Part shown: in pieces, positions 1 through 33,280 of the stretch
Position numbering within the stretch: the stretch's first letter is position 1
Layout of the letters: the number at the start of each line of letters is the position of its first letter
Assembly: GCF_000832015.1 (NCBI RefSeq)
Contig: NZ_JXCJ01000001.1
Coordinates: forward strand, 194,111 to 227,390
Length of the DNA stretch: 33,280 nucleotides
From: Gilvimarinus agarilyticus
Lineage (GTDB): Bacteria > Pseudomonadota > Gammaproteobacteria > Pseudomonadales > Cellvibrionaceae
Direction: 5' to 3'
Notes under the pieces: generated by a model
The model's database searches: none
What the model saw: the letters and a program-made list of their open reading frames with translations, nothing else
Told to the model about the DNA's origin: nothing
Made by a program: the position numbers and the translations under genes

Positions 1-12
1 CCAGAAGTAAAC

Positions 13-1023
13 TTAAAACCAGTGGCGTGTGCGATTGGCGATGGCCACCAGCGACAACATCACCGGCACCTCGACCAACACCCCCACCACCGTGGCGAGC
101 GCTGCGCCCGAATGTAACCCAAACAGCGAGATGGCTACCGCCACCGCCAACTCAAAAAAGTTAGAGGTAGCAATCATACAGGCGGGGGCGGCGATGTCGT
201 GACTCAAGCGCCAGCGCTTGGCCCACCAATACGCCAGGGCAAAAATGCCGTAGGTTTGAATCAATAGCGGAATGGCAATCATCACAATAGCCATTGGTTG
301 CGCCAGAATGCGCGGCGCCTGAAAACCAAACAGTAAAACCACCGTGGCAATTAAACCCAAAATCGACAGTGGCTTGACCCGGAGCAAAAACTGCTCGAGC
401 CCGGCGGCGTTTTGCTTAAAAATAACGTAGCGAGTAATGATACCCGCCAGCAGCGGCAGCAATACATACAGCACCACAGAGGCCAGCAGCGTTTGCCAGG
501 GCACCTCGATGTCGGTCACCCCCAACAGCAAACCAGCAATGGGCGCAAAGGCCACCACCATAATCAGGTCGTTAACCGACACCTGTACCAAGGTGTAATT
601 GGCGTTCCCCCGGGTCAGCTGACTCCAGATAAACACCATGGCGGTACAGGGCGCCACGCCTAATAAGATCATGCCGGCGATGTACTCTTCAGCCGTGGCC
701 GGATCTACCCACGGGGCAAAAATGTATTTAAAAAACAGCACCCCCAGAGCGGCCATGGTAAAAGGCTTAATCGCCCAGTTGATTAACAGCGTGAGCGCGA
801 GCCCCCGAGGGTTAGCCCCCACCTGCTTAATTGAGGCAAAATCCACCTGCGCCATCATTGGGTAAATCATCAGCCAAATCAGCACGGCCACGGGTATGTT
901 TACCCCGGCCCACTCCCAGCCTGCCACCTGGGCAAACACATCGGGCATGACACTGCCAAGAGCAACACCTGCAACAATCGCCAGTCCCACCCACAACGAT
1001 AACCACCGCTCAAACGCACCCAT
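13..1023 (-). CDS. acr3: ACR3-family arsenite efflux permease
   Basis: Inner-membrane carrier that exports arsenite from the cytoplasm, the last step of arsenic detoxification. The 336-residue product is almost all hydrophobic helices (about ten) and has the usual family length. The segment [10 protein letters not shown] holds Cys126, the conserved ACR3 cysteine thought to bind As(III). The segment [11 protein letters not shown] holds Glu291, a second conserved family residue. It is the distal gene of the minus-strand ars operon, 9 nt after arsH, with an AGGAG ribosome site 7 nt before the ATG. The gene is complete; its TAA lies 12 bases inside the window edge. This is the ACR3 type, not the unrelated ArsB type, as the cysteine motif shows. 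Confidence 0.96.
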
Positions 1024-1032
1024 AACAAGCTC

Positions 1033-1740
1033 CTAAATGTTTTTTTGATTGACCCGGGCGCTTAACTCAGCCGCCGACTCTACCCGCTCGGAATAGCGGT
1101 CGACTAAGTACGACTCCCGCCCCTGTACCAAATAAGTAAACTTCATCAACTCTTCAACCACGTCGACAATACGTTGATAGTAAGACGAAGGCTTCATGCG
1201 GCCGTCCTCGTCGAACTCTAAAAAAGCTTTGGCCACCGATGACTGATTGGGGATGGTCAACATGCGCATCCAGCGGCCCAGCACGCGCAACTGATTGACC
1301 GCATTAAACGACTGCGAGCCCCCACACACCTGCATCACCGCCAAGGTTTTACCCTGGGTGGGGCGCACCGCGCCAATACTGAGCGGAATCCAATCGATTT
1401 GCGCTTTCATAATGCCACTCATAGAACCGTGCCGCTCGGGTGAACACCACACCATGCCATCGCACCAACTGGCCAGCTCGCGCAGCTCGACCACCTTGGG
1501 GTGATCGGCCTCGGCGCCATCGGGCAGCGGTAAGCCCGCCGGGTTAAAAATACGCGTTTCGGCGCCGTAGGCCTTGAGCAAGCGCTCGGCCTCCTCGACC
1601 ACCAAGCGGCTGTAAGAGCGCTCGCGCAACGAGCCGTAGAGCAATAAAATCTTGGGCGCTCGCGCATCCGGGTTACCCAAACGAACCGCCTCGATAGCGG
1701 CAAACGCCTCTGGGTCAATATTGGGTAAATCACTCATCAT
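1033..1740 (-). CDS. arsH: ArsH, NADPH-dependent FMN reductase / organoarsenical oxidase
   Basis: Flavodoxin-fold enzyme of 235 residues. ArsH proteins use NADPH and FMN and oxidise trivalent organoarsenicals to less toxic pentavalent forms; that role is family knowledge. Visible motifs are the FMN phosphate loop [10 protein letters not shown] at residues 36-45 and the conserved PERHGS at 101-106 followed by the GIMKAQIDW segment. The start overlaps the arsC stop by 4 nt, so the two are translationally coupled. Two in-frame ATGs (1740 and 1737) sit side by side; I use the upstream one. It lies between arsC and acr3 in the same operon, which supports the name. Confidence 0.95.
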
Positions 1741-2216
1741 GCCGGCACCTGCTCCGCCACGCGGTTAGCCAGGCTCTGCAACTCGTCAGGCGACATGGAC
1801 TCCAGCGGCTCGGCCAGCATCTTTTCAACTCGCTTGCTAATCAGTTGGTAGACATTATCAAAAGCGGTGGCCACGGCAACCGGGCCGCCCTCGGTGTGTG
1901 AAGGGTCAGGCAAGCCCCAGTGGGCTTTGGCGGTATCGCCCATCCACAGCGGGCACGACTCGCCCGCCGCGCGATCACACACGGTAATCACCAAGTCTGG
2001 CGCAAAGCTCTCAAACTCGTCCATGCCCTGGCTGCTCAGCCCATCGGTGGCGACTCCTTTGCCCCGTAAAAAATTAAGCGTAAGCGGGTGAATACGCCCG
2101 GCAGGCGCGCTGCCAGCGCTGGCGCTTTGAATTCGGCCGTTACCTAAATCGCGGGCGACAACCTCTGCCAGCACACTGCGGCAGGCGTTGTGGGTACAGA
2201 CAAACAAGATCTTCAT
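1737..2216 (-). CDS. arsC: Arsenate reductase, thioredoxin-coupled type (ArsC, LMW-PTP fold)
   Basis: Cytoplasmic reductase of 159 residues that converts arsenate to arsenite for export by the ACR3 permease encoded downstream. It begins with the low-molecular-weight phosphatase P-loop C7-THNAC-R13. The redox pair Cys80 (TVCDRA) and Cys88 (ESCPLW) follows, the layout of the Staphylococcus-type enzyme that is recycled by thioredoxin. The phosphatase-fold DP acid is Asp104 in GLPDPS. A GAGG ribosome site lies 7 nt before the ATG. The 61-nt gap from arsR contains its own ArsR-type operator, so arsC-arsH-acr3 may be transcribed separately from arsR. Confidence 0.96.
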
Positions 2217-2230
2217 AGTAATACCTCAAG

Positions 2231-2250
2231 ATATACGGAATTTCATATAT
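2231..2250 (-). promoter_or_regulatory. Probable ArsR operator in front of arsC
   Basis: Read on the minus strand this is ATATATG-N6-CGTATAT, an inverted repeat with 6 of 7 matching positions. It has the same arm sequence and same 6-nt spacer as the site before arsR at 2644-2663. It sits 15 nt before the arsC start and overlaps a possible -10 TATATC. ArsR repressors bind AT-rich dyads like this; that this one is bound is inferred. Confidence 0.7.
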
Positions 2251-2277
2251 ATACACGCAAAAAAATACGCTCGCCCG

Positions 2278-2613
2278 CTAGCCACAGCAGGAGGGACGAT
2301 CGACCATCTTGTGGAGCCGGGCCAGCGGCTCGCGCAGCCACAACTCATTGCCGGCCAGCGTCTCGGCCAGCACCTTGCTGGCCCAGCCGGGCAAAGAGCC
2401 CGCCAAACGGTAAAATACCCATTGGCCGCGTTTACTGCTTTGCAGCAGGGCGCACTCACGCAGTTGAGCCAGATGACGGGAGACTTTTGGCTGGCTTAGC
2501 TCCGTGGCGGTGGTTAGCTCGCAAACACACAGCTCGCCCTGCCGCTGTATTAACAGCAGGCACTGCAGCCGGGTGGGCTCGGCCAAACACTTATAAAAGC
2601 TGACAGGATCCAT
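2278..2613 (-). CDS. arsR: ArsR/SmtB-family arsenite-responsive repressor
   Basis: Winged-helix repressor of 111 residues that leaves its operator when As(III) or Sb(III) binds. The metalloid-binding motif ELCVCEL gives Cys29 and Cys31, the E. coli ArsR arrangement at the start of the recognition helix-turn-helix. TELSQPKVSRHLAQLRE is the DNA-reading helix pair. Extra cysteines occur at 9 and 18 and at the C-terminal end (Cys109-Cys110), which could supply further ligands. A GAGG site lies 6 nt before the ATG. It is the first gene of the ars operon and has an operator-covered promoter. Confidence 0.95.
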   Translation of the reverse strand: MDPVSFYKCLAEPTRLQCLLLIQRQGELCVCELTTATELSQPKVSRHLAQLRECALLQSSKRGQWVFYRLAGSLPGWASKVLAETLAGNELWLREPLARLHKMVDRPSCCG

Positions 2614-2638
2614 AGAGGGCCTCAGTTGATTAACTCTT

Positions 2639-2667
2639 ACAATACATATGATTTTTCATATATACAA
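2639..2667 (-). promoter_or_regulatory. arsR promoter with overlapping ArsR operator
   Basis: On the minus strand, TTGTAT (-35) and TATTGT (-10) are separated by exactly 17 nt. The inverted repeat ATATATG-N6-CATATGT (2644-2663) fills the spacer and touches both boxes. Repressor bound there would block RNA polymerase, giving autoregulation. The arms match the second site before arsC. Confidence 0.7.
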
Positions 2668-2766
2668 GGGTGAATGAGCCAACGGGGCTCACAATCATGG
2701 CGATACTGGGTTACGCTAAGCTCTGGCACAGCTACTTTATGTTTTTGACCCAAAGGGACACACCCA

Positions 2767-3153
2767 ATGAAACGACACGGACTGCACATTGGCATTGAGC
2801 GCATCGACAACGACTTTTTTCTGTCGCTGACCGTCGCTGGCAAGCTTACCCACGAAGACTACCAAAAAATCACTCCGCTGCTGGATAACGCCCTAGAGGG
2901 ACTCGACGACCCAAACCTGCTGGCGTTTGTGGATATCCGCGAATTTGAAGGCTGGGAACTGCGCGCCGCCTGGGATGATTTTAAGCTCGGCGCCAAGCAC
3001 CATAGAGCCTTTAAACGCGTTGCCATAGTCGGCGATCAACGCTGGGCCGACGTTGCGGCTAAAGTAGGCAGCTGGTTTATTGCCGGCGAGATGGAAGACT
3101 TTGACGAGCCCGGCGACGCGCTGCAATGGCTGCGTCGCCCCCTAAAAACCTAA
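2767..3153 (+). CDS. STAS/SpoIIAA-like domain protein
   Basis: Cytoplasmic protein of 128 residues whose whole length fits the SpoIIAA-like (STAS/SEC14-fold) family. Typical segments are the N-terminal GIERIDNDFFLSLTVAGKLT strand pair, the acidic VDIREFEGW turn, the KRVAIVGDQRWAD strand, and a C-terminal DALQWL helix. There is no signal peptide or membrane segment. Family members are small regulatory or ligand-binding proteins with no established reaction, so no function is assigned. The start has an AAGGGA site 8 nt upstream. It is transcribed divergently from arsR, about 150 bp away, so arsenite control is possible but unproven. It ends 14 nt from the convergent DUF922 gene. Confidence 0.85.
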   Translation: MKRHGLHIGIERIDNDFFLSLTVAGKLTHEDYQKITPLLDNALEGLDDPNLLAFVDIREFEGWELRAAWDDFKLGAKHHRAFKRVAIVGDQRWADVAAKVGSWFIAGEMEDFDEPGDALQWLRRPLKT

Positions 3154-3167
3154 ACTGAGCGCTGCGG

Positions 3168-3788
3168 CTACTCGGCCACAGCCGAGCTGGCCGATTGAGC
3201 CTCGTCCGCTTGCGGCCCAGCCAGGCTCACACCTTGCTCGGCGCCGTAGCGAGTCTGCTCATCAAACGCCAACTCTTTGTCGCGATGCTCTTGCTCGATT
3301 TGGCTAGCCATCGCCTCGGCCTGTTGCCGCGCCGTGTCGCAATCCGGCGCGGGCTCCATATAGGTTAAGCGCACGTCAATTTTGTTGGCGGCCTGAATGG
3401 CCACAATATAATGGCCTATCTGGTGGCGCTGCAGCGCCTCGGCGTAGCGATTAAACTCGGCCTGTAATTCTGCCGGTGCATCGTAGCCCAGCTCGGGCAA
3501 ATAAATCAGCGCGTCCAAATTAATATTGATATCACTGATCGCGCAACGGCCATCTTCCGTTTGCTCCGTGGCAAAGCGCCAATCTAATCGCCAGCGAGTT
3601 TCGCCGTGCAGCTTGCGACCATCGCGCTCAATGGGTGTGGCGGCATCCAGCTGCTCCTTAAGAGGCAGAGCTTTACCGGATTCCTCTAACTCGTAGTAGA
3701 TGTAATCAATAATTTCACTGACTTCTGCCTGTGCCAACGGGCTAATGCACAGACATCCGACCGCAATAAATCGAGCCCACACAGACAT
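3168..3788 (-). CDS. Secreted DUF922-family protein (protease-like, altered motif)
   Basis: Exported protein of about 206 residues. I chose the ATG at 3788 because it gives a clean signal peptide (MSVWARFIAVGCLCISPLAQA); the frame stays open to 3911. The body resembles DUF922, described as putative secreted zinc-dependent proteases: a DINI(N)L strand, a helix with HQIGH (His122, His126), then an AFDEQTRYGAEQG segment. As I recall the family, the motif is usually HExxH-like with a His where RYG has Tyr. Here Gln replaces Glu and Tyr replaces that His, so it may be inactive. The C-terminal 20 residues are a polar Ala/Ser tail. It is convergent with the STAS gene and divergent from the chemoreceptor. 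Confidence 0.75.
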   Translation of the reverse strand: MSVWARFIAVGCLCISPLAQAEVSEIIDYIYYELEESGKALPLKEQLDAATPIERDGRKLHGETRWRLDWRFATEQTEDGRCAISDININLDALIYLPELGYDAPAELQAEFNRYAEALQRHQIGHYIVAIQAANKIDVRLTYMEPAPDCDTARQQAEAMASQIEQEHRDKELAFDEQTRYGAEQGVSLAGPQADEAQSASSAVAE

Positions 3789-3923
3789 TACACGCCCCAG
3801 CTTAGCGCCTGGATTAACACCGCACGTACCACTTAAAAACAACGCCATTTTTTTGGTCTTTCTCCGCAAAAAATTCAAAAATTTCGGGGCGCGCCAAAGC
3901 CCTGACGGCACACCCTATTAATA

Positions 3924-3976
3924 ACAAAATAAGCGCCACACGGTAACAAAAATGTCACGCCGTAAACTTATTTTGT
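3924..3976. promoter_or_regulatory. Large nested inverted repeat in a divergent intergenic region
   Basis: Outer arms ACAAAATAAG (3924-3933) and CTTATTTTGT (3967-3976) are perfect 10-bp complements. Inside, ACGG (3940-3943) pairs with CCGT (3960-3963), and GTAACA with TGTCAC at 5 of 6 positions. It lies between the starts of the DUF922 gene and the chemoreceptor gene, so an operator or upstream structured element is likelier than a terminator. Confidence 0.5.
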
Positions 3977-4000
3977 GCCCTCAATCACTGGAGGCACACT

Positions 4001-6331
4001 GTGAAAATTTCTACCCGGCTTACCCTTGGCGCGATTGCACTGACCGCCGTTGCAGTTATCGGCTCGGCCGGCACCACCGGCTGGCTGGCCTTAAAGGAAT
4101 CGAGCAGCGCCATTGAAACCAGTTTAAAAAATCAATTCCACGCTATCGCCCGCGGCCGCGCCGCCGCCATTGATGCCAAGCTCGATAGCTACCGCGATTT
4201 ACTGAGCTCTCTCGCGCACGGCCGCATGACCCAAGACGCCGTGTACGGTTTTGTCCGTCCTTTTGACTCTTACCGCTACGAAGTAGGCATCACCGATAAA
4301 GACGCGATAACCGCCGGACTAAGCACGTGGTACCAGCAACAGTATTTACCTCATACACGCCGGACACAATATGGGTTTGAGCCCGCCGTCGATGAGTGGC
4401 TACCAGCCATGAGCTTTGAGGCCCAGCTGCTGCAACACTATTATTTACAAACCAACCCCGGCTGGCCCGATGAACTGGCGACAATGGAGGATCGCTCGGA
4501 CGCCACCATTTATGGACAACAACATCGTAAATATCACTCAAGTTTTCGCGATATCGTTAAGCGTTTTGGCTTTAGCGATTTAATGCTACTCGACAGCGCC
4601 CGGCAGCGGGTAATTTACTCGGTCAATAAAGGGCCGGAGCTTGGCACCTCACTGCAGCGCGGCCCCTTTAAAAACTCGCAACTGGCCGCACTTGCGCAGA
4701 CGCTTAAACAGCACCCGCAGCAGTTGGCGGTTTCCGGTTTTGAACACGCCGCCTTTAACGGCAGTGAACAAGTATTTTATCTCGGCGTGAGCGTCTACCA
4801 CCAAGCCCACAGCCCCAATCGCGCCACGGGTTATTTAATTGCCGAAGTCCCGGCCCGGCAGTTGAGCGACTTACTCAGCAACCAGCGCCAGTGGCGGGAA
4901 ATGGGCCTGGGCGAAAGTGGCGATGTCTATTTAGTCGGGCCAGAGGGCACCTTAATTACCGATTTACGGCCCCCGACCACCGGGGCCGATACACTGCTTA
5001 GGCAATTGGCTGATACCGGATTATTGCGCCAGCCCACCCGCGCCCGCGCCTCGGGCAGCGCCGCCGGCTGGCTGACACTCGAGAGCCAGGCGGTACAACA
5101 AGCGCTGCAGGGGCAGGCGGGCGTCGGCCTTACCGAGGATTACCTCGGCCGCGAAGTCTACAGCGCCTGGCAACCCGTCACCATTGGCAACGAGCGTTAT
5201 GGGCTGATTGTGCAGCAGTCGCCCGCCGAGGTATTCGCGGCGCTGGGCCACCTGCGCTCTCAGGTGGTCATCAGCATCGCGGTGGCCGCCATTGTGCTCA
5301 TTGCCCTGGCGATGATTGCGGCGGTGGCTTACGCCCGCTATTTAGCCCGACCGCTTGCCCGGCTAGCACAAGAAATCGAGGCGAGCGCCACGCAACGCAA
5401 CCTGACAGCGCAATTTGCCAGCCACCGCAGCGACGAGGTAGGCGATATTGGCCGCAGCCTTAATACGTTATTTAGTACTCTGCGCGCAACCTTTGCCAGC
5501 GTGATTGACGCCACCGAACAATCGGCCAGCACCGCCGGCAGCAACGCCGCCATCAGTGCAAGTTGCCGCAGCGACGCCATTAACCAGCGGCGCGAAATGA
5601 ATAGTGTCGATAGCGCGTTAACACAAGTGCAGGGCGCACTTGAAACTATGAGCCAAGAGCTTGGTAGTAGCGCCACGGAGGTACAGCAGGCCAGTAAAGT
5701 CGCCCATGAGGGCAAGCAACAAATGGTAGAGGTCGCCGCCCAGATCGAGCGTCTACAGCAGCAAATCGCACTGTCCGATAACAGCATGCAAGCCCTTACC
5801 CACGCCGCCGACGACATTGTCGCGGTGGTAGACACCATTAAAGGCGTCGCCGAGCAAACCAACCTGCTGGCCTTAAACGCCGCCATTGAAGCCGCCCGCG
5901 CCGGCGAGCACGGCCGCGGTTTTGCCGTGGTAGCCGATGAAGTGCGCCGGCTATCCGCCAACACCCATGACGCCACTGGCGAAATCCAGCAGCTGATTGA
6001 TCGCCTGCGTGACACCGTGGGCTCTACCGCCGCCGGGCTTGCCGCCGAGCAATCGGGCGCGATATTGTGCGTCGAATCCTCCCAAGCGGCGGAGCAATCA
6101 CTGGCCACTATCGAGCACACCGTGGCGCGGCTTGAAACCGTGATTGCCAGTGCCGCCAGCCGCTCTGAACAAGAGTGCCAACGGGCCCAACAGATGCGCG
6201 ACACGCTGGCCGGAGCGTTGGCGATGGTCGAGCACGCCGATGCCTCGATTGCCCGGCTTGCCGAAAGCGCCAACGACCAAAGCACGCTGGCGCACCAGAC
6301 ACTCGACTCCACCCGCCAGCTCAACCTGTAA
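4001..6331 (+). CDS. Membrane methyl-accepting chemotaxis protein
   Basis: Transmembrane chemoreceptor of 776 residues that would signal through CheW/CheA to flagellar motors. TM1 spans about residues 7-29. A large periplasmic sensor of about 390 residues follows (double-Cache-like in size and in its [17 protein letters not shown] segment). TM2 is near 421-445, then HAMP, then the cytoplasmic helical hairpin. The signature tip [20 protein letters not shown] begins near residue 616 and is followed by [14 protein letters not shown]. No CheR/CheB-tethering pentapeptide ends the protein. It starts at GTG, supported by GGAGG at 3990-3994. The ligand is unknown. No other chemotaxis gene is adjacent, so it is an orphan receptor. 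Confidence 0.95.
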
Positions 6332-6351
6332 GGCAACGCGCAATCGGGTAA

Positions 6352-6376
6352 ACTGGCGGCTTTGTTGGCCACCAGT
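6352..6376 (+). other. Stem-loop just upstream of trmO
   Basis: ACTGGCGGC (6352-6360) and GCCACCAGT (6368-6376) form a 9-bp stem with one mismatch and a 7-nt loop. It ends 8 nt before the trmO ATG, where a ribosome site would normally be, and no Shine-Dalgarno sequence is visible. It could be the chemoreceptor's terminator (there is no T-tract) or a translational control hairpin. Confidence 0.4.
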
Positions 6377-6384
6377 GAACCTCC

Positions 6385-7113
6385 ATGATCGAGTTTGACC
6401 CCATTGCGGTTGTCCGCTCCTGCTTTACCGATAAATTCGGTATCCCCCGGCAAAGCGGCCTGGTGCCCGCCGCCCGGGCGACACTGGAGTTTCACCCGCC
6501 TTACAACAATGCTCAGGCGTTTGTCGGGCTGGAGGGCTGCTCCCACCTGTGGCTGCAATTTGTGTTTCACGCCAACCGCGCCAATGGGTTTCGGCCCCGG
6601 GTGCGCCCGCCTCGCCTGGGCGGCAATAAAAGTCTTGGGGTATTTGCCACTCGCTCGCCCGTGCGCCCCAACCCCATTGGCCTATCGGTTGTAGCGCTGG
6701 AGGAGGTTGTCATCACCGGGGGCACTGCCGCGCTTATTGTCAGCGGCCACGATTTGTTGGATGGCACTCCCATACTGGACGTCAAACCCTACGTGCCTTA
6801 CACCGATGCGCTAACCCATGCGGTTAACCCGGTTGCGCCCGCGCCTCCGCCAACCTTGCCAGTACGCTTTAGCCCCCGCGCCGCCGAGCAGTGCCAGATG
6901 CACAGCTCGCGCACGGGCTGTGACTTAACCGCGCTACTTACCCAGCTGCTGGCACAAGATCCCCGACCTCAGTACCAAACACCCGACCCCAGCCGGCGCT
7001 ATGCCATGAACTTATTCGATGTAGACGTCGCCTGGCACTATTGGCAGCAAGGGGGCGACTACGGGATTGAGGTCGTAAGTATTGATGTGGCAAAGGATAA
7101 GAATGACCCGTAA
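6385..7113 (+). CDS. trmO: tRNA t6A37 N6-methyltransferase TrmO
   Basis: SAM-dependent enzyme that methylates t6A37 to m6t6A37 in certain tRNAs (older names TsaA/YaeB). The 242-residue product has near the E. coli length. It shows the family signatures: GIPRQSGLVPAARATLEF near the N-terminus, GLEGCSHLWLQFVFH, then the strongly conserved LGVFATRSPVRPNPIGLS block that builds the beta-barrel active site, and HDLLDGTPILDVKPYVPYTD. A C-terminal lobe of about 80 residues follows, including PDPSRRYA. No clear ribosome site precedes the ATG, and a stem-loop occupies that position. It lies 53 nt after the chemoreceptor and upstream of serA, with no obvious functional link to either. Confidence 0.96.
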   Translation: MIEFDPIAVVRSCFTDKFGIPRQSGLVPAARATLEFHPPYNNAQAFVGLEGCSHLWLQFVFHANRANGFRPRVRPPRLGGNKSLGVFATRSPVRPNPIGLSVVALEEVVITGGTAALIVSGHDLLDGTPILDVKPYVPYTDALTHAVNPVAPAPPPTLPVRFSPRAAEQCQMHSSRTGCDLTALLTQLLAQDPRPQYQTPDPSRRYAMNLFDVDVAWHYWQQGGDYGIEVVSIDVAKDKNDP

Positions 7114-7153
7114 CTGGTGTAGCGTAGCCCGGTGACAGGCAAACAAATCCACG

Positions 7154-7182
7154 TTCAGCCGCCTGCCGAACTATGCTATCAT
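7154..7182 (+). promoter_or_regulatory. Putative sigma-70 promoter for serA
   Basis: TTCAGC at 7154-7159 and TATCAT at 7177-7182 are separated by 17 nt. This lies in the 154-bp gap between trmO and serA and gives a leader of roughly 80 nt. A GAGG ribosome site at 7254-7257 lies 10 nt before the serA ATG. Confidence 0.45.
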
Positions 7183-7267
7183 TCGCGGCTCTGACGGCGG
7201 CGCCGGCCAGAATAACCTACCCCCACCTTTCATTCTCTGACAACGCGCGAGTTGAGGTCTTTGTTTT

Positions 7268-8497
7268 ATGGGCAAAAAGTCACTGGATAAGAGCAAAATT
7301 AAGTTCTTACTGCTGGAGGGCGTGCACCAGTCCGCCGTCGAAACACTGCATGCGGCAGGCTACGAAAACATCGAATACCTGAAAACCGCCCTGTCAGAAG
7401 ACGACCTGATCGAGAAGATCAGCGACGCTCACTTTGTTGGCCTGCGCTCGCGCACTCAGCTAACCCGCCGCGTGTTTGAGAACGCGCCTAAACTGATCGC
7501 AGCCGGTTGCTTTTGCATCGGCACCAATCAGGTCGATTTGCAGGCCGCACAAGAACACGGTGTAGCGGTATTTAACGCGCCCTACTCCAACACCCGCTCG
7601 GTGGCCGAGCTGGTGATTGCCGAAGCCATTCTGATGATGCGTGGCATCCCTGAGAAAAACATCGTTTGTCATCGTGGCGGCTGGCTAAAATCCGCGGCCG
7701 GCTCTTACGAGATTCGCGGCAAAACGCTAGGCCTGATCGGTTACGGCTCGATTGGCAGCCAGACCAGTGTGCTGGCCGAGTCGATGGGCATGAAAGTGAA
7801 GTTTTACGATGTCGTCGCCAAACTGCCCCTGGGTAACGCCTCGCAGGTGCGCTCGCTCGACGAGCTGCTGCAAACCGCGGATGTGATCAGCTTGCACGTA
7901 CCCGAGACCGGCTCGACCAAAAACATGATTGGCGAACGCGAGCTGGGCCTGATGAAAAAAGGCGCCTACTTAATTAACGCCTCGCGCGGCACCGTTGTCG
8001 ATATCGACGCGCTGGCTACGGCGGTAAAAAACAAACACATCGCCGGTGCGGCGATTGATGTATTCCCGGTAGAGCCTAAAGGCAACGACGACGAGTTTGT
8101 CAGCCCGTTGCGCGGGCTGGATAACGTGATTCTTACACCGCACATCGGTGGCTCGACCCAAGAGGCGCAGGAGAACATCGGTGTAGAAGTGGCCGAAAAG
8201 CTGGTGCGCTACTCGGATAACGGCACCACGATTACCTCGGTTAACTTCCCCGAGGTGGCGCTGCCCGAGCACCCGGACGCTCACCGCCTGCTGCACGTAC
8301 ACGCCAACGTACCAGGCGTACTGTCGGCGATTAACAAAGTGTTCTCAGATAACGACATTAATATCTCGTCGCAGTACCTGCAAACCAACGATAAAGTGGG
8401 TTATGTGGTATTGGATGTGCACTCGCCCTACAGCGAAACCGCGTTAGAGCAACTGCGTAATATCGAAGGCACCATTCGCTGCCGCGTATTGTTTTAA
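7268..8497 (+). CDS. serA: D-3-phosphoglycerate dehydrogenase
   Basis: Cytoplasmic NAD-dependent enzyme that oxidises 3-phosphoglycerate to 3-phosphohydroxypyruvate, the first committed step of serine synthesis. The 409 residues align closely with E. coli SerA. The nucleotide-binding motif G158-YGSIG, Trp139, and the catalytic Arg240 (NASRGT), Glu269 (FPVEPKG) and His292 (LTPHIGGST) fall at the numbers I know for E. coli. The C-terminal ACT domain, from about residue 339 (HVHANVPGVLSAINK), indicates allosteric feedback inhibition by serine. It has its own likely promoter and a strong inverted repeat after the stop, so it is probably monocistronic. Confidence 0.98.
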   Translation: MGKKSLDKSKIKFLLLEGVHQSAVETLHAAGYENIEYLKTALSEDDLIEKISDAHFVGLRSRTQLTRRVFENAPKLIAAGCFCIGTNQVDLQAAQEHGVAVFNAPYSNTRSVAELVIAEAILMMRGIPEKNIVCHRGGWLKSAAGSYEIRGKTLGLIGYGSIGSQTSVLAESMGMKVKFYDVVAKLPLGNASQVRSLDELLQTADVISLHVPETGSTKNMIGERELGLMKKGAYLINASRGTVVDIDALATAVKNKHIAGAAIDVFPVEPKGNDDEFVSPLRGLDNVILTPHIGGSTQEAQENIGVEVAEKLVRYSDNGTTITSVNFPEVALPEHPDAHRLLHVHANVPGVLSAINKVFSDNDINISSQYLQTNDKVGYVVLDVHSPYSETALEQLRNIEGTIRCRVLF

Positions 8498-8503
8498 CAC
8501 CAA

Positions 8504-8535
8504 CACGGCGCTGGTAAACATTTACCAGCGCCGTG
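8504..8535. terminator. Bidirectional terminator between serA and the coiled-coil gene
   Basis: A perfect 15-bp inverted repeat, CACGGCGCTGGTAAA and its complement, is separated by only CA. It sits 7 nt after the serA stop and 11 nt from the end of the convergent gene. Neither flank has a strong T-run (TTAAAAC on the minus side), so termination efficiency is uncertain. Confidence 0.6.
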
Positions 8536-8546
8536 ATTACACCGCA

Positions 8547-10379
8547 CTATTGTTTCTCTAAAGCTTCCAGCGCGTTCGACAACCGGGTAAATTCGTTGTC
8601 GATCACCGAGCCCGCCTCGTGCAACAACGCAAACCGCTGCTGCGCCTCGGCGAGCACATTGCTAAACACCTCACGCATTTCATCGTTCGTATCCAGCCCC
8701 AGTAGTAGCTCATCCAGCTCGGTTAACAACGAGGCCGAAATCCGTTTTACCTCTTCGGTTTGATAGGCGTATTGAATATCGATATTAGTGATACCGGCGC
8801 GAATTTTTTGCTCTAACGTCAGCACTTGCTGATGATGCGCTTGCAGCTGCTCGCGCGTACCTTGCTGCGCCAACTGCAGCACTATTAATGAGTGCATCAC
8901 ATCCAGCAAACAAATCAACTCCTGAAAATCGATATCCGCCAACGCGACTTCGGGTACAAATACCTGCAAACACGGCCGGGAAAAAAACAACCCTTCAGCG
9001 TTGTGCTCTTGTACGCTCACCTCGGCAATATCCAGCAGCCGCTGCCGCTGAGTTGTGTTATCAAGGTTGGCCGAGCCACCAAACGCGGTCTCTTGCGCAA
9101 AAGAGACGACGGCCAAATAGGGTAAATTTAACTGCACCAGGGTATCGGCCAATAGGGCAATGACCTCATCGGGGTTGTGCTTATCGGGTACAGCCAAGGC
9201 AAATGCCAGCAGAGTTTCAGCCAGGGTATTGTCGGGCAACACGGGGGCGGCTGACGATGGCGTATCAGACGACTCAGGCGCCTGCTCCAGCAGGCCCTGT
9301 AAGTAAGCCACTTCACTCTCAAGGGTGGCAATACAGCCTTCGCATTCATGCAGCATACGTTCTAGCGCTTCCGTCTGGCCTTTTTTATCGTGCTCGTCGT
9401 GCTCTAAAGAGTGCTGCAGCTCACTTAGCTCACGGTGCAAACTAGCAATGGTGTTACGCTGGCGGTGGTTATTGCTACGCAGGCTATCGATTACCGTGAG
9501 CTTATCCAGCTCGGCGTCGTGGTGCAGGGATTTGTGCAGTTGCTCTAACGTCTGATCGACATCCTCTACACCCTCTTGCAGTGCATCGACCTGCTGATGC
9601 ACACCGTCGCGCTCGCGATACAGCTCGCCGTGGGTATCGCTGTTGATATGGCTGTGCATCTCACCCACCACCTGGCGCTGTTCGGCGTTGGCTCGGCTTA
9701 GCCGTAGGGCTTTGTCGTCTGCCTGGTCGCGCGCTTGCGCCTCGTCTGCTGCGTCGTCTTTGGCCCTGTCGGCCAGCAGCGCCCGATATTTTTGATAATA
9801 CTGCCGCAGTTTTTTTAGCTCTTCATCATAGCGCTGGTTTTGCCCGCGCAACTCGGCGTTGTCCTGTTCGACATGTTGCAGGGTTTTCATGCGCTCGCGC
9901 AGCAGTGATACTTTATCGGGCTCGTGGGCCTCAATCGCACCGGTGCTGCTTGCGATGTCACTAACCACTTTAGCGAGGGCTTTCTCTAATACCTGCCAGC
10001 GCTCGTGCTCGGTGTGTTGTTGCTCGGCCTGGCGCTCGGCCTGCAGGTAGTGATAGCGGATCGAGGCAATGCGCGCACTAAACGGATCGTCGGCGGCATA
10101 ATCACCCAAACTTTTTTCACTAAAATTTTGGTAGCGGGTAAGGGCTTCAGCCTCAAGCGCGGGCCAATCGATGCGCTTAACAGGTTCGGCACGATCGGCA
10201 CCCTCTGGGGGAGGATTGTTATGCTCATCGGATTGGTGCTTTAAACTGGCATACGCGCTCAGCAGCCGCCGGTAACGCTGGCGAACCCGCCATAGCATCA
10301 GCCCCAGGAAAACCGCTGCCAGCAACACAGCGGCGAGGAGCTGCGCCAATATAAGCACTAGCGTGCCGCTATTAGCCAT
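8547..10379 (-). CDS. Membrane-anchored coiled-coil protein of unknown function
   Basis: I do not recognise this 610-residue protein as a named family. It starts with one hydrophobic helix (residues 7-30) followed by WRVRQRYRR, so the bulk should be cytoplasmic. Residues about 60-110 form a soluble stretch. Residues 110-365 are a long heptad-rich region full of Gln, Glu, Lys and Leu, a probable coiled coil, broken by Asp/Ala-rich turns. A Ser/Pro linker near 368-380 leads to a globular domain of about 120 residues (LAFALAVPDKHNPDEVIALL to LLDVMHSLIVLQLA). It resembles a GAF-like sensor in its strand pattern, which is only a guess. A last helical segment runs to the end. It could be a membrane scaffold or polarity factor. 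Confidence 0.85.
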   Translation of the reverse strand: MANSGTLVLILAQLLAAVLLAAVFLGLMLWRVRQRYRRLLSAYASLKHQSDEHNNPPPEGADRAEPVKRIDWPALEAEALTRYQNFSEKSLGDYAADDPFSARIASIRYHYLQAERQAEQQHTEHERWQVLEKALAKVVSDIASSTGAIEAHEPDKVSLLRERMKTLQHVEQDNAELRGQNQRYDEELKKLRQYYQKYRALLADRAKDDAADEAQARDQADDKALRLSRANAEQRQVVGEMHSHINSDTHGELYRERDGVHQQVDALQEGVEDVDQTLEQLHKSLHHDAELDKLTVIDSLRSNNHRQRNTIASLHRELSELQHSLEHDEHDKKGQTEALERMLHECEGCIATLESEVAYLQGLLEQAPESSDTPSSAAPVLPDNTLAETLLAFALAVPDKHNPDEVIALLADTLVQLNLPYLAVVSFAQETAFGGSANLDNTTQRQRLLDIAEVSVQEHNAEGLFFSRPCLQVFVPEVALADIDFQELICLLDVMHSLIVLQLAQQGTREQLQAHHQQVLTLEQKIRAGITNIDIQYAYQTEEVKRISASLLTELDELLLGLDTNDEMREVFSNVLAEAQQRFALLHEAGSVIDNEFTRLSNALEALEKQ

Positions 10380-10410
10380 AAAGCACTCAGAAGTTATTAT
10401 TGGTTCTGAG

Positions 10411-10439
10411 AGTATAGCCCTACCGCCGGCCTACGTCAT
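10411..10439 (-). promoter_or_regulatory. Putative promoter of the coiled-coil gene
   Basis: On the minus strand ATGACG (-35) and TATACT (-10) are 17 nt apart, about 30 nt before the ATG. Immediately downstream is a 7-bp inverted repeat, CTCAGAA (10386-10392) with TTCTGAG (10404-10410), that would fall at or just after the transcription start. Confidence 0.45.
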
Positions 10440-10457
10440 AGTTCAGTCGGTAAGAGG

Positions 10458-11687
10458 CTAGGAACGCTCCAGCATAAAGGTGATAGGAAACACAAACTCA
10501 AAATGCTCGGCCGTCAAATCATCGGGAATCGCCGGGTAAGGAGCGGCTTTATCAATGGCGCGGCGCACAGCGTCGTCCAACTGCTTAAAACCCGACTCCA
10601 GCAGCGGCTGTACTTCCAGCACTTCACCGGCTCGGTCGATTACCACCGCCATACGGACACTGCCGGTTTGCTCTAACTTCATAGCGCGGCGAGGGTACTT
10701 AATCTCGGCGTGGGTTAGCGTAACCAGCTGGGCGGTGTAATCTTGCAGCATGCCGAGAGATTCGGCCGAAAAGTCTGGCAGGTCTTCCTCGGGCTCGGGC
10801 GCCGGGGCACTAGCCACCGGGGCGGGCGACGGCTCGCTGGCGACACTCGAACGGGCTTCGGCCAATGGCGACACCTGTGCTGTTGTCGACTGCTCTACAC
10901 TGGCCGGCAATTGCGCCTCGGCAGCCACCGGTGCCACGAGCGTTGGCATCTCCAGCTTAGGCTGAGGCACGAATACCGCCGCAACCACGGGCACCGCAGG
11001 CTCGCTGGCCACCGACGCGCTCGATTCAGCGGCTGACGACACCTGGGCGAGTGAAGCCACTGACGCCGATTCAGGCGAAGGGTTTTGCCACTGCTCGACC
11101 AAACTTAAACGCTCGGGAGACGGGCTAATTTGATCGAATCGCGCCACATCGGCGGCAGCGGAGCCTCCCAGCAGGGCGCTTTTAAATTCCCGGCTTGGCG
11201 GTACCGAACCGATCCAGGTAACCAATAACAGGTTAAAGAAACTCGCATCGTCAACACTGACTAATCGCTCACGATTTAAGTAGACATTGGCGCCGCTGCC
11301 ATCCGTGCGCTCGCTGATGGCAAGAATATCCCCGCGCCGCAAGCTGCCTTTAAACGCGTTAAAAAAGCTCGCTAACGATTCACCACTGGCGCGCTGGGCA
11401 GCGGCTGAGTTATTGATGGCAATACTTTGCAAAAACATTCGCGAAAGCTTGCCGGCGGTCATGGATTCCGCGACGAAGCGCAGCTCCATTTGCCGCGACC
11501 CGCGCAGCTCGACGGCCTGTTGAGCATTGCTTACCGGCTCGGGCAAATACAACCCCGCCAGAAACAGCTCTCGCTGCAACTCGATGTAAGGGGCAACACC
11601 ATCTGGGGCGGCCATTGCCCGTTGCACTGGCAATAACATCATGAATATCGCAACCATCGCACTACAGCAAAATACCGTGCGTTTCAT
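10458..11687 (-). CDS. Periplasmic chalcone-isomerase-like / TonB C-terminal fusion protein
   Basis: Exported protein of 409 residues. A signal peptide (MKRTVFCCSAMVAIFMMLLP to ~26, cleavage after RAMA) is followed by a domain at about 28-175 resembling the bacterial chalcone-isomerase-like family. Its pattern includes ELFLAGLYLPEP, MELRFVAESMTAGKLSR, FFNAFKG, RRGDILAIS and FNLLLVTWIGSVPPSREFK. A low-complexity Ala/Ser/Pro/Val linker spans about 200-305. Residues 315-409 form a TonB C-terminal-like domain (IKYPRRAMKLEQTGSVRMAV, LDDAVRRAIDKAAPYP). The cleavable signal replaces the membrane anchor of classical TonB, so energising an outer-membrane receptor through ExbBD is unlikely. A structural or binding role is more plausible. 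It is divergent from the DsbD-like gene. Confidence 0.82.
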   Translation of the reverse strand: MKRTVFCCSAMVAIFMMLLPVQRAMAAPDGVAPYIELQRELFLAGLYLPEPVSNAQQAVELRGSRQMELRFVAESMTAGKLSRMFLQSIAINNSAAAQRASGESLASFFNAFKGSLRRGDILAISERTDGSGANVYLNRERLVSVDDASFFNLLLVTWIGSVPPSREFKSALLGGSAAADVARFDQISPSPERLSLVEQWQNPSPESASVASLAQVSSAAESSASVASEPAVPVVAAVFVPQPKLEMPTLVAPVAAEAQLPASVEQSTTAQVSPLAEARSSVASEPSPAPVASAPAPEPEEDLPDFSAESLGMLQDYTAQLVTLTHAEIKYPRRAMKLEQTGSVRMAVVIDRAGEVLEVQPLLESGFKQLDDAVRRAIDKAAPYPAIPDDLTAEHFEFVFPITFMLERS

Positions 11688-11727
11688 ACCTTTCCCTATT
11701 GTCGGCTGGTAAAGTAAATGGCGTCCG

Positions 11728-11756
11728 CTCTCAACGCCTATAACGTGCGCTGAGAG
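11728..11756. promoter_or_regulatory. 29-bp dyad between the TonB-domain gene and dsbD-like gene
   Basis: CTCTCAACGC (11728-11737) and GCGCTGAGAG (11747-11756) are complementary at 9 of 10 positions around a 9-nt spacer. It is central in the 177-bp divergent region, 41 bp from one start and about 110 bp from the other, as expected for a regulator site serving one or both genes. No regulator is encoded beside it. Confidence 0.45.
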
Positions 11757-11864
11757 GTAAAATATTGTTGTGATTTTTAGCGGTAGGGTATCCTGCGCGA
11801 TAGCTGTTATCGTTTTATGACAGCACAGGTTTTATAACTAAATTAATTTTATTTGAGGTGGCCA

Positions 11865-13886
11865 ATGAGACCCGTCGTGCTTCTGCAGCCTTTGCTTTTT
11901 ATAGGGCTATTGCTCGCTCTAACACTACCCGCGTTGGCGAGCACCACGGCGACGGGCGATCATGTAAAGGTGCGCCTAATCACCCCCAGCCAATTTGCCG
12001 CCGGGCAAACCACCACCGTAGGCTTTTACTTTGAGGTTGACCCGCAGTGGCACGTGTACTGGCAAAACGCCGGCGACTCGGGCGCTGCACCGCGCTTTGA
12101 CATAACCGCCACGGGCGCCACTAGCGGAGATATTCAGTGGCCCTACCCCGCGCGCCTACCCATCGAGCATTTAACCAACCTCGGCTACGAGGGCAACGTC
12201 GCCTATTTATTTGAGCTAACGCCGGAGCCGGAAAGCACCTCGATCGCGCTCGACATAAACCTCGAATGGTTGGTGTGCAAAGTCGACTGTATCCCCGGTT
12301 TTGGGCAAATGAGCAGCCAGTGGCCGGTGGCCGACACCACCCAGTGGAATAAAAGTGATAGTGATAAAGCGTTGCTCGAGACCTTTGCCGTACGGGTGCC
12401 ACAAGAGGCGGCCGGCAGCCCATGGCAGGCTACCGCACTCAGCGCAAACACTGATGGCAGCGCCACGCTCACGCTAAACGGCAGCGGGCCCGCCCCCGAG
12501 GTATTTCCCCTTAATGGCGACTGGTTGGGTGCGCAGGCTCCCAGCGCAATGCCCACCGACGACGGCTACCAATTTCGTTTTACGACGCAACCCGGTGTAA
12601 GTGCTCCCGCCAGCGCCGGGTTTGTCATCGCGCAACAAGAGCGCGCCTGGCGATTTGACGCCGTACCCCTCGGCGGTGATGACTCAACCGTGGCACCGAC
12701 AACCGCTACCACGGCACTGTGGCTACTGCTCGCGGCGGCCTTTGCCGGCGGTGTAATTCTCAATCTAATGCCCTGTGTGTTTCCAGTGCTTTCGATTAAA
12801 GTTTTTAGCCTGATGCAGCCGGGGGTGAGCCGCCGCGAGCGACTTCGCGAGGGCCTGCTATACAGCGCCGGCGTACTCACCACCTTTGCGCTACTGGGGG
12901 GGTTATTGCTGGCGCTGCGCGCCGGCGGCAGCGCTATTGGCTGGGGGTTTCAGCTGCAATCAGCACCGGTGGTGTTGGCGCTGGCGGTACTGTTTTGGTT
13001 AATGGCCCTGTCGTTCAGCGGGGTGTTTGAGTTTGGCCACAAGTTGATGAACCTGGCGGGCGGCGCTCGCGGCGGCGCCTTTGCCACCGGGGTATTGGCG
13101 GTGTTTGTCGCCGCCCCCTGCACCGGTCCCTTTATGGGGGCGGCCTTGGGTGCGGCCGCGGTATTGCCAGCCGTGTCAGCTATGGCAATTTTTATCGGCT
13201 TAGGCGCAGGCTTAGCCGCGCCTTTTTTACTGTTAAGTGCCTCCCCGGCGCTGCTTAGACGCCTTCCCAAACCCGGCCCCTGGATGGACACTCTGCGTCA
13301 GTTTTTTGCGTTTCCGTTGTACGCTACGGTGATCTGGCTGCTGTGGGTGTTGGGCAAACTGGTGGGCGACATCGGCTGGGTACTGGGTTGCTCGCTGCTG
13401 CTGGCGCTGGTGTTCGCCCTGTGGCTGGCGCACGGAGCGGGACGCCTACGTACCGCGCTCGCCGTGGTGATCGCTCTCAGCGCAATCACCGTAAGCGGCG
13501 CCACCTTAATGCGCGCCGAGGCACCTACCCTCCAAGCGAGCAGCACGCTGTGGCAAAGTTACGATAAAACCGCCATTGCCGAGGCCCGCGCCGCCGGCCG
13601 AGCCGTGTTTATCGACTACACCGCGGCCTGGTGCATTACCTGTCAGGTGAATAAAAAGCTGGTGTTAGACACCGATCACACCCGCGAGTTATTTAAGCGG
13701 CATAATGTACTGGCAATACGCGCCGATTGGACCCGTTTTGACCCGGAAATTACCGAGGCACTTGAGGCTCTGGGGCGCAACTCACTGCCGGTTTACGCCT
13801 GGTACCCGGCAGGCAGCACGCAAGCGATGCTCTTGCCGCAACTGCTGCAAGAGCGCATGATAACCGAACTGTTTGATAGCGAATAA
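11865..13886 (+). CDS. DsbD/ScsB-family thiol:disulfide interchange protein
   Basis: Inner-membrane reductase that carries electrons from cytoplasmic thioredoxin to periplasmic thiol proteins. The start at ATG 11865 follows GAGGTG; a TTG four codons earlier is less likely. The product is about 673 residues. A signal peptide precedes the N-terminal DsbD-alpha-like domain, with Cys138 and Cys142 in WLVCKVDCIPG. The transmembrane domain follows, with Cys304 (NLMPCVFPVLSIK) and Cys419 (AAPCTGPFMG). The C-terminal thioredoxin domain has the active site WCITC (Cys590 and Cys593). All three cysteine pairs are present, so it should be functional. It is cotranscribed with the secreted redoxin 21 nt downstream, its likely client. 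Confidence 0.93.
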   Translation: MRPVVLLQPLLFIGLLLALTLPALASTTATGDHVKVRLITPSQFAAGQTTTVGFYFEVDPQWHVYWQNAGDSGAAPRFDITATGATSGDIQWPYPARLPIEHLTNLGYEGNVAYLFELTPEPESTSIALDINLEWLVCKVDCIPGFGQMSSQWPVADTTQWNKSDSDKALLETFAVRVPQEAAGSPWQATALSANTDGSATLTLNGSGPAPEVFPLNGDWLGAQAPSAMPTDDGYQFRFTTQPGVSAPASAGFVIAQQERAWRFDAVPLGGDDSTVAPTTATTALWLLLAAAFAGGVILNLMPCVFPVLSIKVFSLMQPGVSRRERLREGLLYSAGVLTTFALLGGLLLALRAGGSAIGWGFQLQSAPVVLALAVLFWLMALSFSGVFEFGHKLMNLAGGARGGAFATGVLAVFVAAPCTGPFMGAALGAAAVLPAVSAMAIFIGLGAGLAAPFLLLSASPALLRRLPKPGPWMDTLRQFFAFPLYATVIWLLWVLGKLVGDIGWVLGCSLLLALVFALWLAHGAGRLRTALAVVIALSAITVSGATLMRAEAPTLQASSTLWQSYDKTAIAEARAAGRAVFIDYTAAWCITCQVNKKLVLDTDHTRELFKRHNVLAIRADWTRFDPEITEALEALGRNSLPVYAWYPAGSTQAMLLPQLLQERMITELFDSE

Positions 13887-13907
13887 CCCAACTATTGGAG
13901 ACCCGAC

Positions 13908-14522
13908 ATGAACGTCCGCAACCCGATCCGCCCGTTGTTATTTGCCGCCGCACTAAGTGTGCCCAGCTTAAGTTTTGCCGTTGCCACGCCCGGCGAATCC
14001 GCCCCCGCCTTCTCCGAGGTGGATGCCTCCGGCGAGATGCATGCACTCACTGATTATGAGGGTGAGTGGTTGGTGCTCGAGTGGTTTAACAAAGACTGCC
14101 CCTACGTGCGCAAGCACTACGGCAGCGGCAACATGCAAGCGCTGCAAAAAAAATACACTGACCAAGGCGTTAACTGGCTAACGGTGATTTCATCGGCGGA
14201 AGGCAAGCAAGGTTATCTGGGCCCGGTTGAAGCCAAAGCCGAAGCCGAAAGCCACAACCTAAACGCCAGCAGTGCCTTTGTACTCGACCCCGACGGCAAC
14301 ATGGGCCGCGACTATGGCGCTAAAACCACTCCACATATGTTTGTGATCAACCCCGAGGGCGATGTGGTTTACGCCGGCGCCATCGATGATAACGATTCAG
14401 CCAACCCCGCGGTGATACCCGACTCGCACAACTACTTAGCCGCCGCATTGGATTCCGCTATGGCCGGCGAGCCGGTGGCAGAACCTGCCACTCGCGCGTA
14501 TGGGTGCAGTGTTAAGTATTAA
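13908..14522 (+). CDS. Secreted thioredoxin-fold (redoxin/peroxiredoxin-like) protein
   Basis: Periplasmic protein of 204 residues with signal peptide MNVRNPIRPLLFAAALSVPS ending near SLSFA. The redoxin fold is seen in GESAPAFSEVDASG, WLVLEWFNKDCPYVRKHY, the VNWLTVIS strand, and KTTPHMFVINPEGDVVYAG with the cis-proline (TTPHMF). The active site has a single cysteine, Cys64 in NKDCPYV. A second cysteine, Cys200, lies in the C-terminal GCSVKY and may be the resolving partner. That layout fits a peroxiredoxin-like or thiol reductase protein recycled by DsbD, and the DsbD-like gene directly upstream supports this. GGAG precedes the ATG. The exact substrate is unknown. Confidence 0.88.
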   Translation: MNVRNPIRPLLFAAALSVPSLSFAVATPGESAPAFSEVDASGEMHALTDYEGEWLVLEWFNKDCPYVRKHYGSGNMQALQKKYTDQGVNWLTVISSAEGKQGYLGPVEAKAEAESHNLNASSAFVLDPDGNMGRDYGAKTTPHMFVINPEGDVVYAGAIDDNDSANPAVIPDSHNYLAAALDSAMAGEPVAEPATRAYGCSVKY

Positions 14523-14616
14523 AGGCCGGAGGACTGTTTAAGGGGAACGGGGAGCGGAAAATTTCTCGCCCCCGTACTCCACTCCCCGTCCACCGTTACC
14601 CGCTAGTCCTTTTAAT
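14518..14616. repeat. Nested inverted repeat with degenerate G-rich heptamers
   Basis: Outer arms ATTAAA and AGGACT (14518-14523, 14530-14535) pair with AGTCCT and TTTAAT (14605-14616), leaving six bases bulged. The inner arm ACGGGGAGCGGA (14547-14558) pairs with TCCACTCCCCGT (14578-14589) at 11 of 12 positions. Both flanks read as 7-bp units related to CGGGGAA (on the right, complement CGGGTAA, CGGTGGA, CGGGGAG, TGGAGTA). The element overlaps the stop codon of the redoxin gene. It may be a dispersed palindromic element, a terminator, or both. Confidence 0.6.
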
Positions 14617-14667
14617 GCAGCGCCAAAAACCTAGCCACCACTATCACTCTCAACCAACGATCTTTCT

Positions 14668-15267
14668 ATGTCCTTACCCTTTTCCCAAGCGTGCGAAAAC
14701 AACAAACAACCTATTCTTACGATTTTACAAAGCGTGTTTTCAGATCGTACCCGGGTGCTGGAAGTCGGCTCGGGCACTGGCCAACACGCGGTGCACTTTG
14801 CTCCCGCGCTACCGCACTTGGTGTGGCAAACCAGCGATCTGGAGCATAATCACGCGGGCATCAATAGCTGGATAGACTCGCAGCCAAGCGACAACCTACG
14901 CCGGCCGGTTATTTTTGATTTGTCGGCACCGAACTGGCCCGGCGAGTTTGACGCCGTGTACTCGGCGAACACCGCTCACATTGTCAGCTGGCCGCTGGTG
15001 CAAAATTTATTTCACGAGGTAGGCCGCCAGTTACCCCACAAAGGCGTATTTGCCCTGTACGGCCCATTTAATTACAACGGGCAATTCACCAGTGAGAGCA
15101 ACGCCGCGTTTGATCAAATGCTGCGCCAGCGCGACCCGGGTAGCGGTATTCGCGCCATAGAAGACTTAATCGAGCTGGCACAGAGCCATGATCTACACTT
15201 ACAGGACGATCACGCGATGCCCGCTAACAACCGGCTACTGATCTGGAGTAAGCGTTCGCGCGAATAA
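14668..15267 (+). CDS. DUF938 SAM-dependent methyltransferase-like protein
   Basis: Cytoplasmic protein of 199 residues with the class I methyltransferase fold. The SAM-binding glycine motif VLEVGSGTGQH is at 30-40, followed by the acidic end of strand 2 (WQTSDLEHN). Later come FDAVYSANTAHIVSW and GVFALYGPFNYNGQFTSESN. The N-terminal FSQACENNKQPIL segment and these blocks are typical of DUF938, whose substrate is not known to me. No good ribosome site precedes the ATG. The MAPEG gene follows by 29 nt and is probably cotranscribed. Confidence 0.9.
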   Translation: MSLPFSQACENNKQPILTILQSVFSDRTRVLEVGSGTGQHAVHFAPALPHLVWQTSDLEHNHAGINSWIDSQPSDNLRRPVIFDLSAPNWPGEFDAVYSANTAHIVSWPLVQNLFHEVGRQLPHKGVFALYGPFNYNGQFTSESNAAFDQMLRQRDPGSGIRAIEDLIELAQSHDLHLQDDHAMPANNRLLIWSKRSRE

Positions 15268-15296
15268 ACTCTTTTACTTAACAAAAGGATACCGCT

Positions 15297-15722
15297 ATGC
15301 CTCTGGATTACACTTTCACCTACGTTTGGGTTTACATCGCGTTGGTCACCCTGCTGGTACAGGCCACCGTAGCGGCTATGAGCAAAGCGAAACAACCGGG
15401 CGCCATACCAGGAAAAATGGACGAGCACCTGTCTCACGGCTCGTTTGTGTTTCGCGCCAATCGTACCTTTATGAACTCGCTAGAGAACTTTCCGCTGTTT
15501 ATCGGCAGTGTGTTTCTGGCGGTGTTTAGCGGCACCAACCCACGCTGGATTGGCATTTTAGTGATGATTTACGCGCTCGCTCGTATTATTCATATGGCGC
15601 TTTACTACGCTATCGCCACCGAGAAAAACCCCAGCCCACGCAGTTATTTTTACGGTATTGCACTGTTGGCTCAGGTAGGGATTCTGGCGCTGATTGGTAT
15701 TAACCTTCTCGGCCGTCTGTAA
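15297..15722 (+). CDS. MAPEG-family membrane protein
   Basis: Inner-membrane protein of 141 residues with four predicted helices (about 10-28, 63-80, 84-105 and 115-137). The polar block FRANRTFMNSLENFPLF after helix 1 matches the MAPEG signature (Arg/Asn/Glu). That family includes microsomal glutathione S-transferases and eicosanoid-metabolising enzymes. The bacterial substrate is unknown; glutathione conjugation or peroxide reduction is possible. AAGGA lies about 9 nt before the ATG. It follows the DUF938 gene closely. Confidence 0.9.
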   Translation: MPLDYTFTYVWVYIALVTLLVQATVAAMSKAKQPGAIPGKMDEHLSHGSFVFRANRTFMNSLENFPLFIGSVFLAVFSGTNPRWIGILVMIYALARIIHMALYYAIATEKNPSPRSYFYGIALLAQVGILALIGINLLGRL

Positions 15723-15772
15723 GGAACTGTTAAAGCCCGTTTAGTTTACGGTTATGAAAACGTATTCAACCG

Positions 15773-15795
15773 CCGCGGCGCACGTCGCCGTGGCA
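15773..15795. terminator. GC-rich stem-loop after the MAPEG gene
   Basis: GCCGCGGCG and CGCCGTGGC form a 9-bp stem (one G:U) around CACGT. It lies in the gap before the large lipoprotein gene. No T-run follows, so it may be rho-assisted or simply structured leader. Confidence 0.35.
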
Positions 15796-15852
15796 CACTC
15801 CCGCTCAGGACAACCATAAACTGATAAAAAAGAGCACACAGCGGAGACCGCC

Positions 15853-18800
15853 ATGCCGAGTTTATTCAACCGCCCCCAAACACTATTACTGCTAAGCAGC
15901 TCACTGGTATTAATCGCCTGCAGCCCCGACAGCGCAAAACAAACAACAGCCAGCACGGACCTTAGCGGCCCGATGCCAGCGTTTCGCTCAGTGCTGGACG
16001 GTAAACCCCGGGTGCTCACGATTAGGTTAGGCGATGATCTCAGTTTTGCTTACGACACCGACGGCGGCGAGCTGTATAAGGTGTGGGATGGCCAAATAGA
16101 GTTCTCGGGCGCGGTGTACGACCAAAAACACGGGCCGCAACCTTCAACGCCGCCGCGTAATTATTTATTAAACGGCGCAAGCCGTTGGGCCGACGGCGTT
16201 GATTACCAAGGCTATCGGCTGGACGGCGCTCATGCTCAGCTGCAGTTTGGCAATGGGGCGATTGAGATTATCGAAACCCCCTGGCACGCGCCGGCCGCCG
16301 AGGGCATTATTCTTACCCGCACATTTACCGTGCGCGGGCTCGCTGCCGGGCAACACGCTACCCTTGAAGGCTTAAAGCTACCCGATACCTACGATGTTAC
16401 CGGCGACGGCCGCATTACCGGCAGTACACTACAACTTGGCAACGGCGAAACCACCCTAACTCTGTCTTACCCGCCACTGCCCAAACTCAAGCGGAGTGAA
16501 AAAACGGCGCCCGACGCTCAAGAGCCCCCAGGCCTCACCCTAATCAACAACAGCGACTGCGCCGCCTGCCATAACGCCGAGGTTAAAACCGTCGGGCCGT
16601 CTTATGTCAGTATTGCCCAGCGCTATGCGAATGAGGGCGGTTCTGCCACCGCGCTCGCCGATAAAATCATCAGCGGCGGAGCCGGTAACTGGGGGCAAGT
16701 TCCCATGACGCCCCACCCCGATTTAAGCGCACAAGATGCTGAGCAAATGGTAGATTACATCTTTTCCTTAACGCCCTCAGCCGTCGACACTTCCGATAAC
16801 GCGGGCCCAATGGCTCAAGCGGCGGTAGCCGTTAATTTAAAAGAACAAACCCCAGAGCTTAGTGAAAACACCCCCGGCGCGCTGTTTTATCAGCATTACT
16901 TTTCCGGCGACCAACCCAATGTGGATGTGCTGCGCACCACACCACCGGCGTTAGCCGCCCATAGCCGGCAAATCCATTTGCCCGACATTAACGCCTTTGA
17001 ACCCATTAAAGAGCGCTTTGCATATCAAGTAAAAACCAACTTACATCTTACCGAGCCACTCAACACCACTTTGCGCTTGGTAAGCGATGATGGCTCTTAC
17101 TTATATTTAAACGGCAAGCTGGCCATCAACCACTGGGGCTTTCACGGGCCAGACCCGATGGACACAGAGATCTCGCTCGAGCCCGGTATTCACCCGCTGG
17201 AGATTATTTATTTTCAGGGAACCTCGGGTGCCGCCTTATCGCTACAGTGGAAAAACCCAGTCTCGGGCGCGTTTGAATTAGTGCCCGAATCCATGTTGCT
17301 GGCCACGCCCAACGATGTACGCACGGTCGAGCCCGTGGTAACCGACCCGGATATTGTCAAAACCGTGCCTGGAGACACGCGCGAAGTGGCGGGCGTGCAC
17401 CCGTCGTTTGATTTGCATCAGGCGCGCCCGAAAGAATTTGAGCCCATGGTGGGCGGGCTGGATTTTTTACCCGACGGACGCTTGGTGGTCTCCACCTGGG
17501 ACCCAGAGGGTTCGGTGTACGTTGTCTCTAACTGGGATGCCGCGCCCGAGAAAATTAACGTTAAACGCATTGCCCGCGGCCTGGCCGAGCCCTTGGGGTT
17601 AAAAGTAGTGGACGGCGACATTTACGTACTGCAAAAGCAAGAGCTAACGCAGCTCGTCGACGTCAACGGCGATGACATTATCGACCAATACCGCCTTGTG
17701 ACTAACGACTGGTCGGTAACCGGTAACTTTCACGAGTTCGCCTTTGGCCTGGAGTATAAAGATGGCTATTTTTACGGCGCCTTAGCCACCGCCATTTTAC
17801 CCGGTGGTGCCAGCGCCGACCCACAAGCCCCTGACCGCGGTCACGCGTTTAAAGTGAATAAAGAGACCGGTGAGGTGACCATGGTGGCCTCGGGCCTACG
17901 CACCCCCAACGGTATCGGGTTTGGCATTGACGACCAACTCTTTATTGCCGATAACCAAGGCGACTGGGTGCCATCCAGTAAAATTATTGAGCTCACCGAC
18001 GGCGCCTGGTACGGCTCCCGCTCTGTTGACTATGACGGCACCGCCAAGCTCACAGAGACCCTGCCCGTGGTGTGGCTACCGCAAGACGAAATTGGCAATT
18101 CACCCAGCGAGCCCGCCCCGCTCGACATTGGCCCCTATAAAAACCAAATGATTCACGGCGAAGTGACGCACGGCGGCATTAAGCGTGTATTTGCCGAGCG
18201 CGTCAACGGCCGCTTGCAAGGCGCTGTGTTCCGTTTTATTCAAGGGCTGGAGGCAGGCGTTAACCGACTACAGTGGGCACCCGACGGCTCGCTGATTGTG
18301 GGTGGCGTGGGCAACCCCGGCAACTGGGCCCACGCCGGCGGCAAATGGTACGGTTTGCAGCGCTTAAATTATAACGGCAACACCACCTTTGAAATGCTCA
18401 GTGTCAGTGCGCGCAGCGATGGTTTTGAAATTACCTTTACCGAACCGGTTAAAGCCGGACTAAACCTAAGCGCCGATGACTTTGAAATTATCCAGTGGCG
18501 CTATGAGCCTACGGCCGAGTACGGCGGCCCGAAAATAGATAAAGACGCACTGGAGGTGCAAGCATTCTCGCTGTCAGAAGATCGCATCCGCGCGCAATTT
18601 AAGCTGAAGGGTTTAAAAGACAATCACCTGGTGTATTTTCGTATTAAACGCCCATTTAGCAGCGCCAGCGATCAAGAGCTGTGGACTACAGAGGCCTGGT
18701 ACACGTTAAATGCCATCCCGCAAAACAAACCGGTTGTTATCAATACCGACTATAGCGTTAACCACAACCAGCTCACCAAACAGGAGCAAGCCGATGGGTG

Positions 18801-19428
18801 GCAACTGTTATTTGACGGCAAAACCCTTAACGGTTTGCGCAACTATAACAGCGACCGTCTGGGAGAGCGCTGGATAGTCGACGAAGGCACACTGCACTTA
18901 ACCGGTCGCACCCCCGACGATAAAGGCTGGACAACTCCGGGGGGCGGCGATGTGGTTATTACACCAGAGCCTATTACCAACTTTGAGTTGCGTTTGCAGT
19001 GGAAGCTGGCCAAAGATGGCAACAGCGGTATACTCTACAACGTAAAAGAAAAGTCCGAGCTAGAGCACGCCTACGAGAGTGGCCCCGAATACCAGTTGCT
19101 GGATAACCCCGGCCACCCGGACGGTAAAATTGAAAAGCACCGCGCCGGCGACCTGTACGATTTGATTAAGTCCAAATTCGTTACGGTACTGCCCGCCGGG
19201 CAATGGAACCGCACCCGTCTGGTGGTAAACAACGGCAAAATCGAGCACTGGTTAAACGGCTACAAACTTGTCGAAACAGATATGGCCTCACCCCAGTGGC
19301 AGCAACTTATTAACAACAGTAAGTTTGCCGACTGGAGCGATTTTGCCAAAACTCCCGGCGGCCATATCCTATTGCAGGATCATGGTGATAAGGTCTGGTT
19401 TCGCAATATCAAATTGCGGCCTTTGTAA
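15853..19428 (+). CDS. Multidomain lipoprotein: cytochrome c, PA14, beta-propeller, 3-keto-disaccharide hydrolase
   Basis: Very large (1191 residues) exported protein. The N-terminus carries a lipobox (LVLIAC, Cys about 23), so it is anchored to a membrane outside the cytoplasm. In order: a beta-rich region of about 40-220 residues without a family I recognise; a class I cytochrome c domain with heme motif C236-AAC-H240 and axial Met285 (VPMTPHP); a PA14 carbohydrate-binding-type domain at about 342-475 (LVSDDGSYLYLNGK); a sorbosone-dehydrogenase-like beta-propeller at about 514-845 (GLDFLPDGRLVVSTWD, LRTPNGIGFG); an Ig-like segment; and a DUF1080/3-keto-disaccharide hydrolase domain at about 982-1191 (LLFDGKTLNGL, GNSGILYNV). 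It likely oxidises or cleaves glycosides with electrons leaving through heme. The ATG follows GGAG by 6 nt. Confidence 0.9.
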   Translation: MPSLFNRPQTLLLLSSSLVLIACSPDSAKQTTASTDLSGPMPAFRSVLDGKPRVLTIRLGDDLSFAYDTDGGELYKVWDGQIEFSGAVYDQKHGPQPSTPPRNYLLNGASRWADGVDYQGYRLDGAHAQLQFGNGAIEIIETPWHAPAAEGIILTRTFTVRGLAAGQHATLEGLKLPDTYDVTGDGRITGSTLQLGNGETTLTLSYPPLPKLKRSEKTAPDAQEPPGLTLINNSDCAACHNAEVKTVGPSYVSIAQRYANEGGSATALADKIISGGAGNWGQVPMTPHPDLSAQDAEQMVDYIFSLTPSAVDTSDNAGPMAQAAVAVNLKEQTPELSENTPGALFYQHYFSGDQPNVDVLRTTPPALAAHSRQIHLPDINAFEPIKERFAYQVKTNLHLTEPLNTTLRLVSDDGSYLYLNGKLAINHWGFHGPDPMDTEISLEPGIHPLEIIYFQGTSGAALSLQWKNPVSGAFELVPESMLLATPNDVRTVEPVVTDPDIVKTVPGDTREVAGVHPSFDLHQARPKEFEPMVGGLDFLPDGRLVVSTWDPEGSVYVVSNWDAAPEKINVKRIARGLAEPLGLKVVDGDIYVLQKQELTQLVDVNGDDIIDQYRLVTNDWSVTGNFHEFAFGLEYKDGYFYGALATAILPGGASADPQAPDRGHAFKVNKETGEVTMVASGLRTPNGIGFGIDDQLFIADNQGDWVPSSKIIELTDGAWYGSRSVDYDGTAKLTETLPVVWLPQDEIGNSPSEPAPLDIGPYKNQMIHGEVTHGGIKRVFAERVNGRLQGAVFRFIQGLEAGVNRLQWAPDGSLIVGGVGNPGNWAHAGGKWYGLQRLNYNGNTTFEMLSVSARSDGFEITFTEPVKAGLNLSADDFEIIQWRYEPTAEYGGPKIDKDALEVQAFSLSEDRIRAQFKLKGLKDNHLVYFRIKRPFSSASDQELWTTEAWYTLNAIPQNKPVVINTDYSVNHNQLTKQEQADGWQLLFDGKTLNGLRNYNSDRLGERWIVDEGTLHLTGRTPDDKGWTTPGGGDVVITPEPITNFELRLQWKLAKDGNSGILYNVKEKSELEHAYESGPEYQLLDNPGHPDGKIEKHRAGDLYDLIKSKFVTVLPAGQWNRTRLVVNNGKIEHWLNGYKLVETDMASPQWQQLINNSKFADWSDFAKTPGGHILLQDHGDKVWFRNIKLRPL

Positions 19429-19436
19429 TAAACTCA

Positions 19437-19463
19437 GTAGCCCTGGGCCAAACCTGGGGCTAC
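19437..19463 (+). terminator. Stem-loop after the multidomain lipoprotein gene
   Basis: GTAGCCC (19437-19443) pairs with GGGCTAC (19457-19463), extended by a U:G and two G:C pairs across one bulge. It starts 9 nt after the stop codon. The tail lacks a clear T-run, so this is a moderate call. Confidence 0.4.
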
Positions 19464-19465
19464 AA

Positions 19466-19521
19466 CTATCCTTATAGGCTCTTATCAGCTAACCTTAATG
19501 GTCAGTGCTGCACAAGGATAG
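19466..19521 (+). promoter_or_regulatory. Inverted repeat able to mask the ribosome site of the outer-membrane gene
   Basis: CTATCCTT (19466-19473) is a perfect complement of AAGGATAG (19514-19521), which contains the Shine-Dalgarno sequence AAGGA, 6 nt before the ATG at 19525. The 40-nt loop makes the pairing weak on its own. The match could be chance. Confidence 0.3.
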
Positions 19522-19524
19522 CTT

Positions 19525-20715
19525 ATGAAGCCCCTGACCTTACTAAAAGCCGCCCCTCTCGCTCTGGCATTTGCCGCCGTCCACAGCTTTGCCATCAGCG
19601 AAGACTTTATCGACCCCGAAGACGGCATGCTCGATGCCAGCCAATTTTTAAGCCAGCATATGCTCGGCTTTTTACCCGTACCGGTGATTATCACTGAACC
19701 CGCGACCGGTAACGGCTTAGGGGTAATGGGGGTATTTTTTCACGAGTCCGATGAACAAAAAAAAAGCGCCAAGACCACCGGCGTAATCCCCGAGAATATT
19801 AGTATCCTCGGCATGGCCGCCACCGAAAATGGCACCAAGTTTGGCGGCGCAGGCCACATAGGCTTTTGGCGGGGCGATACCATCCGCTACAAAGGCGGCA
19901 TCGCCTACCCGGACATTAACCTGGATTTTTACCGCGTCGCCAACGTCGATTTACAAAACCCCGTCGAGCTAAACATTAGCGGCCCCGCCATGCTGCAAAA
20001 ATTGACCTTTCGTCTGGGCAGCAGCAAATGGTTTGCCGGTGTTTATCAAACTTACCAGCATATGGAGACAACGCTTGCCAACGATATCGATATCGAGCTA
20101 TTGCCCAACGACGAGCTCAACGACAAAGTCGAAGCGTTTTTACAAAATAGGTTAGACATCAGCGAGGATACCTCGGGGCTAGGCTTAATTCTTGAATACG
20201 ACTCGCGCGACAACCCCATGAATCCCGAGGCGGGTTACAACTACCGCGCCCGGGCGGTACAGTTTGATGACGCTATTGGCAGCGATTTAAATTACACCCA
20301 GTACCAATTTACCGGCTTAAACTATTGGCGCCTGAGCGACAAAGTCAACGTAGCCCTGCGCCTGGATTACCAGAGCATAGAGCCCGCGGGCGGTGAAACT
20401 CTGCCACCCTACGCCCTGCCCGGTTTGCGTATGCGCGGTGTTCCCGCCGCCCGCTACCAAAATAACCAGGCCTTTATCAGCGAGATAGAAGCCACCTATA
20501 AACTCACCCCACGCTGGCACTTAAAGGGCTTTGGCGGCGCCGGCTTTGTGGCCGAAAACTGGAGTGAGCTTACCGGCGATGCCGACAGTGTCGAAAGCTA
20601 CGGCACCGGTTTCCGTTATCTTATTGCCCGGCGCTACGGCTTTACCATGGGTGTGGATGTCGCCTGGGGGCCAGAAGAATCAGCCTGGTATATTCAGGCC
20701 GGCTCCAGCTGGTAA
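19525..20715 (+). CDS. BamA/D15-type outer-membrane beta-barrel protein
   Basis: Exported protein of 396 residues with a signal peptide ending near HSFA. No POTRA repeats are visible; almost all of it is alternating amphipathic strands ending in a terminal aromatic (GSSW), as for a 16-strand barrel. Landmarks typical of the bacterial surface antigen (D15) barrel are LEYDSRDNPMNPEAGYNYR and the LRMRGVPAARYQNNQ strand, which corresponds to the VRGY/F loop of BamA-like proteins. The lack of POTRA domains argues against BAM or TAM assembly work. A secretion pore or a porin for the preceding lipoprotein's products is possible. It sits 96 nt after that gene on the same strand. Confidence 0.85.
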   Translation: MKPLTLLKAAPLALAFAAVHSFAISEDFIDPEDGMLDASQFLSQHMLGFLPVPVIITEPATGNGLGVMGVFFHESDEQKKSAKTTGVIPENISILGMAATENGTKFGGAGHIGFWRGDTIRYKGGIAYPDINLDFYRVANVDLQNPVELNISGPAMLQKLTFRLGSSKWFAGVYQTYQHMETTLANDIDIELLPNDELNDKVEAFLQNRLDISEDTSGLGLILEYDSRDNPMNPEAGYNYRARAVQFDDAIGSDLNYTQYQFTGLNYWRLSDKVNVALRLDYQSIEPAGGETLPPYALPGLRMRGVPAARYQNNQAFISEIEATYKLTPRWHLKGFGGAGFVAENWSELTGDADSVESYGTGFRYLIARRYGFTMGVDVAWGPEESAWYIQAGSSW

Positions 20716-20882
20716 TTAAGCAAGCAGACATAGGCCCACTGGCTAACACTCCGCACCACCGCCATTTCCGATACCACGAGAAAGGCTTGCCCCAGCCAGG
20801 CATTAAAGTCCAAAAAACTGTTGGCAAGACTTAACCCAACGCTTGGCGTATCATGGCGACTTTTGCTTGGCTGGTTGAAGTT

Positions 20883-22100
20883 ATGAAACGCTACGATGTG
20901 ATTATTATTGGCGCGGGCGCCGCCGGTTTGATGTGTGCCGCGTCAGCTGCAGCGCGCGGCCTACGGGTAGCTCTGCTGGATCACGCCAACAAAGTCGGCA
21001 AAAAAATTCTGATGTCCGGCGGCGGACGCTGCAACTTTACCAACTACCATGTCGAGCCCGGCAACTATCTCTCAGGTAATCCGCATTTTTGCAAATCGGC
21101 TTTGGCGCGCTTTACCCAGTGGGACTTTATCGCACTGGTCGAAAAGTATCAGCTGGCCTATCACGAAAAGACCCTCGGCCAACTGTTTTGCGACAACAAG
21201 GCCAAGGATATTCTGAATATTTTACTCGCCGAGTGTGAACAATACGGTGTGGAGATCGTAACCCACTGCGACATTGAATCAATCGAGCCGATAGCCACCC
21301 CAGAGCATCGTTACCAGATAGAGTCCAGCATGGGGCCGTGGCGCTGTCACTCACTGGTGATAGGCACGGGCGGGCTGTCTATCCCCACCATGGGCGCCAC
21401 GGGTTTTGGCTACGACATTGCCAAACAATTTGGCCTAAAAATAAAGCCGCGCGCCGCCACTCTGGTGCCCTTCACTTTTAAAGCGGAGCTGCTCGCATTG
21501 ATGCAGTCCATGGCGGGAGTTTCTTTGCCGGTAACCATAAGCTGCGCCGAACAACGCTTTGCCGAGGCTTTGTTGTTTACTCACAAAGGCATTAGTGGCC
21601 CTGCGGTGCTACAAATTTCTAACTACTGGCACCCGGGCGATACTATTGTCATCGACTTTTTACCCCAACTGAATATTGCCGAGCAGCTTAAGCAGTGGCG
21701 CGACCGGGGCGAAAAAGCGGGGCTGACCAAGCTGCTGGCACAACACCTACCCAAGCGCTTTGTACAAGCCTGGCTCGAGTTTCACGGGGCGCAACCTTAT
21801 TTACACTTACCGCTGGCGCAGTTGAGCAATACCGATATCGAGCATTTAGCCGATTGCCTGCAGCGCTGGGCGTGCAAGCCGGCAGGCACGGAAGGTTATC
21901 GCACCGCCGAGGTTACCCGCGGTGGCATCGATACCGATGAAGTCTCGTCAAAGACGTTTGAGAGCAAAAAGTCACCTGGGCTGTACTTTATAGGTGAGGT
22001 ACTGGATGTGACCGGTTGGCTCGGGGGGTACAACTTTCAGTGGGCCTGGGCGAGTGGTTACTGCGCCGCCCAGTCGCTGCCACTAAACCCTCAAGGTTAA
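20883..22100 (+). CDS. HI0933/YhiN-family NAD(P)/FAD-dependent oxidoreductase
   Basis: Soluble flavoprotein of about 405 residues. I start at ATG 20883 because it directly precedes the FAD fold MKRYDVIIIGAGAAGLMCA (GxGxxG at 10-15). An upstream ATG ten codons earlier would add a non-conserved tail. Family motifs are KVGKKILMSGGGRCNFTN, ATGFGYDIAKQFG, FTHKGISGPAVLQIS, TAEVTRGGI and the C-terminal FIGEVLDVTGWLGGYNFQWAWASG FAD block. The family is widespread, but its substrate is not established. It stands alone, convergent with the PAS chemoreceptor 12 nt away. Confidence 0.95.
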   Translation: MKRYDVIIIGAGAAGLMCAASAAARGLRVALLDHANKVGKKILMSGGGRCNFTNYHVEPGNYLSGNPHFCKSALARFTQWDFIALVEKYQLAYHEKTLGQLFCDNKAKDILNILLAECEQYGVEIVTHCDIESIEPIATPEHRYQIESSMGPWRCHSLVIGTGGLSIPTMGATGFGYDIAKQFGLKIKPRAATLVPFTFKAELLALMQSMAGVSLPVTISCAEQRFAEALLFTHKGISGPAVLQISNYWHPGDTIVIDFLPQLNIAEQLKQWRDRGEKAGLTKLLAQHLPKRFVQAWLEFHGAQPYLHLPLAQLSNTDIEHLADCLQRWACKPAGTEGYRTAEVTRGGIDTDEVSSKTFESKKSPGLYFIGEVLDVTGWLGGYNFQWAWASGYCAAQSLPLNPQG

Positions 22101-22112
22101 AAACCAGCGCGC

Positions 22113-23408
22113 TTAGCGCTCGACCAACTGCCCCACCATTTCGGCAAAATGACTGACGCCCTGCTCGACCTCTGTTAGCCCCTCGGTTAAACCACTGATC
22201 TTGGTTTGCCCCTCGGCCGAGATCAGGCTGACCTGCTCCATTTTTTCGCGTATCGCGCGGGTTAGCTCGTGATCATGGCTTACCACCGAGGCAATTTCTT
22301 CTGTGGCTTCACTGGTGCGAAACGCCAACTGCCGCACCTCATCGGCCACCACCGCAAACCCGCGCCCCTGATCCCCCGCCCGAGCCGCCTCGATGGCTGC
22401 ATTTAACGCTAGCAGGTTAGTTTGATCGGCAATAGAGCGAATGGTACTGACAATAGTACTGATGCTGTCAGACTGAGAGTTCAACCGGTCGGTAATCTCT
22501 GAAGCCTGGGCAATTTGCTCACTTACCTGATTCGCTGTGGCTACAGCGTCGCCGAGGCGCGAGCGAGCTTCGGCGGTGATGTGTGAGGTTTGCTCTGATG
22601 TCGATGAGGCCGTCTCGATAGCCTGCAGGGCCGTATCAATACGAACGGTGATGTCACTGGCAAACTTGATAACTTTGTATACCCGACCCTTATCGTCGTA
22701 AATGGGATTGTACGTCGCCTCCAGCCAAATCGCCTGACCGTTCTTGCCGCGGCGCTCAAACTTGCCCGACTTAAACTCGCCCCGCGCCAGCGACTGCCAA
22801 AAGTCTGGATTATTGCGATAAAACGATTCCGTGCAAAATATTTTGTGGTGCTCGCCGACCACCTCAGTCAATTCGTAACCAACGGTTTGCAGAAAATTTT
22901 GATTCGCCGTTAAGATCGTGCCATCGGGCGTAAACTCTATGACCGCCAATGACGTATCGAGCGCGCTAAACAGGGCATTGCGCTCTTGTAGCGATCGCTG
23001 AGTGGCGGTAACGTCCGAGGCAATTTTAATAACTTTAACCACATTGGCGCCGGAGAATACCGGAAAATAGCTGGCTTCAAGCCAAATGGCCTCGCCATTT
23101 TTAATGCGCCGGTTAAACGTACCCTTTTTTGTTTTGCCGGCGCGTAAGTCCTGCCAAAACTGCTGATACTCTTCAGACTCCACATAATCTGGCTCACAAA
23201 ACATACGGTGATGCCGGCCGATTACCTCGCTAGCAGCGTAGCCCACCACCTGCAAAAATAACGGATTGGCATCAATAATATCCCCGGCCGGGGTGAACTC
23301 GATATACCCCATACTACTCTTAATGGCATTAAGGTCTGCCCGGAGTGCACCGCATTGCCCGTCCAGCTGATCCAGTTGCAGCACCAGTTTTTTTTGTTGC
23401 CCAAACAT
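22113..23408 (-). CDS. Soluble double-PAS methyl-accepting chemotaxis protein
   Basis: Cytoplasmic chemoreceptor of 431 residues with no membrane helix. Two tandem PAS domains, about 35-130 and 157-255, have near-repeated sequences: [20 protein letters not shown] with [19 protein letters not shown], and [11 protein letters not shown] with [11 protein letters not shown]. They are followed by a signalling hairpin with the tip [19 protein letters not shown] and [16 protein letters not shown]. The layout is that of Aer/BdlA-like receptors that sense redox or energy state, often via heme or FAD; the cofactor here cannot be told from sequence. The hairpin is short. An AAGGA site precedes the ATG. 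It is divergent from ppk2. Confidence 0.94.
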
Positions 23409-23598
23409 AGCATTGTCCTTATGAATTAAATTCCCGTATTACGCATTTGGCTATCAGCGATATTCGCTGTCACACACGGCGGCAGCCCAACAGCTACTGG
23501 GCTACTCTATAAAGATACACCAGAATCACAAACACGAGGGTGATACAGTCAATATCGACCCCAAAGGCAAAAATCTTTCAGATTGTTTTGTTATTAGT

Positions 23599-23627
23599 TT
23601 GACTTTAGCTGAACATAAACCTTCTTA
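23599..23627 (+). promoter_or_regulatory. Possible promoter of ppk2
   Basis: TTGACT at 23599-23604 is a good -35; TTCTTA, 17 nt on, is a mediocre -10. It lies in the 248-bp divergent region, 30 nt before the ppk2 ATG. The rest of that region is AT-rich and I see no other clear signal in it. Confidence 0.3.
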
Positions 23628-23656
23628 ATATTGTGCCACAGGAGCAGATACGCCCC

Positions 23657-24415
23657 ATGAGTAATATTCACTACAAAGAGAGCTTGCACCACCTTCAGGT
23701 GGAGCTGGTTAAACTGCAAAAGCACCTGATTGCCAGCGACCTACAGCTATTGGTAATTTTTGAAGGGCGCGATGCCGCCGGCAAAGACGGCGTCATTAAA
23801 CGCATTGTGGAGCACTTGAGCCCACGGGAAACCCGCGTTGTCGCGCTGGGTAAGCCATCCGACCAAGAGCAGAAAAGCTGGTACTTTCAGCGCTATGTTG
23901 CCCACCTACCCAAAGCCCAGGAGATGGTGTTAATGAACCGCAGCTGGTACAACCGGGCTGGCGTTGAACGTGTGATGGGGTTTTGCAGCGAGGCACAATA
24001 CCGGCAGTTTATAGACACGGTGGTCGATTTTGAGGCACTGCTAAACAAGTCGGGTGTGCAGATTGTTAAGTATTACCTGGATATCGACCGGGAGGAGCAA
24101 GCCAAGCGCCTGCAGGCGCGGCGCGACGACCCGTTAAAGCAATGGAAGATAAGCCCTATCGACGCCGTCGCCCAAGAGCGCTGGGACGATTACAGTCAGG
24201 CCCGCAACGCCATGCTGATGCAAACCCACCGCGCGCACAGCCCCTGGACAATTGTTAATGCCAACAACAAAAAGCGCGCCCGGCTGGCGGTGATTCGTCA
24301 CTTACTGCAACAGGTAGAGTCCCCGGCCAGAGTGTTCGACTACCAGGAGCCCAACCCCGACATTATCTTTACCTTTGACAAAAAACACCTACACGATGGC
24401 CATATTGCCCCCTGA
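23657..24415 (+). CDS. ppk2: Polyphosphate kinase 2
   Basis: P-loop enzyme of about 252 residues that transfers phosphate between polyphosphate and nucleotides, typically making GTP/ATP or NTPs from NDPs. The Walker A motif is FEGRDAAGKDG (residues 35-45). The family block MNRSWYNRAGVERVMGF follows near 93-109, and the lid segment RRDDPLKQWKISPID near 155-169. A single core domain makes this a class I-type PPK2; NDP preference is a family inference. I use the ATG at 23657, preceded by AGGAG at a longish 12-nt spacing; a GTG at 23633 lacks any site. It converges with the esterase gene 16 nt away. Confidence 0.95.
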   Translation: MSNIHYKESLHHLQVELVKLQKHLIASDLQLLVIFEGRDAAGKDGVIKRIVEHLSPRETRVVALGKPSDQEQKSWYFQRYVAHLPKAQEMVLMNRSWYNRAGVERVMGFCSEAQYRQFIDTVVDFEALLNKSGVQIVKYYLDIDREEQAKRLQARRDDPLKQWKISPIDAVAQERWDDYSQARNAMLMQTHRAHSPWTIVNANNKKRARLAVIRHLLQQVESPARVFDYQEPNPDIIFTFDKKHLHDGHIAP

Positions 24416-24431
24416 CCGCCTATAGCGGCCG

Positions 24432-25370
24432 TTACTGGGCCAGCATCTGCCGCAGCGTGTTCTCTAGTAGGGTTATATCCATAAATTCTGGGTCAATTAG
24501 GTCAAAGTGATCAGCCCCGGCAATAAGCAAATGCTCGCTATCATCGCCAGCAAGCTGCGCGGCCCCCACGTAAGCTTGAGCCAAATCTGATGGCACAATG
24601 CCGTCATTACTGCCGCTTAACAGGCGAGTGCTAACGCCTGTGGGCAGTAGCTCCAGGGGCGAGGCTGCCGCTAACCGTGCCTGATATTGCGCTGTATCAA
24701 TGGCCGCCCGATCAAGAATACGCCCGGCAGACTCGCCACAGGCGCGGGAGGTTAAATCGCCAATACCCGCAAGGCTGAGCACGCCCTTAACGGCTAATGG
24801 CTCGGGGTTATATAAGCGGCTGTCTGGGGCAATTTGCCCCCGGCTGGCCAACCACAGCGCCAGGTGCCCGCCCGCACTGTGGCCTATAACCGTAACCGCG
24901 CGGGTGTTTAGTTGATAGTCCTGCGCGATCGCGGGCAGATAGTCTGCCGCCGCCGCAACATCTTTAAACATCACCGGCCACTCGCCCCCGTTGCCTAAAC
25001 GGCGGTATTCAATATTCCATACGGCAAAGCCTCGGCCGGCCATGGCCTGCGCTAAACCCGCTTGAAACTCCAGGCCATAAGCCGAGCTCCAGCAACCGCC
25101 ATGAATCATAATAATAACCGGCAACAAGCCACTAGACTCGTCAGGCAAGTATAAGTCGGCAAACTGAGACGGATGATCGCCCCACGCGATGCGCGCGGGC
25201 ACGACTACGTCATCCCGCAACGGCGCAGACGATAGAGAACTCCCGGCCGGGCTTTGGTTTGTGCCACCGGTGCTGCCGCTGCCACCACAACCAGCGCTTA
25301 AGGAGATCACCAAGGCTACCGTGAAAGCCCCAAGTACTCGCCCACCCACCAAGTTTTTGCCCTGTCGCAT
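24432..25370 (-). CDS. Alpha/beta-hydrolase lipoprotein (esterase-like)
   Basis: Exported lipoprotein of about 312 residues; the lipobox LSAGC places the lipidated cysteine at 28 when starting at ATG 25370. A GTG nine codons earlier is also possible. A Gly/Ser-rich spacer follows. The hydrolase fold shows the oxyanion HGG (90-92), nucleophile Ser165 in GHSAGG, Asp256 in GSNDGIVP and His288 in GADHFD, a full triad. The HGG plus GHSAGG pattern is shared with carboxylesterases, ferulic/acetyl xylan esterase-like proteins and kynurenine formamidases. In an outer-envelope lipoprotein an esterase acting on external esters is likeliest. The substrate is unknown. It is divergent from the EEP-family gene. 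Confidence 0.9.
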   Translation of the reverse strand: MRQGKNLVGGRVLGAFTVALVISLSAGCGGSGSTGGTNQSPAGSSLSSAPLRDDVVVPARIAWGDHPSQFADLYLPDESSGLLPVIIMIHGGCWSSAYGLEFQAGLAQAMAGRGFAVWNIEYRRLGNGGEWPVMFKDVAAAADYLPAIAQDYQLNTRAVTVIGHSAGGHLALWLASRGQIAPDSRLYNPEPLAVKGVLSLAGIGDLTSRACGESAGRILDRAAIDTAQYQARLAAASPLELLPTGVSTRLLSGSNDGIVPSDLAQAYVGAAQLAGDDSEHLLIAGADHFDLIDPEFMDITLLENTLRQMLAQ

Positions 25371-25409
25371 ACCCACACCCAGATTAAAGAGATCCACCCG
25401 TATAGCTAC

Positions 25410-25424
25410 GCGTGTGACACACGC
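25410..25424. promoter_or_regulatory. Perfect 15-bp palindrome in a divergent promoter region
   Basis: GCGTGTG-A-CACACGC, with 7-bp arms and a 1-nt centre. It lies between the starts of the esterase lipoprotein (40 bp away) and the EEP protein (52 bp away), as expected for an operator. It does not fit the CRP spacing. Confidence 0.45.
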
Positions 25425-25476
25425 CTGGATCTGTGCTTGTGGTACAGTCGAGCATTCAGAACGTCAGGGATTTATC

Positions 25477-26559
25477 ATGCTCATATTTTTTATCGTGCTA
25501 ACCGCACTACTTGCGCTTTTTACCTTGTTACCGCTGGCGCGCATTGATGCCTGGCCGGTACGGGTACTCGACTTCCCGAGGTTGCAGATCGCCGGGCTAT
25601 GGGTGATCGAAATCATCGGCCTATTTATTTTTGTAGGGTTTGAAGCACCTGCCGCCTTAACGATGCTGGCAATTGCCTTTGCCTGCCTGGCTTATCAGTT
25701 ATGGTGGATTCTGCCCTACACCCCACTTTACCAGTGCGAGGTAAAAGGCTGTAAACAACCTGGTAGCGAGCGCACCATCAGTATCGTAACGGCCAATGTT
25801 CTCACCCCAAACCGGGGCGCCGATAAGCTGTTGCGGCAGATACGCCAACTTAAACCCGATATTTTAGTCACCCTGGAGTCAGATCAGTGGTGGCAAGAGA
25901 AGCTTGATGTACTGCAAGACGATTACCCACACACACTCAAGTGCCCATTGGACAACCTCTACGGCATGCACTTGTACTCTCAGTTACCGCTGCAAGACGC
26001 GAGCATCAACTTTTTAGTTGAAGACGATAAACCCTCCATGCACGCCGAAGTAGAATTGCGCTCCGGCGACAAAGTACGCTGCCATTTTTTACACCCGGCG
26101 CCTCCCAGCCCCACAGAGAACAGCGAATCCTCCGAGCGCGATGCCGAGCTCCTGGTGGTAGCCCGCAGCCTTAAAAGCGTCACAGACCCTGTGATCGTTA
26201 CGGGCGACTTAAATGACGTGGCCTGGTCACGCACCACCAAAGCCTTTCGCCGCATTAGCCGGCTGCTAGACCCGCGTATTGGCCGGGGTATGTTTAACAC
26301 CTTTCACGCCGAATACCGATTACTACGCTGGCCGCTGGACCATGTGTTTCACTCTGATCATTTTACCTTGGTTGATATGCACCGGCTGCAGCCGTTTGGC
26401 TCTGATCACTTCGCGCTCTATACTCAATTGGCCTTTACCCCAAGGCAACAGAACCAGCAAGATAAACCCGAGCCCAGCACCGACGAGCAGCAGTTTGCCG
26501 AGGAGAAGGTGGCGGATCAAGGCGTGAACAAGCAGGAGGTCCCTAAGCCCGGACAATAG
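25477..26559 (+). CDS. Membrane-bound endonuclease/exonuclease/phosphatase-family protein
   Basis: Protein of about 360 residues, starting at the ATG after AGGGA; the open frame extends far upstream through the divergent gene but is not coding there. Three membrane helices (about 2-21, 37-56 and 58-79) are followed by an external EEP domain. Active-site residues seen: Asn107 (TANVLTPN), Glu134 (VTLESD), Asp244-Leu-Asn246 (TGDLND), Asp288-His289 (PLDHVF) and Asp310-His311 (GSDHFAL). All metal and catalytic positions are kept. Substrates of such membrane-tethered members are unclear; phosphodiesters of nucleic acid, lipid or inositol are all possible. A charged Gln/Glu/Lys tail ends the protein. 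Confidence 0.9.
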   Translation: MLIFFIVLTALLALFTLLPLARIDAWPVRVLDFPRLQIAGLWVIEIIGLFIFVGFEAPAALTMLAIAFACLAYQLWWILPYTPLYQCEVKGCKQPGSERTISIVTANVLTPNRGADKLLRQIRQLKPDILVTLESDQWWQEKLDVLQDDYPHTLKCPLDNLYGMHLYSQLPLQDASINFLVEDDKPSMHAEVELRSGDKVRCHFLHPAPPSPTENSESSERDAELLVVARSLKSVTDPVIVTGDLNDVAWSRTTKAFRRISRLLDPRIGRGMFNTFHAEYRLLRWPLDHVFHSDHFTLVDMHRLQPFGSDHFALYTQLAFTPRQQNQQDKPEPSTDEQQFAEEKVADQGVNKQEVPKPGQ

Positions 26560-26628
26560 TCACCCCCCGGAGCCGGAACTGAAACTCGCTATAAACGTCA
26601 AATGCACGTGTACCTACAGGAGCTTGAT

Positions 26629-27363
26629 ATGACACTTTTACAAAAATTACTCTCTGCCACCGCTGTACTCGCGGTTAGCGTATCCACCTGGGCGCAACCG
26701 ATGCCCGACTTCCCGTTTATCACCGTGACCGGCGAGGCCGAGATCGAGGTTGCCCCCGATACTGTCACCGTTAACTTTCAGGTAATGGAATTTAATAAAA
26801 GCGCCGAACTTGCCATGAATACGGTGGCCGAGCGTGGCGCCGAAGTGGTTGCACTTGCCAAAGAAAACGGGCTAAGCCATGAGCAGATTGAGTCTTATGC
26901 AATCGATAAACAAGTGCGTCGCAACCGTGAAAACATGAACGGTAATATGGAGATTATCGGCTACGAGGTGACTCAACGATTTACGTTAGAGGTAGACGGC
27001 CTAGATACCTATGAAAAACTCATGAATAAGCTTATGCGCATGGACAACACCAGCGGCCTAAATGCGAGCTTTGACATATCGAACCGCGACGAGGTGATGA
27101 CTTCACTTGTTGCTAAAGCCGGAGCCGATGCACGCGAGCGCGGCAACAACCTGGCCGCCGCACTCGATGCCGAGATTAAATCGGTTTATGCCATTACTGA
27201 AGACGCCGGCTTTGATAATTTTATGGCGCGTTTTGGCGTTAGTGCCGAAAAATTCGGCGCTATATCCATGGCGGCCGACCGAGGTCGATCGTTCGATTTG
27301 TTTGCCCCCGAGACCATTACCTTAAGCAAACGGATTAATGTCATCTTTAAAATCAATCCTTAG
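26629..27363 (+). CDS. SIMPL (DUF541) periplasmic protein
   Basis: Exported protein of about 244 residues. The ATG at 26629 has AGGAG 6 nt before it and opens a signal peptide ending near STWA. The body matches the SIMPL family: FITVTGEAEIEVAPDTVTVNF at the start, the coiled ELAMNTVAERGAEVVALAKENGL, the YEVTQRFTLEV strand, GLNASFDISNRDEV, and a KAGADARERGNNLAAALDA helix. SIMPL proteins are periplasmic or outer-membrane-associated with no clear enzyme activity; E. coli YggE is linked to oxidative stress. A stem-loop follows the stop. It lies 69 nt after the EEP gene and may share its transcript. Confidence 0.92.
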   Translation: MTLLQKLLSATAVLAVSVSTWAQPMPDFPFITVTGEAEIEVAPDTVTVNFQVMEFNKSAELAMNTVAERGAEVVALAKENGLSHEQIESYAIDKQVRRNRENMNGNMEIIGYEVTQRFTLEVDGLDTYEKLMNKLMRMDNTSGLNASFDISNRDEVMTSLVAKAGADARERGNNLAAALDAEIKSVYAITEDAGFDNFMARFGVSAEKFGAISMAADRGRSFDLFAPETITLSKRINVIFKINP

Positions 27364-27369
27364 CCACGG

Positions 27370-27396
27370 CGGCCAGTGCCTTTGGGGCGCTGGCCG
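27370..27396 (+). terminator. Terminator-like stem-loop after the SIMPL gene
   Basis: CGGCCAGTGCC (27370-27380) and GGCGCTGGCCG (27386-27396) form an 11-bp stem with one G:U pair and a 5-nt loop, starting 6 nt after the stop codon. The sequence after it is AAAATATT rather than a T-run. Confidence 0.5.
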
Positions 27397-27402
27397 AAAA
27401 TA

Positions 27403-27431
27403 TTGCGAAAACCCCAATGGGTTGCTATGTT
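27403..27431 (+). promoter_or_regulatory. Putative promoter of the diguanylate cyclase gene
   Basis: TTGCGA (27403-27408) and TATGTT (27426-27431) are 17 nt apart, just after the preceding terminator. The leader would be about 80 nt and ends in a run of seven T before GCTATG. Confidence 0.4.
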
Positions 27432-27516
27432 ACATAATAAGCTCGTCACCTAAGCTATAGGTTTGCCAACTCGCAGCGATTAGCCCTGCCACCGCCCGAG
27501 GCACAGTTTTTTTGCT

Positions 27517-28512
27517 ATGCTAAAGATTCTTCGAGAGCACTTTCAGCTCGCCATGGTCATTTTGCTGTGCAGCTGCGCCATTCTGGCGATTACTCCCTTT
27601 GCGGTCGCCCGCGTTTTATCTCAAGAGTGGTTATTAGCAATTGCCGATGGCATTATTATCGGCGGCATGGTTGTTATCTTGGTAGTGGCGCTGCGCACCG
27701 GCCGGATCAAGCTGGCCAGCATCGTACTCTCCATTTTTTATACAACCGCCGGGGTTGCTATGGCTCACTTGAAAGCCGACACCCTTATTTATTGGATTTA
27801 CCCGATATCAATTGCCAACTTTTTTATTCTGCCAGCGCGCTTTGCCGGCATCATCAATGTATGCGCCCTGATTGCCTTAACACCGCTTATCAACCACTTC
27901 AAAGAGTCCTTAGTTCTCTTTGAGCTTCTGGTGACACTGTTACTGGTCAATGCGTTTGGGTGGGTGTTCTCCTGGCGCACAGAAGATCAGCGGCAACAAC
28001 TGCAGCAACAAGCCACCATCGACCCTCTAACGGGTATCGGCAACCGCCGCAAGCTTAGCCAATATCTGGAAGCGCACAACCATGAACAAACAGACGCCTT
28101 TAGCGGCTCTATTATTTTACTCGACCTGGATCACTTTAAAGAGACCAACGATACTCACGGCCATGAGCAAGGCGATATCGCCCTAAAAAAAGTGGCCGAT
28201 ATTATTCATGGCCGCCTGCGAGCCAATAATGACCAGGTGTATCGCTATGGTGGCGAGGAGTTTTTGCTACTGCTTAATAACACGCCTCTTGAGGGCGCCA
28301 TACAAGTCGCCGAAAGCCTTAGGCTAGAAATTGAGCAGGCGTTTAAAGATCATTCGCCAGCATTAACCGCCTCATTTGGCTGTTCGCAACACGACGTAGA
28401 GAAGCCCTGGAACCACTGGATTAAATGCGCTGATAAAGCGCTTTATCAAGCAAAAGGCAGTGGCCGAAACTGTGTTCGACCACTGCCCAACAACACAGCG
28501 ACCCTTAACTAA
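27517..28512 (+). CDS. Membrane diguanylate cyclase (GGDEF)
   Basis: Enzyme of 331 residues that makes cyclic di-GMP, a second messenger for biofilm and motility. About six membrane helices (residues 12-150) form a sensor with no family I can name. The GGDEF domain spans about 168-325, starting at [17 protein letters not shown], with substrate and metal residues in [12 protein letters not shown] and active-site RYGGEEFLL (GGEEF at 245-249). The product-inhibition I-site (RxxD five residues before) reads ANND, so feedback by c-di-GMP is probably lost. No Shine-Dalgarno site is present, but no earlier in-frame start exists after the last stop. The stop overlaps that of the convergent esterase gene. 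Confidence 0.94.
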
Positions 28513-29351
28513 CGTTGCAAATAATCGGCGTGAAACCGCACGTGTTCATCAATAAAGCTGGCGATAAAATAATAGCTGTGATCGTACCCCGGTTGCATGC
28601 GTAACGTAAGCGGATAACCGCTCGTCTCGGCTGCCGCCGTTAACGATTCGGGCTTTAACTGTTCGGTTAAGAACGTATCGCCCTCGCCCTGGTCAACCAA
28701 CGCGGGCACCGTGCCTCCCGTTGTCATTAAGACGCTGGCATCGTACTCGGCCCAAGCATCACGGTCTTCACCTAAATACGCTTTAAACGCTTTTTGCCCC
28801 CAGGGGCAATTCACCGGGTTAGCGATCGGGCTAAACGCACTTACGCTTTGATAGCGCTCGGGATTTTTTAAAGCCATCACTAACGCACCGTGACCGCCCA
28901 TCGAGTGGCCACTAATAGAGCGCCGGTCGGTAACCGGAAAGTGCTGTTCGATTAAATCGGGCAACTCCTGCTGTACGTAATCGTACATTTTGTAGTGGCT
29001 CGACCATGGCGCTTGCGTGGCATTGACGTAAAAGCCCGCCCCCAAACCTAAGTCATAGGCGCCATCCGGGGCGTCAGCCACGCCTTCGCCGCGAGGGCTG
29101 GTATCGGGTGCGACAATCGCAACCCCCAATTCGGCGGCGGCTCGAAACGCGCCGGCTTTTTGCATAAAATTCTCGTCGGTACAGGTTAGTCCAGACAGCC
29201 AATAAAGCACCGGCACCTTGACGCCCGCAGACGTAGCCGGTGGCAAATAAATAGCGAAGCGCATAGAGCAGTTTAAAGCGGTTGATTGGTGCTGATACTG
29301 CTTGTGCCAACCGCCAAAGCTTTTATTGCTGTTTAACAATTCAAGGCTCAT
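28509..29351 (-). CDS. fghA: S-formylglutathione hydrolase
   Basis: Cytosolic esterase of 280 residues that splits S-formylglutathione into formate and glutathione, the second step of formaldehyde detoxification. Its motifs are characteristic: [17 protein letters not shown], the DTSPRG block, the nucleophile Ser150 in [10 protein letters not shown], Asp225 in DQGEGDTFL and His258 in GYDHSYYFI. Start context fits: the ATG is 10 nt after the stop of the dehydrogenase gene that supplies its substrate, so the pair forms an operon. The length equals that of E. coli FrmB/YeiG relatives. Confidence 0.97.
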
Positions 29352-29361
29352 ACGTACCCCT

Positions 29362-30492
<1,131 letters not shown>

Positions 30493-30506
30493 TCAGTGTT
30501 TTTACT

Positions 30507-30534
30507 ATTGTATTACCTCAACCAGCGTTAATAA
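30507..30534 (-). promoter_or_regulatory. Putative frmA promoter
   Basis: On the minus strand TACAAT (-10) at 30507-30512 and TTATTA (-35) at 30529-30534 are 16 nt apart, giving a start of transcription near 30500, about 20 nt before the ATG. The weak -35 fits an activator-dependent promoter. Confidence 0.45.
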
Positions 30535-30554
30535 TCGTGTTAAGCTGTAAAACC

Positions 30555-30574
30555 TTATTACTTTATGGTAACAA
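30555..30574. promoter_or_regulatory. Probable LysR-type regulator binding site
   Basis: TTATTAC-N6-GTAACAA is an inverted repeat with 6 of 7 arm matches and contains the T-N11-A core. Its centre lies about 64 bp upstream of the predicted frmA start, the usual recognition position for LysR activators, and 20 bp before the regulator's own ATG. Confidence 0.55.
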
Positions 30575-30584
30575 TGAGAGGCTA

Positions 30585-31463
30585 ATGGCTGACTGGGCAG
30601 GTATCAACGAGTTTGTCGCGGTGGCCGAAACCGGCAGTTTTACCCGTGCCTCGCAACGCCTGGGCAGCTCGGTGGCCCACATAAGCCGACAGGTTAAAGC
30701 ACGCGAGCAGCGCATGGGGGTTAGCTTGCTGATGCGCACCACACGCAAAGTCAGCCTCACCGAAGAGGGCCGTGTGTACCATCAGCACTGCCGGCAAATT
30801 CTCGATGCCCTGGCCGCCGCCGATAGCGCGCTGGCCAATTTACAGCACACACCCACTGGTCATTTGCGCCTTACTGCGCCGGTCTCGTTTGGTGAAAAGT
30901 ACCTAGCCCCGCTCATCAGTGAGTTCGCCCAACGCTACCCGGGGCTTAGTATCGATTTACAGCTTAGTAATCAGCGTCTGGATTTAATCGATGAAAGTAT
31001 AGATCTTGCGGTGCGCATTGGCCTGCTAGAGGACGAGCAATTAATCCCCCGTAAACTGGCCGAGCGCCAACCTATGGTGTGCGCGTCGCCCGAGTATTTG
31101 GCCCGCCACGGCCAGCCCCATACTCCCAGCGAGCTGGCACACCACAATTGCCTGCTGGGCACGTTAGATTACTGGCGCTTTACGATTAACGGGCGGGCGC
31201 AAAATCTACCGGTCAATGGCAGCTTACGCTGCAACAACGGACCCGCGCTGCGCAGTGCTGCCTGTCAGGGGTTAGGGCTGGTGCAGCTGCCCGATTACTA
31301 TCTGCAGAGCGAGCTTGCCAACGGCGAATTAGTTGAGGTGCTTAGCGCCTATGCGCCAGCAAAAGAAGGGATTTGGGCGTTGTATCCTGCGAACCGCCGA
31401 CTATCGCCCAAAGTGCAGCTGTTGGTTGATTACCTGGAAAAGCAGCTCGCCAAGCTGTATTGA
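30585..31463 (+). CDS. LysR-family transcriptional regulator, divergent from frmA
   Basis: DNA-binding regulator of about 292 residues. The ATG at 30585 is preceded by GAGAGG and opens directly into the winged helix-turn-helix (GINEFVAVAETGSFTRASQR, then SVAHISRQVKAREQRMG). The effector-binding periplasmic-binding-like domain runs from about residue 88 (GHLRLTAPVSFGEKYLAPLI) to the end, with FGEKYLAP and LAVRIGLL typical of the family. The gene starts head to head with frmA-fghA and an inverted repeat lies between them, so control of formaldehyde detoxification by an aldehyde- or adduct-related signal is inferred. No FrmR-type repressor is present. Confidence 0.93.
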   Translation: MADWAGINEFVAVAETGSFTRASQRLGSSVAHISRQVKAREQRMGVSLLMRTTRKVSLTEEGRVYHQHCRQILDALAAADSALANLQHTPTGHLRLTAPVSFGEKYLAPLISEFAQRYPGLSIDLQLSNQRLDLIDESIDLAVRIGLLEDEQLIPRKLAERQPMVCASPEYLARHGQPHTPSELAHHNCLLGTLDYWRFTINGRAQNLPVNGSLRCNNGPALRSAACQGLGLVQLPDYYLQSELANGELVEVLSAYAPAKEGIWALYPANRRLSPKVQLLVDYLEKQLAKLY

Positions 31464-31481
31464 GCGAGGCTGCTAATAGCA

Positions 31482-31512
31482 GCAAGCTGACGCCCCTAAG
31501 GCGCCACCTTGC
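31482..31512. terminator. Terminator-like hairpin between lysR and the barrel gene
   Basis: GCAAG (31482-31486) pairs with CTTGC (31508-31512), and TGACGCC pairs with GGCGCCA inside with one mismatch, loop CCTAA. TTTAG follows on the plus strand. It is placed between two convergent genes, so it may work in both directions. Confidence 0.5.
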
Positions 31513-31538
31513 TTTAGTACGACGATTTGACCTAATGC

Positions 31539-32333
31539 TTACAGCTGGTAATTAAACTCAATACGCTGGTCGCCATCGACAAAATCCACGTTCTCGTTCC
31601 AGTTGGCAAAGTAACGTACATTAAAACGCGGGGTAATTTGGTAACTCAGCGCAAACTCGTGGGTTAAAATATCGCTGTTATCAAGGCCATAATAATTATC
31701 TTCATAATTATCCGAGCCGCTAATAGTCGTCAGCCAGAATGGGTTATAGTTAATCCAAATCTTATCGGTTACGGCGAATTTGGCGTACATACCAGCCAAC
31801 CCGTAAAAACCCATAATCGAGTACCCACTATCAATCGAGCCGTCGTCTTCAATCACGTTCTCGCCCATTGATGTCCCAACGCCCACCAAAGGGTATAGAT
31901 TAAAGCGGCCCATCTTGGGCAGCGCCTGCATGATGCCATAGGAAATATCGGCAGACTTCTCGGCCACAAGATTCTGCTTCAGGCTGACCGTCGCATCTAT
32001 TTGTGTACCACGCCCCTGGGTTAGATCTACAGTGAAGTTACGAAAGCGGAAAGAGTCAACCGAGTCCGTCGTCTTACTATCGCTAAGCCAACCCAAAGCG
32101 TCACCATAAATCCCTTTAACTTCTATCAGGTTCATACCCGCTGTGGCCGGGTCACCTGTATCGTAAGACTGACCCACTTTGAGGTTGATGCCTTTATCGG
32201 TTATGCCCGCCCCAACCTGCGTATAAATTGCTAACGGGTCGGACATATCCTGGACTTCATCCTCTGCCACAGCGGTTACTGACAAACCGAGAATCGCTAC
32301 AACACTGGCCTGAGATATTAGCTTACTGTTCAT
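31539..32333 (-). CDS. Outer-membrane beta-barrel protein of unknown function
   Basis: Exported protein of about 264 residues. The ATG at 32333 has a purine-rich GGAAGAAGGA directly upstream and gives the signal peptide ending TAVA. The remaining sequence alternates polar and hydrophobic residues in about twelve strands with Gly/Asp-rich turns (YTQVGAGITDKGINLKVGQSY, YPLVGVGTSMGENV, ITPRFNVRYFANWNE), typical of small porin-like proteins. It ends FNYQL, so the terminal residue is Leu rather than the usual Phe, which may weaken BAM recognition. No family name can be assigned, and the substrate or function is not evident from neighbours. Confidence 0.8.
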   Translation of the reverse strand: MNSKLISQASVVAILGLSVTAVAEDEVQDMSDPLAIYTQVGAGITDKGINLKVGQSYDTGDPATAGMNLIEVKGIYGDALGWLSDSKTTDSVDSFRFRNFTVDLTQGRGTQIDATVSLKQNLVAEKSADISYGIMQALPKMGRFNLYPLVGVGTSMGENVIEDDGSIDSGYSIMGFYGLAGMYAKFAVTDKIWINYNPFWLTTISGSDNYEDNYYGLDNSDILTHEFALSYQITPRFNVRYFANWNENVDFVDGDQRIEFNYQL

Positions 32334-32473
32334 TCCTTCTTCCTCTCCCTTATAGAAGTTCATGCTGGTTGTGACACGCTACAAGAACGATCGCACAAAT
32401 CTAGAAATTTCCGTCTTTATGACGCCACCGTGATGGCCAGAGAGCCCACACGAGAGACAGTTGACGCGCCTCC

Positions 32474-32504
32474 CTACCCAGCGACATAAGTCGCTGCTCG
32501 GTAG
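32474..32504 (-). terminator. Stem-loop downstream of the MliC-domain gene
   Basis: CTACC with GGTAG, and AGCGAC with GTCGCT, form two stacked stems around ATAA with an asymmetric bulge. It is 43-73 nt after the stop of the lipoprotein gene (minus strand) in a 213-bp gap. The rest of the gap holds the short palindrome TACAT-CAA-ATGTA and nothing else I can name. Confidence 0.4.
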
Positions 32505-32546
32505 CGGTCTGGTATTACATCAAATGTAGCCGCAGCGTTGGCCGGA

Positions 32547-33125
32547 TTACTGCTCCTGGCAGCCTTGATACAAGGTATCGCCCGATTGCTGCAATACCGC
32601 TTCAGAACCTTTCGACCAGTAAGATAAGGTGCCATCGGTATACTTAGCGCCCGAGGCCGAGCGCTCGCGGGTTAGCTTGTAAGTCGTGCGTGATTGCGCG
32701 TCCGACAACATCACCTCATCGGGGCCCAGCTTAACGCGCTGGTCGTCGGCCCGGTATTCGCCAAAAAACACCGTAAAGCGGGCCTCCCCGGCACATTGAT
32801 ACTGTACTTGGCGCCCGGCTTGCCCGGCACTGGCTTGTTCGTCATCTAAACAGCGGGGCTGTTGATACTTCATACAAGCTTTTCGGGTGCAGGCCGCTTC
32901 GGCGGCGCCCGGTGCCCGGCGGCAGGTGTTACAGCCATCAAAAAAGCTGTTACAGCTTTCGGGGATTATCTCGCGCCAACTCGTGGCATCGTAGGCCGCC
33001 GCCTCTGTGGCAGTGGCAGCCTTAGGCTGGGGCGGTGGCGCAACCGCGCTGTCTTGTTCAGAGCAAGCCGCTAGCAACGCAACAACCACTAAAGTTAAGG
33101 TAAGGGGTAAAGAGAAAAACTTCAT
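32547..33125 (-). CDS. Lipoprotein with Cys-rich region and MliC lysozyme-inhibitor domain
   Basis: Exported lipoprotein of 192 residues. The ATG at 33125 follows GGAG and opens a lipobox signal (LLAAC, Cys21). A Pro/Ala spacer leads to a compact cysteine-rich segment, Cys58, 65, 68, 79, 84 and 92 (six cysteines, GCNTC core). The C-terminal domain, about 108-190, is MliC-like: Cys111 and Cys189 can form its disulfide, with RSASGAKY (Ser158-Gly159) and LSYWSKGSEAVL matching the conserved Ser-Gly and Lys segments of inhibitors of c-type lysozyme. It therefore likely protects peptidoglycan from host or predator lysozyme. The Cys-rich part has no function I can assign. The reading frame stays open upstream to 33275 but without a signal peptide. 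Confidence 0.85.
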   Translation of the reverse strand: MKFFSLPLTLTLVVVALLAACSEQDSAVAPPPQPKAATATEAAAYDATSWREIIPESCNSFFDGCNTCRRAPGAAEAACTRKACMKYQQPRCLDDEQASAGQAGRQVQYQCAGEARFTVFFGEYRADDQRVKLGPDEVMLSDAQSRTTYKLTRERSASGAKYTDGTLSYWSKGSEAVLQQSGDTLYQGCQEQ

Positions 33126-33143
33126 GCTCCATTCCTTCGGTTG

Positions 33144-33172
33144 GATATATTTCATGCTTAGCACTTGAGCAA
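33144..33172 (-). promoter_or_regulatory. Putative promoter of the MliC-domain gene
   Basis: On the minus strand TTGCTC (-35) and TATATC (-10) are exactly 17 nt apart, about 19 nt before the ATG. The start of transcription would be near 33137. Confidence 0.5.
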
Positions 33173-33184
33173 ATAGCGCACTAG

Positions 33185-33216
33185 CGCTTAAGCGTCGTAT
33201 CGTTCGCTTAAGCGAA
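33185..33216. promoter_or_regulatory. Two identical palindromes 20 bp apart upstream of the MliC promoter
   Basis: CGCTTAAGCG occurs at 33185-33194 and again at 33205-33214, the second extended to the perfect TTCGCTTAAGCGAA (33203-33216). The 20-bp step puts both on one face of the helix, with centres about 52 and 72 bp upstream of the predicted start. A weaker copy, GCACTTGAGC, lies at 33161-33170. This fits two dimers of an activator. Confidence 0.55.
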
Positions 33217-33280
33217 TTTACCACCTGTGAGCTTAGCTTGTTTTGCCAGAACTGGCAGTATTTTCCATCCCCCAATGAAT

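Follow-up and report, generated by a model that had tools for sequence, protein, structure and literature searches.

A single gene of Gilvimarinus agarilyticus encodes a lipoprotein in which a cytochrome c, a PA14 domain, a beta-propeller and a 3-keto-disaccharide hydrolase domain (3KH; PF06439/DUF1080) are joined in one chain. It lies in a stretch of 33,280 nucleotides, the whole of which was analysed and is called the window. With slight conviction, we consider it probable that this protein is a one-chain, respiration-linked glycosidase that would oxidise and then cleave its substrate, anchored as a lipoprotein and equipped with a PQQ-type propeller and scavenged PQQ. The propeller, as a PQQ-type dehydrogenase, would oxidise a hydroxyl of a glycoside sugar, most likely at C3, and electrons would pass from it through the fused cytochrome c to the respiratory chain. 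Cleavage would fall to the C-terminal 3KH, which would break the linkage of the resulting 3-keto-glycoside by elimination, by hydration or by both, while the PA14 and DUF6797-like domains may hold the substrate or shape the chain. The PQQ would be scavenged rather than made.

More doubtful, and offered tentatively, is the wider proposition of a respiratory glycosidase, a membrane-anchored chain that would cut glycosidic bonds by oxidation and elimination, each cut delivering two electrons to the respiratory chain via the protein's integral cytochrome or, in relatives, an integral copper protein, with PQQ coming from other bacteria. Were this so, glycan breakdown would itself drive respiration with a cofactor supplied by neighbours, polysaccharide use would be tied to PQQ exchange among bacteria, and one chain that brings its own electron carrier would be a self-sufficient tool for cleaving glycans. 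The propeller family would become a candidate for the oxidase still missing for many DUF1080 proteins, and testable assignments would be at hand for the DUF6797-like, DUF7133-like and POST domains of unknown function.

Chain, anchor and accessory domains

The open reading frame (15853..19428, plus strand, ATG start) encodes 1191 residues, whose division is given in Table 1. The initial annotation had described a lipoprotein chain of this length, and this was borne out, with heme motif, PA14 and DUF1080 domain all above their Pfam cut-offs. As read from the sequence, a signal peptide is followed by LIAC and then Ser-Pro, with no Asp at +2, which agrees with the +2 rule (Asp) for outer-membrane lipoproteins; exposure at the cell surface is, in our judgement, no more likely than a periplasm-facing position in the outer membrane. 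Conservation was assessed in an alignment of 33 rows, comprising the window protein and 32 of 35 related loci; outside it lie L014 (two Marinimicrobium copies, both lacking PA14), L040 (cut by a contig end) and L042 (3KH only). A lipobox pattern occurs within the first 70 residues in 22 of the 33 rows; of these matches at least two (L036, L038) are questionable, and near-lipoboxes such as LNAC occur in several of the rows outside the count.

Table 1 Features of the fusion gene and its downstream neighbour
Feature	Coordinates	Strand	Residues	Basis or remark
Signal peptide and lipobox	15853..15921	+	1-23	LIAC, Cys23; sequence and motif position
N-terminal beta-sandwich, DUF6797-like	15940..16518	+	30-222	hhalign with split-partner C-terminal domain
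Class I cytochrome c domain	16534..16770	+	228-306	CAACH 236-240, Met285; PF00034
PA14 domain	16873..17307	+	341-485	PF07691
Beta-propeller, divergent relative of PQQ sugar dehydrogenases	17365..18387	+	505-845	Foldseek, hhalign
POST, conserved beta-sandwich after propeller	18388..18720	+	846-956	domain order
3KH domain (PF06439/DUF1080)	18760..19425	+	970-1191	Pfam, Foldseek
Barrel gene, Omp85-like	19525..20715	+		PF01103, E 1.4e-8; downstream neighbour

The heme motif proposed earlier (C236-AAC-H240 with Met285) is that of a class I cytochrome c: PF00034 matches residues 229-306 (E 6e-7, 31.1 bits against a cut-off of 21.3), and cytochrome c552 in the PDB matches the domain at E 3.5e-16. Met285 sits within VPMTPHP, and C236, C239, H240 and M285 are conserved in 31 of 33 rows, that is, in every row having the domain; the remaining two, from Armatimonadota, retain 3KH and lack the cytochrome. 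In the structure model this domain reaches a pLDDT of 40-75 (per ten residues). PA14 matches residues 378-474 (E 1.6e-7, 31.7 bits against a cut-off of 24) and is found in all aligned rows (33/33).

The N-terminal 180 residues, previously left unassigned, can be placed in part. By hhalign the N-terminal domain resembles the C-terminal domain of the split partner genes described below (Prob 95, E 2.9e-8, 131 columns), and five of nine such C-terminal domains touch DUF6797 (PF20601; best E 0.0035, below cut-off where shown). The link runs through these partner domains, the Pfam scan giving no direct PF20601 match to the window protein. The domain is modelled at pLDDT 87; a search with its model at an E threshold of 0.001 returned no PDB fold, and a sequence search of the PDB gave nothing assignable (best E 9e-3).

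The propeller and a possible supply of PQQ

Foldseek matched the propeller to 2ism (E 4.4e-11, TM normalised by target 0.72), to 3a9g and soluble GDH and, further down, to 6jt5. Alignment by hhalign with 19 GSDH proteins gave E 1.1e-5 over 259 columns, and single-sequence profile comparison returned 0.0088 for YliI and 0.23 for the propeller YncE. As modelled, the fold class is nearest to the PQQ sugar dehydrogenases, and to this extent the sorbosone-dehydrogenase-like propeller of the initial annotation stands. Its membership of the Pfam family does not: PF07995 (glucose/sorbosone dehydrogenase) matches none of the 33 aligned rows, window protein included, at E 0.01, and the propeller is therefore not filed as a member. 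Profile searches with the window propeller yielded DUF7133, ScyE and TIGR02604 only, all weakly and below cut-off. A search of PDB sequences with the propeller profile gave designed Pizza propellers and short lactonase and other matches and no PQQ enzyme; nor was a PQQ enzyme found with two paralogues from this genome.

That the window propeller reaches no Pfam enzyme family would suit a non-catalytic module for binding or scaffolding, its cytochrome being engaged in unrelated electron transfer. We regard this as highly improbable, as rows from three phyla share 84 invariant columns among the 341 of the propeller, and in relatives the propeller end bears cytochrome c in some and cupredoxin in others. 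The propeller is, indeed, the best-conserved part of the protein (mean identity to the window protein 68.5%, against 34-54% elsewhere).

His627 and Arg683, invariant in all 33 rows, correspond in the alignment to His147 and Arg214, which are themselves invariant in the GSDH set. Among the 28 positions invariant in that set, 25 are aligned with the propeller and only seven are identical (five Gly, His and Arg). Arg341 and Arg343 of YliI, likewise GSDH-invariant, face Gly802 and Asn804, with the invariant Arg805 one position off; Asn215 of YliI faces Thr684, and the Asp-Glu pair of the GSDH set is lost. We take the YliI residues at these positions to be the catalytic His and PQQ-binding residues. 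Judged from these alignments, a PQQ site appears to be retained only in part, keeping His627 and Arg683 and not the two C-terminal arginines.

Such divergence at most GSDH-invariant positions, these arginines included, would be expected of a propeller that is redox-active with another cofactor or a metal, a reading that the distribution of pqqC also favours. This gene was found in none of 24 carrier genomes searched (this genome and 23 others, covering 23 of the 35 loci and including unfinished MAGs), whereas the same search, run on 185 genomes of the class, gave matches in 31 and passed the cut-off in 27; host-made PQQ is thus unsupported. The genome does, however, hold a PqqU-like importer (36% identity, E 7e-104; next best 8e-13) and six PF07995 matches elsewhere, five over cut-off, and their presence in a genome without detected pqqC suggests that PQQ is scavenged. 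E. coli K-12, which is not known to make PQQ and has both pqqU and yliI named in its record, provides a precedent. A cofactor other than PQQ hence seems to us rather unlikely.

Coupling of the propeller to electron carriers and 3KH

Listing the architecture across relatives, as had been proposed, revealed a recurrent fusion: all domains are present in 24 of the 35 related loci (Saprospirales, Gilvimarinus and Paraglaciecola), which rules out a single odd fusion. POST comes after the propeller in the fused forms and in most split forms. Several findings count against the favoured reading, among them the two Armatimonadota rows without cytochrome and the loci below at which neither a 3KH nor a PA14 gene adjoins the propeller. 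3KH is also missing from the chain in six of the 35 loci, four of these being without a 3KH gene in the flanks examined. In Albibacterium the fusion is divided into genes of 988 and 253 aa, and other bacteria possess two adjacent genes, one for 3KH, PA14 and a DUF6797-like domain and one for the propeller with cytochrome c or cupredoxin. On Runella and Rufibacter plasmids a 3KH-PA14 gene lies directly 5' of one encoding the propeller with cytochrome c or with cupredoxin. At two Catenovulum loci, neither with a 3KH gene by profile search, a cytochrome c gene directly precedes the propeller gene.

Among 14 further propeller loci, all from one order, a cytochrome or cupredoxin is found in the chain in ten and in the next gene in one; a 3KH gene adjoins the propeller in six and a PA14 gene in three more, with neither found adjoining in the other five. 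The profiles for propeller, cytochrome, cupredoxin and PA14 were built partly from loci that they matched (L091-L094, L101, L109, L111, L112), and that for 3KH partly also from L048, L102 and L106, so that these matches are not independent; the Pfam scans are. Since the cytochrome profiles missed the L048 cytochrome, which Pfam finds, the absence of a match at L119, L126 and L127 may reflect misses.

Within this genome, three of five other 3KH loci lie no more than 5 kb from a propeller, a proximity reached by 3 of 200,000 random placements in a post hoc test. That some relatives encode these parts in a pair of adjacent genes suggests that the parts cooperate in the oxidative breakage of sugar linkages, and cytochrome c and cupredoxin appear, from sequence, to interchange at the propeller end. 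The idea that oxidation and cleavage would be coupled in one chain, put forward in the initial annotation, thereby gains comparative support from the two-gene versions, the cupredoxin exchange, the three same-genome pairings and the conserved fold of a putative PQQ-type propeller. The barrel gene, noted earlier as a neighbour, does encode an Omp85 domain; a conserved link to the fusion fell away. It adjoins the fusion in four of five Gilvimarinus loci (L008, L010, L011 and L013, not L009) and in no locus examined outside Gilvimarinus, so that it is ruled out as a conserved partner and is probably a neighbour only, not part of the unit.

The 3KH domain itself is matched at residues 982-1189 across the whole profile (1-187 of 187; E 1e-42, 146.7 bits against a cut-off of 26.8), and Foldseek gave 3hbk (E 1.1e-19) and the 3-keto-glycoside eliminase/hydratase 8rr2 (E 2.5e-18). 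In sequence alignments the motif residues common to 3KH and solved eliminase/hydratases are intact. Of the other 3KH domains, one is near ThuA and one is fused to it; ThuA presumably acts in 3-keto-sugar metabolism, to which these associations point.

The protein might instead be a decorated aldose dehydrogenase, oxidising free or reducing-end sugars at C1 in the manner of YliI, with the cytochrome as acceptor and 3KH as a carbohydrate-binding module. The closest propeller folds found by Foldseek are indeed aldose/glucose dehydrogenases, the four relatives without 3KH in the flanks examined keep the putative dehydrogenase, and DUF1080 and CBM66 annotations are reported to overlap (PMC5673643). 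We nevertheless consider it unlikely: 3KH is 34-35% identical to solved 3-keto-glycoside eliminase/hydratases and hydratases, seven of its residues (D1084, H1088, Y1102, W1118, Q1175, D1176, H1177) are conserved in all 27 rows having the domain, and its associations with ThuA speak for 3-keto sugars.

Comparison with known systems

To our knowledge, the oxidase and the cleaving enzyme of the known 3-keto route are separate proteins, and LacABC has neither a propeller nor PA14; a 2024 Nature paper reportedly concerns 3-keto glycan breakdown. The favoured oxidise-and-cleave glycosidase would resemble the Caulobacter system, in which, according to PMC9007349, the lactose 3-dehydrogenase LacABC oxidises the sugar and an extracytoplasmic PF06439 (DUF1080) protein is proposed to cleave the 3-keto product. 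It differs in that these are separate proteins, the oxidase being the membrane-bound LacABC complex; against the favoured reading, that study gives no lactose phenotype for Pedobacter DUF1080 genes (PMC9007349). Among titles and abstract openings, a body that subscription papers mostly lie outside, no fusion of PF06439, cytochrome c and propeller was found.

BT2157-type eliminase/hydratases and 3-keto-2-hydroxy-glucal hydratases (8rr2, 9fbe, 8tda, 8v31) share the 3KH fold at the identity given above; their PDB chains with a 3KH-type domain have 275-281 residues, against 1191 in the window fusion. The dehydrogenases of these systems are other proteins. The PVC-type heme-binding CxxCH proteins (TIGR02604)/DUF7133 likewise combine a propeller with cytochrome c and adjoin 3KH twice in this genome, whereas the domain order of the window protein differs. 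Its TIGR02604 score is 22.2 bits, below the cut-off of 122.2, and 23 of the 33 aligned rows match that model with E values of 0.01 or less, the lowest being 1e-8.

With the PQQ sugar dehydrogenases (2ism, 3a9g, soluble GDH, YliI and the Coprinopsis pyranose dehydrogenase 6jt5, presumably AA12) the propeller shares its fold and the aligned His and one Arg. Unlike them, it has no PF07995 match, differs at most of their invariant positions, carries other, family-specific invariant residues, and is fused to cytochrome c, PA14 and 3KH.

Architecture and distribution of the fusion

The gene encodes 1191 residues with no internal stop. Pfam and motif positions bear out the initial annotation of a lipobox, cytochrome c, PA14 and 3-keto-disaccharide hydrolase (3KH; PF06439/DUF1080); its sorbosone-dehydrogenase-like propeller, however, found no match by sequence to the sorbosone/glucose dehydrogenase family (Pfam and NCBIfam; all 33 rows of our alignment of relatives for PF07995). 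A PDB sequence search matched the heme domain to cytochrome c552 (E 3.5e-16) and the C-terminal domain to 3hbk (E 3.5e-43). The product is likely an outer-membrane lipoprotein. Upstream lie a DsbD-like reductase and a ResA/AhpC-type thioredoxin, with counterparts in three related loci (L009, L010, L013); this pair might have a role in cytochrome maturation. The window also encodes a 409-aa protein in which a chalcone isomerase-like domain (PF16036) is joined to a TonB C-terminal domain, and a 610-aa protein that matches no Pfam family and has only weak, coiled-coil-type NCBIfam matches.

Features and their coordinates (L, loci with flanks; G000, the genome of the window)
Feature	Location	Basis or context
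Fusion gene	window 15853-19428 (+)	
Lipobox LIAC	fusion protein, last residue Cys23	motif position
Cytochrome c	fusion protein, residues 229-306	Pfam, above cut-off
Heme motif CAACH	fusion protein, residues 236-240	motif position
Met285	fusion protein, within VPMTPHP	motif position
PA14	fusion protein, residues 378-474	Pfam, above cut-off
3KH	fusion protein, residues 982-1189	Pfam, above cut-off
DsbD-like/ResA/AhpC-type pair	window 11853-14522 (+)	
409-aa protein	window 10458-11687 (-)	
610-aa protein	window 8547-10379 (-)	
PqqU-like TonB receptor	G000:C1:2986009-2987949 (L129:5007-7073)	neighbours HrpB-type helicase and hydantoinase B; no pqqC found in genome
3KH-pectinesterase	L052:3875-6427 (-)	
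Tandem fusions, Marinimicrobium	L014:4902-12909	
PA14-propeller-ThuA-3KH	L106:3037-6342 (-)	
HEAT-3KH-3KH proteins	L102:3670-7095 (-); L103:3609-7040 (-)	

The single-chain architecture is real and recurrent. A pattern scan of genome contigs returned 35 related loci, an undercount because the patterns are short and exact; one is cut by a contig end and one is 3KH alone. By profile mapping, 24 of the 35 carry the complete domain set in one chain (five Gilvimarinus, one Paraglaciecola and 18 Saprospirales). PA14 is missing from two tandem copies in Marinimicrobium, and the cytochrome from two Armatimonadota loci. In six Bacteroidota loci the chain has no 3KH: in Albibacterium it is encoded by the adjoining gene, in Maribacter by a separate gene 3.4 kb upstream, and in the other four no 3KH gene was found in the flanks examined. 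At E 1e-20 the propeller profile matched 2 of 145 genomes in the order to which the window belongs: the window's genome and one whose 3KH-cytochrome-propeller form differs. In the order of a Saprospiraceae carrier it matched 15 of 149, and seven of these 15 have the full fusion. In the midpoint-rooted propeller tree, the nine gammaproteobacterial rows form a single group (100/99) next to rows from Bacteroidota and Armatimonadota, a topology that would fit one inter-phylum transfer.

The N-terminus, initially left unassigned, still has no significant fold match in the PDB but does have a relative: split-form 3KH-PA14 genes carry one further, C-terminal domain, and nine of these aligned match it (Prob 95, E 2.9e-8), five of the nine touching DUF6797 below cut-off. 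Therefore, every named module of the fusion is matched by one in the two-gene form, although the order differs.

The propeller and its cofactor

The propeller is the best conserved part, with 84 of 341 columns invariant and a mean identity to the window protein of 68.5% (N-terminus 33.9%, cytochrome 54.1%, PA14 37.3%, 3KH 53.6%, and 53.5% for the beta-sandwich following the propeller). An AlphaFold model from the 33 rows (mean pLDDT 82, pTM 0.69) places it mostly at pLDDT 70-94 per ten residues, with dips in some conserved loops, and the heme domain at 40-75. The top Foldseek matches of the modelled propeller were 2ism, soluble GDH and 3a9g (E 4e-11 to about 1e-9), with 6jt5 ranked lower (E 1.9e-7) among xylosidases and sialidases. 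Aligned by hhalign with 19 glucose/sorbosone dehydrogenase (GSDH) proteins headed by E. coli YliI, it gave Prob 82 and E 1.1e-5 for a single comparison over 259 columns; in single-sequence comparison, YliI scored E 0.0088 versus 0.23 for the propeller YncE. H627 and R683 stand opposite YliI His147 and Arg214, all invariant in their respective sets, yet only 7 of 25 aligned family-invariant positions are identical: T684, G802 and N804 face Asn215, Arg341 and Arg343, with invariant R805 offset by one position. In soluble GDH, the counterparts of these five YliI residues supply the base and bind PQQ. Thus, the propeller is predicted to share the PQQ sugar dehydrogenase fold, with a site that appears partly rebuilt.

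No pqqC (TIGR02111) was found in the window's genome or in 23 genomes carrying fusion relatives; across the class, 31 of 185 genomes have a match, 27 over cut-off. The propeller may possibly use a cofactor other than PQQ. The window's genome has six PF07995 matches (five over cut-off) and, in a search of that genome alone, a TonB receptor akin to E. coli PqqU (36% identity, E 7e-104; runner-up 8e-13). A simple reading of these gene contents is that PQQ would be scavenged, not made.

Coupling of propeller, electron carrier and 3KH

Three lines of genomic evidence tie these modules together: pairs in the same genome, split loci, and 14 further propeller loci from the survey of a taxonomic order. 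The window's genome holds seven PF06439 matches, including the fusion, and five DUF7133 matches besides its propeller (four over cut-off). Three pairings occur: a tandem of a 331-aa 3KH and a 1098-aa 3KH-cytochrome c-propeller protein; a row of propeller-HEAT(-weak cytochrome), Exop_C, 3KH and propeller-cytochrome genes; and a 3KH gene convergent with a propeller-HEAT-cytochrome gene. Counting the tandem as one, three of five other 3KH loci lie <5 kb from a propeller, equalled by 3 of 200,000 random placements in a post hoc test. No partner was found for one propeller and two 3KH loci, one of the latter with ThuA 2 kb away and the other an 850-aa fusion to pectinesterase.

On plasmids of Runella and Rufibacter, the gene directly after a 3KH-PA14 gene encodes propeller-cytochrome c or propeller-cupredoxin; plasmid records label relatives of single parts as PQQ-dependent sugar dehydrogenase, c-type cytochrome, azurin-family protein, family 16 glycoside hydrolase and DUF1080. 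At two Catenovulum loci a cytochrome c gene immediately precedes the propeller gene, and a profile search there found no 3KH. The 14 loci, taken with their flanks, are all the propeller loci that the survey listed apart from the nine long forms. The carrier is in the chain at ten (seven cupredoxin, three cytochrome c) and in an adjoining gene at one, with none found at three. Six loci have an adjoining 3KH gene and three more a PA14 gene with an N-terminus that goes unmatched by the profile, although in one of the three PF06439 matches below cut-off (E 2e-4); neither neighbour was found at five. Exchange of cytochrome and cupredoxin at one position is expected for a dehydrogenase with a one-electron acceptor. 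Other arrangements include a 1102-aa PA14-propeller-ThuA-3KH chain in a Fimbriimonadaceae carrier genome and two proteins of ~1142 aa, each combining HEAT repeats with two 3KH domains.

The 3KH motif residues are intact, and the nearest solved structures include 8rr2 (3-keto-glycoside eliminase/hydratase) and 8tda and 8v31 (3-keto-2-hydroxy-glucal hydratases). By homology, the propeller would bind a glycoside, from whose sugar a quinone-type cofactor would abstract hydride; the domain fusion and carrier exchange suggest that the heme would then relay electrons to the electron transport chain. Homology likewise suggests that 3KH would receive the ketone product, eliminate the leaving group and hydrate.

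PMC9007349 links DUF1080 proteins to lactose use together with the LacABC 3-dehydrogenase, identifies BT2157 as a 3-ketotrehalose hydrolase, and reports that ten DUF1080 genes of a Pedobacter showed no lactose phenotype. PMC5673643 treats DUF1080 proteins as xanthan glycosidases and points out an overlap with CBM66; PMC10628242 describes how Mn enzymes act on 3-keto-glycosides by elimination. Judged by titles and abstract openings in the literature searched, no paper on fused 3KH, propeller and electron carrier was found. The 3-keto route itself is known; what would be new in the window protein is that both a PQQ-type propeller and an electron carrier are joined to the cleaving enzyme.
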